From: Pseudobacteriovorax antillogorgiicola
GTDB taxonomy: Bacteria > Bdellovibrionota_B > Oligoflexia > Oligoflexales > Oligoflexaceae
Reading direction: 5' to 3'
Assembly (NCBI RefSeq): GCF_900177345.1
Contig: NZ_FWZT01000007.1
Location: 1-64,000, forward strand
Length of the DNA: 64,000 bases
Shown here: piece by piece, positions 1 through 64,000 of the stretch
Numbering within the stretch: the stretch's first letter is position 1
How the letters are laid out: every line of letters begins with the position of its first letter
The notes under the pieces: model-generated
The model's database searches: none
What the model was told of the DNA's origin: nothing
The model's input: only the letters and a program-made list of their open reading frames with translations
Position numbers and translations under genes: made by a program

Positions 1-178
1 TAGACTTTACATCAGACATTATATTCTCCCTCATCTGATTAGGTTTTTGAAATTTTGTATTCCTAATTTTATCAGATTGAGGGCTTTTCTATGCCGTTTC
101 GCTTAGTTCCAAATGTGCACAACTCTTAATACGTTATCAATTGTGATTGCGGTATCCATTAGGCCTTCCATGATAGAT

Positions 179-305
179 CTAGTGCTTAGTCACATTGAAT
201 TCTCGGCGTTGTTGTCTTCGTCTCTCAATCGTCGCTGTACGGGAGTACTATCTCCTCAATCATTCCTCGACGCCTAGCCGAGAATTCAATGTGACTAAGC
301 ACTAG
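179..305. repeat. 127-bp element bounded by perfect 29-bp inverted repeats
   Basis: The left arm at 179-207 is the exact reverse complement of the right arm at 277-305, 29 of 29 positions. A 69-nt spacer (208-276) holds a small GTAC-GGGA-GTAC palindrome and two similar direct copies of CTCAATC. Both ends read CTAG, a palindrome that some IS5-like elements duplicate on insertion. This could be a small non-autonomous transposable element (MITE) or, if transcribed, a very stable RNA hairpin. There is no coding capacity inside and no transposase nearby. The arms are seen directly; their function is unknown. Confidence 0.8.
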
Positions 306-368
306 TAACAACTCAAACCGTACTAAACTATGTTTTGTATAATCGACATTAAGTTGCCAGTAGTTAAC

Positions 369-395
369 TTGACTGATGATCGCAGTTGGTATAGA
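369..395 (+). promoter_or_regulatory. Possible sigma-70 promoter of the HTH regulator
   Basis: TTGACT at 369-374 is followed 15 nt later by TATAGA at 390-395. The -35 box is good, but the spacing is shorter than the usual 17 nt. It sits about 115 nt before the preferred start of the downstream regulator gene. Pattern match only. Confidence 0.3.
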
Positions 396-514
396 TCAGC
401 AACGCTCTTTCTTAAGGAAGAGGTTGACGTTGGTAGCGTCTTAATGGCATATTCATGGCGATTCACACGGTGACGATCCCTCAGAAATATATGCCTAAAT
501 GTGGGAAGGGCGAT

Positions 515-1750
515 ATGGAAGAAACATTTGCAGTGAATGGCTATTTCATCAAGTCCCGTATTGAGCAGCTAGAGCTTAAGATTTGGTGGATCGCCGAACA
601 GATTCGGGTTGATCGAGCCACAATTAGTCGTTGGATCAGCGGACGGGTTAAGTGGGGCAAAAAGTCAAACCTAGAGTCTCTAGCAAGAGTGCTGCAAGTA
701 CCCGTCACCCAGATTACGATTCACAACCCTCAATTGGCACGGGCATCGGATGCTGATGTTTTGAAAGCAGCTAACTTGATCTATAAAAAGAACATGAAGA
801 AGCTTGTTTCGATAGATCATAACTACGATCTTCTAGAGTACTGCATCAAATCGAGCCTTTCAGATAAACTGCCACTCAACTTATTAGCAAGGCTATACTT
901 TGATCTATCCAATGCTTGCTTTTGGCAGTACAAATTGCAGGAAAGCATCGAGTACATCGATGTCAGCATCGATATTTTTCAAAAGATCCGGGATGATGTG
1001 AGTTATTGGGAAGCTAAGCGCTGGAGGGCTACTATAGATACAGCCTGTGGCAGTCTTCTAGAAGCAATTGCGAGCCTCCAGCTATGTTCTCAGAAGGTTC
1101 ACGATCCTATTAGTCGTCATAGAGCGTTGCATAATATCATAGAGGCCCATTGGCTCCGGGGAGACTATCTTAGGTCTCATGCTATGGCGGTGGATCGGCT
1201 TGAGGATCCTTCTTATTCAATTGATAAGATTTCTGTTATCAAATCATATATCGCTGTGGGCAAGCCTCTCATTTTTATCAATCGTGATAAGGAGGCAACC
1301 GACTATCTAGGAAAGGCAAGACAATGCTCAGAGGATATTGGTTACCAAAGAGGTGTCCATTACATCGATATATTGCTAACTGTAAACGATGCAATATCAT
1401 CACCCTCGAAGGTTCAGATCGAGCGCTTTAAAAAATCTTTTTCGGCTATCAAGGCGATCGTTGATGATCCCTACTGGTACTACTTTGGAGCGATCATTCA
1501 CAAGAGAAATAGGATGTTTGAAGAAGGTTTGCAATTGATCGATCAGGGAATGGCGCGAGCTGATGGTTGGAATACCGAACTGGGTCTGCTTGCTCAGGTG
1601 AAAACTGAAATATTTTTGGAACTTGACAAAAACAGGGCCGCCGTACGCTCCATGCAAGTAGCGATGAAACATTTTGAAAAGGCTGAGGCTTACCCAAGAA
1701 TAGAGGAAATGAAACTAGCTTTCTCTGAATTGAAGGTAGGTTATGAATAA
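515..1750 (+). CDS. XRE-like HTH regulator with long helical (TPR-like) C-terminus
   Basis: A 411-residue protein. An XRE-like helix-turn-helix lies at roughly residues 8-65, with the recognition region around WWIAEQIRVDRATISRW. It is followed by about 340 residues of mostly helical, TPR-like sequence. This layout is shared with peptide-responsive regulators of the RRNPP type (Rgg, PlcR, AimR), although no sequence match to any one of them is claimed. The frame stays open back to 455. I prefer the ATG at 515 because GGGAAGGG lies just upstream and the HTH begins soon after; 455 and 491 are alternatives. Its stop codon overlaps a 23-codon ORF that leads into a methyltransferase gene, so the three may be co-transcribed. 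Role inferred: transcription factor with a ligand- or peptide-sensing domain. Confidence 0.7.
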   Translation: MEETFAVNGYFIKSRIEQLELKIWWIAEQIRVDRATISRWISGRVKWGKKSNLESLARVLQVPVTQITIHNPQLARASDADVLKAANLIYKKNMKKLVSIDHNYDLLEYCIKSSLSDKLPLNLLARLYFDLSNACFWQYKLQESIEYIDVSIDIFQKIRDDVSYWEAKRWRATIDTACGSLLEAIASLQLCSQKVHDPISRHRALHNIIEAHWLRGDYLRSHAMAVDRLEDPSYSIDKISVIKSYIAVGKPLIFINRDKEATDYLGKARQCSEDIGYQRGVHYIDILLTVNDAISSPSKVQIERFKKSFSAIKAIVDDPYWYYFGAIIHKRNRMFEEGLQLIDQGMARADGWNTELGLLAQVKTEIFLELDKNRAAVRSMQVAMKHFEKAEAYPRIEEMKLAFSELKVGYE

Positions 1751-1814
1751 CAAAGGTGATTCTAAAAGTTCTATGTTATATCAAGGATTTTATACAGATA
1801 GGGCAGACCAATGA
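1743..1814 (+). CDS. Possible 23-residue peptide ORF between regulator and methyltransferase
   Basis: An ATG at 1743 lies inside the last codons of the regulator gene. The frame stays open to a TGA at 1812-1814 that overlaps the methyltransferase start. The predicted peptide is hydrophilic, begins MNNKGDSKSS and ends FYTDRADQ, and has no evident signal peptide. No clear ribosome binding site is visible, so translation would have to rely on coupling. An open frame of this length occurs by chance about a third of the time, so the sequence alone does not prove a gene. Confidence 0.2.
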   Translation: MNNKGDSKSSMLYQGFYTDRADQ

Positions 1815-2416
1815 TGACGTTGGAAGACCAAACACTCAATTTGTATGATAGAAATGCGGAATCATATAAGACCCGGACTGATCATATCAATCTCGAAGAT
1901 CATTACGATAGAGTGATTCGATTTCTTGGTGGCAGAAAAGGCAAGGTACTTGATTTGGGCTGTGGCCCAGGGCGAGATAGCAAATTCTTTATAGACAGCG
2001 GATTCTCTGTTACGTCCGTCGATGGTTCTAGGGCAATGATTGATTTAGTGTCTAAGGTTAATGAGAATAGTAGGCTTCTAAAGTTTGAAAACCTAGATTA
2101 TTGTTGCGAATTCGATCTCGTTTGGTCATCAGCATCACTGCTACACATTGAAAAGGAGAAGATTAGGTCAGTATTGGAGCTGATCAGAGACTCGCTGAGT
2201 TTGGGTGGCGTTTTTTACCTTTCGCTGAAGGAAGGCAAGAAAAACTTCATTGATGATCAAGGGCGGTACTTTTCCACCTATGAAATGGATGAGCTTGAGG
2301 CGATTCTTGAGTCCGTCGATGGCTTTAAAATTGCCAAGATTTGGCGGCAGGAGTCACTAGTAACTCACACTGAAGAGCAACAGGTTTGGTTAGGTGCTGT
2401 GGTCGTTCGAGGATGA
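1811..2416 (+). CDS. Class I SAM-dependent methyltransferase
   Basis: A 201-residue protein with a Rossmann-type methyltransferase fold. Motif I is VLDLGCGPGRD at residues 46-56, the acidic residue binding the SAM ribose is in SVDGS near residue 70, and FDLVWSSASLLHI and GGVFYLSLKEG follow in the later strands. The substrate cannot be read from the sequence. The length fits small ubiquinone/tellurite-type methyltransferases (Methyltransf_11/25). The start is a double ATG (1811, 1814) with a poor Shine-Dalgarno, which suggests coupling to upstream translation. It lies 60 nt after the HTH regulator on the same strand, so regulation by or with that protein is likely but unproven. Confidence 0.8.
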   Translation: MMTLEDQTLNLYDRNAESYKTRTDHINLEDHYDRVIRFLGGRKGKVLDLGCGPGRDSKFFIDSGFSVTSVDGSRAMIDLVSKVNENSRLLKFENLDYCCEFDLVWSSASLLHIEKEKIRSVLELIRDSLSLGGVFYLSLKEGKKNFIDDQGRYFSTYEMDELEAILESVDGFKIAKIWRQESLVTHTEEQQVWLGAVVVRG

Positions 2417-2479
2417 ATTAAGTTTTTGAAATAGATATCGTGAAGTTTTCTTCTTTTGATCTTTGGTAAGAATATGTAG

Positions 2480-2563
2480 TACCAGCGGCCGGACTTGAAC
2501 CGGCACGTCCTTGCGGACGGTGGATTTTGAATCCACTGCGTCTACCAATTCCGCCACGCTGGC
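2480..2563 (-). tRNA. tRNA-Leu (anticodon CAA)
   Basis: Read on the minus strand, this 84-nt class II tRNA has a 7-bp acceptor stem (GCCAGCG with CGCTGGT, the end pair being G-U). The anticodon stem GTGGA/TCCAC holds the loop TTCAAAA, giving anticodon CAA. A long variable arm typical of tRNA-Leu and a T-arm with GGTTCAAGTCC follow. The discriminator base is A. CCA is not encoded, since the genome continues CTA, so the CCA end must be added enzymatically. It decodes UUG. Confidence 0.95.
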
Positions 2564-2636
2564 ATAAGCCTGTCTCCACAAGGCAAGGTAGATCGATGAG
2601 GCCTTGAGGAACACGTCCCTGCATCAGGGAGGCTGA

Positions 2637-2665
2637 TTATTAAAGAACTGAGTGGGACTTGTAAA
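2637..2665 (-). promoter_or_regulatory. Probable sigma-70 promoter of tRNA-Leu
   Basis: On the minus strand, TTTACA (2665-2660) and TAATAA (2642-2637) are separated by exactly 17 nt, matching sigma-70 -35 and -10 boxes well. Transcription would start about 65 nt before the mature tRNA, leaving a leader for 5' processing. Confidence 0.5.
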
Positions 2666-2847
2666 GCTAAAAATCTTAAAAATTCCCAGAAATCTTCGCT
2701 ATTTATCGCGTCAATAATGCTTTCTACACCTAAGTTATTGAATATAGACTAATATTTCTTCGTCAGGGTCCTGGAAAATAAGACGATAGGGCGTCGTACG
2801 TAGGATAGTTTATCCAAGTTTCGCGGTGATGATTTTGAGGTGTTCCC

Positions 2848-3198
2848 GTGAGTCGTTATTTCTCCAAGCAGAGGAAAGAGAGACGCTATCGAGTTCAGAG
2901 GTTTGGCTTGCAAGCTAAGGCTTCGCCATTGGCAAGCATCGATCAGCTAAGTGTCGAAATTTTTGACCTCTCCTTCAGTGGGCTAGGTATTTTGGCTGCT
3001 CAGCCTCTTAAGGTGACCGAGTTTCGTATAGTCAGCCTCGATGCTCCTCACATGATTGCTGTCCCATGTCGGGTTGCCTGGTGCTTTGAAGTTCCTGAAA
3101 CCGGGCAGTTTCGTGCTGGCCTAAAAGTCGCAGATCCTGATGAAGATAGCCTTAAGGACCTTCTCAATCGATTATTGGAAAGTGTTCAGGAAGACTAA
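2848..3198 (+). CDS. PilZ domain protein
   Basis: A 116-residue stand-alone PilZ domain. The two conserved c-di-GMP-binding signatures are present: an RxxxR-type segment in RKERRYRVQR near residues 10-19 and the D/NxSxxG motif as DLSFSGLG near residues 46-53. It therefore probably binds cyclic di-GMP and transmits that signal to a partner. The start is GTG with TGAGGTG upstream. It is monocistronic, between the tRNA-Leu gene and a convergent small zinc-ribbon gene, so the controlled process is not indicated by neighbours. Confidence 0.8.
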   Translation: MSRYFSKQRKERRYRVQRFGLQAKASPLASIDQLSVEIFDLSFSGLGILAAQPLKVTEFRIVSLDAPHMIAVPCRVAWCFEVPETGQFRAGLKVADPDEDSLKDLLNRLLESVQED

Positions 3199-3231
3199 GC
3201 TCTTCGGCCGTAGCCGAAGTTTTCAGTTCTG

Positions 3232-3567
3232 CTATGCTGATTTTTTCACTTTGGAATTCTGGTGGATGAGTAGGTCGCTCACAACATTGCGTAGCTTGTG
3301 CCGAAGGCTCAGGTTGTCTAGATCTTGGACCGCCATGTGGAGGCTCTTACACTCTGAACAGTAAAGAAAACTCGCGCCTTCCATACTTTTTTGCTCCATC
3401 TCATGCCCACACATGGAGCATTTATTTTGGTGGCTGGAACGCTCCTGGTCCAGTAGCTTGAGAGCCTCCTTCTCCTTGATCTTATCGATCAATTCGCGAT
3501 CCTTCTTGTAGAAGTACTCTCGTTCGAGCATGGTGTCATGCTGAGCAACGTATTCGGGCTTGAACAT
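3232..3567 (-). CDS. Small zinc-ribbon protein (TFIIB-type fold likely)
   Basis: A 111-residue cytoplasmic protein of unknown function. A charged helical N-terminus (residues 1-48, likely coiled coil) precedes one zinc ribbon with Cys50, Cys53, Cys70 and Cys73 (CSMC and CSEC). The helical C-terminus ends in KVKKSA. The frame extends 20 codons further upstream, but the ATG at 3567 has a clean GGAGG eight bases before it and is preferred. It is convergent with the PilZ gene and divergent from metH. The zinc-ribbon spacing suggests a protein- or nucleic-acid-contacting adaptor; no specific family is claimed. Confidence 0.65.
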   Translation of the reverse strand: MFKPEYVAQHDTMLEREYFYKKDRELIDKIKEKEALKLLDQERSSHQNKCSMCGHEMEQKSMEGASFLYCSECKSLHMAVQDLDNLSLRHKLRNVVSDLLIHQNSKVKKSA

Positions 3568-3800
3568 AATTGAACCTCCGGCAGAATTTAAGCCTGCAAG
3601 AGAAAGTATCGGGGGCCTTCCCAGCACCTTAAAATGAATTGAATTCAGTCACAAATATAGTAGTTTAAGAGTTTGCATTAGACGATATCATATCGAGCGC
3701 CGTGAGAGATCTTAGGATTCTGGTGCTTGGGCCGGTAAGATTCTGACGAAAAGAAGTCTTGGCTCTCGATATGGAAGTTACCACCATCAGGAGTTTCATC

Positions 3801-6800
3801 ATGTTGCCCATGTCTGATAAAGGACTAGAATTACAGAAGCTGCTTCAGCAGAAAATCTTATATCTCGACGGGGCTATGGGAACGATGATTCAGCGCTTTA
3901 AGCTTGAAGAGCGAGACTTTCGTGGTGGGCGCTTTAAGGATCACGACGTCGATCTCAAAGGCAATAACGACCTGCTATCGATTGTGCGGCCTGACATTAT
4001 CAAAAAAATACATACCGAGTTTCTCAAGGCTGGCTCGAATATCATTGAAACGAATACCTTCAGCGCCACCTCAATAGCCCAAGCTGACTACAAGCTCGAA
4101 GAGGCCGTTTACGACATAAACGTATGTTCTGCGAAGGTCGCTCGGGAAGCTATTGATGATTTTCAAAAGCAGCATCCCGATCAACCCTGCTTCGTAGCAG
4201 GCGCACTTGGGCCAACCAACCGAACTGCTTCGATCTCCCCAGATGTCAATAATCCGGCGTATCGGGCTGTGTCCTTTGACCAGTTAACCGATTCATTTTA
4301 CGAGCAGGCGAAGGCCCTCTACGAAGGTGGCGTTGACATCTTCCTCCCCGAAACATCTATTGATACTCTCAATATCAAGGCTGCTATTGCTGCCCTGGAT
4401 CGTCTGTTCGAGGAGATTGGCTTGCGGATGCCGGTGATGCTATCGGTAACCATTCCGGATCAATCTGGGCGCACACTCAGTGGCCAAACAGTTGAGGCGT
4501 TCTGGTATTCGGTTCGTCACGCCAAACCCCTCACCGTGGGGATAAACTGTGCCTTGGGTGCGCGGGAGATGAGGCCCTACGTAGAGGCGCTATCCACTGT
4601 AGCTGACACGTTCGTTCACTGCTACCCTAACGCAGGTTTGCCCAATCCATTAAGTGAAACTGGCTACGATGAAACACCAGAGATGACCGCCGAGCAGGTG
4701 TCAGATTTCGTCGAGTCTGGGTTTGTTAATCTCTTGGGCGGATGCTGTGGCACGACCCCAGATCATATCAACGCAATTGTAAAAGCAAGTGAAACAGCTG
4801 CCCCAAGGGCACTTCCCGACTTAGAAAAGGGTATGCGTCTCAGCGGATTGGAGCCTTTGTTTGTTTCTGCTGATAGCGATCGTCCATTTCTGATGGTTGG
4901 AGAGCGAACCAATGTTACCGGTTCACCTCGATTTGCTAAGCTAATAAAAAATGACGATTTTGATGCGGCTCTGGCGGTGGCACGGCATCAAGTTGAAAAT
5001 GGCGCCAATATTATCGATGTTAACTTTGATGAAGGCTTGCTTGATAGTGAAGCCTGCATGACAAGGTTCCTAAATCTCATCGCCAGCGAGCCAGACATTG
5101 CCCGGGTGCCCATCATGATTGATAGTTCCAAGTGGGACGTTATCGAGGCGGGTCTAAAGTGTGTGCAAGGAAAGTGCATCGTCAACTCTATCTCTCTTAA
5201 AGAAGGGGAAGAGGTATTCAAGGATCATGCGCGGAAAATCATGAGCTACGGTGCCTCTGCGGTGGTGATGGCTTTCGACGAGAAAGGCCAGGCAGCAACA
5301 AAAGAAGATAAAGTTAGAATCTGCCAGCGAGCCTACAAAATTCTCACTGAAGATGTTGGGATGGACCCACACGACATTATCTTCGATCCGAATGTTCTGA
5401 CCGTCGCAACAGGAATGGAAGAGCATAATAACTACGGGGTCGACTTTATCGAAGCAGTCAGGGAGATCAAGAAAGTCTGCCCAGGGGCTTACACTAGTGG
5501 TGGCATTAGCAACGTATCTTTCTCATTCAGGGGAAATAATGTTGTTCGGGAGGCGATGCATGCCGCGTTTCTATACCACGGCATCAAAGCTGGCTTGGAT
5601 ATGGGAATTGTAAACTCGGGAATGCTAGAAGTTTATGATGAAATCGATAAAACCTTGCTCGAATATGTGGAAGACGTGCTTCTCAACCGAAGGGATGATG
5701 CTACGGAAAGGCTCATCGATTATGCGGAGCAGTTTAAGGGAGTTAAGTCTGAGGAGCGTGCCAAAAGCAACATGGAATGGCGGGATGATCCTGTCGAAGC
5801 TCGCTTGTCCCATGCTCTGGTAAAAGGCATCGTAGACTTTATTGATGAGGACACAGCTGAAGTTCTAGAAAAGCTAGGGCGGCCCTTGTCAGTGATCGAA
5901 GGTCCGTTGATGGATGGCATGAAGGTGGTTGGCGATCTTTTTGGCGAAGGCAAGATGTTTTTGCCCCAAGTTGTGAAGAGCGCCCGAGTTATGAAGCGTG
6001 CGGTGGCATACCTACAGCCCTACATGGAAAAAGAAAAGGAACAATCCCAGGCAAAGAGCAGTCAGGGCCGCTTTCTTATTGCAACTGTAAAAGGGGACGT
6101 TCATGACATCGGCAAGAATATCGTCTCGGTGGTTCTTGCATGTAATAACTACGAGGTGACAGACTTAGGGGTGATGGTTTCCTGTGAAGAAATTTTGAAA
6201 AAAGCCAAAGAGATCGATGCAGATATCATCGGTCTTTCAGGGCTTATTACACCATCGCTAGACGAAATGACCCATAATGCAAAGGAGATGGAGCGCCAGG
6301 GCTTCCATGTGCCCTTGCTCATTGGTGGAGCGACCACGAGTAAAGCTCACACTGCCATTAAGATCGCTCCTTCTTATGATGGGATCGTCAAACACGTTGC
6401 GGATGCTTCTTTGGTTGTTGATGTTTGTAATAAGCTCATGAGTCAAAAATCACGGATAAATTTTCGAGAAGTCTTGAAAAAAGAGCAGGAAGATATCCGC
6501 AATCGTTTCTTTGCTAATGCTGAGGGCGCTGAATATTTGCCTTGGTCTGAAGCTCAGAGCAATAAACTCACTTTCGATTGGCAAGGTATCGACATCAGTG
6601 AGCCAGAGACACTCGAAACAAGAGTTCTTGATGATATTCCTCTCGATCAGATCGTGCCTTATATTGATTGGTCACCTTTTTTCTGGACCTGGGAGCTGCG
6701 TGGCCTCTATCCGAAAGTACTGGATCATAAAAAGTGGGGTCCTCAGGCACGAGAGCTTTTTGCTGATGCCCAAAAAATCATGGATGACATTATAAAGAAC

Positions 6801-7505
6801 AAGCGCTTTCGCGCTCAAGCCATGACCAAGTTCTTCCCGGCAAACTCCATTGGCGATGATGTAGTTTTATATAGTGATGCCTCAAAGTCCGAGGTTATCG
6901 ACCGCTTTCATTTCCTAAGGCAGCAGCGAAAGCGTTCCGACAATGAGCCGATGCGCAGCCTTGCAGATTTTATCGCACCTCAAGACTCGGGGCGCCTTGA
7001 TTATATCGGTGCTTTTGTGGTGACAGCTGGCTCTGAAGTTGAGGAATACGCTGCCCATTTTGAGGCCAAACATGATGACTACACCGCAATAATGATCAAG
7101 GCAATCGGCGATCGTTTTGCGGAAGCTCTCGCAGAAATGCTGCACAAGGATATTCGCCGACTCTGGGGTTTTCCAGACTCTCAAAATACAACTATTGATG
7201 ATTTGATTAAGGAGAGCTATCGAGGTATCAGGCCAGCTCCTGGATATCCGGCGTGTCCTGACCACCTGGAAAAGAAGACGATCTGGAGACTGCTTCAGGT
7301 CGAAGATAAGATTGGTGTGAAGCTGACGGAAAGCTGTGCAATGACTCCGGCAAGTTCAGTCTCAGGTTGGTACTTTGGGCATCCCGAGGCTGCTTACTTC
7401 CGCGTTGGTCAGATTCAAAAGGATCAAGTTGAAGACTATGCGAAGCGAATTGGAATGAGCATCGGTGAAGTCGAGCGATGGTTGGCACCAAATCTGGCCT
7501 ATTAG
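3801..7505 (+). CDS. metH: Cobalamin-dependent methionine synthase
   Basis: About 1234 residues, close to the 1227 of E. coli MetH and collinear with it. It transfers a methyl group from methyltetrahydrofolate to homocysteine through enzyme-bound cobalamin. In order there are a homocysteine domain with zinc ligands Cys250, Cys315 and Cys316 (GGCCGTT), a pterin-binding domain (GERTNVTGS), a B12 cap and B12-binding domain with the lower-ligand His768 in DVHDIGKN, and an AdoMet activation domain ([12 protein letters not shown]). The C-terminus [10 protein letters not shown] also matches. The ATG at 3801 has AGGAG seven bases upstream; 3759 and 3810 are alternatives. Its stop overlaps that of the convergent histidine kinase gene by 4 nt. 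No cobalamin or SAM riboswitch is recognisable upstream. Confidence 0.97.
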
Positions 7506-8593
7506 GAGGCGGATTCTGTAGAGCTTTGTTCTTCGCCTGCCTTGGGTAGAGTAATAATAAACACGGTATTTCCTGTTTGCGACTCTAGCTCAAGGCTTCC
7601 TTGGTGCTCTTCCACCACGCCTTTGGCAATGCTCAAACCGACGCCGACTCCCGAGCCCACTTCTTTCGTGGTAAAAAATGGTTCGAAAATCTTGTTCTTA
7701 ATGGATTCGGGTATTCCGGGGCCATTATCAGTGATCGAGATCGCAACTGAATTTTGAAGTTCGGCAACTTCTATAGATACCATAGGCCGATCTAGTAGCT
7801 TGCAAGCATCTAGAGCGTTGTTGAGCAGATTAAAGAGTACTTGGATCATTTGCACCCTACGGCACTTGATTTCAAGTTGATCCTCGATCATTCCCACTTT
7901 CAGCTTCACCCCAGCACTTTTAAACTTCTGACCACAAAGTTCAATGGTGTCATCGATTAGTTGGCCCACAGGTGAAAGCTCAAATTCGTCCTGAGATCCG
8001 TCGCGGGAGAAATCTTTGAGACTATCGATAATGCGGCTACAGCGATTGCTGGCGCTGATGATTTTGCTGGTTACAAAGTCAATTCTTCGAATCGGCATAG
8101 GTTCTTTTTTACAAAGCTGCTTTAATTGCTCTGCATAGCCACTGATGATGGCTAGTGGGTTATTGATTTCATGAGCGATTCCATTCGTTACTGTGGCGAG
8201 GGAATTTAGCCGTTGGGAGGCGAAAATTTTATGTCGTTCCTCATCTAGGAATTGCTCTACTTCAAGACTCTTCGTAACATCTAAAGTCATACCGACAACA
8301 CCGCTAATGACGCCGCTAGCATCTTTTGCAGGGGTAAACTCAGTTTCATAGGAGCGATTGGAAATAGTTGTATTAATGCTAAAACTACTGCCTTTCATAG
8401 CTCTCTTGAAGTGAGAACGGCGGCAAGGAAAGTTTGAAATTTTAAACGCAGAGGATCCAAGAGCACTGCTTGAATCAATGTTTAGCTGTTGGGCTAGAGA
8501 TCCTGCAATGCGGACAATGGTACCGGTGTCATCAAGAATGAAAATCAAGATGGGACTGGTATTGACTGCGTCTGTGATGGTCCATTCAATCAT
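7502..8593 (-). CDS. PAS-domain sensor histidine kinase
   Basis: A 363-residue soluble kinase without membrane helices. A PAS domain spans about residues 5-115, with input likely cytoplasmic. A HisKA dimerisation helix carries the phospho-acceptor His141 in [11 protein letters not shown]. The HATPase domain shows the N box ([12 protein letters not shown]), G1 (DNGPGIP), F box (FEPFFTTK) and G2 ([11 protein letters not shown]). No response regulator is adjacent. The gene diverges from two tandem STAS-zinc ribbon genes 100 bp away. The ATG at 8593 is preferred over a TTG six codons upstream (8611), though neither has a strong ribosome binding site. Confidence 0.88.
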
Positions 8594-8693
8594 ATATTCG
8601 TCGTTACACAAATTGGAATTGTGTTATGATATAGATTGTTCCATGGAACCATGCACGAATACAGAGCATTAACTGCCTATCGGTGAGTTTTCT

Positions 8694-9158
8694 ATGTTGG
8701 AAATAAGCGTTAGCGATAAGGGCAAGGAAACAATTGTTTTTTTAAAAGGCCCGATCGATGAGAATGCAGGCCAAGTCCTCGCTGACCTCCATAGTCGCGT
8801 GTTGAAGACAGTGGTCTTTAACTTTAAAGAAGTTGCCTATATCAATTCCCTTGGAATTCGGTCATGGGTGAATTTTCTTAGGCATATCCAGGAAGGGCGC
8901 GAGATCTTCTTTGAGGAGTGCACATCCGACGTTGTGATGCAGATGAATATGATGGCGATGTTCCGGGGAGATGCCGTAGTAAGGAGTTTTTATGGCGACT
9001 ACACCTGTGATAATTGTGGCCATGAGCAAGCTATACGTTTCGAGGTCACCGAAGATAGTGATTTGCAAAAGGATCTGGTAGAACAGCCTTGTGAGAAGTG
9101 CAGCACCATCCTTTCCCTCGATGAAGATGACGAGAACTACCTCATATTTCTAGAGTAA
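8694..9158 (+). CDS. STAS-like domain protein with C-terminal zinc ribbon (copy 1)
   Basis: A 154-residue protein. Residues 1-100 resemble a STAS/anti-anti-sigma fold, with the signature stretch VVFNFKEVAYINSLGIRSWV around residues 43-62, where the Ser in NSLGIR is at the position phosphorylated in SpoIIAA-type proteins. Residues 105-154 hold a four-cysteine zinc ribbon (CDNC and CEKC) and an acidic tail. The start ATG has GGTGAG upstream. The next gene encodes a paralog of the same length and layout. A cytoplasmic signalling or scaffold role is inferred from the fold; the partner is unknown. Confidence 0.65.
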   Translation: MLEISVSDKGKETIVFLKGPIDENAGQVLADLHSRVLKTVVFNFKEVAYINSLGIRSWVNFLRHIQEGREIFFEECTSDVVMQMNMMAMFRGDAVVRSFYGDYTCDNCGHEQAIRFEVTEDSDLQKDLVEQPCEKCSTILSLDEDDENYLIFLE

Positions 9159-9262
9159 TTATATATATTTAGGTGTCCTGCGACCAATGTCTTTACCTTC
9201 GGTTAAAGATCAAGTCTGGGATTCCGATAGCGAATGCAATGTCGGAATAGGCGGAGTCATCT

Positions 9263-9742
9263 GTGAATAAATGTAAAATCCAGTGGTTAGATTCCAAACG
9301 GGCCAAAGTTTCAGGTGTCATTGATGAGTTCAGTTCATTCGACGAACTTTTTAATAAAGGCCAGGAAGAAATTTGGATCGACTTTTCCGAAGTGACCCGA
9401 ATCAATAGTTCGGGAATACGGGAGTGGGTACAAGCTGTCCTATCGTCATCCGCAAGGCTTCATCTCGAACGCTGTTCCGCTGTTATGGTCGATCAGTTTT
9501 CCATGATTCCCGAATTCATTGGCAAGAATGGCACCATCGAGTCCTTCTATGTGCATTATATCTGTGACTCATGTGGTCATGAAGCACGAGAACTGCTGGA
9601 AGTTGGTAAAGATATCGGTGGTGATAAGTCCTATAAGGAGCAGCTAGACGATCCCTGTCCTTCCTGTGGGGCTGTGCTTGAACTGGATCACAATCCGGAT
9701 ATCTACTTTGCGTTTCTAAAGTTTATTAAGCCAGCATCTTAA
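9263..9742 (+). CDS. STAS-like domain protein with C-terminal zinc ribbon (copy 2)
   Basis: A 159-residue tandem paralog of the preceding gene. The STAS signature here is IWIDFSEVTRINSSGIREWV (about residues 36-55), again with the conserved NSxGIR segment. The ribbon cysteines are CDSC near residue 110 and CPSC near residue 138. Both copies share the segment SFYxxYxCDxCGHE at the domain junction. The GTG start at 9263 has GGCGGAG seven bases before it. The 104-nt gap after copy 1 carries no terminator, so the two are likely co-transcribed. Confidence 0.65.
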   Translation: MNKCKIQWLDSKRAKVSGVIDEFSSFDELFNKGQEEIWIDFSEVTRINSSGIREWVQAVLSSSARLHLERCSAVMVDQFSMIPEFIGKNGTIESFYVHYICDSCGHEARELLEVGKDIGGDKSYKEQLDDPCPSCGAVLELDHNPDIYFAFLKFIKPAS

Positions 9743-9945
9743 TAAGCATTAATCAAGGTGCATAGCTTTTCATCATCCTATCTTTTTCAATCTTTTTTAT
9801 CTTAGCTAATCTCAGAAACTCATCTTCATCTTTGATTATCTTTTTTGTTTTTGGGCTGGGTGATATGCCTAGGTTCGCTTAAAAACATCAGTTAGAACAG
9901 CTAATTAAAATAAAAATCACGATGAACACTTCGAAGTTATCGCCG

Positions 9946-9961
9946 TGGCACGGGGGCTGCA
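9946..9961 (+). promoter_or_regulatory. Sigma-54 (RpoN) -24/-12 promoter
   Basis: The sequence TGGCACG-GGGG-CTGCA matches the RpoN consensus TGGCACG-N4-TTGCA with one mismatch and the required 10 nt between the invariant GG (9947-9948) and GC (9959-9960). Transcription would begin near 9972, about 50 nt before the DUF4360 start codon. The AT-rich 200 bp upstream could hold an enhancer for a bacterial enhancer-binding protein, but no inverted-repeat site is clear. Confidence 0.7.
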
Positions 9962-10023
9962 ATAGATAGCGTGCTTAAACGATTTAGCACCTGAACCTTT
10001 AAACTCGAATGAAAGGGATACGT

Positions 10024-10653
10024 ATGAACCTATCACGTCTTGCAACTCTTGTAGCTCCAGCAGCAATCATGGTTTCTTCAGCAGCTTTCGCAACTGCACC
10101 TTCTGGTGAAGTTACAATCAAAGACATCTCGTACAACGGTAGCGGTTGTCCTCTTGGAACTGTTGCAGAAAACCTAGCGGAAGACAAGAAAGCGTTCACC
10201 TTGACTTTCTCTGACTATATCGCTGAAGCTGGTCCTGGCCTCACATTTAGCGATGGTCGTAAAAACTGTCAAATCACTTTAAATCTAAAGATTCCTCAAG
10301 GCTGGCAATTCTCCGTCGGTACCTTTGACTACCGTGGATTCGTCATCCTTGATGAGGACGTACAAGCTGAGCACTCTACATCATACTACTTCCAAGGCAG
10401 TGGCTTCACAGGCCGTTTCCGTGAGCGCATGAGAGGATTCATGGATGAGTACTATCAGTTCCGCGAAAATGTTGGTCTTGAGTCTCTAGTTTGGTCTAGC
10501 TGTAATGCTGAGCGAGCTCTTAACATCAACACTGCTATTAGCGTACGTAACCTAAATAAGCGTGACAACCCTGATGCGCTAGGTGTTATCGGCACTGACT
10601 CTGTCGATGGCTCTATCAAGCAAATTTGGGGAATCCGCTGGCGTCGTTGCTAG
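10024..10653 (+). CDS. Secreted DUF4360 protein
   Basis: A 209-residue precursor. A cleavable signal peptide (about residues 1-23, ending SSAAFA before TAPSG) precedes a domain with DUF4360 hallmarks: YNGSGCPLGTV, FSDYIAEAGPG, a RKNCQITLNL strand, and a late SSCNAERALNINT segment. The paired cysteines fit disulfides in an exported protein. Function is unknown; the family occurs in fungi, myxobacteria and related secretors. The ATG at 10024 follows AAAGGGA; 10009 is an in-frame alternative. It has its own sigma-54-type promoter and a strong terminator, so expression is probably conditional. Confidence 0.85.
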   Translation: MNLSRLATLVAPAAIMVSSAAFATAPSGEVTIKDISYNGSGCPLGTVAENLAEDKKAFTLTFSDYIAEAGPGLTFSDGRKNCQITLNLKIPQGWQFSVGTFDYRGFVILDEDVQAEHSTSYYFQGSGFTGRFRERMRGFMDEYYQFRENVGLESLVWSSCNAERALNINTAISVRNLNKRDNPDALGVIGTDSVDGSIKQIWGIRWRRC

Positions 10654-10691
10654 AGTTTATTGGCTTTCGATACACTATAAGAGCAACATGA

Positions 10692-10720
10692 GGGCCACCG
10701 TGGAAGCGGTGGCCCATTTT
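10692..10720. terminator. Intrinsic terminator between convergent genes
   Basis: A perfect 9-bp stem, GGGCCACCG (10692-10700) with CGGTGGCCC (10707-10715), closes a 6-nt loop and is followed by ATTTT. It ends the DUF4360 transcript and may also stop the convergent DUF4389 transcript. Confidence 0.85.
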
Positions 10721-10722
10721 GC

Positions 10723-11007
10723 TTAGCCCTTGGTTTGGTCCCATTCTGAAAATGGAAATGGCCGTTCATCGTGATTGAAGGATAGGTAAAGCATGATGTT
10801 TTTCATGTAGTGGCTCAAATCTGAGCTTAGCTTGTCAAGGTTTTCAAGTCGCTTGCCCGTGATCATTGTCATGAAAAACTGAAGGATGATGATCGCATAG
10901 AGAATCAGCTCGGTGATTCGGAAAGCCACAAATAGAATGACCATATGAACCAGCCTGGTCCAGACATAAGGCTTTTGGATGTTTTCTTTGATGTCTTCTG
11001 TGTCCAT
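10723..11007 (-). CDS. DUF4389 membrane protein
   Basis: A 94-residue protein with one long or two closely spaced hydrophobic helices (about residues 19-48: LVHMVILFVAF and LILYAIIILQFFMTM). The C-terminal FNHDERPFPFSEW segment is characteristic of DUF4389 proteins. Function is unknown; it is probably an inner-membrane protein. It lies 12 bp downstream of the secreted AgmX/PglI-like gene on the same strand, so the two likely form an operon. Confidence 0.75.
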   Translation of the reverse strand: MDTEDIKENIQKPYVWTRLVHMVILFVAFRITELILYAIIILQFFMTMITGKRLENLDKLSSDLSHYMKNIMLYLSFNHDERPFPFSEWDQTKG

Positions 11008-11019
11008 GTCAATTCCTCA

Positions 11020-11961
11020 TCATTGAGTTTTAAACAGAAACGTGATCTTCCCCAGTATTTTGCGGCTCAAAGGAAACTGCATCAAGCCAAGGTTATAGTA
11101 CAAGCATTCTTGAAGTTTGTCGTCTTTCAGGCTGCCGCCGATATGCTTGATCCCACCCATGATTCCACTGGATTTCTCAATGATAAAGCGAAAACCCATA
11201 CTCCCTTGCCCAGTCTCAGTTTGCAGATAATCGGTATAGCACTTGCGAAAACTTACTTCTTGGCTTTGGATCGTTTTGGCTATGCTGCTAGCATATTGGT
11301 TGTATTTACCAAGGTCTATTTTGTAGTACATGGCAACATTCACTTGTTCTGTGAACACGGCCCGAGCTTCTGCCTGAGACCCGAAGTTGGATTGAGACTG
11401 GAGGCGTACCTCCTCTCCGCCAAGTTGCCGAATCTCTTTACCAGTCAGCCCATCTATTAATGCGACAAAGGTTTGGTGTTCAAACTGATGCTTGTAGCGA
11501 CTTTTATTGGCTTTGAAATTGACTTTTAGGCGCGACTTGGGCCCTGGCGAAATATCCCAGAGGCCTAGGTAACTGAGGTTCAAAGAGCTGACGGCAATGG
11601 TTTTTTGCTGACTTTGAAAAACGCGCCTTAGACCAGCATTATCGATAAAAGTAATCCGCCGCACCGTATAAATGCCAACCGGAAGAATCCACATATATTG
11701 GGGCTGAGCTTTATTCGATGCCTGTTGAGAAATCACATAGTAGCGGCCACTGCTATTGTGTTTGAGACGAATCACAATATCGTTTAGCAGCGTCTTGCCT
11801 CTCTTGGACCGTTTAAAGCCTTTTAGATTTAAGTTGACATAGACGGCACCTTGCCCTTTACCCAAGTATTGCCCATTCCAGGCTACAGCAGGAGCGGGCT
11901 TGGCCACGCTGTAAGGTGCAAGGAGACACATGAGAATCGTGATCTTAGCGAGTTTCAGCAA
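11020..11961 (-). CDS. Exported protein with AgmX/PglI-like C-terminal domain
   Basis: A 313-residue precursor with a signal peptide (residues 1-20, ending PYSVA before KPAPA). The middle (25-215) is beta-rich and unassigned. The last 90 residues show the pattern of the TonB-like AgmX/PglI C-terminal domain: FRKCYTDYL, then GSMGFRFIIEKSSG, then LQECLYYNLGLMQFP. In myxobacteria such domains occur in gliding and envelope proteins; here a periplasmic or envelope role is inferred. It is probably co-transcribed with the downstream DUF4389 gene. Confidence 0.6.
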   Translation of the reverse strand: MLKLAKITILMCLLAPYSVAKPAPAVAWNGQYLGKGQGAVYVNLNLKGFKRSKRGKTLLNDIVIRLKHNSSGRYYVISQQASNKAQPQYMWILPVGIYTVRRITFIDNAGLRRVFQSQQKTIAVSSLNLSYLGLWDISPGPKSRLKVNFKANKSRYKHQFEHQTFVALIDGLTGKEIRQLGGEEVRLQSQSNFGSQAEARAVFTEQVNVAMYYKIDLGKYNQYASSIAKTIQSQEVSFRKCYTDYLQTETGQGSMGFRFIIEKSSGIMGGIKHIGGSLKDDKLQECLYYNLGLMQFPLSRKILGKITFLFKTQ

Positions 11962-12182
11962 ATCCAGGCTCTAACTTTTTATGGTCGTGTTTCCTATCAT
12001 AATAGCATTCTACTATTAAAATTGACATGGATTAAGAATCAGATCTGGCTGAACTTTTAGGCACCTTATTGAGTGCTTTTCTTGGCAGGAAGAGAGACAC
12101 AGAGCGATAGTTCTTGAGTTCTGTGACTCTAGTGCCTAAGACAAGAGCAGTCCATTTCGAATTGGCTTTTTGGAGGAGGTGC

Positions 12183-13001
12183 ATGGTGGCCCAAGTAAAA
12201 GAGATTCATATCTATCCGACAAAATCATGCCAAGGCTTGGCTTTGGATCAAAGTCAGGCTGGGGATTGGGGTCTAGAGGGCGATCGGCTCATGATGCTAG
12301 TTAAGCCTGATGGTACCTTCCTCACCCAACGAGCCTATCCCAAGATGGGCGAGGTAGGGCTATATGTCGAAGGTGGCGATCTTGTTTTAAGCCGCGCTGG
12401 GGAGTCACGCCGGTTTCCTAAAATGATCCATCGCCAATTGGGAGTGAAAGTTTGGGGGGATGAAGTCCAAGCCGATGACCTCGGTGACGACATTGCTCAT
12501 CAATTGTCTCAATGGCTAGGTATTGCCCTGCGAGTTGTGGCTTGGAATCCCGCTGCTAGGCGTTGGGCGGACCGCAACTTCGTGGATCGGGATGTCCCTT
12601 ATGGATTTGCTGATGGCTTTCCATATCTGATTTCCAATCAGCAGTCACTCGTAGATCTCAACGACCGATTGCAGGCCAAAGACCATAGGCCCATTTCTAT
12701 GACGAGGTTTAGGCCCAACATAGTCATCGAAGGGTGGGAGGCTTATCAGGAAGATCGTGTCTCGCAAATCAAAATAGGGAATGCTGTCTTTGAGCTGGTG
12801 AAGCCTTGTACCCGCTGCCGGATCACGACTATCGATCCAGACACCATGAAGCCAGGCCCTGAGCCCCTAAAAACTCTCATGGAGTATCGGTATCATGAGG
12901 AACTGAGAGGTGTAACCTTCGGCCAAAATGCGGTTCTACATCATGGTTCAGGTACTACGATTCGGGTTGGTGATGAAGTCACGATACTGGGAACTGCTTA
13001 G
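12183..13001 (+). CDS. MOSC domain protein (YcbX/mARC-like)
   Basis: A 272-residue protein with an N-terminal MOSC beta-barrel (IHIYPTKSCQG, FLTQRAYPKM) and a C-terminal MOSC domain. The latter contains KPCTRCRITTIDP, where the first Cys is the predicted molybdenum ligand, and FGQNAV. YcbX and mARC use a molybdenum cofactor to reduce N-hydroxylated compounds; YcbX also carries a ferredoxin domain that is absent here, so an outside electron donor would be needed. The ATG at 12183 follows GGAGGAGG. The stop overlaps the convergent cytochrome-barrel gene by 4 nt. Confidence 0.88.
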   Translation: MVAQVKEIHIYPTKSCQGLALDQSQAGDWGLEGDRLMMLVKPDGTFLTQRAYPKMGEVGLYVEGGDLVLSRAGESRRFPKMIHRQLGVKVWGDEVQADDLGDDIAHQLSQWLGIALRVVAWNPAARRWADRNFVDRDVPYGFADGFPYLISNQQSLVDLNDRLQAKDHRPISMTRFRPNIVIEGWEAYQEDRVSQIKIGNAVFELVKPCTRCRITTIDPDTMKPGPEPLKTLMEYRYHEELRGVTFGQNAVLHHGSGTTIRVGDEVTILGTA

Positions 13002-14458
13002 AAATAGGTGTGCACCATGAAGGACAGTGTCGTTTGATCAGTCTTTGCGGCCGTTGGTAAGGTTTGGTCATCGCTGTCCATACTGTAAGACACACCTACT
13101 TCCAGGCCGGGTGTGAGAAAGTGCTTGGTGCCTAATTTGATTTGGCTTGAGGATCCTGGCAGAACGTTGCGAGCTACGTTGGCTTGAGCGATATCAAGAG
13201 TGGCATAATTCTCTCTCCAGAAGCGATACTTGCCTTCAAGAGTGATCACACCACCTTCACGAAAATCAGAAAGTTCCTCGTCCCGCGCCATAGAAACCCC
13301 TTCGATCCCGACGATGTATTCTCGCCAGGTGCCACGAAACTCGATAGCATGCATCTCGACCCGCTTGCTGTTGGCCTCCTCCGAGGCATCTGTAGTGGTC
13401 CAGAAGCTATAGTTCACTTGCGCTCCAAATGTTACAAAACGCAGTCCGAAATTGCCGGCAATTCCGGTTTCCTTGTCATTGCCATTGGTCCCCACTCGCT
13501 TCATAATATAGTGGATGTTGCCAAAGGGAACGTTTGGTGCGGAGCCTACAGATAAGGCTTTGTATAGGTTTCTTGTAGAGTTCGCTTGGCCCGTAGTAAT
13601 AAAGCTAGCCATTTCTTGAGCGAGAGCAGTGTGATCAGGGGTATAGTTGCCAAAAAGTGGCCGATAGTAGCCACCCATCACAAAGATATTCCATGGCAGG
13701 TCGTCCTGCATGACATATAAGCTGCGGGTTTGTTCTTGGCCTGGGATAGTGTCCATTTGCTGGCCGATGGGAACTCCAAGGTATCGTGCCTCGTAGACAA
13801 AATGAGTATGGCGCAGCGGGCGGTAACGAATGCCGAAGGTCGCCTCCATTAAAAAGGGGTGAAGGTCTTGGTCTTCGCCGTCCATATACTTGTAGGCAAA
13901 GAATCGAAAATCACCGCCGCCATCGATCTTCTGCTCATCCATCAAGCGATACGGATCGGTTTGCGGGATACTAAACTCGAACTCCCGCCGAGACTTCGCA
14001 TTTACATGGTAAAACTTATCGTGATAGCGATCGTAGAGCAGCTCATTTTCGAACTCTTCGTTGCTTCGTACGAGAGGAAAGCCCTTGCGGATGATCTTTC
14101 TGATATTTTGGACTGAAAGCTTTTTTTGTTTCCGGCCGTAGAACTGCTTATGAAATGGGGCGATCAGTTTTGGCTGCTTCAAACGCTTCACACGAAATGA
14201 TCTTAACCAGTAATTTTCATTCCACTTGCCATAGAAGCTACGAAGGCCTCCCCCATTGGGATTTACATGACAACCCTGACAAGACAAGCTACAGCGGCGC
14301 AGGACCGGAGGTAAATTTTTGCGGCCCGGCGCATGACAGCCAGAGCAATTTTGAGCGAATCGAGTTCCAAGCCAGGGCTCAGCCATCCCAATCTCACTGC
14401 CTAGGCAGAAGGCCAAAAAACAAATATAGCGCAAGAATACCAATCGATAGCACGGCAT
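12998..14458 (-). CDS. Diheme c-type cytochrome fused to a predicted outer-membrane beta-barrel
   Basis: A 486-residue exported protein. After a signal peptide (about residues 1-26, GMAEP) come two heme-binding motifs, CSGCH at 38-42 and CQGCH at 60-64, with an extra Cys56. The linker at 70-150 is basic. From about residue 155 to the end the sequence alternates polar and hydrophobic residues in amphipathic strands (FRFFAYKYM, LRFVTFGAQVNYSF, LEVGVSYSM) and ends in Phe (LSFMVHTYF), the classic last strand of an outer-membrane barrel. A role in moving electrons at or across the outer membrane is inferred, not shown. No recognisable named family; it is convergent with the MOSC gene. Confidence 0.7.
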   Translation of the reverse strand: MPCYRLVFLRYICFLAFCLGSEIGMAEPWLGTRFAQNCSGCHAPGRKNLPPVLRRCSLSCQGCHVNPNGGGLRSFYGKWNENYWLRSFRVKRLKQPKLIAPFHKQFYGRKQKKLSVQNIRKIIRKGFPLVRSNEEFENELLYDRYHDKFYHVNAKSRREFEFSIPQTDPYRLMDEQKIDGGGDFRFFAYKYMDGEDQDLHPFLMEATFGIRYRPLRHTHFVYEARYLGVPIGQQMDTIPGQEQTRSLYVMQDDLPWNIFVMGGYYRPLFGNYTPDHTALAQEMASFITTGQANSTRNLYKALSVGSAPNVPFGNIHYIMKRVGTNGNDKETGIAGNFGLRFVTFGAQVNYSFWTTTDASEEANSKRVEMHAIEFRGTWREYIVGIEGVSMARDEELSDFREGGVITLEGKYRFWRENYATLDIAQANVARNVLPGSSSQIKLGTKHFLTPGLEVGVSYSMDSDDQTLPTAAKTDQTTLSFMVHTYF

Positions 14459-14578
14459 ACGATATCAGATCCTATGAGGGGTATACCTGGTTTGCGGTAA
14501 CCCATAGAAGAGGGGTTAAATCCTATAGTATTTTACCATAGGTCTGATGTGTATGCCAAAGTAGGAGGGTGCGACTCT

Positions 14579-15199
14579 CTAGGGCTTTTCCTTTGAGTCG
14601 GGCTTTTGAGGCTCTTCTTTGCCGATATCCTGAGGCAGCTCAGCGGGAGATGCATCTGACTTGGGCTTTTCAGTGGCTGCTGCTGATTCAGAACTGGTTT
14701 GATCGGCAGGCTTCGGCTCATGGTCACCGGCCTCATCTTTCTTGCGATTGAGAACTTGGTCTTCGATTTCCTTAGCCTTAGCGAGGAGGGCATCGGTGTC
14801 TACAAAACCATCAGAATGGTGGGCGTACTCGCCGTCTTGATAGTGGGAGTCATGATACTCCCGCTCATCTCTCTTTTTTTCTTTTTTGGAGGTATCTGGG
14901 TCTATTTTAAGGTCTTCGTCAGAGAGGTTGATATGTTCGTTAATTTTAGATTTGATTGAACTCGTATCTCGCAGTTTATCGACCTGCTCTTTCAGTTCAC
15001 GAATCCGTTCTAGCTCAAGTTCGCGTTCGGCATCCCGCACCACATCATTGAAGCCCTGACGAATTTCATGGGTTTGGCGACGGAGTTGAACAAACATTTT
15101 GCCCATTTTTCTCATCGCTTCGGGAAGGCGTTTGGGACCGACAACAACAATGGCCAGAACCGCCACAACAATCAGCTCCATAGGGCCTATACCAAACAT
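14579..15199 (-). CDS. tatB: Twin-arginine translocase subunit TatB
   Basis: A 206-residue protein. It opens MFGIGPMELIVVAVLAIVVV, a TatB-type N-terminal membrane helix ending in GPKRLPE. An amphipathic helix follows (EAMRKMGKMFVQLRRQ), then a long charged tail rich in Glu, Lys and Asp (residues 95-206). TatB forms the receptor complex for folded Tat substrates with TatC. The tail is longer than in E. coli TatB (171 residues). No tatA or tatC lies within the window on either side, so the Tat genes are dispersed. TatA is an alternative reading, but the GPMEL start and long coiled region favour TatB. Confidence 0.85.
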   Translation of the reverse strand: MFGIGPMELIVVAVLAIVVVGPKRLPEAMRKMGKMFVQLRRQTHEIRQGFNDVVRDAERELELERIRELKEQVDKLRDTSSIKSKINEHINLSDEDLKIDPDTSKKEKKRDEREYHDSHYQDGEYAHHSDGFVDTDALLAKAKEIEDQVLNRKKDEAGDHEPKPADQTSSESAAATEKPKSDASPAELPQDIGKEEPQKPDSKEKP

Positions 15200-15324
15200 A
15201 CTTTCACCTCAATCAATCAAGCAGTCACTGGGGTCTTCCTCAGTGTACTAGCAATTACCTGCGAGAGCTAGAGCTGCCTCTTAGCCCTAATCACACTGGT
15301 TCTAATATCTTACTTTGTCGATCC

Positions 15325-15981
15325 CTAGTTCTTTACGACAAGGTAGAGCCCGTCCGCAATATGCAACATGGTTGAGCTAACCCGATCGTCATTGAAAACC
15401 TTCTCGTTAAAGGCGCGGAGCGCTATTGTCGAGTCTTCTTGATTGCTTTCATCCACAATACTACCACCCCAAAGTACATTATCAGCAATCAACACGCCGC
15501 CAGGGCGAAGGAGGCTTAAGCAGGCCTCGTAGTAGTGGGGGTAGTTCACTTTATCAGCGTCGATAAAGGCGAGGTCGAAGGAGTCTGGCCCGTGTGCTTT
15601 CAACAGAGTTTCCAAAGATTGCAATGCCGGAGCAACCATGAGCTCGATCTTATCGCTGAGTTCCGCCTCGTCAAAAAAGCGTTGGGCAATCCGAGACGTT
15701 TCTTCGTTAATATCGAGGCTGTAGAGACAGGCACCATCAGGCAGTGCCGAAGCCATGCATACTGCACTGTAGCCTGTAAAGCACCCTACTTCGACCGCCC
15801 GTTGAGCGCCGCAGATCTTGGTCATAAGATGCATAAATCGACCTTGGTCTTGGGATATTTGCATCATTCGGTCGGAGCGTTCTTGAGTTTCTTCAACAAT
15901 GTCATTTAGGATGGGATGAGGTGCTGGTGAATGTTGGCTCACGTAGGCAAAAAGCTCATCCGTCATAGGATTGGTTTTCAT
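15325..15981 (-). CDS. Class I O-methyltransferase (CCoAOMT-like)
   Basis: About 219 residues, typical of the bacterial caffeoyl-CoA/catechol O-methyltransferase family. Visible features are AVEVGCFTGYSAVCMASALP (SAM motif I), LYSLDINEE, FDLAFIDADKVNY with metal-binding Asp residues, and GGVLIADNVLWGG. The substrate is unknown; a small phenolic is usual. The frame continues to a GTG at 16035, only 2 nt after the transaldolase stop. AAGGA before the ATG at 15981 favours the later start. It is downstream of and probably in an operon with transaldolase. Confidence 0.85.
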   Translation of the reverse strand: MKTNPMTDELFAYVSQHSPAPHPILNDIVEETQERSDRMMQISQDQGRFMHLMTKICGAQRAVEVGCFTGYSAVCMASALPDGACLYSLDINEETSRIAQRFFDEAELSDKIELMVAPALQSLETLLKAHGPDSFDLAFIDADKVNYPHYYEACLSLLRPGGVLIADNVLWGGSIVDESNQEDSTIALRAFNEKVFNDDRVSSTMLHIADGLYLVVKN

Positions 15982-16036
15982 CATCGTCCTTGAGAAAGAT
16001 CGTGCCATACCAACTAATGATGGTATGGCAGCCACG

Positions 16037-17068
16037 TTAAATGCTTTCGATCAGTTTGAGAAGAGCTTTTTGAGGCTCTGCAAATTTCGATAGACCTTCG
16101 TCCATGAGGGTCTTTTCCAAATCTTTCCAATCGACCTTGCTATCGATCTCTTGCACCACAGCATCGCTAGGGAACTTATCGATTTCGCGGACGAAAGTTT
16201 TGCCTGATGCTTCAACGGCGTCGTTGGTTGCCGGTGGGTTGGTTTCAATATCACTTCCCGCAAAAGCAGCCACGTACTTCCACTTGGGGTCCTCAGGCTT
16301 CTTGGTACCAGTACTGGCAAAGATCATCTCTTGCTGGAGAGGAGTTTTTTTGTCAGCCCAGAATTCCTGATTCATCTTCCAGACTCTTTTGGCGTTAAGA
16401 ATCCCGGCCATGCCTTGGGCATCTGCGCTAAGCTCGGTAACTTTCTTGTCAGTGTAAACATCAAGCCGCGATACGAAGATGCTGAAAACACTTTTGAAGT
16501 TGACGAGGCTATCCCGTTTTTGAGCTCCACGCCAAACTGCGTCACGTGCGTCTTTATACTGGTCTTCACTAAAAATCAGTGTGACATTGACATTGACACC
16601 TGCAGCAACCATGTCCTCCAGGGAACCGATACCAGCTGGTGTGGCGGGAACCTTGATCAATCTGTTCGGGTGGCCTTTGGCCCACTGCTTCGCTAAGCTG
16701 ACGTATTTCTGGACGCGCTCGTCGTGGGGGGGTGCCAGTTCTAAGTCTTCCAACAAGGGGTCTACCTCGAAGCTAACGTAGCCGTCATTACCTTGTGTGG
16801 CTTCAAAAACGGGCATAAAAACTTCTTCAGCTTGACTCACCAGCTGGTTGGTCAAAGTCCATGCCACATCGTGGGCATCTCTGCCTTCACCTTTGAGCCT
16901 ACGGATCTCATCGTCGTAACGACCGGTCTTGATTATATCTGATACGATGATGGGGTTTGATGTAGCTCCGGTAGCTCCCTTCTCTTTGTTGCTGAGAACC
17001 AAGTCCGGATCGATGGAATCAAGCCAAAGCTTAGTCCCAGATTTCACAAGTGACTCTAGTGCTGACAT
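16037..17068 (-). CDS. tal: Transaldolase
   Basis: A 343-residue enzyme of the transaldolase family, moving a dihydroxyacetone unit between sugar phosphates in the non-oxidative pentose phosphate pathway. The N-terminal [11 protein letters not shown] and GATSNPIIV are family signatures. The Schiff-base lysine lies in [11 protein letters not shown] near residue 140, and [10 protein letters not shown] and VSRLD follow as strands of the barrel. It reads like the longer transaldolases found in cyanobacteria and actinobacteria rather than the 220-residue TalC type. First gene of a two-gene unit with the O-methyltransferase. Confidence 0.92.
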
Positions 17069-17160
17069 AGTTGGTATCCTATTTGACAGATTGTTAGACT
17101 AACCGGGCAGGATACTATCACAGCCCCGTTGCAGCCTCAATTAGTCCGTGTTGCGAATCT

Positions 17161-18597
17161 TCAAGGCTCCACGAGCCGAAGCCATTCACAAGCCCGCTCC
17201 TCAGGGTTTTCTGCTTCAGTCACATCCGAAATTAGGGCTAAACCATCAGCTCCAAGGCTCTTTAATTCGGTGACATGCTCTGGCTTTAGGCCACCGATGG
17301 CAACGATCGGGCAAGGGGATAGGCGCTTCCATGTCGCAACCTTCGCCATTCCTTGTGGTCCAAATGACATAGATTTACAGGTTGTGGGAAAGATTGGACC
17401 AAGGGCAATGTAAGACGGTTGGTATACCAAAGCTCTACCAAGCTCTTCCAGAGAGTGGGTGCTGATGCCAAGTCGAAGCCCGGCCTTTTGAATCGCAGCT
17501 ACATCAGCATCTTCGAGGTCTTCTTGCCCCAGATGGACACCGTATGCGTTGTGTCGGATCGCTAGCTGCCAATAGTCGTTGATAAAAAGGCGACAACGAT
17601 ATTTGCGGGCCAGGGAGACAGCTTGCTTCACCTGATCTTCAGTTTCTTCAGGAGATAGGTTTTTAATGCGAAGCTGTATAGTGGTGACCCCAAGTGGTAA
17701 CAGCCTATTGAGCCAGTCTACTGATGGCACTACGGGGTAAAAGCCAAGTGGGCTGAGTCCCGTGCCGAGGAACGGCGCACCATTGCTCATTGTTGATTCG
17801 TAAGTGATGAGCGGCATCTGGCGAGGTTCCTTAGTCTCAATGAGGATCCTCGCTGCTCCCAGGGGGTAGGACGAATCCATCGCTTCCATCAGGTGGATAC
17901 GGCCTTGGACGACAGCTTCACGAGGGTCTAAACCCTGGGCTAATCCGCAGGCAATGGCTGTTGAAAGATAGCAGCCAGTACCGCGGTATTCACCTTCGCT
18001 CCTAGGGCTTGTAAGCCACATGGCGCGCTCGCCATCATGAAAGTAGTCGGTAGCATCTTCGTCATCGGGGCCATGTCCCCCCTTGATAAGGACGGCGTGG
18101 GCACCCAAGCTGCGTAGCTCCTGCGCGGCACGGCGGAAATCATCCGTGCTTGTAATGGGGAATCCTACCAAAGCTTCAGCTTCAGGAATATTAGGAGTTA
18201 ATACTGTGACTGTCGGCAAAAGCTGTTCACGAATGATCGCAATGGAGTTGTCGCCCAACGCCAGCCCGCCGCTGCTTGTCTTGAGAACGGGGTCGTACAC
18301 CACAGGAACTTTCATGCTCCGAGTGATTTCTGCGACCGCAGTGACGCTATGGCCCGCGGCAAGCATGCCAATTTTTATCGCATCGGCTGGGGAATTAAGC
18401 TGCACAGCTTTGGACTGCTCCAGAATATCGGCTGCAGGGACGGCTGTGATCGTGTGGCAATCTTCATGGTTCTGGCTGGTTTGAGCGGTAAGGATGGTGC
18501 AGCAATGCACTCCTTGGGCCTGGGCCGCTCGTTGGTCGGCTTGAATTCCACTGCAAGCCAATGGGTCTGACCCTGCGATGGACCAAATACATGTCAT
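17161..18597 (-). CDS. thiDE: Bifunctional HMP/HMP-P kinase and thiamine-phosphate synthase
   Basis: A 478-residue fusion. Residues 1-255 form ThiD ([15 protein letters not shown] at the start, [11 protein letters not shown] and VLIKGGHG in the middle), which phosphorylates hydroxymethylpyrimidine twice. Residues about 275-478 form ThiE ([48 protein letters not shown]), which joins HMP-PP to the thiazole phosphate. The start ATG at 18597 overlaps the thiG stop (ATGA), with GAGGAGG seven bases upstream inside thiG. Last gene of the thiC-thiO-thiS-thiG-thiDE operon. Confidence 0.93.
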
Positions 18598-19382
18598 AGT
18601 CTTGCCTCCTCGTGCCAAAAGGGAACTCCTATTGTGGGGGTTGATGCTTCAGCTCCATCTTTAGATTGCATCATTCCAGCTTCAAAGGCTGTGCGACCAG
18701 CTGTTACAGCCTGGCCGAATGCCGTGGCCATGCGCACCGGGTCTTGAGCTAGGGCCACCGCTGTATTGAGTAGGACCCCGTCAAACCCCATTTCCATTGC
18801 AGCAGCGGCATGGGAGGGCTTACCGATGCCGGCATCGACAATTAAGGTTATGCCTAGAAGGCGCTGACGGAGTGTTTTCAAAGCCTCCCTGTGGCGCAAG
18901 CCTTGCCCTGAACCGATGGGTGAACCCCAAGGCATTACGATCTTGCACCCTACAGACACCAGCTTTTCGGCGACAATCAAGTCTTCAGTTGAATATGGGA
19001 ACACTTCAAAGCCATCGTCATTCAGAATCCGAGCAGCTTCGACCAAAGCAAAAGGATCGGGTTGCAGGGTTTCATCGTTGCCAATCACTTCAAGCTTGAT
19101 CCAGTGGGTGCTAAATAGATCGCGAGCCATGTGTGCTGTGGTCACTGCATCGCGAACACTGTGGCAACCGGCGGTGTTAGGCAGGATGTGGGCTCCACAG
19201 TTTTTGATGTAGTCCCAAAAACGTTCGTTGTTGTTTTCCCCTACTGACTCTCGGCGCAAGGAAACAGTGATAATGTCTGACCCTGATTCTTGGATCGCCT
19301 CTTTCATAGTGGCGGGGCTGGGGTAGCGGGCTGTGCCGAGTAGCAGTCTACTGCTAACCGTCTTATCAGCAATGGTCCACAT
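18594..19382 (-). CDS. thiG: Thiazole synthase
   Basis: A 262-residue enzyme forming the thiazole ring from deoxyxylulose phosphate, dehydroglycine and ThiS thiocarboxylate. The Schiff-base lysine is in [10 protein letters not shown] near residue 97. The phosphate-binding segment [13 protein letters not shown] and [27 protein letters not shown] match the family. It follows thiS with a 1-nt gap and overlaps thiDE by 4 nt. Dehydroglycine would come from the adjacent ThiO, the aerobic alternative to ThiH. Confidence 0.96.
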
Positions 19383-19383
19383 T

Positions 19384-19580
19384 TTATCCTCCCGACATCG
19401 GAGCTAGAATTTCGATATCGTCGTTATTTTTGATTTCTGTTGTGGCAAAGCTACTGCGGGGCACACACTGGTGGTTGATAGCCACAGCTACAAAAGGATT
19501 CTTGTAACCAAGAGCTTCCAGTAAGCCCGAAACATTCGTTTCTTGGTCGATGGTTTTAGCCTTGCCGTTGACCATGATAT

Positions 19581-19584
<4 letters not shown>
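19384..19584 (-). CDS. thiS: Sulfur carrier protein ThiS
   Basis: A 66-residue ubiquitin-like protein starting [10 protein letters not shown] and ending in the required Gly-Gly (APMSGG). ThiF adenylates this C-terminus and it carries sulfur as a thiocarboxylate for ThiG. The frame is open far upstream into thiO, but the ATG at 19584 gives the normal family length and overlaps the thiO stop. No thiF lies in this operon, so activation must come from a gene elsewhere, perhaps a MoeB-like enzyme. Confidence 0.93.
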
Positions 19585-22549
<2,965 letters not shown>

Positions 22550-22751
22550 TCACAATGCTTCATAATACCAGGTGAATATTCTCATAGCTGGGCCTAGTTC
22601 GAAGAGGGCCTGGGATTTGACTGGCGAGGAAACCTGAAATAGCCTTGCAAACTCTTAGTTATACTAATTAAAATCTCTTACGAAAAAGTGAGGTAGGTCT
22701 TGCCGGCTCGGAGGCGATAGGGAGGTTGAATCCCTTACGGCAGGAGAGAGT

Positions 22752-23246
22752 ATGACTCACTATCCGTTTCTTAATCGATCGTATATCCAAGAGCGTCAAG
22801 CTATGAAGAGAGCGGCGGAAGAGCACGAACGAGCGATTCGTCACGATCATATGGTTTCTCACCTGCGTATGGCTGGTGTCATCGTCGGAGCGATTCTTTG
22901 CACCATGGTTTTACCCATAGCCTTCATATTGGGAATGATCTACGCCCCGATCGTAGCGGTGCTGTCGATAGGTGGCATCTGCTTGTGGGCTGGTTACACC
23001 ATTGGCAAGCGTGGTTTCGAAAAACGACCCCGCTCTTCCGGCTCAGTGGGGGCAAGCCTTGAAGGGTTGTCTGACAGTCGAATGATTTTTGACGTGGATG
23101 AACTTGAGAAGCTGGATGTACGTATCAGTGGGGTCGAAGACCAGCAGGCCGAGGTGATATCTCTCAAAGCCTTTATAGAAGAGAAAAGGCTTCGAGAAAG
23201 CCAAGCGCAGCATGGCAAGCCGCAGGAAAGCATCGAAGGTTTCTAA
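22752..23246 (+). CDS. Two-helix membrane protein of unknown function
   Basis: A 164-residue protein I do not recognise. A basic N-terminus (residues 1-38, rich in Arg, His and Glu) is followed by two hydrophobic helices (about 40-62, MAGVIVGAILCTMVLPIAF, and 64-84, IYAPIVAVLSIGGICLWAG). A hydrophilic, partly coiled cytoplasmic tail of 80 residues ends IEGF. The start has CAGGAGAG upstream. It stands alone, divergent from the thiamine operon. Confidence 0.55.
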   Translation: MTHYPFLNRSYIQERQAMKRAAEEHERAIRHDHMVSHLRMAGVIVGAILCTMVLPIAFILGMIYAPIVAVLSIGGICLWAGYTIGKRGFEKRPRSSGSVGASLEGLSDSRMIFDVDELEKLDVRISGVEDQQAEVISLKAFIEEKRLRESQAQHGKPQESIEGF

Positions 23247-23426
23247 GGAAGGGGAGGCTAAGCCCCTACTTCGCTGCGCAATAATAGCGTTGTTGAACAA
23301 TACTTGCCAGATTTTCGCCATAATTCCGCAAAAAATCGTAGCTTTCAGAAGAAATTGAAAGTAATTCAGGCTATAATTAGACCAACCGTACAACCAAAAC
23401 CGAACAATTATTGATAGGAAGATGGC

Positions 23427-23726
23427 ATGAAATACTCCTACCAAGATATGCTTCGCCATATCAATGAAATCGATGAAATCCTTGCCTCAGGCAAGCTGAC
23501 AATGGGCGATGATGAAGCTTCGGATTTGGTTGAAATGTTCCTCAGCGCATCAACGATCATCCTTTATAACTTAGGGCGCATCCAATCTGGCAATGATATC
23601 GAGCTGAGTGAAATTAAAGATGAGTTCATTGACAGTGTGGCCGATACCATCGAAGATATTTGGGATTCTATTCATGAAAACAACCCCTTTGAAGAGCGAA
23701 AGAAGCCACATCTTACTGTGGTATAA
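23427..23726 (+). CDS. Small acidic protein of unknown function
   Basis: A 99-residue, strongly acidic, helical cytoplasmic protein with no recognised domain. It starts MKYSYQDMLRHINEID, and regular heptad-like Leu/Ile spacing suggests a helical bundle. It is preceded by GATAGGAAGATGGC, a plausible ribosome binding region. It is convergent with the SUI1-type gene, and a 6-bp GGAGGC/GCCTCC hairpin at 23736-23752 straddles the two gene ends. Confidence 0.5.
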   Translation: MKYSYQDMLRHINEIDEILASGKLTMGDDEASDLVEMFLSASTIILYNLGRIQSGNDIELSEIKDEFIDSVADTIEDIWDSIHENNPFEERKKPHLTVV

Positions 23727-23743
23727 AAGTCAGAGGGAGGCCG

Positions 23744-24064
23744 CTAGCCTCCAGCCCGGACGATTTTCAGGCCTTTAGACTGAAAATGCGCTTCAACTTT
23801 ATCCCGCAGATCGCCTCGCATCTCGATCCGACCCTCTTTGAACGTGGCTCCACAACCAAGCAGAGTTTGCATCTCCTTCATCAGCTTCTTGGCTTCACCT
23901 GAATCAAATGGCAGGTTAAAAAGAACTGTTACCGACTTTCCACCACGTCCTTTTGTTTCCAGTCTCATCTTGGTTGGCCCGTCGCTTTTCTCGTAACTTT
24001 TCTTCTTTTTCTCTGGTTTCTTGCTCGATCCACCGTCTGTTGAATACAATAGTCTGCCACTCAT
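23744..24064 (-). CDS. SUI1/eIF1-family translation factor (YciH-like)
   Basis: A 106-residue protein. A Lys-rich N-terminal segment (residues 12-30) precedes an SUI1 domain: MRLETKGRGGKSVTVLFNLP, then LMKEMQTLLGCGATFKEGRIEMRGD, then HFQSKGLKIVRAGG. This is the bacterial YciH group, homologous to eukaryotic eIF1, thought to affect initiation fidelity. It sits 77 nt downstream of egtD on the same strand; a shared transcript is possible. Confidence 0.9.
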   Translation of the reverse strand: MSGRLLYSTDGGSSKKPEKKKKSYEKSDGPTKMRLETKGRGGKSVTVLFNLPFDSGEAKKLMKEMQTLLGCGATFKEGRIEMRGDLRDKVEAHFQSKGLKIVRAGG

Positions 24065-24140
24065 GCTTACCTCCTCCTCTAGTGCCTCAAGAGATTGAAG
24101 GAATCCGAGAGGATTTGCAAGCAGGGTTCACCTCCTGCGG

Positions 24141-25106
24141 CTAGTCTGCTTTGGCTTCCAACATCAAGACAGCGAAGGTTTCTTTCTCGTCGGTGAAGAT
24201 TTTTCGCTCCTTGAAACCAGAGTGTCCAGCAAACTCCAAAAAGTCGTGAACCCTAAATTTTTGGGAGTTCTCAGTATGGATGGACTCATTCTCTCGGAAA
24301 TGAAAGCTTTGATCCATGATACGTACGGTTTGATTTACCTTTGAAAAAAGGTGCATCTCGATCCGGCCCAAGTCCTCGTTGAAAATGGCCTCATGCCTGA
24401 ACTGATCTAGCTCGAAGTCGCCTTTTAGCTCTCGGTTAATACGACTTAGCATGTTGAGATTGAATTCTGCTGTGACCCCGTCTTGATCATTATAGGCTTG
24501 CAAGAGCGTGCGGCGATCTTTGATGAGGTCGATCCCAAGGATAAATAGGCCACCAACCCTTAAAAATTCCCGTGCCGTATCGAGAAGGTTGCGAGCATCG
24601 CCTTTGTTTAGGTTTCCAATTGTTGAACCAGGAAAAAAAATCACACGCTCATCATTGACCCCTGGATCAAGTGTCTTTATTTTATCTTCGGTATAATCTG
24701 CACATACAGCTTTTACCGTGAGCTTGGGGTAGCTTGCAGCAATGGCTTCTGCTGCATTGAGAAGATGTTCTTTACTGATATCCAGCGGAATGTAGGTTTT
24801 GATCTTTGCGCTGCTTTCTAGAATCTTATGAATTTTTATGCTGCTGCCACTGCCATATTCCAGTAGCAAGCACTGCTCAGGCAGAGCATCGTTTATATCA
24901 TCAGAAAATTGATCGAGAATCGCAGTTTCGGTCCGTGTAGGATAGTATTCATCCAATTCGCAGATTTGATCGAAGAGTGCTGATCCTCTTTCATCGTAGA
25001 AATATTTTGGAGGGATCGTTTTAGGGCTCGCCTGTAGGCCTTGAACAACATCGGCTAGGAAGTCGCTTGTTTTTGGCTCTAGATCGAATAACTCTATGTT
25101 TGACAT
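24141..25106 (-). CDS. egtD: L-histidine N-alpha-methyltransferase EgtD
   Basis: A 321-residue enzyme that trimethylates histidine to hercynine with SAM, the first step of ergothioneine synthesis. Family signatures are IPPKYFYDERGSALFDQIC, YYPTRTETAIL, LEYGSGSSIKI (SAM site), IPLDIS and FFPGSTIGNL, with FRVHDFLEFAGHSGF near the C-terminus. The start directly abuts the egtB stop (25107), so the two are translationally linked. Confidence 0.95.
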   Translation of the reverse strand: MSNIELFDLEPKTSDFLADVVQGLQASPKTIPPKYFYDERGSALFDQICELDEYYPTRTETAILDQFSDDINDALPEQCLLLEYGSGSSIKIHKILESSAKIKTYIPLDISKEHLLNAAEAIAASYPKLTVKAVCADYTEDKIKTLDPGVNDERVIFFPGSTIGNLNKGDARNLLDTAREFLRVGGLFILGIDLIKDRRTLLQAYNDQDGVTAEFNLNMLSRINRELKGDFELDQFRHEAIFNEDLGRIEMHLFSKVNQTVRIMDQSFHFRENESIHTENSQKFRVHDFLEFAGHSGFKERKIFTDEKETFAVLMLEAKAD

Positions 25107-26354
25107 TTATACCTCTCTTGCTAAGCGAATTCCAGAAAACATCCATTGGCTATGACTGGGGAAAAAATTGCGATACGTACTACGAATATGGTTGGGTGGA
25201 CTGGCTATTGAGCCTCCTCTTAATACATACTGATTGCACATGAACTTTCCGTTATATTCGCCCAATGCACCTGCTTCCGCTTTGAAGCCGGGGTAAGGGC
25301 TATAAGCGCTAGCAGTCCATTGCCAAAGCTGGCCCATGATATCGAACGAGTCATCGCTCTGGGCCGAAGGATATAGGTGATCAATATCGAAGATACGGTC
25401 TCTATGATCGTAGAGCTGTGCTGCGACTTCCCACTCTTGCTCTGTAGGTAATCGAACGTTAGCCCAACGTGCGTAAGCATCTGCTTCGTAGTAGCTAACG
25501 TGGCTGACAGGTGCGTTGAGGTCTAAAGGCTGCAGTCCATGGAGGGTAAACTCATACCATTTGTCATCCTGACGAACCCAATAAAGCGGTGATGACTCGG
25601 GTTGGTCCTTAAATGAATTCCAAGCCTCAGAAAGCCAAAGCTCAGGCCGAACGTAGCCCCCAGCTTCGATAAAGTTAAGGTATTCGCCATTGGTCACGAG
25701 GCGATTGGCGATCTCCATGGGCTCGATAAAAACCCGATGACGCTTGCCTTCATTATCGTAGCAAAACGAGCCATCGGCCGAAGCACCGATTTCATAGATC
25801 CCAGCAGCGATTGGCAGCCACTGGTAAGGTTTTGTCTCTGGTGAAGTGTGGGGAGCGTGCTGGTGGTAAGCAGGGTATAAAGGATTTTTAAAGAGATTAT
25901 GCTTAATGTCCATGAACAGCAGCTCCTGATGTTGCTTCTCATGGTGGATACCGATTTCAATTAGCTTTAGAAAGTTCTCGTCGTCTTGTCCAGAATCGAA
26001 CAAGCCATGAATCTGTTGGTCGACATGGCTCCTATATTCACGAACCTCGTCCAAGGCAGGGCGCGATAGGTCCCCACGATGAGCACGGGGATGAAAATCA
26101 CCGACAGTCTCGTAATATGAGTTAAAAATATATTCAAATTGCTCGTGAAATGGCTTGAAGTCCGTTAAGAAATTCTTCAAGACAAACGTCTCGAAGAACC
26201 AAGTTGTATGTGCCAGATGCCATTTAGGTGGGCTTACATCCGGCATAGACTGGACAATGTGATCTTCGTTTGAGATCTTTGCACAGATGTTGAGGCTGAG
26301 ATTTCTTGTTGATGCGTAGAGATCGGTGATCCCTCGTCTATGATCGATATTCAT
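25107..26354 (-). CDS. egtB: Ergothioneine sulfoxide synthase EgtB
   Basis: A 415-residue non-heme iron enzyme joining hercynine to a thiol donor with oxygen. The N-terminal DinB-type domain carries the iron histidines in WHLAHTTWFFETF (near residues 44-56) and HHEKQHQELLFMDIKH (about 137-152). The C-terminal FGE-sulfatase domain shows LPTEQEWEVAA, GQLWQWTASAY and RGGSIASPPNHIRSTYRNFF. A separate EgtD, rather than a fused C-terminal methyltransferase, argues against OvoA (ovothiol). Whether cysteine or gamma-glutamylcysteine is the donor is not clear, as no egtA or egtC is adjacent. Confidence 0.93.
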   Translation of the reverse strand: MNIDHRRGITDLYASTRNLSLNICAKISNEDHIVQSMPDVSPPKWHLAHTTWFFETFVLKNFLTDFKPFHEQFEYIFNSYYETVGDFHPRAHRGDLSRPALDEVREYRSHVDQQIHGLFDSGQDDENFLKLIEIGIHHEKQHQELLFMDIKHNLFKNPLYPAYHQHAPHTSPETKPYQWLPIAAGIYEIGASADGSFCYDNEGKRHRVFIEPMEIANRLVTNGEYLNFIEAGGYVRPELWLSEAWNSFKDQPESSPLYWVRQDDKWYEFTLHGLQPLDLNAPVSHVSYYEADAYARWANVRLPTEQEWEVAAQLYDHRDRIFDIDHLYPSAQSDDSFDIMGQLWQWTASAYSPYPGFKAEAGALGEYNGKFMCNQYVLRGGSIASPPNHIRSTYRNFFPSHSQWMFSGIRLAREV

Positions 26355-26570
26355 GTAAGACCTGATTTTGTAATTGGCGGGAATTGTAAGTTTAAGCCCG
26401 GCTCACGTCCGTATCTACTCTCAAATTTAGATTGATAGCTAAAAAAAGAGTATAGAAAATTAAAGGAATCGTCAAAGGGGAAACTTATGCACCCTCCTAT
26501 TAGCAGCAACAATAGGGTCACGGTCATTTTTTTGGTATAACGATATTCTATAACTTTTCTTGGGAGTGGT

Positions 26571-27263
26571 ATGGGGCGTTATATTTTCTTCGATATTGAC
26601 GGTACGTTGATTCTTACGAATGGTGCAGGAAAACGAGCTTTGGCCTCCGCGTTTCGAGGTCTTTTTAACATTGCAGATGCCGATGTTGACATCGACTACG
26701 GAGGGCGCACGGATCTTTCCATTTGCAAGGAGCTTTTTCAGCTGAATCATGTGGACTTTGCCGATGATGCATTTCTCCAGTTTATAACTCGCTATAACCA
26801 AGAGCTGAAGCAGGAATTAATCGTTTCAAAGGGCAAGCTGCTGCCGGGTGTCGCGAAACTCCTGGAGGCTTTGCAGGACGATGATCGCTATCATCTAGGC
26901 TTGATCACAGGCAATATCGAAGCGGGAGCCTATACGAAATTGGAGTCCCACGGAATTCACGACTACTTTCATTTCGGCGGGTTCGGCGATCGTCAGGAAA
27001 GTCGCGACGATATTGCGAGAGAGGGGAAGCGAGACGCGGAGAAGTTTGCCAAGGGTAGCCTGGCAGCGGATCAGTTGATGATTATTGGCGACACACCTCA
27101 TGATGTCACGTGCAGTCGGGCCATAGGTGCAGCTTGCATGGCTGTTTGTACAGGTTATGCAGCTCGGGACGCGATTGAGGCTCAGTCACCAGAATACTTG
27201 CTGGAAGACCTAGAAAACACCGATCAGGTTGTGGGCATCCTTGATCAGCATTTTAAATTCTAA
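26571..27263 (+). CDS. HAD-family phosphatase (phosphoglycolate phosphatase-like)
   Basis: A 230-residue HAD hydrolase. Motif I is FFDIDGTLILTNG (nucleophile Asp near residue 8), motif II is in GLITGN, and motif IV is IIGDTPHDV. A helical cap lies between residues 15 and 95. The closest general type is Gph/PhnX-like phosphatases acting on small phosphomonoesters. The ATG follows TTGGGAGTGG. It is convergent with the DUF983 gene, overlapping by 4 nt. Confidence 0.85.
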   Translation: MGRYIFFDIDGTLILTNGAGKRALASAFRGLFNIADADVDIDYGGRTDLSICKELFQLNHVDFADDAFLQFITRYNQELKQELIVSKGKLLPGVAKLLEALQDDDRYHLGLITGNIEAGAYTKLESHGIHDYFHFGGFGDRQESRDDIAREGKRDAEKFAKGSLAADQLMIIGDTPHDVTCSRAIGAACMAVCTGYAARDAIEAQSPEYLLEDLENTDQVVGILDQHFKF

Positions 27264-27655
27264 TCGGCTTGAGGTTTTTGTTTGAAGTCTTCGTCCCCTA
27301 GTGGATGAAGGAAGTGATCCCCGACAAGCCAAATAGCTCGTGAAAAAGGATATAGAATCAGACCAGTGGCGATACCAGCAAGGGCAACAACGGCGGCCTT
27401 GATTAAAACAGCCATGTCTTCTTGGTATTGAAAGAGATAATAAGTGAGTGCAAAGCAAACCAAGCTGGTGATGGGGTAATTGATCATCCATGGCGATCCT
27501 AGGAAGTAGCCAGGTTCTCGCTCAAAACGGTAGCCGCATTTGGAACAGCCATCTCGAAACTCGAACCAAGATTTCGGCTTTCTGAGAGGGGTTTCGAGGC
27601 AATAAGGGCAGCGTAGCAGCGCTATGGCCCGCAGTTTCGGTTTTCCAAGATCCAT
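27260..27655 (-). CDS. DUF983-like zinc-ribbon membrane protein
   Basis: A 131-residue protein. An N-terminal zinc ribbon (RCPYC near residues 15-19 and GCSKCGYRFEREPGYF near 36-51) is followed by two membrane helices (about 58-75 and 84-105). This is the DUF983 arrangement, widespread in alpha-proteobacteria and of unknown function. The frame extends 17 codons upstream, but ATG at 27655 has GAGGAG upstream and is preferred. Confidence 0.75.
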   Translation of the reverse strand: MDLGKPKLRAIALLRCPYCLETPLRKPKSWFEFRDGCSKCGYRFEREPGYFLGSPWMINYPITSLVCFALTYYLFQYQEDMAVLIKAAVVALAGIATGLILYPFSRAIWLVGDHFLHPLGDEDFKQKPQAD

Positions 27656-27720
27656 GGTCAGCTCCTCTTCCTCAATCAGCCCAAGTGGGATCGAAAATCT
27701 TCTCACGATCAGTGTTCAGC

Positions 27721-27758
27721 AGCGAGACTTTTTTTGCCCTTAGGGCAAGCCTCTCGCT
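27721..27758. repeat. Inverted repeat with nested hairpin
   Basis: AGCGAGA (27721-27727) pairs with TCTCGCT (27752-27758), and TTGCCC/GGGCAA nest inside. A run of seven T lies in the 5' half on the plus strand, so this is not a standard terminator in either direction. It separates yhbY from the DUF983 gene, both on the minus strand. Confidence 0.45.
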
Positions 27759-27763
27759 TAGAG

Positions 27764-28054
27764 CTAAGGAAGATTGATCTTCGGTTCTTTGCCCTGCCGA
27801 TACAAAGTGACAGAGTGGCCGAGTACTTGTACTAGGGTAGCGTTTACCTTCTGAGCGATATCATCGACCAGTGGCTTGAGTTCCTCTTGGCCTTCGCAGC
27901 GGATACGAATCTTGATCAATTCATGGGCTTCAAGGGTGGTCTCGATTTCTTTGAGAACACCGTCATTGATTCCGTTATTACCTACCATGACCACGGGGTT
28001 CAGGTTATGTGCCAAACCTTTGAGGTATTTTTTTTGTTTATTATTGAGTTCCAA
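27764..28054 (-). CDS. yhbY: YhbY family RNA-binding protein (CRS1-YhbY/CRM domain)
   Basis: A 96-residue protein formed of one CRM domain: LNNKQKKYLKGLAHNLNPVV, then VGNNGINDGVLKEIETTLEAHELIKIRI (the GxxG-like loop is GNNG), then VQVLGHSVTLYRQGKEP. In E. coli YhbY binds pre-50S subunits and takes part in ribosome assembly. It is monocistronic, preceded on the transcribed strand by a CTTAGCC/GGCTAAG hairpin at 28093-28111. Confidence 0.95.
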   Translation of the reverse strand: MELNNKQKKYLKGLAHNLNPVVMVGNNGINDGVLKEIETTLEAHELIKIRIRCEGQEELKPLVDDIAQKVNATLVQVLGHSVTLYRQGKEPKINLP

Positions 28055-28155
28055 ACCGACACTTTCTTTTGAAGAAATAAAGGGATCCCTTGCTTAGCCC
28101 GTTAGGCTAAGAATTTCAAGTATAAATTGACATATTGAGGTCAGATGGGCAATCT

Positions 28156-29043
28156 TTAGAATATCCAGTAAATATCAAAGTCTCCGATGGGCAGGAAGCC
28201 TGCATCATCGACGCTCTCACCGTCTAAGTCGGCTCCCGAAAGGACCTGGTATAGAATGCCGAGGCCCAGACGGAAGTTGAAGGCTCCGTGGCGCCATTCT
28301 TGAGCGGCGGTGACCCTGAAGTCCTGTGATTTGAGGCTCTCTAATTGTAAGTTACTGATCCGGCTGGAAAGTAAAATGCGCTTACTTTCATCTCGGTGAA
28401 ACTCGCCGGATATCTGGAAAAAATCTCGGCTAAGACCCATAAGCGACTGGGCTTGGAGAGTGCGGTGAGCCAGGCCAAGGTTGGCCTCAGTATTCGTCTC
28501 GTCTGACACATCCTGGGTGCGGGTCTCGTAGTCCCCTTGGGGGTACTTGCTCTCCCAAAAATACTTTCGCCCTTCTTCGCTTAACGAGGCATTGACATCT
28601 CCGAGACCTATACTCCAGTGACTATGAAGGGTTAATCTGGGGGACATGCGTTGCGACCAGGAAATTTGCGGTCGAACTATCTGGGCGTCAAGTTCATCGA
28701 AGTGATCTTTGACAAAGCCCCAGAGAGCGGTGTCTCGGTTTAGATAAGATACGCTAGCACCGATGGAAACCGAGTGCAGGCCACGGGACCAAACTTGATA
28801 TTTCATTTTCAAGTTGGGAGCACCAGCGGCCAAGGCGAGAGTGTCGAGGCCCACATCTATAGTCTCACTCACCCCATACTCTGCTGCAAACCCTAGTTTG
28901 ATAGCACCAGACGGCAGCGTATAGGCGGTGAAGTCCTGAACATAGCCGGGGTTCTCAGTGGTTGAAGGAGCACTTGCAAAAGCCTTCCCAGGGCCTATGA
29001 TAGAGGCCGCTAAGAGGACGACTAGCGGGAGTCTGTTTGACAT
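28156..29043 (-). CDS. Predicted outer-membrane beta-barrel protein
   Basis: About 295 residues with a signal peptide (residues 1-25, ending GKAFA before SAPST). The body is rich in alternating polar/hydrophobic strands (GAIKLGFAAEYGVSETIDVG, HSVSIGASVSYLN, GAFNFRLGLGILYQ) and ends in Phe (IYWIF), consistent with an outer-membrane barrel. No family is recognised. ATG at 29043 has GAGGTTCG upstream; 29073 is an alternative. It is divergent from hisS, whose upstream region it overlaps. Confidence 0.65.
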   Translation of the reverse strand: MSNRLPLVVLLAASIIGPGKAFASAPSTTENPGYVQDFTAYTLPSGAIKLGFAAEYGVSETIDVGLDTLALAAGAPNLKMKYQVWSRGLHSVSIGASVSYLNRDTALWGFVKDHFDELDAQIVRPQISWSQRMSPRLTLHSHWSIGLGDVNASLSEEGRKYFWESKYPQGDYETRTQDVSDETNTEANLGLAHRTLQAQSLMGLSRDFFQISGEFHRDESKRILLSSRISNLQLESLKSQDFRVTAAQEWRHGAFNFRLGLGILYQVLSGADLDGESVDDAGFLPIGDFDIYWIF

Positions 29044-29141
29044 TTGTTTCGAACCTCTGCTATGGGATTCCACTTCGTTTAGGCCAATTTGATGGGCCGA
29101 ACGATGACGTTACCAAAACTCGTATTAAAGGAGCAAGCACC

Positions 29142-30476
29142 TTGGCTAAAAAAGATCGTGTTCCTGCCAAAACCCTCAAAGGCTTTCGGGATTTCAGTCC
29201 ATCACTGGCCCTGCGTCGTAAAGCCATTACAGATCATATCTGGCATCACGCGATTCAGTCGGGCTTTGAGCCGATCGAAACCCCCGTTTTAGAGTATGCT
29301 GAAACGCTTCTCGGCTCTGGAGGAGAAGAAGCAGATAAAGAGGTTTATCTCTTCGAAGATCATGGTGGTCGTCGGGTAGGCTTGCGCTTCGATCTTACAG
29401 TTCCTTTTTCGAGATTTGTGGCTGAAAATCAAGGGACTCTGACAATGCCCTTTAAAAGGGTGCAGATTGGCAACTCCTATCGGGGCGAGAAACCGCAGAA
29501 GGGGCGTTATCGAGAGTTTTGCCAAGCTGATGTCGATATTGTGGGAGTCGACTCCCTAGCTGCAGATGTGGAGATTATTACAAATATTGCTGTGAATTTA
29601 GACCAGTTCGTGCCGTCTTCATTTACGATGTTGATAGGGCATCGGGTCTTGCTTTCGGCGCTGATCAAAGCGTCACTGCCAAATGTAGATGGTGATGGAG
29701 AGATCAAGGTTTTGATCGCCTTGGATAAACTAGCTAAGGTCGGTGATGAAAAAGTTTTGGAGCTCATTCTTGAAGTTCAGGGTACAACCGAGGAGGGAGC
29801 ACAAAGTCTTTTGAAGGTCGTGACCGCTAAAGACGTGCAAGGAGACTCTGACTTAAACTTGGTTCGTAGTACCCTTGCAAGCCAAGAGGAGGCTTTGGGG
29901 GAAATCGATCGACTTGATCAAACGCTCTCGATATTACGCGACCTGAAGATAAGTAAGGGCAAGATTCGCTTGGATCTGAGTATCGCCCGTGGGCTTGGCT
30001 ATTATACCGGAATCGTGTTTGAGACTTTTCTCGACGACCTGCCAAACTTTGGGTCGATCTCATCCGGTGGTCGTTACAACGGACTCGTGTCACGCTTCAG
30101 CAAGCAGGAAATTCCAGGGATTGGTGGCTCGATCGGCGTAGACCGATTGCTAGCAGCTCTAGATGAGCTAGAGAAGGCTAGCGAACCTGAGCGTGGTGGT
30201 ATCTTTGTGGCTGTCGCAACAGAAGATGCTCGGGCCTATGGCTTTCGCATTGTGCAAGAGTTAAGAGGCGCGGGCTTAAAAGCTGACATTGCTCTAAAGC
30301 CAGGCAAACTTGCCCAGCAATTTAAGTATGCAGATAAGAAGCACTTTGCCAAGGTTGTGACAGTCGGCGACGAAGAGCTGGCTCAGGAAACCTATAGCAT
30401 TAAAGATTTGGATTCAGGAGTCGAGGAAAAGCAATTGCCCCTGGTGGATATGGTGGCGAGTATGAAGCCTCACTAG
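29142..30476 (+). CDS. hisS: Histidyl-tRNA synthetase
   Basis: A 444-residue class II synthetase. Motif 2 appears as FKRVQIGNSYRGEKPQKGRY, preceded by GLRFDLTVPFSR, and the HisA signature is RGLGYYTGIVFE. The anticodon-binding domain occupies the C-terminal 95 residues (GIFVAVATEDARAYG, then ADIALKPGKLAQQFKYAD). The likely start is TTG at 29142, with AAAGGAG eight bases before it. The frame is open further upstream to 29037, but homology begins at KTLKGFRDFSP. Confidence 0.95.
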   Translation: MAKKDRVPAKTLKGFRDFSPSLALRRKAITDHIWHHAIQSGFEPIETPVLEYAETLLGSGGEEADKEVYLFEDHGGRRVGLRFDLTVPFSRFVAENQGTLTMPFKRVQIGNSYRGEKPQKGRYREFCQADVDIVGVDSLAADVEIITNIAVNLDQFVPSSFTMLIGHRVLLSALIKASLPNVDGDGEIKVLIALDKLAKVGDEKVLELILEVQGTTEEGAQSLLKVVTAKDVQGDSDLNLVRSTLASQEEALGEIDRLDQTLSILRDLKISKGKIRLDLSIARGLGYYTGIVFETFLDDLPNFGSISSGGRYNGLVSRFSKQEIPGIGGSIGVDRLLAALDELEKASEPERGGIFVAVATEDARAYGFRIVQELRGAGLKADIALKPGKLAQQFKYADKKHFAKVVTVGDEELAQETYSIKDLDSGVEEKQLPLVDMVASMKPH

Positions 30477-30499
30477 AGGCTTCAGGCAAAAATTGCTTC

Positions 30500-30748
30500 T
30501 TAGTTGGTCTGGACGCTTTGCTCTTCGTTTCGGACCGCGACCTCATCCTCGTCTTTTTGAGGCAGCTCGAATGCCTCTGAAAACCTGTATTTTTGACCCT
30601 CTACAAATAAGTCGGATTCTAAGTCCTTGTCGCTTGCCAAGGCAAAGTCGTCAGTGGATGAAAGTTTTTCGGACTTAGCACTCTTGTCCTTGGAACCGGT
30701 ATGGCTACATGAAACAGTTAGAAGTGCACATAGGGCTAATCGAAGCAT
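30500..30748 (-). CDS. Small lipoprotein
   Basis: An 82-residue precursor with a type II signal peptide and lipobox (LLTVSC, Cys14). The mature part is acidic and apparently unstructured, ending QSVQTN. Function unknown. The start has GAGGAGATAATT upstream. It is convergent with hisS. Confidence 0.6.
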   Translation of the reverse strand: MLRLALCALLTVSCSHTGSKDKSAKSEKLSSTDDFALASDKDLESDLFVEGQKYRFSEAFELPQKDEDEVAVRNEEQSVQTN

Positions 30749-31074
30749 AATTATCTCCTCTAGTGGACTCTCACTTGAGTCATGATAGATCTCGGTGCTT
30801 GCGAGGGGGGAGAGTTAAGGGCAGCAGCCGATGGCGTGATTGTCCGGTGATACTGGCATCTTATGGCGGGGTAAGGGTTCATTTTAACGTAACAACCGCC
30901 GGCTGATCTCTTACGGATAAGTTTATTTCCTCTTAAAAGATAAATAAATATAATAGCTTATGGGAAAGTTCTCAGTTAGTGGGCTCGACTATTTGTGATC
31001 CTGCATAGAAAAGGTATCAAGTCCATGATATTTTTTCCTTTTAAACCTTTGAGGAAGCTGAAGGTCATCCATAT
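30749..31074. other. Intergenic region between lipoprotein gene and lspA
   Basis: About 325 bp without a gene. The right half is AT-rich and contains TATAAT at 30949-30954, a candidate -10 box for lspA with only a weak -35 (TTTCCT) 17 nt upstream. Nothing else recognisable. Confidence 0.4.
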
Positions 31075-31722
31075 ATGCTAAAAAACATTCGATTCCCATT
31101 TCTTTCCACTCGTATTGGTAAACTCATGTTCTTGGCTCTGACTCTAGTCTTTTTAGGCTCTGTGGGTCTCGACCAAGTTTCTAAACGGCACGCTCACGGC
31201 ACGCTTCTGACTTGGGAGCACGAGACCAATAAAAGGCAGTTTCGAACCGATTCTTACCATGTCTTTACCCTTGGTGAAGTTCGGACGGAAGATAACCAGC
31301 GCGGGGAGTATTTTCGATTTAAGTTTCAGTACCAGAGGAACACAGGGGCTGCCTTCAGCATGCTTGCAGATCTTGATGATACCTATCGCGTGCCGTTTTT
31401 CTATGCCGTAACGCTGATTGCGATCTTCTTTGTATCTTATTACCTTAAAACCCTGCCACTAAATTACCATGTGACGCGGCTCGGACTTGTCCTAATACTT
31501 TCTGGCGCGATTGGCAACTTTTTGGATCGTGTGGTATTTGGATACGTCATCGATTTTTTAGATGTTGATTGGAACCTGTTTGGTTGGCATCACGATTTTG
31601 CGGTGTTCAACATTGCTGACGTAGCGATCAACCTCGGGATCATCTGTTTCATCATTGAGTCGCTACTTCGAAAGAAGCCAGTCGAAGTGACACTCCAGGG
31701 CGAGTTGATTGCGTCAAAGTAG
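31075..31722 (+). CDS. lspA: Signal peptidase II (prolipoprotein peptidase)
   Basis: A 215-residue inner-membrane aspartic protease that removes lipoprotein signal peptides. Conserved elements are GLDQVSK (Asp33), QRNTGAAFS (Asn89), GAIGNFLDR with catalytic-site Asp151, and FNIADVAIN with Asp182. Four membrane helices are evident. It is about 50 residues longer than E. coli LspA. Some 25 extra residues lie in the first periplasmic loop between Asp33 and Asn89, with the rest at the two ends. The many lipoproteins in this window are plausible substrates. Confidence 0.93.
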   Translation: MLKNIRFPFLSTRIGKLMFLALTLVFLGSVGLDQVSKRHAHGTLLTWEHETNKRQFRTDSYHVFTLGEVRTEDNQRGEYFRFKFQYQRNTGAAFSMLADLDDTYRVPFFYAVTLIAIFFVSYYLKTLPLNYHVTRLGLVLILSGAIGNFLDRVVFGYVIDFLDVDWNLFGWHHDFAVFNIADVAINLGIICFIIESLLRKKPVEVTLQGELIASK

Positions 31723-32159
31723 GTTGGTAAAAGAGACTAGAGAGCCGGTCAAAATTTTGTGAAAATTGGCTCTCAAATTCCGTAAAGTCTCTCAAAACCC
31801 GCATGATTACTGCTCTACACCTCACTAAATCGTAGGATCTGATTTTGCAAAAATGACGCGCAAGTCTGATTTATCGATTGACTAAATTATAAATATATTC
31901 AATAAACTTTTAAAAATAGGCTGGCTGAATGGCCAAAGTGGTATTGGGCTTATTTGTACTAAACTTAGACCCTATGCCAAAAGCGACGGTTTGGAAGTGT
32001 TTTGTTTTTCGTGTCAGTGCCCCAGATCAATTCTTTGCCAACGTGTTCAGATCAGCTTAGAACCTTAAGACTTATTTCTGATGACTTGCTATGTAGTTTC
32101 GATTATATAGCTAAGTCAATCTGATATCTCTAATTTTGCATCTTATAGGGTTAGCGACT
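31723..32159. other. Intergenic region upstream of the TonB2-type operon
   Basis: About 435 bp. A hairpin at 31740-31774 (GAGAGCC with GGCTCTC, plus inner AATT pairing) could terminate lspA, although no T-run follows. The middle is AT-rich around 31870-31920 and contains TTGACT, but no convincing -10 at the right distance. No Fur-box could be identified with confidence. Confidence 0.4.
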
Positions 32160-32939
32160 ATGGCTCACAAGCTTTCACAAAAGGTTACTCGGTACTGCTT
32201 ACCGGCAGTGCTTGGTTTATCCCTGACGCAGGCATCCTTCGGGGATGCAGTAAAAAAGTCTGTTGATGTGCAAACAACAACAGTGGCTCAGAACAAAACC
32301 TCTCAGAAGAACATCGATGGGATGGCAGATAAGACATCCCGCCTCCTTGACGAGTACCGACTGGTTGTCAGCGAAACAGAGAGCCTTCGGACTTACAACG
32401 ACCAGCTTGAAAAACTCATCAAATCGCAAAATGAAGAAGTCGGTTCGATCCAGAAGCAGATCGACAGCATCGAGGTAACGAACAAAGAAGTCGTACCATT
32501 GATGATCAAGATGATCGATGGATTAGAGCAGTTTGTGGAACTGGATGTTCCATTCCTCATGGAAGAGCGAAAGAATCGGATTCAAACACTTCGCGAGATG
32601 ATGGATCGTGCTGACGTTTCGACATCTGAAAAGTACCGTCGTGTTTTAGAAGCTTACCAGGTTGAGAATGAGTATGGTCGTTCTATCGAGGCGTACTCAG
32701 CGACAGTAGATGTGGACGGTGAGAAGAAAACTGTGGACTTTTTGCGCATTGGTCGCGTTGTCCTAATCTATCAGACGCTTGATGGCAAAACAGCAATGAT
32801 CTGGAACAAGACCAACCGTAAATGGGAAGAGCTTGGTAGCCAGTACGCGTCATCTATCAAGCAGGGCCTTAAGATTGCTAAGAAGCAGTCAGCACCTGAC
32901 TTGTTGACCTTACCCGTTCCCGCTCCGGAGGCAAACTAA
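32160..32939 (+). CDS. DUF3450 periplasmic coiled-coil protein (TonB2-system component)
   Basis: A 259-residue precursor. A signal peptide (about 1-27) precedes a coiled coil (residues 45-115, ESLRTYNDQLEKLIKSQNEE) and a globular part with YRRVLEAYQVENEYGRSIEAY and RIGRVVLIYQTLDGKTAMIW, characteristic of DUF3450. It heads a six-gene operon. In marine gamma-proteobacteria such genes are found next to TonB2-type exbB/exbD, so a role in energising outer-membrane transport is inferred. ATG at 32160 is preferred; an upstream in-frame start at 32136 lacks support. Confidence 0.8.
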   Translation: MAHKLSQKVTRYCLPAVLGLSLTQASFGDAVKKSVDVQTTTVAQNKTSQKNIDGMADKTSRLLDEYRLVVSETESLRTYNDQLEKLIKSQNEEVGSIQKQIDSIEVTNKEVVPLMIKMIDGLEQFVELDVPFLMEERKNRIQTLREMMDRADVSTSEKYRRVLEAYQVENEYGRSIEAYSATVDVDGEKKTVDFLRIGRVVLIYQTLDGKTAMIWNKTNRKWEELGSQYASSIKQGLKIAKKQSAPDLLTLPVPAPEAN

Positions 32940-34309
32940 TGACATTCTTTAAATCAAAAGTAGTTCCTTTTGCAGCCGTACTAGGGCTGGCATTGAGTAG
33001 CGCTAGCTTGACTGCTAATGCGCAGGCAAACTCTCTCGATCAGTTGCTTGAGCAGGTGAAGCGAGACAAAGCGAAAGACAATAAGATAAACAAAGAGCGT
33101 GAAGCAAAATTCTTAGCAAATAAGAACGAGCAACAGGCGATTCTCAACAAGGCCAAGGCTGAGTTGGCGGCTCAAAAAGCTCGGGGTGAAACTCTTAAAA
33201 CTCAGTTTGACTCCAACGAAAAGCAACTTTCTGAGCTTGAAACCAAGCTAAAGATGACAATGGGAACTTTGGGCGAGCTATTTGGCGTCGTTCGTCAAGT
33301 TGCCGGAGATGCCAAGGGAAGCTTTGAAACCTCTCTAGTAACTGCTGAGAATCCTGGCCGTACAGCTTTCGTCGATGATCTTTCTCGTCGTAAATCACTG
33401 CCTGACAGCAGCGACTTGGCTCAGCTTTGGGTTGAGCTACTTACCGAGATGACAGAGTCTGGTAAGGTTTCTACTTTCAAAGGTCAGGTGACTCTTGTGG
33501 ACGGCACTAAGGCTGAGCAAGAAGTGACCCGTATCGGTGTTTTCAACCTAGTATCTCAGGGCAAGTACCTTCGCTATGATGACACAGTTGATGAGATGAT
33601 CGAACTTGGTCGTCAGCCTGCATCACGATTCCTTTCTCAAATTAAGGATTTCGAAAGTGCTGGCCCTGGTGAGCTTAGCGCTTTAGGAATTGACCCATCA
33701 CGAGGCTCTATCCTGAGCGCCCTTGTTCAGGCACCAAGCCTTTGGGAGAGATTTCAGCAGGGTGGTATCGTCGGTTGGGTTATCGCATCCGTGCTCTTTG
33801 TGGGCTTGATCCTCACTGGTGAGCGTATGTTCTACCTCACAAAAGTTGGGCGTCAGATCAAAGATCAGTTGTCATCACGATCTTTCGACAAGAGCAACCC
33901 TCTGGGTTTGATCTTTGCAACTTACGAAGAAAATAAAGACAAAGATATTGAGAGTCTTGAGCTAAAGCTCGATGAGGCAATCATCAAAGGAACGTCTTCC
34001 GTAGAGAAGGGCTTAGGCACGATTAAGATCCTTGCTTCGGTAGCACCGCTTCTTGGTCTTCTTGGTACGGTTACTGGTATGATTGGCACGTTCCAATCCA
34101 TGATGCTCTTCGGTACCGGAGATCCGAAAGTTATGGCCGGTGGTATTTCACAGGCACTTGTAACGACGGTTCTAGGTCTTGTTGCTGCAATTCCACTTAT
34201 TCTTCTCCACAGCTTCGTATCGGGCCGCAGTAAAGCAGTTCTTTCTGTTCTAGAAGAGCAGAGTGCTGGCTTGATGGCCTCTCGCGTGGAAGAGGAGGGT
34301 AAAGCGTGA
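32939..34309 (+). CDS. MotA/TolQ/ExbB proton channel protein with periplasmic extension (TtpC-like)
   Basis: A 456-residue inner-membrane protein. The signal peptide (1-30) is followed by a coiled coil (about 33-130) and a globular stretch to about 265. A MotA/TolQ/ExbB domain follows with three membrane helices, including LGTIKILASVAPLLGLLGTV. This matches TtpC, the extra ExbB-like component of Vibrio TonB2 systems. It starts in the TAATG overlap with the DUF3450 gene and overlaps the next exbB by 4 nt. Confidence 0.87.
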   Translation: MTFFKSKVVPFAAVLGLALSSASLTANAQANSLDQLLEQVKRDKAKDNKINKEREAKFLANKNEQQAILNKAKAELAAQKARGETLKTQFDSNEKQLSELETKLKMTMGTLGELFGVVRQVAGDAKGSFETSLVTAENPGRTAFVDDLSRRKSLPDSSDLAQLWVELLTEMTESGKVSTFKGQVTLVDGTKAEQEVTRIGVFNLVSQGKYLRYDDTVDEMIELGRQPASRFLSQIKDFESAGPGELSALGIDPSRGSILSALVQAPSLWERFQQGGIVGWVIASVLFVGLILTGERMFYLTKVGRQIKDQLSSRSFDKSNPLGLIFATYEENKDKDIESLELKLDEAIIKGTSSVEKGLGTIKILASVAPLLGLLGTVTGMIGTFQSMMLFGTGDPKVMAGGISQALVTTVLGLVAAIPLILLHSFVSGRSKAVLSVLEEQSAGLMASRVEEEGKA

Positions 34310-34830
34310 TCTTCCTTTTCGAAACATGGGAAGTGATTCGCGACTTTTTAGAGACTGGTGGCCAGGTCTTGCTAGTGATTGCTTTGGCGACCCTTGTTCT
34401 GTGGACCTTGATTCTTGAGAAGTACTATTACTTCTTTAGGGTTTACCCTGCAGAAGCCAAAGGGGTTGTTGGCAAGTGGCAGGCACGCAAGGACAAGTCG
34501 TCCTGGGCTGCCCACCGGATTCGAGAAGCCTTAATCTCCGATGTTGGGACACGTCTCGACAAGTCGGTTGGCTTAATTAAAACCATGGTAGCTATCTGTC
34601 CTTTGCTCGGCTTGATGGGAACGGTGACCGGTATGATCAGCGTTTTTGAAATCATGGGCTACACAGGAACGAGCAACGCTCGCTTGATGGCATCTGGTAT
34701 CTCGATGGCGACCATCCCCACCATGGCGGGAATGGTGGCATCTCTATCAGGTCTCTACTTTGGATCACGACTAGAAAGTAAGGCAAAGAAGGCAAGGGAT
34801 GAGCTTGCAGACCAGCTCCCCTATAATTGA
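34306..34830 (+). CDS. exbB: ExbB-type proton channel protein
   Basis: A 174-residue three-helix MotA/TolQ/ExbB protein. The helix VLLVIALATLVLWTLILEKY comes first, and the conserved channel segment is KTMVAICPLLGLMGTVTGMI. It lacks the periplasmic extension of its upstream neighbour. With ExbD it should convert proton motive force into motion of TonB. It overlaps the preceding gene (ATGA-like, 4 nt) and abuts exbD. Confidence 0.9.
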   Translation: MIFLFETWEVIRDFLETGGQVLLVIALATLVLWTLILEKYYYFFRVYPAEAKGVVGKWQARKDKSSWAAHRIREALISDVGTRLDKSVGLIKTMVAICPLLGLMGTVTGMISVFEIMGYTGTSNARLMASGISMATIPTMAGMVASLSGLYFGSRLESKAKKARDELADQLPYN

Positions 34831-34841
34831 AAGGTTCTAAT

Positions 34842-35249
34842 ATGAGAGCACGTTTTAGAAGAAATGCAGAAGAAGAAGCTGGTATCGATATGACGCCGAT
34901 GCTAGACATCGTCTTCATCATGCTGATTTTCTTTATCGTTACCACCTCATTCGTCAAAGAGTCGGGGATCGATGTCAATCGTCCTTCAGCAGCTACAGCG
35001 ACGAAGAAAGAGCGAGCTAATATTTTGATCGCGATTTCGGATGCAGGTGAAATATGGATTCAAAAAAGACGCGTTGATGTGCGATCTGTTCGCGCCAACG
35101 TTGAGAAACTACACGCGGAAAACCCTGAAGGGTCCGTTGTGATTCAATCAGACAAGGGAGCCAAGACCGGTACGTTGATCCAGGTGATGGACCAAGTTCG
35201 GTTGGCAGGTGTAACCGCCGTATCCATTGCTGCTAAGCCACAGGAATAA
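34842..35249 (+). CDS. exbD: ExbD/TolR biopolymer transport protein
   Basis: A 135-residue protein with a short cytoplasmic N-terminus, one membrane helix with the essential aspartate (IDMTPMLDIVFIMLIFFIVT), and a periplasmic domain (IQSDKGAKTGTLIQVMDQVR). ATG at 34842 has AAAGG seven bases upstream; the frame also opens at a TTG overlapping the exbB stop. Confidence 0.92.
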   Translation: MRARFRRNAEEEAGIDMTPMLDIVFIMLIFFIVTTSFVKESGIDVNRPSAATATKKERANILIAISDAGEIWIQKRRVDVRSVRANVEKLHAENPEGSVVIQSDKGAKTGTLIQVMDQVRLAGVTAVSIAAKPQE

Positions 35250-35252
35250 TCT

Positions 35253-35879
35253 ATGCGTTATCTGGTTGCTTTAGGTGCAGGTGGACTCGTTACCTTGGGA
35301 CTGTTCTACTTCATGTCCGTTCTGATTTCTCAGGGTAAGAAGAAGCCTGTCGAAAACGATCTCGGCCCTGTGGTGGAATTCATCCGGGTCAAGCGAGATC
35401 AAGAAACGAAAACAAGAAGTCGTGAACTTCCGAAGAAGCCGCCTCCTCCCAAGGCTGCGCCTTCGAAACCAAAGATGCAGGTTGCTGAAAACGATCAGCC
35501 TCAGGCCGAACAGCTAGATATGCCCCAACCTAAAATTGCCAACGGCTTGAAAGGTGGCATGGGTCCTTATCTGGGCGGTGGTGGCGGCGGAGGGAACTCC
35601 GATGGTGAGGTAATGCCCATTGTGCGTATTGCTCCCCAGATGCCACGTAAGGCACGGATGAGAGGTATAGAAGGCTACGTTGTTGCCTCGTTTACAGTGA
35701 CAAAATCAGGCTCTGTCTCGGATGTTAAGATTGTGGAAGCTAAACCTCCCAGGATTTTCAACCGAGAAGCCAAACGTGCTATCTTGAAATGGAAGTACAA
35801 ACCCCAGATAGTCGATGGCAAGGCGGTAGAAATTCCCCAAACCATCCGACTTGACTTTAAGCTGGAGGGAGAGGAATGA
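35253..35879 (+). CDS. tonB: TonB family energy transducer
   Basis: A 208-residue protein with an N-terminal membrane anchor (LVALGAGGLVTLGLFYFMSV), a Pro/Lys-rich spacer (PKKPPPPKAAPSKPK), a Gly-rich stretch (YLGGGGGGGNSDG), and a C-terminal TonB domain. The domain shows PQMPRKARMRGIEGYVVASF, then FNREAKRAILKWKYKPQI. It spans the periplasm and would push on TonB-dependent receptors. It begins 3 nt after exbD and overlaps the TPR gene by 4 nt. Confidence 0.9.
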   Translation: MRYLVALGAGGLVTLGLFYFMSVLISQGKKKPVENDLGPVVEFIRVKRDQETKTRSRELPKKPPPPKAAPSKPKMQVAENDQPQAEQLDMPQPKIANGLKGGMGPYLGGGGGGGNSDGEVMPIVRIAPQMPRKARMRGIEGYVVASFTVTKSGSVSDVKIVEAKPPRIFNREAKRAILKWKYKPQIVDGKAVEIPQTIRLDFKLEGEE

Positions 35880-37135
35880 GACCAATTTGGACCATCCTGA
35901 TGGCTCTGCAGTTGTTCGCTGTCCCGTCTCTAGCCACTGGTAAAACTGTGCAAGAGGTGGTGAATCGTAAGCCGCAGACCATTGAAGGCGGCCGATCGGG
36001 AACCATTAGAGAGCGCTCGTTGAAGCGTCTAACTAAGGCCCAGCAACTGATGTCCACGGAGAAGTACGATGCTGCCCTTGAAATTCTTCAAGGTCTTGAG
36101 AAGTCGCTAAGTGGCAACAAGTTTGGTTTAGCTCAGGTCTACCAAACCAGCGGTTACGTTTACGCTCAGTCAGATCGCTTTGCTAAGGCATCGGAATACT
36201 TTCGTAAGACCATCGAACTCAATTCTTTACCAAAAACCCCTACCCTGAATACCATGTATTCATTGGCTCAGGTCTTGGTAGCAGAAGAGCGCTACATCGA
36301 TGCAGTACCTTATATTCAAGACTATCTCTTTAATAAGGAGCCGCAGAGAGCCGAAGCTTTCTTTTTCTATGGTCAGGTCTTAGCGCAGCTAAAGCAGATG
36401 AGAATGGCTGCTGTACAGGTGGAGAAAGCTCTAAAGCTGACGGATTCGCCTAAGGAAAGTTGGTTGCGTTTGCTCGTGGCACTTTATTTTGAGCAAAAGC
36501 TCTACAGTAAGGCTGCGGTGATCTTAGAAAAGCTAGTTAACATCAAGCCCGATAAGAATCAGTACTGGAAGCAGCTATCGAGTGTTTATATCGCGATGAA
36601 CCAGGATAGTAAGGCTCTTGCTGTTTTGGAAGTGGCCTACAAGAACAAGGTTCTTACAGAAGAGAAAGACTTGCTGCAGCTAATCAGGTTATCCCTCTTT
36701 GAAGGGGTTCCTTACAAGGCTGGTGTCTATCTGCAAAAAGCTCTCGACGATGGTGCTGTTGCGAAGACTTCAAAGCATTTTGAACTCCTTGCTGAGTCAT
36801 GGATTCAAGCTCAAGAAGTTGATCGAGCGCTGACTGCCTTGGACAAAGCTGCTCCATTATCGAGCGATGGTAAGCTTTACGTTCGCCAGGGTCAGCTTTA
36901 TCTTGAGAAAGAGAAGTGGAAAGAATCTATTGCTGCTCTTAAGAAGGGTATCGAAAAGGGTGGCCTTAAAAAAGAAGGCTTGGCTTACGTTGCACTTGGT
37001 ATCGCTCATTACAACTCGGGCGCAACTCAGTCGGCCATCGAAAGCTTTCGAAAAGCCAAAGCCTTTCCTAAGTTTAAAAAGCAGGCTGCTGAGTGGATCA
37101 ACCACGTGAATACTGAGGTCGCCATCACTCACTAA
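35876..37135 (+). CDS. TPR-repeat protein of the TonB2-type operon
   Basis: A 419-residue exported protein with a signal peptide (about residues 1-21, ending SLATG) and eight or more tetratricopeptide repeats through residues 45-410 (for example AAVILEKLVNIKPDKNQYWK, AIESFRKAKAFPKFKKQA). Probably periplasmic. A TPR gene at the end of TonB2-type operons is a recurring arrangement, and it may scaffold the complex. A strong terminator follows 28 bp after the stop. Confidence 0.8.
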   Translation: MRPIWTILMALQLFAVPSLATGKTVQEVVNRKPQTIEGGRSGTIRERSLKRLTKAQQLMSTEKYDAALEILQGLEKSLSGNKFGLAQVYQTSGYVYAQSDRFAKASEYFRKTIELNSLPKTPTLNTMYSLAQVLVAEERYIDAVPYIQDYLFNKEPQRAEAFFFYGQVLAQLKQMRMAAVQVEKALKLTDSPKESWLRLLVALYFEQKLYSKAAVILEKLVNIKPDKNQYWKQLSSVYIAMNQDSKALAVLEVAYKNKVLTEEKDLLQLIRLSLFEGVPYKAGVYLQKALDDGAVAKTSKHFELLAESWIQAQEVDRALTALDKAAPLSSDGKLYVRQGQLYLEKEKWKESIAALKKGIEKGGLKKEGLAYVALGIAHYNSGATQSAIESFRKAKAFPKFKKQAAEWINHVNTEVAITH

Positions 37136-37162
37136 AAGATAGCTTCAAGTTTCAAACACAAT

Positions 37163-37197
37163 AAAAGCTAGGTTCAAAAAGAACCTAGCTTTTTTAT
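37163..37197 (+). terminator. Intrinsic terminator of the TonB2-type operon
   Basis: AAAAGCTAGGTTC (37163-37175) pairs with GAACCTAGCTTTT (37181-37193) around an AAAAA loop, and the T-run extends to 37195. The symmetry also makes it usable by the convergent apt gene. Confidence 0.93.
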
Positions 37198-37212
37198 TGC
37201 CCGTGTTGGCAT

Positions 37213-37725
37213 TTAGTAACTGATCAGCGTGTGGATCGAGTAGTCTCCCAGTGCCTCTTTGCCACCAAGAAACGATAGCTCAATGAGGAAGGCACAGGAA
37301 ACAACTTGTCCCCCGCAGGCTTCCACTAGCTTGGCCGTTGCTTTCATAGTGCCGCCGGTGGCGAGTAGGTCGTCTACAAGCAATACCTTTTGGTCTTTCT
37401 CAATAGCATCCTTGTGGATTTCCAGGCAGTCGGTGCCGTATTCTAGCTCGTAAGTTTCGCTGAATACCTCAGCTGGAAGCTTGCCTTTCTTGCGAATGGG
37501 GATAAAGCCGACACCAAGAGCTTGTGCCACACCGACTCCAAACATAAAGCCACGACTTTCTGTGCCGGCGACAAAATCGATCTTCTGATCCCGAAACGGT
37601 GCCGCTAGTTGATCAAAAGTAGCTTGCAAGGCAGCAGGGCTTTTTAAAAGGGGCGTGATGTCCTTAAAATTGATACCAGGCTTGGGGAAGTCTGGAATTT
37701 CTCGGATAAAGCTCTTGAGTTCCAT
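37213..37725 (-). CDS. apt: Adenine phosphoribosyltransferase
   Basis: A 170-residue purine salvage enzyme making AMP from adenine and PRPP. The PRPP-binding motif is VLLVDDLLATGGTMKA (about residues 114-129), preceded by FVAGTESRGFMFG. The N-terminal IREIPDFPKPGINFKDITPL is typical for Apt. It lies 5 nt downstream of rpsA on the same strand, so it may be co-transcribed with the ribosomal protein gene. Confidence 0.95.
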   Translation of the reverse strand: MELKSFIREIPDFPKPGINFKDITPLLKSPAALQATFDQLAAPFRDQKIDFVAGTESRGFMFGVGVAQALGVGFIPIRKKGKLPAEVFSETYELEYGTDCLEIHKDAIEKDQKVLLVDDLLATGGTMKATAKLVEACGGQVVSCAFLIELSFLGGKEALGDYSIHTLISY

Positions 37726-37730
37726 GTAGA

Positions 37731-39275
37731 TTATCCCTTCTTCTTCTCGTTTAGTTTAGCGGCCAATAAAGCTCCAAAAGTGCCTTGGTTTTGGCTGCTT
37801 TTCTCCTTTACCTGAGATTCTTGCTTGGCAAGGTAGTCTTGGTAAGAGGTATCAGGTTCTTCATCATCCTCGATATTGGGAAGAGACAAAAGGACTTTCT
37901 TCTCATCGGCATTGACGGAGCGAATCAGAACTTCGAGTTGCTTCGGCGGTGATGCTTGCTTGCGATAACTTTCACCGTAGGCTTTTTTCAAGGTAGCCAT
38001 AGGTAGAAGTCCAGTAACGCTGGTTTCGCCTAGCTCAAGAATGGCACCAAAGCCTTTGAGGCTAATAACCTGACCGGTCGTAGACTGACCTTCAATAAGA
38101 AGCTCCTTGGCTTTAACCCAAGGATCATCATCGACGTGCTTTAGGCTCAATGAGATTCTTTTGTTGGCCTCGTCGATGTTAAGCAAGCGGACGTTGACTT
38201 GATCGCCGACACTTACAATATCAGACGGGTGATGAACACGTTTTTCCCAGGACATCTCAGAGATATGGATCAACCCCTCAACTCCGGGCCTGATTTCCAC
38301 AAAAGCCCCGAAGGACTCAAGCTTGGTTACCTTGCCAGAGTAAGATGCGCCATCGCTTAGTTCCTCCCGAATGCTGCTCCAGGGGTCTTCCTCAACAGCT
38401 TTCATTGATAGGGAGATGCGTTTCTTATCGTTGACGGTTTCAATCTTAAGAACTTTAACTCTGACTTTGTCGCCCTTACCTAGGAAGTCACTTGCGCGAT
38501 TGATCCTTGAGTAACTCATTTCAGAGACATGCAGAAAGCCATCAAGGCCACCGAGGTCGATGAATGCGCCGTAATCACGCAGCTCCGCGACCGTACCATT
38601 CAAAATCAGATCCTCAGAAATTTGCTCTTCCAACTCTTGGATCTTCAGCTCCGCTTCGCGGCGAAGCAGTTTGGCTCGTGATACGACAATATTGCGACCA
38701 CCTTCTTCAATTTTCTCGATCAAAAACTTGTATTCGTTGCCGATGAACTCAGCTTTCGACTGAACGAATCGGGTGTCGATCTGTGAAACAGGGCAGAAGC
38801 AGCGCTTGCCAAGGACGGTAACTTCAAAACCACCCTTGTTCTCGCCTATTACCTTGCCTTGAACCGGCAGTTCATTTTCTTGAGCAAGGTAGAGATCGTC
38901 CAGACTCTGGCTAGATTGACTCATTGAGGTACTGAGGATGACTTCACCACCCTTGCGCGACACCACGTAAGCGGTGATCTTATCACCAGCTCTTGCTTGA
39001 AGGACTCCTTCATCGTCTAAAAGGTCCTGGCGATCGATGACACCTGTATGAAGAGGGTCGATCTCTACAAGGATCGACTCGGAAGCTTCATTAATAGCAG
39101 AAATAATTCCCGTAACTTGCCCGCCTACGCGAATGGACTGTCGTTCGAAGCTTCCATCAGCCTGAGCCAAAAGGTCAGCGAAGCTTTCCGAATCACCTTG
39201 GTCTGCGTTGGAAGACTTTTTTTTCTCTGATTCCAGTTCTTCGTCGTCTTCCCATTTTATTTCATCGTAACGCAT
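37731..39275 (-). CDS. rpsA: 30S ribosomal protein S1 (five S1 domains)
   Basis: A 514-residue protein with an acidic N-terminal 45 residues and five S1/OB domains at about 50-120, 132-200, 215-285, 300-370 and 385-455. Domains 3 and 4 carry the best motifs (YGAFIDLGGLDGFLHVSEMS, FGAFVEIRPGVEGLIHISEM). S1 brings mRNA to the 30S subunit. E. coli S1 has six domains, so one is missing or unrecognisable here. ATG at 39275 has AAGGA eight bases upstream, and an in-frame upstream start at 39335 is less likely. Confidence 0.88.
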   Translation of the reverse strand: MRYDEIKWEDDEELESEKKKSSNADQGDSESFADLLAQADGSFERQSIRVGGQVTGIISAINEASESILVEIDPLHTGVIDRQDLLDDEGVLQARAGDKITAYVVSRKGGEVILSTSMSQSSQSLDDLYLAQENELPVQGKVIGENKGGFEVTVLGKRCFCPVSQIDTRFVQSKAEFIGNEYKFLIEKIEEGGRNIVVSRAKLLRREAELKIQELEEQISEDLILNGTVAELRDYGAFIDLGGLDGFLHVSEMSYSRINRASDFLGKGDKVRVKVLKIETVNDKKRISLSMKAVEEDPWSSIREELSDGASYSGKVTKLESFGAFVEIRPGVEGLIHISEMSWEKRVHHPSDIVSVGDQVNVRLLNIDEANKRISLSLKHVDDDPWVKAKELLIEGQSTTGQVISLKGFGAILELGETSVTGLLPMATLKKAYGESYRKQASPPKQLEVLIRSVNADEKKVLLSLPNIEDDEEPDTSYQDYLAKQESQVKEKSSQNQGTFGALLAAKLNEKKKG

Positions 39276-39455
39276 CCTAGTTTTCCTTTTGTTTCGATTT
39301 AGGTCAGTAAGGCGGGGGATCTTACCTTGTTTCAAAGTTTTTTTCAGCTACTAAAACTACGAGCCACAGTTGGTGCTCTAGCTGTGGAAATCCTTTGTTT
39401 CGCCTTTGCTCGCAGGCGTTCCGTGGGCTCCTACGCCGAGCCTTTCTCATTAATA
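39276..39455 (-). promoter_or_regulatory. Hairpin-rich 5' leader of rpsA
   Basis: Reading toward rpsA, three possible hairpins occur in a row: GGCTC/GAGCC (39442-39426), CGCC/GGCG (39418-39401), and CCACAG/CTGTGG (39387-39364). They lie 90-170 nt before the start codon. Autogenous control through rpsA leader hairpins is known in gamma-proteobacteria; whether this leader does the same is inference. Confidence 0.4.
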
Positions 39456-39572
39456 AATATCGTTTATTCAGATTTTTTTGATTCGTTATGAAACTAATTT
39501 TCGATCATGTTAAATTATTAGAGTCCGGGACGTTCTTTGGTAGCAACACGACAAGGTATTGTGGGGTGTTTT

Positions 39573-40415
39573 ATGAAAAGGAAAACGGTTCAAGAAACCA
39601 TCGAAACCTGTGATGGGCTCGATCTTTTTTGCGAAACCTACCCCGTTGACGAACCACAAGGGGTCGCTATCATTAGCCACGGTTTTGGCGAACATTGTGG
39701 GGTGTATAAAAGCCTGGCAGATGCTCTTCAGGATCAAAACTTTGCAGTCTTTACCTACGATCTTCGCGGTCACGGAAAATCTCCTGGTGAACGTGGAGAT
39801 TTCGGTAGTCTTGGTGATGTGGTTGATGATTTAGAGTTGTTGGTAGCCAGGGCCAACGAACGCTATGAGTCGAAGCCTCTATTTTTGCTTGGTCATAACA
39901 TCGGGGGTAGTATTGCGGCTATTTATACCGTCAAAACCAGGCCTCATATCGGTGGATTGCTACTTAGTCACCTACCGTTTCATATCGAGTCAAGCAGTGT
40001 CCAAAGGATCATCAAGCCCTTGCTAAAAGTATTTTTGCCTATCGAGTCTGAGCATAAAGCCCAAGACTTTCTGGGCGCTGTCCAGGCCAACGATGAGCTT
40101 CTCCACCACCAAGCCCTAACAATGATGGCTACTGTGGAACTGGACGAGGGGCACCATCGATTGCAGCGCAAAGGGGATCAGCTCGTTTGCCCGCTCTATG
40201 TCGTTTGCAAAAAAAGTCATGGAGCTGAACATCAGAGATTCTTCGATCGGACTCTCAGCTATTCAAAAGAAATTGCCTTGCATGATATGCATCCTAGTGC
40301 GCCTAGCGTTTTTGAACCAATGATTGCTTGGATGGCCAAGAGAGTGCCTGAGTTTGAGAGTATGGATGAAGCTGTGGAGGACGATGACACAGAACTATCA
40401 GCTCGCAGCTTTTAG
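39573..40415 (+). CDS. Alpha/beta hydrolase fold protein lacking the catalytic serine
   Basis: A 280-residue protein of the monoacylglycerol lipase-like (Hydrolase_4) group. The oxyanion region HGFGEHCG and the strand VFTYDLRGHGKSPGERG are intact. The nucleophile elbow reads GHNIGG, with Asn109 (codon AAC) where Ser is required. The usual acid region (CKKSHGAEHQRFF) also lacks a clear Asp, although HDMHPSAP could hold the His. It may therefore be a non-catalytic member. ATG at 39573 is preferred because homology begins just after it. It is monocistronic, between rpsA and a Sel1-like lipoprotein gene. Confidence 0.82.
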   Translation: MKRKTVQETIETCDGLDLFCETYPVDEPQGVAIISHGFGEHCGVYKSLADALQDQNFAVFTYDLRGHGKSPGERGDFGSLGDVVDDLELLVARANERYESKPLFLLGHNIGGSIAAIYTVKTRPHIGGLLLSHLPFHIESSSVQRIIKPLLKVFLPIESEHKAQDFLGAVQANDELLHHQALTMMATVELDEGHHRLQRKGDQLVCPLYVVCKKSHGAEHQRFFDRTLSYSKEIALHDMHPSAPSVFEPMIAWMAKRVPEFESMDEAVEDDDTELSARSF

Positions 40416-40441
40416 CATCTATGGTTTGATGTTTGCTTAGT

Positions 40442-41071
40442 TCAATGAGCCATTTTTGTTTTATCAATAACCCGTCGCAAGCTATCACATGCACCTTCAT
40501 GCTGATTGAGGCAAGCCCTAGAATAATAGTCCTTTGCTTGTTCATGCTGGCCCATGGTTTCTAGACCAAAGCCCATATTGTTACAACTTTTGAGGATGCC
40601 GTGCTTACAAGACAACCTATAGAAGCGCAGAGCGTTCTTGAAATTGCCTTGTTTATGTTCATAGTAAGCGAACTTGTGACAAGCTTCATAGTAGCCCAAC
40701 TGACAAGCATCAAGGTAATAGCGCCTAGCTTCGTCTGATTTACCATTGCGGGCTGCTATGCGGCCATGGGCGAAGAGTCTTTCCGCATAGCTTGGCGTAG
40801 TTTTGTCTTGTTTTGCTGGGGCTGGTGCCTCGGTGCTTAGGCTTGGGTCGCTAGGAGGGGGTACTTCGAGGTCATCGACCAGGGCTTGCTCAGACTTAGC
40901 CTCTTCACGAATTTGCTCCACAATCGATTTTTCAGCGATCGGCTTTTTCGGGGGAGCCTTGGCAGAAAGCCCTCCTCTGACTCGCTCTTTTTGTGCGCTT
41001 GCGTTTTTGGATTTCTTCGGTTCACAAGCCATACACCCGATGGCTACTGCTAGGATCAAAATGGGTTTCAC
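40442..41071 (-). CDS. Sel1-repeat lipoprotein
   Basis: A 209-residue precursor. The N-terminus (MKPILILAVAIGCMACEPKK) is a lipoprotein signal, with Cys13 or Cys16 as the lipidation site. A Lys/Pro/Ala-rich linker (20-90) leads to four or five Sel1-like helical repeats with the spaced Cys pattern YYLDACQLGYYEACHKFAYY and ACLNQHEGACDSL. Such proteins scaffold envelope complexes; the partner is unknown. It is convergent with the alpha/beta hydrolase gene. Confidence 0.78.
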   Translation of the reverse strand: MKPILILAVAIGCMACEPKKSKNASAQKERVRGGLSAKAPPKKPIAEKSIVEQIREEAKSEQALVDDLEVPPPSDPSLSTEAPAPAKQDKTTPSYAERLFAHGRIAARNGKSDEARRYYLDACQLGYYEACHKFAYYEHKQGNFKNALRFYRLSCKHGILKSCNNMGFGLETMGQHEQAKDYYSRACLNQHEGACDSLRRVIDKTKMAH

Positions 41072-41219
41072 CGACCACCTCCTTGATACACCTTGGCTTT
41101 TTATCGGTGAATCTTAAAAAGAATGAAGGCAAGTCTTGCCTAGTCGCTGAGCCTTGCATTCGCTGGCGGAATCGATATGATTGGCTGACAAATGGCGAAT
41201 TTGAAACTGGAGGGTGACT

Positions 41220-42527
41220 ATGACACAGGACTATCAGTATATTCAGGGATTCGGCAATCACATCAGCACCGAGGCCTTGCCCGGAGCTTTGCCATATGGA
41301 AAAAACTCACCCCAAAAGCCCCCTTATGGTTTGATTCCTGAGCTGCTTTCTGGAACTGCCTTTACGGCGAGAAGGCATGAAAATTTAAGGACTTGGCTCT
41401 ATCGTATCCGGCCATCTGTACTCCAAGGGGCCTTTGCCCCTGCGACCGGATTCGAAGCGATTCAATCAGCCCCCTTGGGTGATGACCATATTACTCCGCA
41501 GCAACTTCGCTGGGACCCGATGCCAAAACCCTCTGGGTCGACCCATTTGATTCAAGGGATGGTTACAGTTGCTGCCAATGGGGATGCGGCAATGCGTGCT
41601 GGTAGTGCCATTCATCTTTACTCTGCCAATGAGTCAATGAAAGATGAGTATTTCTACAACTCAGACGGTGATTTGTTGATCGTTCCCCAATCGGGAGAGC
41701 TGCTCCTGAAAACTGAGTTCGGCACAATGTCAGTAGAACCGACGGAAATTGCGATGATTCCTAGAGGAGTGAAGTTTCAAGCGGAACTGCCCAAGGGCGA
41801 TGCGTGCGGCTACATGCTGGAAATCTACGGCAACCATATGATCCTCCCTGATCTTGGCCCTATTGGCTCGAACGGGCTTGCAAATCCTCGTGATTTTCAA
41901 AGCCCGGTGGCCGCCTACGAGGAGCGATCTGGTGACTTTCAGCTACTCTGCAAGTATGGTGGTAAATTCTTTACAGCAGCCATCAGTCATTCGCCACTGG
42001 ACGTCGTAGCTTGGCATGGAAACTATGCTCCCTATAAATACGATCTCAAGCTGTTCAATACGATAAACACAGTCAGCTACGATCATCCTGATCCCTCAAT
42101 CTTCACCGTACTGACCTCGCCGTCAGAGCACCCTGGTTGTGCCAACGTTGATTTCGTAATTTTTCCACCGAGGTGGATGGTGGCAGAGGATACCTTTCGC
42201 CCTCCCTACTATCATCGCAATGTGATGAGTGAGTACATGGGGTTGATTCATGGGGCTTACGATGCCAAACCTGATGGAGGCTTTGAGCCTGGTGGGGGAA
42301 GCTTGCACTCTTGCATGGCTGCCCATGGTCCCGAGGCCAAGGTTTTTGATCGTGCTAGTGATGTGGAGCTAAAACCAGAGTATCAAGGCAACACGTTAGC
42401 TTTCATGTTTGAGTCGTCTTACATCTATAAAACCACAGCTTTTGCAATGGATACTCCCACTTTACAAGAGGACTATCACCAATGCTGGCAGGGCTTGAAA
42501 CCGCGATTTGACCCCAAAAAGCCCTAA
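41220..42527 (+). CDS. hmgA: Homogentisate 1,2-dioxygenase
   Basis: A 435-residue iron enzyme opening the ring of homogentisate to maleylacetoacetate in tyrosine and phenylalanine breakdown. Family stretches include QGFGNHISTEALPGALP, RTWLYRIRPSV, GVKFQAELP and PPYYHRNVMSEYMGLIHG, with metal ligands in the last of these. ATG at 41220 has GGAGGG six bases upstream; a GTG two codons earlier is the alternative. The matching isomerase (maiA) lies at 54.5 kb, and no fumarylacetoacetase gene is in the window. Confidence 0.97.
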   Translation: MTQDYQYIQGFGNHISTEALPGALPYGKNSPQKPPYGLIPELLSGTAFTARRHENLRTWLYRIRPSVLQGAFAPATGFEAIQSAPLGDDHITPQQLRWDPMPKPSGSTHLIQGMVTVAANGDAAMRAGSAIHLYSANESMKDEYFYNSDGDLLIVPQSGELLLKTEFGTMSVEPTEIAMIPRGVKFQAELPKGDACGYMLEIYGNHMILPDLGPIGSNGLANPRDFQSPVAAYEERSGDFQLLCKYGGKFFTAAISHSPLDVVAWHGNYAPYKYDLKLFNTINTVSYDHPDPSIFTVLTSPSEHPGCANVDFVIFPPRWMVAEDTFRPPYYHRNVMSEYMGLIHGAYDAKPDGGFEPGGGSLHSCMAAHGPEAKVFDRASDVELKPEYQGNTLAFMFESSYIYKTTAFAMDTPTLQEDYHQCWQGLKPRFDPKKP

Positions 42528-42543
42528 CGAGAGGAGGGCTGCT

Positions 42544-44022
42544 GTGAAGTCGCCGGAATTATCGGAACTGCTTGCTTATCTTCGACAAGAAAACTTGATT
42601 CAGGCTGAAGAGATTGTCCAACCGCAAAGTCTGGGGCAAGTCGTTAGCGATAGCCGTCAGCTAAAGGCTGGTGATGTGTTTATCGCTTATCAAGGGGTGA
42701 GCTTCGATTCTCACGAGACCTTATGTGATATGACGGCAAACGGTGCAGGCCTGGTCATTCTCGATAAACCCAAATTTTTGCCGGATGTAAAGGGCTTCAA
42801 TCATATCTTGGTGAAAAACTCCCGAAAGGTTTGGGCGTATATTGCTGCGATGGTTCATGGTCATCCCGAAACTCGTGTCCCCATGTATGGAGTCACTGGA
42901 ACCAATGGTAAAACCTCATCAGCTTGGTTGAGTCAGTCTCTTTTAAAGCCAGTTGGCAAGAAGGTTTTTGTTATTGGTACCATGGGGGCTTTCCTAGGCG
43001 ATGAGTTCTTTCCAACCCGTCACACAACACCTGATCCAGACGAACTCTTCTCACTTTTAAAAGCTGCTGCTGATCGTGGCGCTGATCTTATTGTGATGGA
43101 GGTGTCCTCTCACGCGATTGTTCAGGAAAAGCTTGGCCCTATCCGTTTTCAAGGGGTTTTGTTCACAAGCTTCTCAAGGGATCACCTGGATTTTCATGAG
43201 ACCATGGAAGAGTATTTTGATGCCAAGTTGCAGGCGTTTCGTACCTATTTGGAGGCGGGGGGAGCAAAGGTTGCCCATGAAAGTGTGATGCCGCTCTTGC
43301 AGGCTAAGGGTGAGGAGCGAGTGATCTCCTATGGGAGTCGCGGCGATTGGCAAATGAGCTTGCAAGAAGCGTCTTTAGATGGCTGTCGTTTGCAACTGCA
43401 ATATGAAAGTCATCAGTGTAATTTGAACGTTCCCCTTGTGGGCGACTTCATTGTTCAAAACCTAGTGGGGGTATTAATCCTACTGAGAGAACATTGGCAA
43501 AGCACAAGTCTACAAGAACTCTTGAACCAACTTTCGACGGTGCCTGGAAGGTTGGAGCGGGTGCAATCGCAAGGATCTGACGAGCGTGTGGTTCTCGTGG
43601 ACTACGCTCATACGCCAGATGCATTGGAGAAATGCCTTGCAAGCCTGAGACCTCTCGCTACCAAGCGACTTGTCGTGGTCTTCGGTTGTGGTGGCGATCG
43701 GGATCGGGGTAAGAGGCCGCTGATGGCACAAGCGGCAGCTCGCTATGGGGATCACTTATTGATCACATCTGACAACCCGCGAACTGAAGATCCGCAGCAA
43801 ATCATCGATGACATCGTCGCAGGGCTTCCGGCAGATGCTAAAGCCCGCTGTACGGTGGAGATCGATCGGCGACAGGCAATAGCAACCGCTGTCGGCATGC
43901 TCAACCCTCGGGACTGCCTGCTGATTGCTGGCAAGGGCCATGAAGATTATCAGATCATCGGCAAAGATAGGATAGACTTTGATGATCGTCTAGTCGCTCG
44001 TGATGCCATGGATAATATATAG
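42544..44022 (+). CDS. murE: UDP-MurNAc-tripeptide synthetase (meso-DAP adding)
   Basis: A 492-residue ATP-dependent ligase adding meso-diaminopimelate to UDP-MurNAc-L-Ala-D-Glu in peptidoglycan synthesis. The ATP loop is YGVTGTNGKTSSAWL. The meso-DAP specificity motif DNPR is present in TSDNPRTEDP. VDYAHTPDALEKCL and GKGHEDYQIIG complete the Mur ligase pattern. GTG at 42544, with GAGAGGAGGG upstream, is preferred over starts inside hmgA. The gap of 16 nt after hmgA suggests one transcript, an unusual partner for murE, which normally lies in the dcw cluster. Confidence 0.95.
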   Translation: MKSPELSELLAYLRQENLIQAEEIVQPQSLGQVVSDSRQLKAGDVFIAYQGVSFDSHETLCDMTANGAGLVILDKPKFLPDVKGFNHILVKNSRKVWAYIAAMVHGHPETRVPMYGVTGTNGKTSSAWLSQSLLKPVGKKVFVIGTMGAFLGDEFFPTRHTTPDPDELFSLLKAAADRGADLIVMEVSSHAIVQEKLGPIRFQGVLFTSFSRDHLDFHETMEEYFDAKLQAFRTYLEAGGAKVAHESVMPLLQAKGEERVISYGSRGDWQMSLQEASLDGCRLQLQYESHQCNLNVPLVGDFIVQNLVGVLILLREHWQSTSLQELLNQLSTVPGRLERVQSQGSDERVVLVDYAHTPDALEKCLASLRPLATKRLVVVFGCGGDRDRGKRPLMAQAAARYGDHLLITSDNPRTEDPQQIIDDIVAGLPADAKARCTVEIDRRQAIATAVGMLNPRDCLLIAGKGHEDYQIIGKDRIDFDDRLVARDAMDNI

Positions 44023-44262
44023 AAGGCAATTTTGTGTTCCGTCATTTTTCTCTGTACCATCATTGCAACCTGTCATATTATAGGTATAAGCATCCACCTA
44101 GACATATAATCTCATGCCTATGCCTTTTTGGTAATAGGCTGGTTGGTTTAGACCACCCTACTATATATAGCGCCTCGATCCGTCGTAGGCCGCTATGCAT
44201 ATTTTTTGAACAACTCAATTAACGCCTTGGAATCATGGGGTAATTATCGGCCTATACAGGGT

Positions 44263-44325
44263 TTATCCACTTTTCCTGTGGATAACTTCGGGAAGAAGGC
44301 TGTGGATATCTATATCTGTGGATGT
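44263..44325. promoter_or_regulatory. Cluster of four DnaA-box-like 9-mers
   Basis: Within 63 bp are TTATCCACT (44263-44271), TGTGGATAA (44277-44285, a perfect box on the minus strand), TGTGGATAT (44301-44309) and TGTGGATGT (44317-44325). The first two face each other. The surrounding gene-free stretch 44023-44438 is AT-rich, with TATATATAG at 44162 and a T-run near 44205. This is consistent with an origin, a DnaA-titration site or a DnaA-regulated promoter; none of the usual origin neighbours (dnaA, dnaN, mnmG, parAB) is in the window. Confidence 0.6.
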
Positions 44326-44438
44326 TTTGGCTACATAAAATCACTTGTGTAATCTGGCCTCAATATCACCATGTTTTTCTCGTGAAAAGTTTGGTCGGAC
44401 CTTTTAGAATGGGTGGGAAATCGCTGTAGGAGAAGCTT

Positions 44439-46217
44439 TTGCGTCCTTTGTTTACAGTTACTTTACTTTGGCTCACTCTAGCTTGCGGGCGTGAGGGAGA
44501 CGTGAATGGAGAATCATCGCCAGCTGACACCATGTCTGATCATGGTTGGCTGACCCATCCTACTGAAGAAGAGCTGATCCGTGGTGATGCTGTGGAGGGT
44601 TCCTATCTTGTGGCTTTCAAAGGAGTCCCCACAGGCACATCATCTGCTGCTATCAATAGCTATGGTATCCGCAAGCAAACCATGCACGGACTTGCAGATA
44701 AGGCTTTGGGTAAGTCAGAGCTGATTAGTATTGACCTTCTTGCGAACTTAAACTTGAGCGATCCTCAATTCAGCTTCAAGCCCCTTCTCGATCGTTTGCC
44801 AGGCCCCTCGGGTCTGGAGCTTCGGTTTCATAATCCGAAGCAAGATCGAGCCGCTATCTCGAAAGTGCAGTTTAGCTCTCAAGAAGCAGCTCACACGCAG
44901 CTGCACACCTGGTATGAGCAGGGTGTGATTTGGTATGCTGAGCCGAACTATATCAGTAAGCCTAAGGGTGTTTTAGAAGATGACATCATCACCAATTTCA
45001 ACGATCCAGTGTCCTTTCCTTGGCTCGATCAGATTGCCTATATCAGTACGATCCAATATTTTAACGAGAATCCCGCGGTGGATTCTCCTGTTATAGCAGT
45101 TTTAGACTCAGGGGTGGATGTTCTTCATCCTGCGCTAGCTGATAACATTTACCTTAATACCGACGGACAAAATCAGCTTTGTCTTGAGGATCTCTATGGG
45201 TGCGACACCACTGATACCAAGAAAGATGTCTTAGGCCGCGGAACTGTTTACCCCGCGGGAACTTCGGGATTCAATCAATCCTGCAATAACGAACAGTCTA
45301 ACTGTGCCCATGGAACTCATGTAACTGGGATTATCGCTGCTCAAGACAGCTCGTATGTTGGAGTTTGCCCCTATTGCCGGGTGTTGGTGGTTAAGGTGGT
45401 TGGCATCAAAGAGGAGAATGGGAGGGAAAGCTTCCAGATTGAAGATAGCGCGATTATCGCTGGACTAGCTTATGTGTCTGGCTTCACTGTAGGGGGAGAG
45501 CCGCTGGTGCGGGTGATCAATGCCTCCTTTGGCAAATTTCAAAAGTCGCGCTCTGTAGGGCTCTTCATCGAGTCTCTCACGAAGTTTGGGCGTGGGATAT
45601 TGACTGTTGCAGCGGCAGGCAACGAGGACACCATGAAGCCTCAGTACCCCGCAGCTTTCGAAGATGTGATCGCAGTATCATCGGTGGATAGTAGCTCTGA
45701 TACCCCCCAAAAAGCACCTTCATCCAACTTTGGAATGTGGGTTGATATATCTGCTCCCGGTTCTGGTAGCTGCCGAATCACATCAGGGATTCTATCCTCG
45801 ATTCCTGGGGGACTATCTTATTGCACCGAGGGCACTTCAATGGCATCTCCGGTGGTAGCTGGTGTGGCTGGCTTAGTGCTTGCTGCCGAGCCCACTCTGG
45901 ACTACGATCAACTCCGATCGCGGGTCTTAAACTCGGCGGTGCCCGATAATCTCTACCGCGATGGTGTGAATAACGCGTTCCGCCCGCGAGTCTCTGGGCA
46001 AGAACTGGTGCCACTCTTGGGTGGAGGGGTTGTGAATGCACTGGCGGCGGTTGATTTGTCCGTTGAGAAAAGTGACCCTATATTCACGGAGAAGCGTGAT
46101 GCTGTGCGCCCTGGCTGCGGCAGCATTGGTGCTCAAGGGTCAAGCTGGTGGTCTTTGGCCCTGTTGCTGTTACCCCTATATTTGCTTAATCGAAAAAAAT
46201 GTCGACATCGTTGCTGA
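44439..46217 (+). CDS. Subtilisin-like (S8) serine protease with lipoprotein signal and C-terminal sorting-like tail
   Basis: A 592-residue exported protease. A lipobox (LTLAC, Cys16) opens it. Residues about 50-185 look like an inhibitor-type propeptide. The S8 domain has Asp223 (AVLDSGVD), His291 (CAHGTHVTG) and Ser467 (EGTSMASPVVAG), plus VAAAGNE near the oxyanion site. Several cysteines suggest disulfides. The C-terminus has GCGSIGAQ, then a membrane helix (WWSLALLLLPLYLL), then NRKKCRHRC. This resembles Cys-containing CTERM sorting tails, without an exact family match. TTG start with TAGGAGAAG upstream. Confidence 0.9.
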   Translation: MRPLFTVTLLWLTLACGREGDVNGESSPADTMSDHGWLTHPTEEELIRGDAVEGSYLVAFKGVPTGTSSAAINSYGIRKQTMHGLADKALGKSELISIDLLANLNLSDPQFSFKPLLDRLPGPSGLELRFHNPKQDRAAISKVQFSSQEAAHTQLHTWYEQGVIWYAEPNYISKPKGVLEDDIITNFNDPVSFPWLDQIAYISTIQYFNENPAVDSPVIAVLDSGVDVLHPALADNIYLNTDGQNQLCLEDLYGCDTTDTKKDVLGRGTVYPAGTSGFNQSCNNEQSNCAHGTHVTGIIAAQDSSYVGVCPYCRVLVVKVVGIKEENGRESFQIEDSAIIAGLAYVSGFTVGGEPLVRVINASFGKFQKSRSVGLFIESLTKFGRGILTVAAAGNEDTMKPQYPAAFEDVIAVSSVDSSSDTPQKAPSSNFGMWVDISAPGSGSCRITSGILSSIPGGLSYCTEGTSMASPVVAGVAGLVLAAEPTLDYDQLRSRVLNSAVPDNLYRDGVNNAFRPRVSGQELVPLLGGGVVNALAAVDLSVEKSDPIFTEKRDAVRPGCGSIGAQGSSWWSLALLLLPLYLLNRKKCRHRC

Positions 46218-46230
46218 AGGAGTCGTTGCT

Positions 46231-47211
46231 ATGGATCGTGATATTGAAGAACAGATAGTACAGGAAGGTACGACCTTAAAACAAGTCGTTACTATGATGG
46301 GGCGACGCCTAGTGGGCCAGAGCCACGTTGCCGAAAGGTTGTTGATGGGTCTTTTGTGTGACGGTCATGTCTTATTGGAAGGCTTGCCAGGTCTGGCTAA
46401 GACAACCGCTGTAAAGGCCTTGGGAGATTCGTCTGATCTCGCAGTGAAGCGGATTCAGTTCACTCCTGATCTGTTGCCTGCGGATGTGATCGGAACACAG
46501 ATCTACGATCCTAAAGAGGGCCAGTTTCAAGTTAAGAAGGGACCCGTTTTTTGCAACCTATTGATCGCGGATGAAATCAACAGAGCGCCAGCAAAAGTCC
46601 AGTCCGCCTTACTTGAAGCGATGCAGGAAAAGCAAGTGACCTTGGGCGATGAAACCTATCGCCTCGACAAGCCATTTTTAGTTATGGCAACCCAAAACCC
46701 CATCGAGCAAGAGGGAACATATCCCCTTCCAGAAGCCCAAGTAGACCGCTTCTTATTTAAGGTGAAAGTGGGCTATGGTTCTATGGACGAAGAGCAGGAA
46801 ATCATGCGCCGAATGGCGAGTGGTGTCGAAATCGATCTTGAAGAAACGATCACGGCTTCTGATATCTTAAGGATGAGAGAGCTTGTTAATCGGATCTATG
46901 TCTCCGATCAAGTTCGCCAGTATATCGTTCAGCTCGTCTTTGCTACCAGAGATCCTGGGGGGCAAGGGATTTACGATCTGAAAGGGATGATCCATGTGGG
47001 AGCTTCCCCACGGGCATCGATCAATCTGGAAAAGGCCGCTCGCGCCCAGGCCCTGATGGAAGGTCGCTCCTATGTAACACCACAGGATGTCAAGGATGTG
47101 GGTCCTGATATCTTACGGCATCGAATCATGCCTACCTATGAAGCCGAGGCGGAAAACGTTACAAGTGAAGACTTAGTTGCGAAGTTGTTTGAACGGGTGG
47201 ATGTTCCCTAA
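46231..47211 (+). CDS. MoxR-family AAA+ ATPase
   Basis: A 326-residue ATPase. Walker A is LEGLPGLAKTT, Walker B is LLIADEINRAPAKVQSALLE, sensor 1 is MATQNPIEQEGTYPLPEAQ, and the arginine region is VGASPRASINLEKAA. MoxR proteins act with vWA-domain partners as chaperones for envelope or metalloprotein assembly. It begins 13 nt after the protease gene and is followed by Bat-type genes with 1-4 nt overlaps. ATG at 46231 has GAAGGAG upstream. No vWA partner is encoded in the operon. Confidence 0.94.
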   Translation: MDRDIEEQIVQEGTTLKQVVTMMGRRLVGQSHVAERLLMGLLCDGHVLLEGLPGLAKTTAVKALGDSSDLAVKRIQFTPDLLPADVIGTQIYDPKEGQFQVKKGPVFCNLLIADEINRAPAKVQSALLEAMQEKQVTLGDETYRLDKPFLVMATQNPIEQEGTYPLPEAQVDRFLFKVKVGYGSMDEEQEIMRRMASGVEIDLEETITASDILRMRELVNRIYVSDQVRQYIVQLVFATRDPGGQGIYDLKGMIHVGASPRASINLEKAARAQALMEGRSYVTPQDVKDVGPDILRHRIMPTYEAEAENVTSEDLVAKLFERVDVP

Positions 47212-47729
47212 TGGAAACAGCATCTATTCCGCAACCACCCCATGGTCTGATGGGGCTTGATACAACGACGAGTGATCCTCTTTGGCTCTGGCTACTTTTG
47301 ATTGGGCTAGGCTTGCTGGTAATCTTTGCAGTAGTGCGTTGGTTTCTGGTACGAGCTAAGTCTAATAAAGGCACCCTTGTGGTTCGTTCAGAAGAAAAGA
47401 TTGCAGCAATTCGCAGGGATATTGAAACTCTTGAGGTTTCAGAAGAAACCCAAGGGCCATTCTTATCGCGCCTCAGCATCGGGCTGAGGGGAGCCTTGGA
47501 GCACATTGTCAAGCTACCCTTCACTGATATGACAAGATTCGAAATCAATAACGCCATACAGAGGCATTGGCCTTTGACCAATCACCTAGAGGCGTTCAAA
47601 GATGTTTTGGAGCATTCGGATCGTGTGAATTACCAAAACCATCGTTTAAAAATTGAAGAGCTTCATAGCCTTAAGGAACAGACATTGAACATCCTACAGG
47701 ATTTGGAAAGCTTTGTGAGGTATTCATGA
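47211..47729 (+). CDS. DUF4381-like membrane protein in the Bat-type operon
   Basis: A 172-residue protein. A short periplasmic N-terminus precedes one membrane helix (about residues 23-46, LWLWLLLIGLGLLVIFAVV). A helical cytoplasmic domain follows. Position and layout match DUF4381 proteins that lie between moxR and the batC/D genes in other bacteria, but the sequence alone is not decisive. It overlaps moxR by 1 nt and the next gene by 4 nt. Confidence 0.6.
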   Translation: METASIPQPPHGLMGLDTTTSDPLWLWLLLIGLGLLVIFAVVRWFLVRAKSNKGTLVVRSEEKIAAIRRDIETLEVSEETQGPFLSRLSIGLRGALEHIVKLPFTDMTRFEINNAIQRHWPLTNHLEAFKDVLEHSDRVNYQNHRLKIEELHSLKEQTLNILQDLESFVRYS

Positions 47730-48781
47730 AGGTTGCAATTATCTTTGTGTGGGCGCTCCTTGGGGCTAGCTCTGCCATGGGCGAAGTAGTTTCAGAAGCC
47801 TATGATTACTTTCGCGATGGTGAATACCAATCAGCAATAGAGCTGTTTAAGAATCACCTTCGCGAGAGACCTGATGATCATCAGCAGCGTTACAATCTTG
47901 GAGTTGCTTACTTTCAAGAAACGAAGTTTAAAGAAGCCGAAGCCGTTTTCACCTTGGCCTCTGAAACGAGTGACAGGGAGCTAAAAGCTAAGGCTCTATA
48001 TAATCGAGGTATGGCTCAACTCCAGCTGCAAAAGCCGAAATTAGCTTTGGATAGTTGGCGTGAAGCCCTGAGTTTCGACCTAGAGAGCAAGATGATTCAG
48101 GAAAACATCCAGTGGCTCGAAAAGCACATCCAGGAGCAAGAGGGTGAGCAAGAACAGCCTCCTGAAGGGCAGGGCGACGAGCAAGAAGACCAAAGTCAAG
48201 ACGGCGATCAGAGCCAGCAGGGTGAACAGCAAGATTCCAAAAACTCCGAGCAGAGCAAGGATGCTGCTCAAGAGGGGCAGGAGCAGCAGTCCTCTGACTC
48301 CAAACAAGGGCAGGAGCAAGAAGGCCAGCAGGAGTCTGAAAACGGCTCGGAAGAGGGGCAGAAGGCCAATGAACAAGGCCAAGAGCAAACACCATCCGAT
48401 GACAAAGATGGTGAAGATCAGGCAGCTTCCCCTGATCAAGGTGAGGAGCAGCAAGCAGGCTCAAGCGGCAGTGAATCCAAGGAATTAAGTGAGAAAGAAG
48501 CTGAAGCCGAACGACCTCAAGATGCTCAGGCTCTAAAACAGCAAGAAGAGTCACTACAGCAAGGCGGTCAAGAGGCAGAAGCCGAAGCGCAGGCGGAAGC
48601 AGAAAACTCACAGCCAGTGGGAGTTGTTGGTCAAGAATCTGAGAAACAAGCGTTGAGTGACAAAGAAATGGCGATACAGAATGCAGAAAAATTATTGAGA
48701 AGTGTAGAAGATAAAGTGGGAAAATTTCACCTGAGACGCGACGATGTGCAAGAGGAGCCCCGTAATGGCAATGATTGGTAA
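47726..48781 (+). CDS. BatC-like TPR protein with long Gln/Glu-rich low-complexity region
   Basis: A 351-residue exported protein. A signal peptide (1-19, SSAMG) precedes three TPR units (about 23-135, YNLGVAYFQETKFKEAEAVF). A run of some 155 residues dominated by Gln, Glu, Ser, Asp and Gly (about 138-295, for example EQEGEQEQPPEGQ) comes next, then a charged C-terminus. In related operons the TPR/Gln-rich part is attached to a vWA domain (BatB-BatC); here the vWA portion is absent. It overlaps batD by 17 nt. Confidence 0.75.
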   Translation: MKVAIIFVWALLGASSAMGEVVSEAYDYFRDGEYQSAIELFKNHLRERPDDHQQRYNLGVAYFQETKFKEAEAVFTLASETSDRELKAKALYNRGMAQLQLQKPKLALDSWREALSFDLESKMIQENIQWLEKHIQEQEGEQEQPPEGQGDEQEDQSQDGDQSQQGEQQDSKNSEQSKDAAQEGQEQQSSDSKQGQEQEGQQESENGSEEGQKANEQGQEQTPSDDKDGEDQAASPDQGEEQQAGSSGSESKELSEKEAEAERPQDAQALKQQEESLQQGGQEAEAEAQAEAENSQPVGVVGQESEKQALSDKEMAIQNAEKLLRSVEDKVGKFHLRRDDVQEEPRNGNDW

Positions 48782-50504
48782 TCTTATTTTCCTCATTGGA
48801 ACAATGCTTGTCAGCGCCTCCTTGCAAGCAGGAGTTCTTACAGGTAGCTTAGATCGCACGGAAGGCACCACAGAGGATCAGTTTCAGTATACCTTAGTGG
48901 TTCAAGGCAACGCTACAGGCGCCCCTGAGTTTCCTGATGTTCCAGGACTCTCTGTAACGAACGCGGGCACGTCACGTTTTGAGCAGTTTATTAATGGTCG
49001 GCGTTCGAGCGAAGTTCGTTATACCTACATACTAGAACCGCAGAGAGCTGGTACCTTTAAAATTCCTGCGATTGAACTCTTGCTGGATGGTCGCCTCGAA
49101 AAGACCTTACCACTAACCATAAAGGTTCGCGAACTGACCATGGCTGTCCGTCGGCAAAGATCGATCTATGCCGAGCAGTCTTTGAGCAAAGACGAACTTT
49201 TTCAAGGGGAGACTGCTATCCTATCAGTGCAGCTTTTTAGCCGCTATGAGATGCAAAATGCACCGGAATTCCACCCTCAGATTCCATCTGGCATGAGAGC
49301 TGAGCCTTTGGGAGAGCCGAAGGTTGACGTTCGTGAGAGAGATGATAAGCAGTTTCAAGTAGTTGAGCAGAAATATCTCTTGGTTATTGATCAGGCGGGA
49401 GATCTCACCGTTCCGCCGACTCGCGTGATTGCCTATCTTCCTACTGGCCGCCGTGGTTTTTTTCAGCCATCAATTCGCAAGGAGCTTGTGCCCAGCAATG
49501 ACATCGAACTAAAGGTGAAGCCGCTGCCAGCAGCCGGTCGCTCCAAAGATTTTAGTGGGCTTGTAGGTACCTTTAAACTCAAAACTGAGGTTGAAAAGCG
49601 CCAGGTGAAAACTGGCGAGAACGTGGTGGTGTCTCTGAAGCTGGAAGGTAACGGTGAAACCAAGGCTATGGCTGATCCAGTCCTAGACTTTCAATCGTCT
49701 GCAGCATTCAAGGTTTACAAGGATAAAGCTGTGGATGAGCTGGAGCTGCTCGGAGCCGAAATCCGGGCAGAGAAGACGTTTAATTATGCTCTTGTCCCGA
49801 ATCGGGTTGGTCAGGTTCCACTAGGTGCGGTCAACATTCAGTACTTTGACCCAGACTCCAAAAGTTATCGATGGCTACGGGAAGATCTTGGTTCCTTGGA
49901 CGTATCTCAGGGCACCGTGCCTGCTCCAGTAGGGGGTAGCAATGCAGCAAGTGTGGTCGAAACGCAGCCAGACACCAGAGAGCAGGTGAAAGTTTTGGGC
50001 ACCGATATTATCGGCCTCCATAGTCCTGATGAGCTTTTGAATAACGACAAGCTAAATACCACAACCATGGCCTTAGGAATGCTGGTGATGATTCTGAGTT
50101 TGCTGAGTATCCCAGCTGTGCTGGCCTATCAGAGCTGGAACAGCAATGATGCTGAGAAGCTTCGTCGCCGCCGCTACAGCCAAGCGTTTCGATACTTTCA
50201 GAAGGAACGTTCAAGAGTGAATCAGGCTCTGGAAGAGAGTCCGGTGAAAGGTGTGATGGAGGTCCAGGACTGTTTCCGAAAGTATTTGGGAAACAAGCTC
50301 GATGTAAAAGGCAAGGCTCTCACTGAAAAAGACATCTCAAAAAGATTGCAGGACCGAGGCATCTCCTCCGAAACGGTGGGAGCAGCAGTTACGCTATTTC
50401 GCGAGATGGATCGGGTTCGCTACTCAAAAGCTGAGCCAGAAAATGTCACAGCTCTCGTAGCGAAAACAGATGAAATTGTAAAAACTCTGGAGAAGCAATG
50501 TTAA
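48765..50504 (+). CDS. batD: BatD-family protein
   Basis: About 579 residues. A signal peptide (1-22, ending SLQAG) is followed by tandem Ig-like beta domains (DQFQYTLVVQGN, FKIPAIELLLDGR, GEDLTVPPTRVIAYLP-like strands) over residues 25-410. One membrane helix lies near residues 430-455 (ALGMLVMILSLLSIPAVLAY), and a helical cytoplasmic tail of 110 residues ends it. This is the BatD architecture, tied in Bacteroides and Leptospira to stress tolerance. ATG at 48765 has AAGAGGAG upstream; a GTG at 48744 is the alternative. Confidence 0.85.
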   Translation: MAMIGNLIFLIGTMLVSASLQAGVLTGSLDRTEGTTEDQFQYTLVVQGNATGAPEFPDVPGLSVTNAGTSRFEQFINGRRSSEVRYTYILEPQRAGTFKIPAIELLLDGRLEKTLPLTIKVRELTMAVRRQRSIYAEQSLSKDELFQGETAILSVQLFSRYEMQNAPEFHPQIPSGMRAEPLGEPKVDVRERDDKQFQVVEQKYLLVIDQAGDLTVPPTRVIAYLPTGRRGFFQPSIRKELVPSNDIELKVKPLPAAGRSKDFSGLVGTFKLKTEVEKRQVKTGENVVVSLKLEGNGETKAMADPVLDFQSSAAFKVYKDKAVDELELLGAEIRAEKTFNYALVPNRVGQVPLGAVNIQYFDPDSKSYRWLREDLGSLDVSQGTVPAPVGGSNAASVVETQPDTREQVKVLGTDIIGLHSPDELLNNDKLNTTTMALGMLVMILSLLSIPAVLAYQSWNSNDAEKLRRRRYSQAFRYFQKERSRVNQALEESPVKGVMEVQDCFRKYLGNKLDVKGKALTEKDISKRLQDRGISSETVGAAVTLFREMDRVRYSKAEPENVTALVAKTDEIVKTLEKQC

Positions 50505-51229
50505 AGTTGATCCTACCTTTGATATGTTTCAGTTTCTTTCCCGAGAATTTGGGTTTTGGGGAACCTTTAGGTGAAGCCTTGGGTCTTTATCAGCAAGGTA
50601 AGTTTGAAGCTGCTGCTCAGAAGTATAGACAGGCTCTTTCAGAAGAGCATCAAAATGCATCAGTTCTCTTCAACTTGGGAAATAGCTACTACAAGGCCGG
50701 CGACAAGGGGCGAGCTATGGCAGCTTACTTGAGAGCGCAGGACCTAGCTCCTAGAGATCCCGACATTAAAGCCAATATTGAATTTTTACAGAAGCAGTTG
50801 AAAGATCAGGTGACCACTAAGTCGTCCATTCAAGATAGTCTTACGCTCAAATCGTTTCTGAGCCTCAAAGAACTGTTTTTCGTCGTTATGATCTTGGTCT
50901 CGGGGGCCGCCATTTTGATTAGCTTTGGCTTTTGGTCAATCCCCTGGCGCAAGGTTACGTGGTCAGGAGCAGCTTTGCTAGGATTGCTTGGGCTTATGAC
51001 TGGTTCAGTGCTGGGTCTTCGCATGGTCCAACAAGAACAGTGGGGGGCCGTCACTGCCAAATCCGTTGACGTTTATGCTGGCCCGAGCGATCAGAATAGT
51101 GTGGTTGTTTTTAAGCTCCACGAGGGAGCAGCAATAAAATTATTAGAGAAGCAAGGTCGCTGGTATGCCATCGAGCTGGCTGATCAAAAGCGTGGTTGGC
51201 TACCAGAAGACCAGGCATTATTTTTCTAA
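50498..51229 (+). CDS. batE: BatE-like TPR and SH3 protein
   Basis: A 243-residue membrane protein. The signal or anchor helix (1-20) is followed by TPR units (about 22-100, VLFNLGNSYYKAGDKGRAMA), two membrane helices (about 127-148 and 155-175), and a bacterial SH3 domain at the C-terminus (about 183-243, VDVYAGPSDQNSVVVFKLHE, GWLPEDQALFF). This combination is typical of BatE. It overlaps batD by 7 nt and ends the operon, convergent with the VTT-domain gene. Confidence 0.85.
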   Translation: MLKLILPLICFSFFPENLGFGEPLGEALGLYQQGKFEAAAQKYRQALSEEHQNASVLFNLGNSYYKAGDKGRAMAAYLRAQDLAPRDPDIKANIEFLQKQLKDQVTTKSSIQDSLTLKSFLSLKELFFVVMILVSGAAILISFGFWSIPWRKVTWSGAALLGLLGLMTGSVLGLRMVQQEQWGAVTAKSVDVYAGPSDQNSVVVFKLHEGAAIKLLEKQGRWYAIELADQKRGWLPEDQALFF

Positions 51230-51930
51230 AAAATCAGCTTGAGCACAGCAAAGCCACCGATAAGCAGAACGACGAAGATGATCGTTAGCTTGTTAAAATG
51301 CTTATCAATAAAAGCTTTTGCTGGCTCTCCAACCTTGAACAAGATGTAGGACACCACGAAGAAACGAAAGCCCCGGGCAACGATCGAGGTGATGATGAAC
51401 ACCGGCAGGTTGAGTTGGGCAACCCCAGCTGTGATGGTCACAAGTTTATAAGGCAGGGGTGTCAGGCCGAAGATGCCAACAATCCAGGCACCCCAAGTGT
51501 CGTAGACTTGAAACAGGTAGCTGCCACCAAGTGAGTCACCAAACATTTTGGTCATGTATGCTGGTAACGCTATATCCATGCGGCCGTCCACTGGCGTTAG
51601 AGGCACTCGTACCAGATTTTCCACAATCCACATTCCCATGGTGTCCCAGGCTAGGACGCCAATTCCGTAGCCAGCGACTCCACCTGCAACGGAGGCCAGT
51701 GTGCATGCAAAGGCAATTTTTGCCCACTTTGTGGGTGCTGCTAAGACAAGAGCCATGAGGAGCACATCGGGAGGAATAGGGAAAAAGCTGCTTTCTACAA
51801 ACGAGATGAGGACCAATGCCGTAAACCCATAAGGGGTGTCAGCCCAATGGAGGACCCAGTCGTAGAGTCTGCGAACAATCGAAGGCTTTTCTGTATTCAT
51901 AGCTTCTTTTGAATGAGCGGTATTTTGCAT
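51226..51930 (-). CDS. VTT/DedA-like (YqaA-type) membrane protein
   Basis: A 234-residue inner-membrane protein with about five hydrophobic segments. The VTT-domain signature appears in ALVLISFVESSFFPIPPDVL (Glu and Pro-Pro motif) and WIVGIFGLTPLPYKLVTITAG. DedA-superfamily proteins move or flip lipids; a PlaP/undecaprenyl-type role is possible but not shown. ATG at 51930 follows AGAGG; ATG at 51900 is an alternative. It overlaps batE by 4 nt, convergent. Confidence 0.85.
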   Translation of the reverse strand: MQNTAHSKEAMNTEKPSIVRRLYDWVLHWADTPYGFTALVLISFVESSFFPIPPDVLLMALVLAAPTKWAKIAFACTLASVAGGVAGYGIGVLAWDTMGMWIVENLVRVPLTPVDGRMDIALPAYMTKMFGDSLGGSYLFQVYDTWGAWIVGIFGLTPLPYKLVTITAGVAQLNLPVFIITSIVARGFRFFVVSYILFKVGEPAKAFIDKHFNKLTIIFVVLLIGGFAVLKLIF

Positions 51931-52152
51931 CCATGAACCTCTAAGTGACAAGAACTTTCACTCACAATAACCTAGAAGCAGTCAGAATTCATAGGAGTAA
52001 TCAGAAGACTTGACTGACTTACAAAGAAAAATCTGGGAACTCTGCTATACTAAGGACGATGCGTTTATTCCAGCGCTAATCGAAGGCAATGACTCTGGCT
52101 GTCTTGGCCTGTTGCCTTTCGCGCCCGTAAAAAATGACAGGAGTTATCCATT

Positions 52153-54525
52153 TTGAGATATTTTGTGGCAATCTCTATTTTCCTATCATTTTCGGTGGCC
52201 CCTAGGATCGAAGCTCCAACCCCTCCCGAGTCCTATGCACTAAAGGAGCTCAAGCCTGGAGAGGCCTTAGTTGATCCGGCCTTTGCTGCCTGGGAAGAGT
52301 CCGTCAATGCTGTTGTTGAGCCAACAGACATGAGTACAAAGCAATTTGAAGAGTTCGTTCAAGGTCTGAGTCTAACGGAAAGGTTATTTGTCGATCTTAA
52401 GCGGATTCGTCAGCTTTCGCGGAAGAAGCGCCGTCAGTTTATTGCCGATTTCGAAAGAAACTTTGCCAATGAAACTTATCGAAACAAGCTAAAGGAGCAT
52501 ATTCTTTACCCAGATGTTTTAAATGAAGTGATCGAGTCAAACCTTGCTTCGAAATCGCTGATTGCTCGTCTCGACCAAGATATTGCTGCATGGCCTGGGC
52601 ATATTTGTCCCCAAAAGGAGATGATCTTGAGACAGCTCGATCGAGGGGATCGAGAGCTTCTATCGGCGGTTGAGGTGAGAGGCTTTTTAACTAAAATCAG
52701 TGGCTTCAACTCGCAGAGATTTCAACGGATGGCCCTAGAAGACCTGCTGGAAATGACAGATGAAGAGAAGCACCATGAGATCAGAGAGGAGCTTGCAGAA
52801 GCAATAAGGCCACACTCTAAGCTAGTCAGTGATCACAAGTGGGTGCTTGATGAAAAGACCAAGGCGGAGGATGAGACCTTACAAGAGCCCCACTTGAGCC
52901 TTTCGAAGGTTACCGAGAATACCCAGCGACGGCGCTGTAACACCGCAAAGAAACATCTGATTTCGGGGATTCGTAAAGACACCGATAAGTCTCAACTTAT
53001 GAAAGTAGCAACCATGACAAACAAGGTGGAGAGTTGCTTTCGTCGCCAAGGGCGTAGGGCTCGCCTTCGCTTCTTGAGTCGTATGAAAAAGCACCTGGAA
53101 GCTCAATATGGCTTCCAAGGAGAAGAAATCGTACTCCGACGGAAGGCCTTAATCTACTGGTCCAGAGATAAGTTTGAGCAGACGCGGGAGATCCTTAGCT
53201 ATCTTGTGGAAAATGCCAAGAAAGGCAATCACAAGGAAATCTTAGCGCGTACTCTCTACACGACAGCTAGGGTTGATGAGAACGAGGGCAAGCTGGAGAA
53301 GGCTGTTGCGAGCTACGAGTCCTATGTGAATCAGTTCCCGAAAGATGAAAAGGTCAACGAAGCCAAAACCTCGCTAGTGATGCTTCATACCATCACAGGC
53401 AAGCCTCAGACGGCGCTGCGCTATGCGGAAGAATTGATCACCAGTGAAACCCTGAAAGCGATGGATGATCGTGATGCGTCAACTCTATCTTTGGCACTTT
53501 TTTGGGCCGGCAAGCTGAGTTTGTCCATGGGCGATCGTATCAAGACGATGGAATACTGGCGACGCTTGGCTAGTGAATTCTACTCGACTTTCTATGGTGC
53601 GGTCGGTCACTACATGCTCGAAACTCTGATGGGTAAACGATTGGTTTTGCAGCCAGTTCGAGTTCCGAAGTTTGATAAAGATCATCTTTTAAAAGTCTAC
53701 ACCAAGGACGAGCAAGTCACTGTGGATCGGATCGAAGCACTGTTAAAACTAGGGCTCAAGGGCGAAGCCTCGTGTGAGACTAAAGAGCTAGGCGGGGAGC
53801 CAGATGATCACCGGAAGAATCTAGTGAAGGCGATGTATCTACATGCATCCGGGGATTGGTTGGCCTCGATCAAAAAGTTTGTCAACCTACCAAGAGCGTT
53901 TCGGCATTCGCTGCCCAGGGGCATGGAGCGGCTGCTCTTTCCGAAGGCATACGCTGATACAGTGCAGAGCTATGCAAGGCGATTGGATGTCGATCCAGAC
54001 TATGTCTTTGCTATCATCCGTCAGGAAAGTGTATTCAACCCACAAGCTCGATCTCCAGTAGGGGCGGCGGGGCTCATGCAGTTGATGCCAGCGACAGCCA
54101 GGCTGGAAGCCCGGAGCTTGCAGCGGGGCTACGTTCCTAACAAGCACCGTAAAGCACTTATCAATAAAGCACGAAAAAAGAGGATCTATGAGGCTGAAGC
54201 GAACTTAGCTTTGGGGATTCACCACGTTTATCGCTTGTTTAAAAAGTACAAGAATCCGATTCATGTGCTCACATCATACAACGCAAACCCAACGGCAACT
54301 GAAAAATGGATGGCCAATATCGATGCCAGCGATACTTTAGCCTACATCGAGCGAATTCCGTATCGCGAGACTCGTGCCTACGTGAAGCTTGTGATGCGTA
54401 ACTACTTCTATTACAAACGCTGGTATCGCGATGCCAATGAGCCGAGTCCGTTTATGGACTTTCTGGCTCCAAAGTCTATCGAACTCGCAAAGGCTGGAGA
54501 GAGGCCTCAAGAATTAACACGATAG
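52153..54525 (+). CDS. Soluble lytic murein transglycosylase (Slt-like)
   Basis: A 790-residue exported protein. A signal peptide (1-18) precedes about 560 residues of helical repeat, TPR-like (LYTTARVDENEGKLEKAVAS), as in the doughnut part of Slt70. The catalytic SLT domain (about 600-755) carries Glu625 in FAIIRQESVFNPQARSPVGA, followed by AGLMQLMPATA and VLTSYNANPTATEKW. It cleaves the glycan strands of peptidoglycan. TTG start with ACAGGAG upstream. Longer than Slt70 (645 residues). Confidence 0.92.
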   Translation: MRYFVAISIFLSFSVAPRIEAPTPPESYALKELKPGEALVDPAFAAWEESVNAVVEPTDMSTKQFEEFVQGLSLTERLFVDLKRIRQLSRKKRRQFIADFERNFANETYRNKLKEHILYPDVLNEVIESNLASKSLIARLDQDIAAWPGHICPQKEMILRQLDRGDRELLSAVEVRGFLTKISGFNSQRFQRMALEDLLEMTDEEKHHEIREELAEAIRPHSKLVSDHKWVLDEKTKAEDETLQEPHLSLSKVTENTQRRRCNTAKKHLISGIRKDTDKSQLMKVATMTNKVESCFRRQGRRARLRFLSRMKKHLEAQYGFQGEEIVLRRKALIYWSRDKFEQTREILSYLVENAKKGNHKEILARTLYTTARVDENEGKLEKAVASYESYVNQFPKDEKVNEAKTSLVMLHTITGKPQTALRYAEELITSETLKAMDDRDASTLSLALFWAGKLSLSMGDRIKTMEYWRRLASEFYSTFYGAVGHYMLETLMGKRLVLQPVRVPKFDKDHLLKVYTKDEQVTVDRIEALLKLGLKGEASCETKELGGEPDDHRKNLVKAMYLHASGDWLASIKKFVNLPRAFRHSLPRGMERLLFPKAYADTVQSYARRLDVDPDYVFAIIRQESVFNPQARSPVGAAGLMQLMPATARLEARSLQRGYVPNKHRKALINKARKKRIYEAEANLALGIHHVYRLFKKYKNPIHVLTSYNANPTATEKWMANIDASDTLAYIERIPYRETRAYVKLVMRNYFYYKRWYRDANEPSPFMDFLAPKSIELAKAGERPQELTR

Positions 54526-54535
54526 GGCTTAATGT

Positions 54536-55168
54536 TTAAGGCTGGGCTCCAGGCTGATTATGAGGGGCTGCAGCGTCACAACTTGGGAGCTTCAGGCATC
54601 TTTGGTAGATGGCCTCACAGTAAGGTAGCTGATTCATATCAACATTAAAGCGGTGCGCATTGTAGACTTGGGGTATCAAGCAAAGATCAGCAAAGGTGAT
54701 CTGCCCGCCAAAGCTGTAGGTCCCAACGGTTTTTTGGATGGCTTTTTCATAGGCAACCAGTCCCTCGCTAATAAAGTGCTTGGCCCATACAGCTCGCTCT
54801 TTTTGATCCGAGGAGCGGAATTTGAGAACTTTCAAGTTTTGAATCGGTTGGGTGTCAGACGCAATCAGTCCAACGAGTTCTCTCACCTTTGCTCGATCCC
54901 ACAGGTTTCTTGGTAGAAGTGGCATCTGCGGGTAGCGTTCCTCAAGCCACTCTAAGATCGCTATGGACTCACTTAGGTACTGACCACCAAACTCAAGGCA
55001 TGGTACTAATCCAGCAGGAGACTTTTGTGTATAGACGGGATCTTGTTGCTCGTTCTTGAGAAGATTTACAGCGACTGATTGATAAGGAATCTTTTTAAGC
55101 TCAAGAGCCCAGCGAACACGCCAGGAACAGGATGAACGCCAATAATGGTAAAGTGTCAGCTGGCTCAT
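54536..55168 (-). CDS. maiA: Maleylacetoacetate isomerase (zeta-class GST)
   Basis: A 210-residue glutathione S-transferase of the zeta class. The active-site motif SSCSWRVR (residues 12-19) matches SSCxWRVR, and KSPAGLVPCLEF and YLSESIAILEWLEERYP form the glutathione-binding domain. It isomerises maleylacetoacetate to fumarylacetoacetate, downstream of HmgA encoded at 41.2 kb. It is the last gene of a minus-strand run with sfsA and a patatin, 19 nt after sfsA. Confidence 0.92.
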   Translation of the reverse strand: MSQLTLYHYWRSSCSWRVRWALELKKIPYQSVAVNLLKNEQQDPVYTQKSPAGLVPCLEFGGQYLSESIAILEWLEERYPQMPLLPRNLWDRAKVRELVGLIASDTQPIQNLKVLKFRSSDQKERAVWAKHFISEGLVAYEKAIQKTVGTYSFGGQITFADLCLIPQVYNAHRFNVDMNQLPYCEAIYQRCLKLPSCDAAAPHNQPGAQP

Positions 55169-55186
55169 ATCGCAGTCCTTCCTCGA

Positions 55187-55885
55187 TCAAAAGTGAACTG
55201 GAATCTTGCCTTGGATGCGCATGCCGTTCAAGTCTGATTTTACCCGATAAGCCAGTATTTCAACTCCAGCATCGCGGGCTTTTAAAATACCATCTCCGTA
55301 GGCAGGATCAATATCGTTGGCAATGGCGACGTGGTTTCCTTCGGGGCGATTGGCGACGAACAGCAATGCGGCGCGATGTCCCTGCTCGACCATCCTTGTC
55401 AACTCTTGCAGATGCTTTAGCCCCCGGCTGGTGACAGCATCAGGAAAGGCTAGGTGTTGCCCCACTTTCAAAGTGACATTCTTAACTTCGATATAGCAAT
55501 CGGGATGACTGTCGTCTTCTAGCAAGAAGTCGATCCTGGATTTTTCCCCATATTTTACTTCGCGGCGGATGCTGGTGTAGTCCCCAAACTCCGCTATTCG
55601 GCCTTCCACCAGAGCTTCTTCGACAATGCGATTGGGGTTCATCGTATTAATACCAATGAACCCACCTTTGGTGTGAGTCAGTTCCCAACTATAGGCTAAT
55701 TTACGCTTTGGGTTGGGGTCGTAGCGGAGCGCGATGCGGTCTCCGGGATCGCCGCAGGTTTTCATACTACCTGTATTTGCACAGTGAGCCGTAATCACAG
55801 AGCCGTCGTCCAGGGTGACGTCGGCAAGAAATCGTTTGTAGCGTTTAATCAGGGTTCCTTGAACCAGTGGGCTCGAGAATCTCAA
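55187..55885 (-). CDS. sfsA: SfsA family protein
   Basis: A 232-residue protein of the SfsA family: N-terminal OB-like part (LVQGTLIKRYKRFLADV, AHCANTGSM) and a nuclease-like domain (RIDFLLEDDSHPDCYIEVKN, FPDAVTSRGLKHLQEL, with D/ExK). Its cellular job is uncertain; the E. coli protein binds DNA and affects sugar metabolism genes. TTG start with AAGGAAG upstream; it overlaps the 3' end of the patatin gene by 41 nt. Confidence 0.94.
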   Translation of the reverse strand: MRFSSPLVQGTLIKRYKRFLADVTLDDGSVITAHCANTGSMKTCGDPGDRIALRYDPNPKRKLAYSWELTHTKGGFIGINTMNPNRIVEEALVEGRIAEFGDYTSIRREVKYGEKSRIDFLLEDDSHPDCYIEVKNVTLKVGQHLAFPDAVTSRGLKHLQELTRMVEQGHRAALLFVANRPEGNHVAIANDIDPAYGDGILKARDAGVEILAYRVKSDLNGMRIQGKIPVHF

Positions 55886-57413
55886 AATAACTTCCTTCTA
55901 AGCTGCGAATCTCCTCTTCGGTGCGAAGGTGAAATCCGTAACGGCTCATGATGGCATTATAGACATTGTGGCGCTCGCGAAGCTTGCGTAGCGTGCCCTC
56001 GTAGGCAAGCTGAATAATTTCCGTGCGAAACTTAGCACGGAGCGGCGAGCCGGACATGAGCTTAGCGCATTGGTCATCAGGCTGAAACACCATAAAGTCA
56101 ACATCGGGATATCGTTCACTCATCGCCTTGAGAGATGCGTCGAATCGAGTTGAAACAAGCGCCTTAACCATCTGTACGATGCCGTAGAACCCACCTTCTT
56201 TGTCCGTTGAGCCTGCTGTATTGGTTTTAAATGGCTTCAATGGATCGATAATGAATATCAATCGGGCTCCAGCCTCTACCACCGACTCTAGATTGCAACT
56301 TCTCGTCACCTGGCCGTCGATGTAATTCCGTCCTTTGATGGACTTGGGAGTGTAAAGTGGCGGCAGTGCTGCCGAGGCGCGAATGGCTGCGCTAATATTT
56401 ATATCATGGAGAGGCGGCTTACCTAGAGTTACGTGTTTGAAACTATCTTGATCGGTGACCCCGATATACAGCTGAATGCCCTCTAAGTCACTGAACTTAG
56501 GGCCTTTACCATACTGTGTGATAGTGGTCTCGAAGTACTCTTCAAGCTTGTTGCCTTTGAAAAAGCCAGTGGGAACACTGCGGGCTAGGTTTGAAAGCCA
56601 CTGGGATAGTGGCGTGGTGCGCATGGAAAGCCATACTTTGGCAAACCGCCTGAGGATATGAAGGCCAGCAAAGTCAAAAAGAGTGCTAAGCTTCAGTGGT
56701 TGAACCTCTGCATCCATTGCGTGAAGTGATCGTAAGATTTCGATCACCGGAATCTTGTTGGCCACCATAGAACCAGCTATGGAGCCACTGCTCACTCCAG
56801 ATACCACGTCGACGTCTTGCAGGTTGCGGTTGATCATCGCCTGATTCAAGGCATGAATAACGCCAATCTGATAGAGAAAGCCTTCAATCGCACCCCCGCT
56901 AAGGGCAAGCCCAACCATTTCAGTACGAATGATGCCATGATAGAGAATATTTTTCAGCCAGCGGAGAACAAGCGCCGTGTTGCGAGGCTCAATCAACACA
57001 TCGCGGACATTCAGGCGACCCAGTTGAAAGACCTTATTATCTGTGTCTTGGCCCTTATTGAGTATGACTACCACACGGCTAATGGGAAACTGAAAGTCAG
57101 GGCCCCAAAGTTCTGCCAACTGCTTCACATCAGAGCGAATCAGGCGAATCGCGTCCAGAGTGTCTGGCAGCTCATGGCCACGCTCGTCATAGATAAGAAG
57201 ATCAACAGGGTTTTGTCTTAAGAATGGTGTCACGCCATCGACATCGGTGAGAATGCTAACTTGTAGGCTCATGCCTTCGAGCAGGCGGTGCTTGACCATG
57301 AAATTGACTGTGATATCTGGCCCGCTTAAGGGCTCAGCGTTTAAGCGACCCATGGCCGCTTTGAATGCTTCCAGTCGAGAGGGAGCAATAATATAGAGCA
57401 AATGCTGGAGCAT
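55845..57413 (-). CDS. Patatin-like phospholipase with N-terminal receiver-like region
   Basis: A 522-residue protein. Residues about 165-390 form a patatin domain: glycine-rich oxyanion loop ALSGGAIEGFLYQIGV, nucleophile Ser208 in SGVSSGSIAG, and the dyad Asp in YIDGQVTRS near residue 365. The first 160 residues read like a degenerate response-regulator receiver: PVDLLIYDERG at about 69, SRVVVILNKG at about 112, and VRDVLIEP. Lipid hydrolysis in the cytoplasm is inferred. First gene of the patatin-sfsA-maiA run. Confidence 0.85.
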   Translation of the reverse strand: MLQHLLYIIAPSRLEAFKAAMGRLNAEPLSGPDITVNFMVKHRLLEGMSLQVSILTDVDGVTPFLRQNPVDLLIYDERGHELPDTLDAIRLIRSDVKQLAELWGPDFQFPISRVVVILNKGQDTDNKVFQLGRLNVRDVLIEPRNTALVLRWLKNILYHGIIRTEMVGLALSGGAIEGFLYQIGVIHALNQAMINRNLQDVDVVSGVSSGSIAGSMVANKIPVIEILRSLHAMDAEVQPLKLSTLFDFAGLHILRRFAKVWLSMRTTPLSQWLSNLARSVPTGFFKGNKLEEYFETTITQYGKGPKFSDLEGIQLYIGVTDQDSFKHVTLGKPPLHDINISAAIRASAALPPLYTPKSIKGRNYIDGQVTRSCNLESVVEAGARLIFIIDPLKPFKTNTAGSTDKEGGFYGIVQMVKALVSTRFDASLKAMSERYPDVDFMVFQPDDQCAKLMSGSPLRAKFRTEIIQLAYEGTLRKLRERHNVYNAIMSRYGFHLRTEEEIRSLEGSYFEILEPTGSRNPD

Positions 57414-57414
57414 G

Positions 57415-59208
57415 TTAATTCCTAGAGAATTGACGAAGCTCCTTTAAAAGTCTTTCCTTGCTCACGGCCCCGGCGATTCTCACTGACTTGGAAAGGTCGC
57501 CGTTACTGGGCACAAGGACTAATGTCGGTAAGCCTGGCATATTATACTTTTCCACCAGAGCTTCGTTCTCATCGTTGATTTCTGTTAGATCCAGCTTAAT
57601 CAATACCCAGTTTTTTTGCAGCTCAGAAATAACCTCTTGGTCCTGGAAAATCGTGGCATCCATCTCGCGACAGGCTACACACCAATCGGCCCAACCATCA
57701 ACGAGTACTGGCAAATTCTTTTCCGCCGCCATTTCGTAGCCTGCAGTCTCAGTTTTTAACCAGTCTAGCTTTGCTGTAACGTTGCCGCCGGTGAGAATTT
57801 GCGCCACTCCAAATAGGGCGATACCTAAAAAGGCCGTGGGCAGAGTGATCAGTCCTTTATTGTTTTCCTGGCGCAACACGCCCGCCACTAAGAAGGATAG
57901 AACACCAAATGCGATAAATGAGCCGATCGCAACGTGCTGCCAGTATCCTTGAACCGGTTGCAAGAGCTGGTAAGCAGGGGTTTTCAGGTAGTATAGGGCC
58001 AAGGCAAACATGATACCTGCAAAAGCGACCTTTACACCGACTTGAATTTTCGGAGAAACCTGGAGTTTAGTAACCTTGGAAGCTGCCATACCCAGGAATA
58101 CATATGGCAAAGCAAAGCCGATACTATACAGTGTAAACAGTCCCAGAGATAGCCGAGGGTCGTTGAGCTTGGCGGAGTAGATCAGAAGAGCGCCTAGAAT
58201 TGGGCCCGTACAAGGTGCTGCCACTAGCCCGGCACCTGTTCCCATCAGGAAGGTGTTCAGCCGTGAAGATTTTCCACTTCCTAGCTGGTTACCTATTGTT
58301 TGCAATTTGGCAAAATTTACGAAACCAAGCATGCTTAGCCCGAGGCCGATGAACAAGATACCGAAGGCGGCATTGACCACTGGATTCGCAAGTAGAGAAC
58401 CGAACAGGCCACCCGTGGCCGCCACGATGCTTCCTATCGCAGTATAAGTTACGACGATGCCAAGAGCGTATAGGATTGAACTAGACTTAGCTGTCTCTCC
58501 TTGGCGGCCTAGAAGCCGAATAGTTATTGGTATCATCGGAAACACACATGGGGTTAAGTTGGTGGCGAGCCCACCCAAAAACACGACAATCAGGAGTAGC
58601 CATAAAGGCAGCGCTCCTTGCTCCAGTTTTTGAGCAAACTCTTCTTCTACGCTACCCTCTGTGGCAGTCCAAGAACCCTCTGTGATCTGATCGTTGGTCT
58701 TCACAGCGGCGATGACTTCGGTTTCATCCTTAAAGACAGGTAACTCTAAGTTCAGCGTATAAGGAAACAGGCAGATGCGCTCAGTACAGCCAAGGAAGGT
58801 CACTTGAACCGGAAATGTAGCTGCCTGATAGGGCTCAAGGCTCGAAAATTGAAAGATAAAATCCCCACCAAAAAAGACATCCACCATGCCGCCGTTCACA
58901 GGGTCTACCTGACGTCGGGTGTCAGGCAAGCTTTTGTTTATGATTTTAGTCCCTTCAGGACCTTCTACCTTGAGTTTATCGGCATAAATCGTGAAATTTT
59001 GGCGAGTTTCGAGCCTAAGGCCTAGCTCAATGACGCCAGCCTGGTTGATCCGTGCGTCGACCCCTGACCAGAGGATGACATCCGTTGGCTTTAGGTCGAG
59101 ATCCACTGTTTGATCCCCAAGATCTCCAGTGAATTGGGAAAAAGCGGACGAAGACGGGACCATTAGAAACAGGGCTGTTGTCAATAAAAGCATTGATTTT
59201 CGCAGCAT
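57415..59208 (-). CDS. dsbD: Thiol:disulfide interchange protein DsbD
   Basis: About 597 residues carrying electrons from cytoplasmic thioredoxin to periplasmic proteins. A signal peptide is followed by an N-terminal DsbD domain with Cys pair CTERIC. Eight membrane helices have the first active Cys in LTPCVFPMIPITI and the second in APCTGPILG. The C-terminal thioredoxin domain has WCVAC in DGWADWCVACREMD. ATG at 59208 follows GGAAGAG. Its stop is 1 nt from the patatin start, so all four minus-strand genes may be one transcript. Confidence 0.93.
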   Translation of the reverse strand: MLRKSMLLLTTALFLMVPSSSAFSQFTGDLGDQTVDLDLKPTDVILWSGVDARINQAGVIELGLRLETRQNFTIYADKLKVEGPEGTKIINKSLPDTRRQVDPVNGGMVDVFFGGDFIFQFSSLEPYQAATFPVQVTFLGCTERICLFPYTLNLELPVFKDETEVIAAVKTNDQITEGSWTATEGSVEEEFAQKLEQGALPLWLLLIVVFLGGLATNLTPCVFPMIPITIRLLGRQGETAKSSSILYALGIVVTYTAIGSIVAATGGLFGSLLANPVVNAAFGILFIGLGLSMLGFVNFAKLQTIGNQLGSGKSSRLNTFLMGTGAGLVAAPCTGPILGALLIYSAKLNDPRLSLGLFTLYSIGFALPYVFLGMAASKVTKLQVSPKIQVGVKVAFAGIMFALALYYLKTPAYQLLQPVQGYWQHVAIGSFIAFGVLSFLVAGVLRQENNKGLITLPTAFLGIALFGVAQILTGGNVTAKLDWLKTETAGYEMAAEKNLPVLVDGWADWCVACREMDATIFQDQEVISELQKNWVLIKLDLTEINDENEALVEKYNMPGLPTLVLVPSNGDLSKSVRIAGAVSKERLLKELRQFSRN

Positions 59209-59568
59209 GGAGATTCTCTTCCTCAAGGTTAACGGGCAGCTTCGCCAGCATATATCGGAAAGTTTAAGAGTCTTCTAAACCCCTGCATTAATTTGTGCCT
59301 TTGGGCTCAGGATCGTTCTGATTAATGATTCGTAGCAGACCATGAAAAGTGACATTTTTCGTCTACATCGAGCCCTTATTATGCAAATGAACTAGTGAGT
59401 CGGCTTGGATTGGTCAAAAGGTGATGGTTGGAGGCCAATTTCAGGAATCCTGGCTTGACTTCTCGGCTTTGATTGCGTAGTAGATGATTTCCCTTGCGTG
59501 TATTGGTTCGAGAAGCTTAGGGATCATTTAATACGCAAACATATTAAAAAACGTAATGGAAGCGCAAG
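59209..59568. other. Divergent intergenic region between dsbD and rplX
   Basis: About 360 bp between the divergent dsbD and rplX starts. The right half carries the proposed rplX promoter listed separately. No stable terminator-like hairpin, repeat or small gene was recognised. The last 50 bp before rplX are A-rich. Confidence 0.4.
59455..59483 (+). promoter_or_regulatory. Possible promoter of rplX
   Basis: TTGACT (59455-59460) is followed after 17 nt by TAGTAG (59478-59483). The -35 box is strong and the -10 is weak. It would give an 80-nt leader. Confidence 0.3.
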
Positions 59569-59907
59569 ATGGCAGAACAAACCAAGTATCAAGTAAAGTG
59601 TAAACTGGTAAAAGGCGACGAAGTCGTTGTTCTTACAGGTAAGTCTAAAGGCGAAACTGGTAAGATCGATCGCGTTAGCCGCAAGTCAGGTAAAGTCTAC
59701 GTTGGCGGCGTAAACCTAGCTAAGAGACACACTCGTCCTGGTACAACCAGCGAAGAAGGTGGAATCCTAGACAAGGCCATGCCTCTTGATATTAGCAACG
59801 TAGCCCTTGTAGATCCTAAAACGAAGAAGCCGACTCGCGTTGGTTACAAGTTGCAGGACGGCAAAAAGGTACGCTTTGCAAAGGCTTCTGGAACAGTCCT
59901 AAGCTAA
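59569..59907 (+). CDS. rplX: 50S ribosomal protein L24 (stand-alone gene)
   Basis: A 112-residue ribosomal protein with the KOW motif GDEVVVLTGKSKGETGKIDR (about residues 16-35), and GGVNLAKRHTRP and GGILDKAMPLDISNVALVDP as in L24. L24 starts 50S assembly by binding 23S rRNA. In most bacteria rplX sits in the spc operon between rplN and rplE; here it is alone, with its own leader and terminator. No frameshift or missing core motif is seen, so it appears functional. Confidence 0.95.
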   Translation: MAEQTKYQVKCKLVKGDEVVVLTGKSKGETGKIDRVSRKSGKVYVGGVNLAKRHTRPGTTSEEGGILDKAMPLDISNVALVDPKTKKPTRVGYKLQDGKKVRFAKASGTVLS

Positions 59908-59929
59908 GTTCCGAATCAAATAGCACATG

Positions 59930-59961
59930 AAAAAAGCGTGGGTTTAGCCCGCGCTTTTTTT
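59930..59961. terminator. Bidirectional intrinsic terminator after rplX
   Basis: The stem AAAAAAGCG-GGG pairs with CCC-CGCTTTTTT around a short loop, with one T-G or bulge position, and ends in a T-run on both strands. It serves rplX and lies at the end of the convergent peroxidase gene, whose stop codon (59944-59946) falls within the hairpin. Confidence 0.9.
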
Positions 59962-61392
59962 GTTGGTTTCTTGGCGACTCACCTGAAGGATGTTCCATTC
60001 AGACTGTAGGGATTCGAGGAACAGCTTGAGCTGTTGTCTCTCTTCATCACTCCACTGGAAACGAGGGATCGATTCCGAGCGATGGCCAATCGCTGGCTCT
60101 TGATCGTGATCTTCATAGTGATCAAGAACTTGATCAATACTGTCAAACCGACCATCATGCATATAGGGCTTGGTTTTTGCTAAATTGCGAAGGGTTGGTG
60201 TCTTGAAGGCCCCCATGACTTCAAAGTTTTCTAGATCGGCATACCTAAGTTCCATACATGCCTCCCGGTCTTGTGGCTCGATGGCCTCGCAGGGAACAGG
60301 GGATGTTTGGGCAAGAAGCAGGCCTCTAGCCCGACCAATGTCAAGTTTAGCGTGGCTTGGTAAGCCTATATTGTGAAACTGTTGGTCGCTCAAGAGGGGG
60401 CCGTTGTGGCAATTGATACAGCCACTCTCGGCGAAAACTTTGAACCCTTGCCACTGCTCTTCTCCAAATGATGAGTGAAAACCTTGGGGTGCTTGCTTTT
60501 GGTCCCCAAGCTTTGCCAAAAATTGATCGAAGGGGCTATTCACCGCATAAATTGTTCTTTGATAGGCTGCAACGGCGCGAGCGAAATTTAAGAATATCTG
60601 GTCCAGCTCTTTCTGAAGGTTTGGGCTAAGGCCCTGATAAGCAGCAATCCAATCTGAAGGCGGACTTTCTGAGTGGAGCATAGTTTGGGAAAACCAAGCG
60701 TAGGGTGACATCTTTTGATCAGCCGCCGCTTGAATGAACTCAGTTTGTAACGAAAAATCGGAAAGTGTGGCCACTCCATAGCTTGCCAGGCGCTGGCTCA
60801 TGTTTGTCTTAGCCTTAGGGTTTGGTGAAGCATGGAATCGTGGCGACTTAAGTAGGTGTTCCAGCTCCACTGAAATAGGATCGAAGAGAGCTTCATAAGA
60901 TTCTTTATAATGAAGAGCGATAGTCTGGGCAACTTGGCCACGGTTGCTGCCATGCTCAAGCCTTGCTTCGATAGGGCCCTTGGCTTGGGTTTCCAATGAG
61001 TGCGCTCTGCCATCCCAAAAAAACCATTCTAAAAGATAGGCATTGATAAGTGTTGGCGTATTGCGGTCGGTTGTACCCATGCCTGCAGCGGTCTTTAGAC
61101 CATCGGTAAAGTCTAGCTCCGGCTTATGGCAAGAACTGCAAGACACCGAGCCATCGGCTGAAAAGCGGTGATCGAAAAAGAGTCGTTGTCCAAGTTGCGC
61201 TAGTTGACGCTGCCGATCATTGATCTCGGGTGGAGCAATGCGGAGTGATCGAGCCTGGCGCACAAGATCTTGTTGACTGAGTTGCTGGCGCTCTGGACTC
61301 TGCCAAAATCCAGCCGTATCTGGCCAATAAATATAAGTCAGGATCGCTAGCGTCGCAGCTAGGTACGGGTTGAACATTTGCTTTGCTTTCAT
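59944..61392 (-). CDS. Diheme cytochrome c peroxidase / MauG-family protein
   Basis: A 482-residue exported protein with an N-terminal anchor or signal (7-26). Two heme sites are visible: CSSCHKPELDFTDG (Cys85, Cys88, His89) and CINCHNGPLLS near residue 323. GQRLFFDHRFS, DRNTPTLINA and FKTPTLRNLAKTKPYMHDG are family landmarks. It is longer than CcpA (about 330) because of an inserted region at 160-270. It may reduce peroxide or modify a protein; the substrate is unknown. It lies divergent from the caa3 oxidase genes. Confidence 0.88.
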   Translation of the reverse strand: MKAKQMFNPYLAATLAILTYIYWPDTAGFWQSPERQQLSQQDLVRQARSLRIAPPEINDRQRQLAQLGQRLFFDHRFSADGSVSCSSCHKPELDFTDGLKTAAGMGTTDRNTPTLINAYLLEWFFWDGRAHSLETQAKGPIEARLEHGSNRGQVAQTIALHYKESYEALFDPISVELEHLLKSPRFHASPNPKAKTNMSQRLASYGVATLSDFSLQTEFIQAAADQKMSPYAWFSQTMLHSESPPSDWIAAYQGLSPNLQKELDQIFLNFARAVAAYQRTIYAVNSPFDQFLAKLGDQKQAPQGFHSSFGEEQWQGFKVFAESGCINCHNGPLLSDQQFHNIGLPSHAKLDIGRARGLLLAQTSPVPCEAIEPQDREACMELRYADLENFEVMGAFKTPTLRNLAKTKPYMHDGRFDSIDQVLDHYEDHDQEPAIGHRSESIPRFQWSDEERQQLKLFLESLQSEWNILQVSRQETNKKSAG

Positions 61393-61777
61393 AAGGCCTC
61401 AAGTCAGTCAAAGTCTTCATTGTGCTTGTAGTATCGAAGCAAGTAATTGGCAAGATTGCGGCGCATATTTTTTGCAGATTAATCGGTGGGAATGTATATA
61501 ATAGGCACAACAAGCCTATGGGACATAGAAAAACTAGTGGTTTCGTAGTGGGTTTCCTGTAAGGGGGGTCAGGATCGAAGTCTTATTCTCTTTGTGCTGA
61601 TGGGCTTGGGCCGAGGTTTGTTGACGTAGAGACAGAGCAAAGTACCGGTAAGACCTCTTACTCCTTGCACTAATCTTTTACTTATTATAACAAATCTCGG
61701 TTAAGATAGCGGCAGATCTCCATATTTGCCGTGTTTCGTCGTTGGTTTCCCCATATTTAACGGAGTAGGTCTGGCCC
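61393..61777. other. Divergent region between peroxidase and coxB genes
   Basis: About 385 bp without a gene. On the plus strand TTGCAC (61665-61670) and TATAAC (61686-61691) with a 15-nt gap form a possible coxB promoter. No repeat or terminator is recognised. Confidence 0.35.
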
Positions 61778-62845
61778 ATGAAACATCCCATGAGATGGTT
61801 AAAGATTCTGTTAACCTTCAGCTTTCTCTTCAGTTTAACCTCGTGCTTTGAAAAGCTTCCCATGACTACCGTGCATAGTGTGACGGAGTGGGGCGCACAG
61901 ATTAACGAACTTTACCTCCTCACGACAGTCATCGTGACTTTTGTCTTTTTCGCGGTGGCAATTCCCTTCTGCTACGCAATTTGGAAATTTAGGGAAAAAG
62001 AAGGAGACACGAGGATTCCGGAGCAGATTCATGGTAATCATAAGCTAGAAGTCTTGTGGACATTGATTCCGATCGTACTCCTAATCTTTATCTTTATTCC
62101 GACCGTGCAATTGATCCTTTCGCGCTTTGAAGAGCCACCTAAGGATACCTTGAAGATTCAAGCCATTGCTCACCAGTGGTGGTGGGAATTCAAGTATCCC
62201 GATCTTGGGATTACAACCGCGAACGAGATGTATGTTCCAGAAGGAAAACACGTCACAATCGAGCTAACATCAGCTGACGTCATCCACAGTTTCTGGATTC
62301 CTCGCTGGGGTGGAAAAGTTGATAACCTACCCGGTGAAACCAACTACATCACGTACACAACTCCTGCTGTAGAAGATGCTGAGAATGGCGATTACTATCA
62401 AGGCCATTGCGTTGAGCTTTGCGGTCTGTCTCATGCTCGCATGCGCTACCAAGCTGTGGTCCTGCCTCAAGAAAGGTTCGATGCCTGGACTAAAGTTGCT
62501 CAGACCCCACCGACAGTCACAACGGCGCTTGAGAAAAAAGGCCAGGAACTGTTCATGTCAAAAACTTGCTTCACTTGTCATGCGATCGAAGGCACAACAG
62601 CACAGGGTAGAGTCGGTCCTGACCTTACCAACTTCGGTAGCCGTCGCATGCTAGCTGCGGGAACTTTGCCCAATGACAAGGAAGGCATGTACGAGTGGTT
62701 GCGTGATTCTGTTGATAGCAAGCCTCCATATCAAAACGTCAAGCCAGGTAGTTTGATGATTTTTGGTGAGGGCTTCGAGCTCACAGATGAAGATATTGAA
62801 GCTCTGACAGCGTATCTGCAGAACTCAACCGCAAAGACTTATTAA
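61778..62845 (+). CDS. coxB: Cytochrome c oxidase subunit II (caa3 type)
   Basis: A 355-residue subunit. It starts with a lipoprotein-type signal (FSLTSC, Cys23), has two membrane helices (about 42-65 and 85-110), and a cupredoxin domain. CuA ligands lie in GHCVELCGLSHARM (Cys211, Cys215, His219, Met222). A fused C-terminal cytochrome c domain has CFTCH (Cys264, Cys267, His268) and an axial Met in PGSLMIF. It takes electrons from a cytochrome c and passes them to subunit I. Followed 45 nt later by coxA. Confidence 0.96.
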   Translation: MKHPMRWLKILLTFSFLFSLTSCFEKLPMTTVHSVTEWGAQINELYLLTTVIVTFVFFAVAIPFCYAIWKFREKEGDTRIPEQIHGNHKLEVLWTLIPIVLLIFIFIPTVQLILSRFEEPPKDTLKIQAIAHQWWWEFKYPDLGITTANEMYVPEGKHVTIELTSADVIHSFWIPRWGGKVDNLPGETNYITYTTPAVEDAENGDYYQGHCVELCGLSHARMRYQAVVLPQERFDAWTKVAQTPPTVTTALEKKGQELFMSKTCFTCHAIEGTTAQGRVGPDLTNFGSRRMLAAGTLPNDKEGMYEWLRDSVDSKPPYQNVKPGSLMIFGEGFELTDEDIEALTAYLQNSTAKTY

Positions 62846-62890
62846 TAAACGTTCGATGACGTATTGCTCTCAGGAGGAATTTTTAGCGAT

Positions 62891-64000
62891 ATGAGTAGTT
62901 CAAGCTCTCCCAAAACAGGACTGTGGAGCTGGATAACCACAGTCGACCATAAACGAATCGGCATCATGTATGCCTTGGCTGCCTTCTTCTTTCTAATTTT
63001 CGGTGGTGTGGAAGCACTGCTCATGAGAACGCAGCTTCTCGTACCGAATAACGATTTTATCACAGCACGTACCTTTAACAGTATGGTGACGATGCATGGT
63101 ACGACCATGATCTTCTTGTTCGTCATGCCTCTAAGTGCCGCCTTTTTTAACTATCTCACACCGATCATGATCGGTGCTCGCGACGTTGCTTTCCCTCGCT
63201 TGAACGCCCTAAGTTTTTGGATCTTCCTCTTTGGTGGATTCCTTCTGAACTTTGGCTTCCTTGTGGACCAAGCGCCTCGCGGCGGATGGTTTGGCTACGC
63301 AAACCTTACCTCTCTTCAGTACACCCCAGACAAGTCTGCCGACTTTTGGGCCATGGGCTTGCAGGTGGTTGGTTTAGCGTCCCTGATCGCGTCCGTTAAC
63401 TTCTTTGTAACCATCCTTAACATGCGCTGTAAGGGCATGACCCTTCTCAAAATGCCGATGTTCATTTGGACGACTTTGGTGACTCAGGTACTTTTGATGC
63501 TTTCACTGCCAGTGATTACCGTCGCCCTTCTCATGGTGACTTTCGATCGACAGTTTGGTACTGGTTTCTTCAATCCAGCAGATGGTGGTCAGGTTATCTT
63601 GTGGCAGCATCTCTTCTGGGTTTTCGGTCACCCTGAAGTTTACATCCTAATCCTGCCAGCCATGGGTATCGTATCAGAGATCCTGGCAACGTTTTCGAAG
63701 AAGCCCCTATTCGGCTACTCCGTTATGGTTTATTCCAGCTGTGCTATTGGTTTCCTAGGCTTTGCTGTTTGGGCTCATCACATGTTCACCACAGGTATGG
63801 GGCCTTGGGCGACGACATTCTTCACCGCGGCAACCATGCTTATCGCGGTGCCTACCGGGGTTAAGATTTTTAACTGGATCTCAACGGTTTGGGGTGGTCG
63901 CATCAGCTTCACAACAGCCAACCTCTTCGGCCTCAGCTTTGTAGCTATGTTCACCCTGGGTGGTCTGTCTGGAATCATGCACTCTTCTGCGCCTATTGAC
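62891..64000 (+). CDS. coxA: Cytochrome c oxidase subunit I (truncated by window end)
   Basis: The first 370 residues of the heme-copper oxidase catalytic subunit; the frame is open to the last base of the window. It begins MSSSSSPKTGLWSWITTVDH. His69 in MVTMHGTTMIF is a low-spin heme ligand. The CuB site has His247 and the cross-linked Tyr251 in GHPEVYILILP, and His296-His297 in WAHHMFTTGM. The K/D-channel regions look normal for an A-type oxidase. ATG at 62891 follows AGGAGG by 13 nt, a rather long spacing. Confidence 0.96.
   Translation, partial: MSSSSSPKTGLWSWITTVDHKRIGIMYALAAFFFLIFGGVEALLMRTQLLVPNNDFITARTFNSMVTMHGTTMIFLFVMPLSAAFFNYLTPIMIGARDVAFPRLNALSFWIFLFGGFLLNFGFLVDQAPRGGWFGYANLTSLQYTPDKSADFWAMGLQVVGLASLIASVNFFVTILNMRCKGMTLLKMPMFIWTTLVTQVLLMLSLPVITVALLMVTFDRQFGTGFFNPADGGQVILWQHLFWVFGHPEVYILILPAMGIVSEILATFSKKPLFGYSVMVYSSCAIGFLGFAVWAHHMFTTGMGPWATTFFTAATMLIAVPTGVKIFNWISTVWGGRISFTTANLFGLSFVAMFTLGGLSGIMHSSAPID

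Follow-up and report, generated by a model that had tools for sequence, protein, structure and literature searches.

The window analysed here, a stretch of 64,000 nucleotides from Pseudobacteriovorax antillogorgiicola, contains a gene for a diheme cytochrome fused to a predicted porin-type barrel, and the product of this gene, on balance, probably relays electrons in the outer membrane as a single chain (Table 1). The open-licence literature searched does not describe any cytochrome-porin fusion with two hemes, and the family is apparently undescribed there; it is a further form of the fused cytochrome-porins and not the first of that architecture. The fused cytochrome-porins known previously are monoheme and tied to iron oxidation, and the relatives of Bdellovibrio-like bacteria are not known to oxidize iron. 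Computation established the heme motifs and their conservation, the fold class of the barrel and an enrichment of heme proteins among the neighbours of related genes.

Table 1. Features of the fused cytochrome-porin gene (positions in the window) and genes found near its relatives (locus and position).
Feature	Position	Strand	Basis or remark
Fused diheme cytochrome-porin gene	12998..14458	-	ORF, 486 aa, ATG start; homologs found
Signal peptide, residues 1-26	14381..14458	-	Sequence reading; conserved block opens at A-E-P-W
First heme motif CSGCH, residues 38-42	14333..14347	-	Invariant, 25/25 diheme members
Extra cysteine C56 (CxxxCxxCH)	14291..14293	-	Invariant, 25/25 diheme members; deletion variant without C56
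Second heme motif CQGCH, residues 60-64, then VNPNGGGxR..YG	14267..14281	-	Invariant
C-terminal 16-stranded porin-type barrel (predicted), residues 180-486	13001..13921	-	AlphaFold2 and Foldseek
Long strand 5-6 loop (porin L3 position) with PLFGNYTPDH, residues 266-298	13565..13663	-	Strand list from AlphaFold2 barrel model
H276, invariant L3 histidine, candidate distal heme ligand	13631..13633	-	Conservation in long and short subfamilies
H483, invariant last-strand histidine, candidate distal heme ligand	13010..13012	-	Conservation and residue alternation
Small variable-heme-motif lipoprotein	L028 8652-9056
Small variable-heme-motif lipoprotein	L029 8003-8425
Small variable-heme-motif lipoprotein	L031 5546-6494
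Small variable-heme-motif lipoprotein	L035 7284-7721
Small variable-heme-motif lipoprotein	L039 8052-8471
Small variable-heme-motif lipoprotein	L047 1078-1536
HemJ-type gene	L032 4634-5065
HemJ-type gene	L033 4733-5167
HemJ-type gene	L034 6930-7364
HemJ-type gene	L038 9330-9764

The signal peptide is likely cleaved after GMA and before EPW, as read from the sequence, and the mature chain continues into a short segment with two c-type heme motifs. Two CxxCH motifs within the first 70 residues arose in none of 200,000 shuffles of the protein, and both motifs, together with their 22-residue spacing, are kept in all 25 intact relatives examined. The block around the second motif resembles CHVNPxGGG, the sole heme site of monoheme relatives. 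A fifth cysteine, C56, stands four residues ahead of the second motif throughout the diheme members (25/25); it could be an axial ligand, form a disulfide with a partner or have some other role. The window protein belongs to no Pfam or NCBIfam family above cut-off, only a sub-threshold cytochrome motif being returned, and a PDB sequence search with it found no related solved structure.

Between the hemes and the barrel of the window protein lies a poorly conserved linker of about 100 residues, and the strand-rich region spans residues ~180-486. A preliminary description of this DNA had counted about 330 residues of strand-like sequence ending in a terminal Phe; the strands and the Phe end (VHTYF, the C-terminus of the 486-residue protein) hold, but the length does not, the barrel comprising about 305 residues after the linker. 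Modelled alone with AlphaFold2, residues 165-486 formed exactly 16 strands (pLDDT 68, pTM 0.71), and the top 50 Foldseek matches of this model in the PDB were all outer-membrane porins (OmpT, VhChiP, OmpF, Omp32; best E 7.2e-11, TM mostly 0.6-0.7). The full chain, folded from an eight-sequence alignment, gave a poor model (pLDDT 50, pTM 0.53), with the N-terminal part mostly below 50 and the heme segment, from which the hemes themselves are absent, at about 30-36; this model also matched general outer-membrane porins in the PDB (best E 3.6e-11). Since both the full-length and the barrel models match porins, the barrel is a prediction of which the fold class is well supported and the atomic detail is not. 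A soluble beta-propeller, which the preliminary description had set against the barrel as the outcome to be checked by structure prediction, is ruled out by these matches; the 16 strands and the top 50 hits included no propeller, and the central proposal of a diheme cytochrome and a barrel-like domain in one chain was borne out. The protein would be located in the outer membrane.

The search for homologs that had also been proposed recovered matches in 15 of 38 related genomes. P. antillogorgiicola itself has four such genes, namely the window gene and, on contig 4, two long copies and one short copy that is listed in two pieces. A single-sequence scan of 84,980 species genomes yielded seven loci, in a Pseudobacteriovorax bin, in Bdellovibrionota bins and in one bin labelled Streptomyces griseus, a label that is probably mistaken; a plasmid search with the window protein gave no match. 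With a profile, 20 of 58 genomes of the phylum had matches, a few of them to monoheme relatives only. The aligned diheme sequences fall into a long subfamily (19), in which the ~100-residue linker follows the hemes, and a short subfamily (6) that lacks it. There is, in addition, a natural one-heme variant (L013, 1447-2601, minus strand; L044, 7148-8302, minus strand); the deletion in L013 merges both heme motifs into one (CAHCHVNPNGGG) and takes out the linker, and in the tree this protein falls inside the long subfamily. Seven monoheme barrel proteins were observed in the same phylum (L063, L041 9863-11008, L065, L066, L086, L087 and L088), and these form one separate group in the tree. With a CHVNPxGGG-like heme block and a DH motif in the barrel, they are like the diheme family in the second-heme block and the barrel motif, but carry one heme instead of two; the one that was scanned (L041) belongs to no Pfam or NCBIfam family. 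These proteins may connect the diheme family with Cyc2.

Four histidines, H42, H64, H276 and H483, and no others are invariant throughout both the long (19/19) and the short (6/6) subfamily. H276 sits in the loop that joins predicted strands 5 and 6, which corresponds to L3 of classical porins; in those of the OmpF type, this loop folds into the pore. H483 stands fourth from the C-terminus, and residue alternation puts its side chain lumen-ward near the periplasmic end, a placement of modest significance only (50 of 2000 permutations scored as high); its counterpart in the short subfamily lies two residues deeper, with parity unchanged. The PLFGNYTPDH-type L3 motif is conserved in the long, short and monoheme families. 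Among the monoheme proteins, the L3 histidine is present in all seven alignment rows (a count taken from the alignment, as a regular expression missed three of the seven), and most of them (5/7) have a histidine near the C-terminus; the one-heme deletion variant keeps both barrel histidines. Since the L3 histidine is retained in the monoheme relatives and in the deletion variant, the two barrel histidines cannot be paired one-to-one with two hemes; they characterize the wider family and do not go strictly with the second heme.

H276 and H483 probably cap the heme irons or line a heme pocket and so tie the hemes to the pore; M204 and C56, likewise invariant, could be alternative ligands. The invariant barrel histidines and the extra cysteine offer testable residues for the holding of heme at or in a small pore. 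More speculatively, and only as a tentative suggestion, the protein may represent a class of single-chain conduit in which the barrel gives the distal ligands to both hemes, from L3 and from the last strand, with the hemes stacked along the 16-strand pore. The invariant C56 and histidines, with two hemes at hand, could also form the active site of an enzyme anchored in the outer membrane, such as a diheme peroxidase, for which the barrel would be anchor and substrate channel; the heme segment is very short, however, and there is no similarity to CCP/MauG or another enzyme family above the Pfam or NCBIfam cut-off, such that this explanation is highly improbable.

The electron relay favoured here, from the placing and ligands of the hemes to the transfer of electrons with its direction and substrate, is inferred as follows. 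After export, two c-type hemes would be attached to the N-terminal segment, which would lie at the periplasmic mouth of the 16-stranded barrel and partly plug it, the hemes possibly lying in the pore, where H276 of L3 and H483 of the last strand would hold them. Single electrons would then pass between an external small solute or partner at the pore and periplasmic c-type cytochromes, which would link on to the respiratory chain; by analogy with Cyc2, dissolved Fe(II) may be considered as a substrate, as only one option among others. A pore of 16 strands may be unable to hold heme, in which case both hemes may stay on the periplasmic side; a pair of hemes would by itself reach across the membrane only with at least one of them inside the pore. 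The minimal electron conduit that the preliminary description considered is the likeliest reading of the protein.

The genes beside the relatives support this reading. Exported proteins with a C-x2-4-CH motif, recognized with a crude filter for export, are encoded at 15 of the 47 positions next to a relative's gene, versus 10 of 227 at a distance of 2-7 (Fisher p 3.7e-7, with loci taken as independent despite their kinship). All five short-subfamily loci with flanks are adjoined by a divergent tetraheme lipoprotein, assigned to Pfam cytochrome c7 in the one scanned, and at six long-subfamily loci a small lipoprotein with a CX2CH, CX3CH or CX4CH heme motif is encoded at or near the cytochrome-porin gene. 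In four other loci and genomes, a gene of the HemJ type (protoporphyrinogen oxidase, UPF0093) is at most two genes away. The window copy, like its ortholog in genome G001, is flanked by a tatA-like gene on one side and a MOSC gene on the other; the tatA-like, methyltransferase, transaldolase and MOSC genes are common to both loci, and the absence of a cytochrome gene beside either copy speaks against the relay. Heme-protein neighbours are a feature of the relatives and not of the window copy, for which membership in a cytochrome operon is ruled out.

These neighbourhoods also enter into the alternative of a heme-anchored or redox-gated porin, in which the hemes would be a structural or switching plug of a solute channel and net transmembrane electron transfer would not be the purpose. 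The general-porin fold of 16 strands, a heme segment positioned to plug the mouth and the lack of a cytochrome partner alongside the window copy are in keeping with such a porin. Weighed against the heme proteins enriched beside the relatives, the retention of two hemes at fixed spacing and the fact that Cyc2, a known fused cytochrome-porin, is an iron oxidase (PMC8406198), it appears unlikely, and the electron relay is preferred.

In keeping with the electron relay, P. antillogorgiicola has genes for the assembly of cytochrome c and for three heme-copper oxidases, of which one starts within the window. The genes of this last oxidase (61778-64000, plus strand) comprise COX2 with a cytochrome c domain and COX1, which continues beyond the window end; they are adjoined by a gene similar to MauG/di-heme peroxidases (59950-61392, minus strand).

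The preliminary description had held that known conduits use separate proteins for heme and barrel, which is incorrect, as Cyc2 (PMC8406198) and Cyt572 (PMC10654088) are fused. According to Keffer et al. (2021; PMC8406198), Cyc2, the fused monoheme cytochrome-porin and iron oxidase of iron oxidizers, has as its defining features a single CXXCH, AXPXFAR[Q/K][T/Y] upstream of the heme site, PXL downstream of it and a barrel of 16 strands. For comparison, six plasmid proteins fetched with a probe peptide composed from the published consensus served as the Cyc2 set. The window protein is like Cyc2 in being a single chain with a signal peptide, an N-terminal c-type heme segment from AxP and a 16-strand outer-membrane barrel, as predicted from its strands and porin matches. 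A c-type cytochrome gene is also nearby at the Cyc2 loci examined, as beside the relatives of the window protein, lying directly downstream in five of six and two genes upstream in the sixth (L081). By contrast, Cyc2 has one heme where the window family has two CxxCH motifs in every intact member. AXPXFAR[QK][TY] was found in 0/26 family members versus 3/6 of the Cyc2 set (the other three being near matches), and PXL downstream of CXXCH in 0/26 versus 6/6. Neither invariant barrel histidine occurs in the six Cyc2 sequences examined, and the six-sequence Cyc2 profile had no match in the P. antillogorgiicola genome at E<=0.01.

Profile-profile comparison nevertheless aligned AxPxxxxR..CxxCH of the two families (E 2.5e-4, probability 42.6%) over 39 N-terminal columns only, and a monoheme ORF on contig 9 of genome G025 was matched by the diheme profile in its barrel (E 2e-6) and by the Cyc2 profile at its N-terminus (E 4.4e-6), so a distant common origin with Cyc2 is plausible, though not proven. 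Together with the identical architecture and the cytochrome genes near the plasmid loci, these matches speak for a true diheme branch of Cyc2, that is, for an outer-membrane iron(II) oxidase. Given the second heme, the missing motifs and histidines and the unmatched genome, this proposal is improbable; on sequence grounds, the diheme family is not Cyc2.

The likeness to Cyt572 of Leptospirillum, a monoheme cytochrome-porin fusion (PMC10654088), lies in the fusion of an N-terminal CxxCH with a barrel of the outer membrane, and the difference, drawn from the description of Cyt572 and not from its sequence, in one heme motif versus two. MtrAB, PioAB and MtoAB resemble the window protein in the broad principle of pairing a cytochrome with an outer-membrane barrel that holds it, but consist of separate proteins, a decaheme cytochrome and a barrel of 26 strands (PMC8406198), versus one chain with two hemes and 16 strands; an MtrB/PioB profile had no match in the P. 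antillogorgiicola genome, its controls being equally without any match. Several diheme copies per genome, in bacteria not known to oxidize iron, would mean that electrons are exchanged across the outer membrane more widely, and in more ways, than the models built on Cyc2 and Mtr account for. What it has in common with the fused cytochrome-porins is the joining of c-type heme motifs and a predicted outer-membrane barrel in one exported chain.
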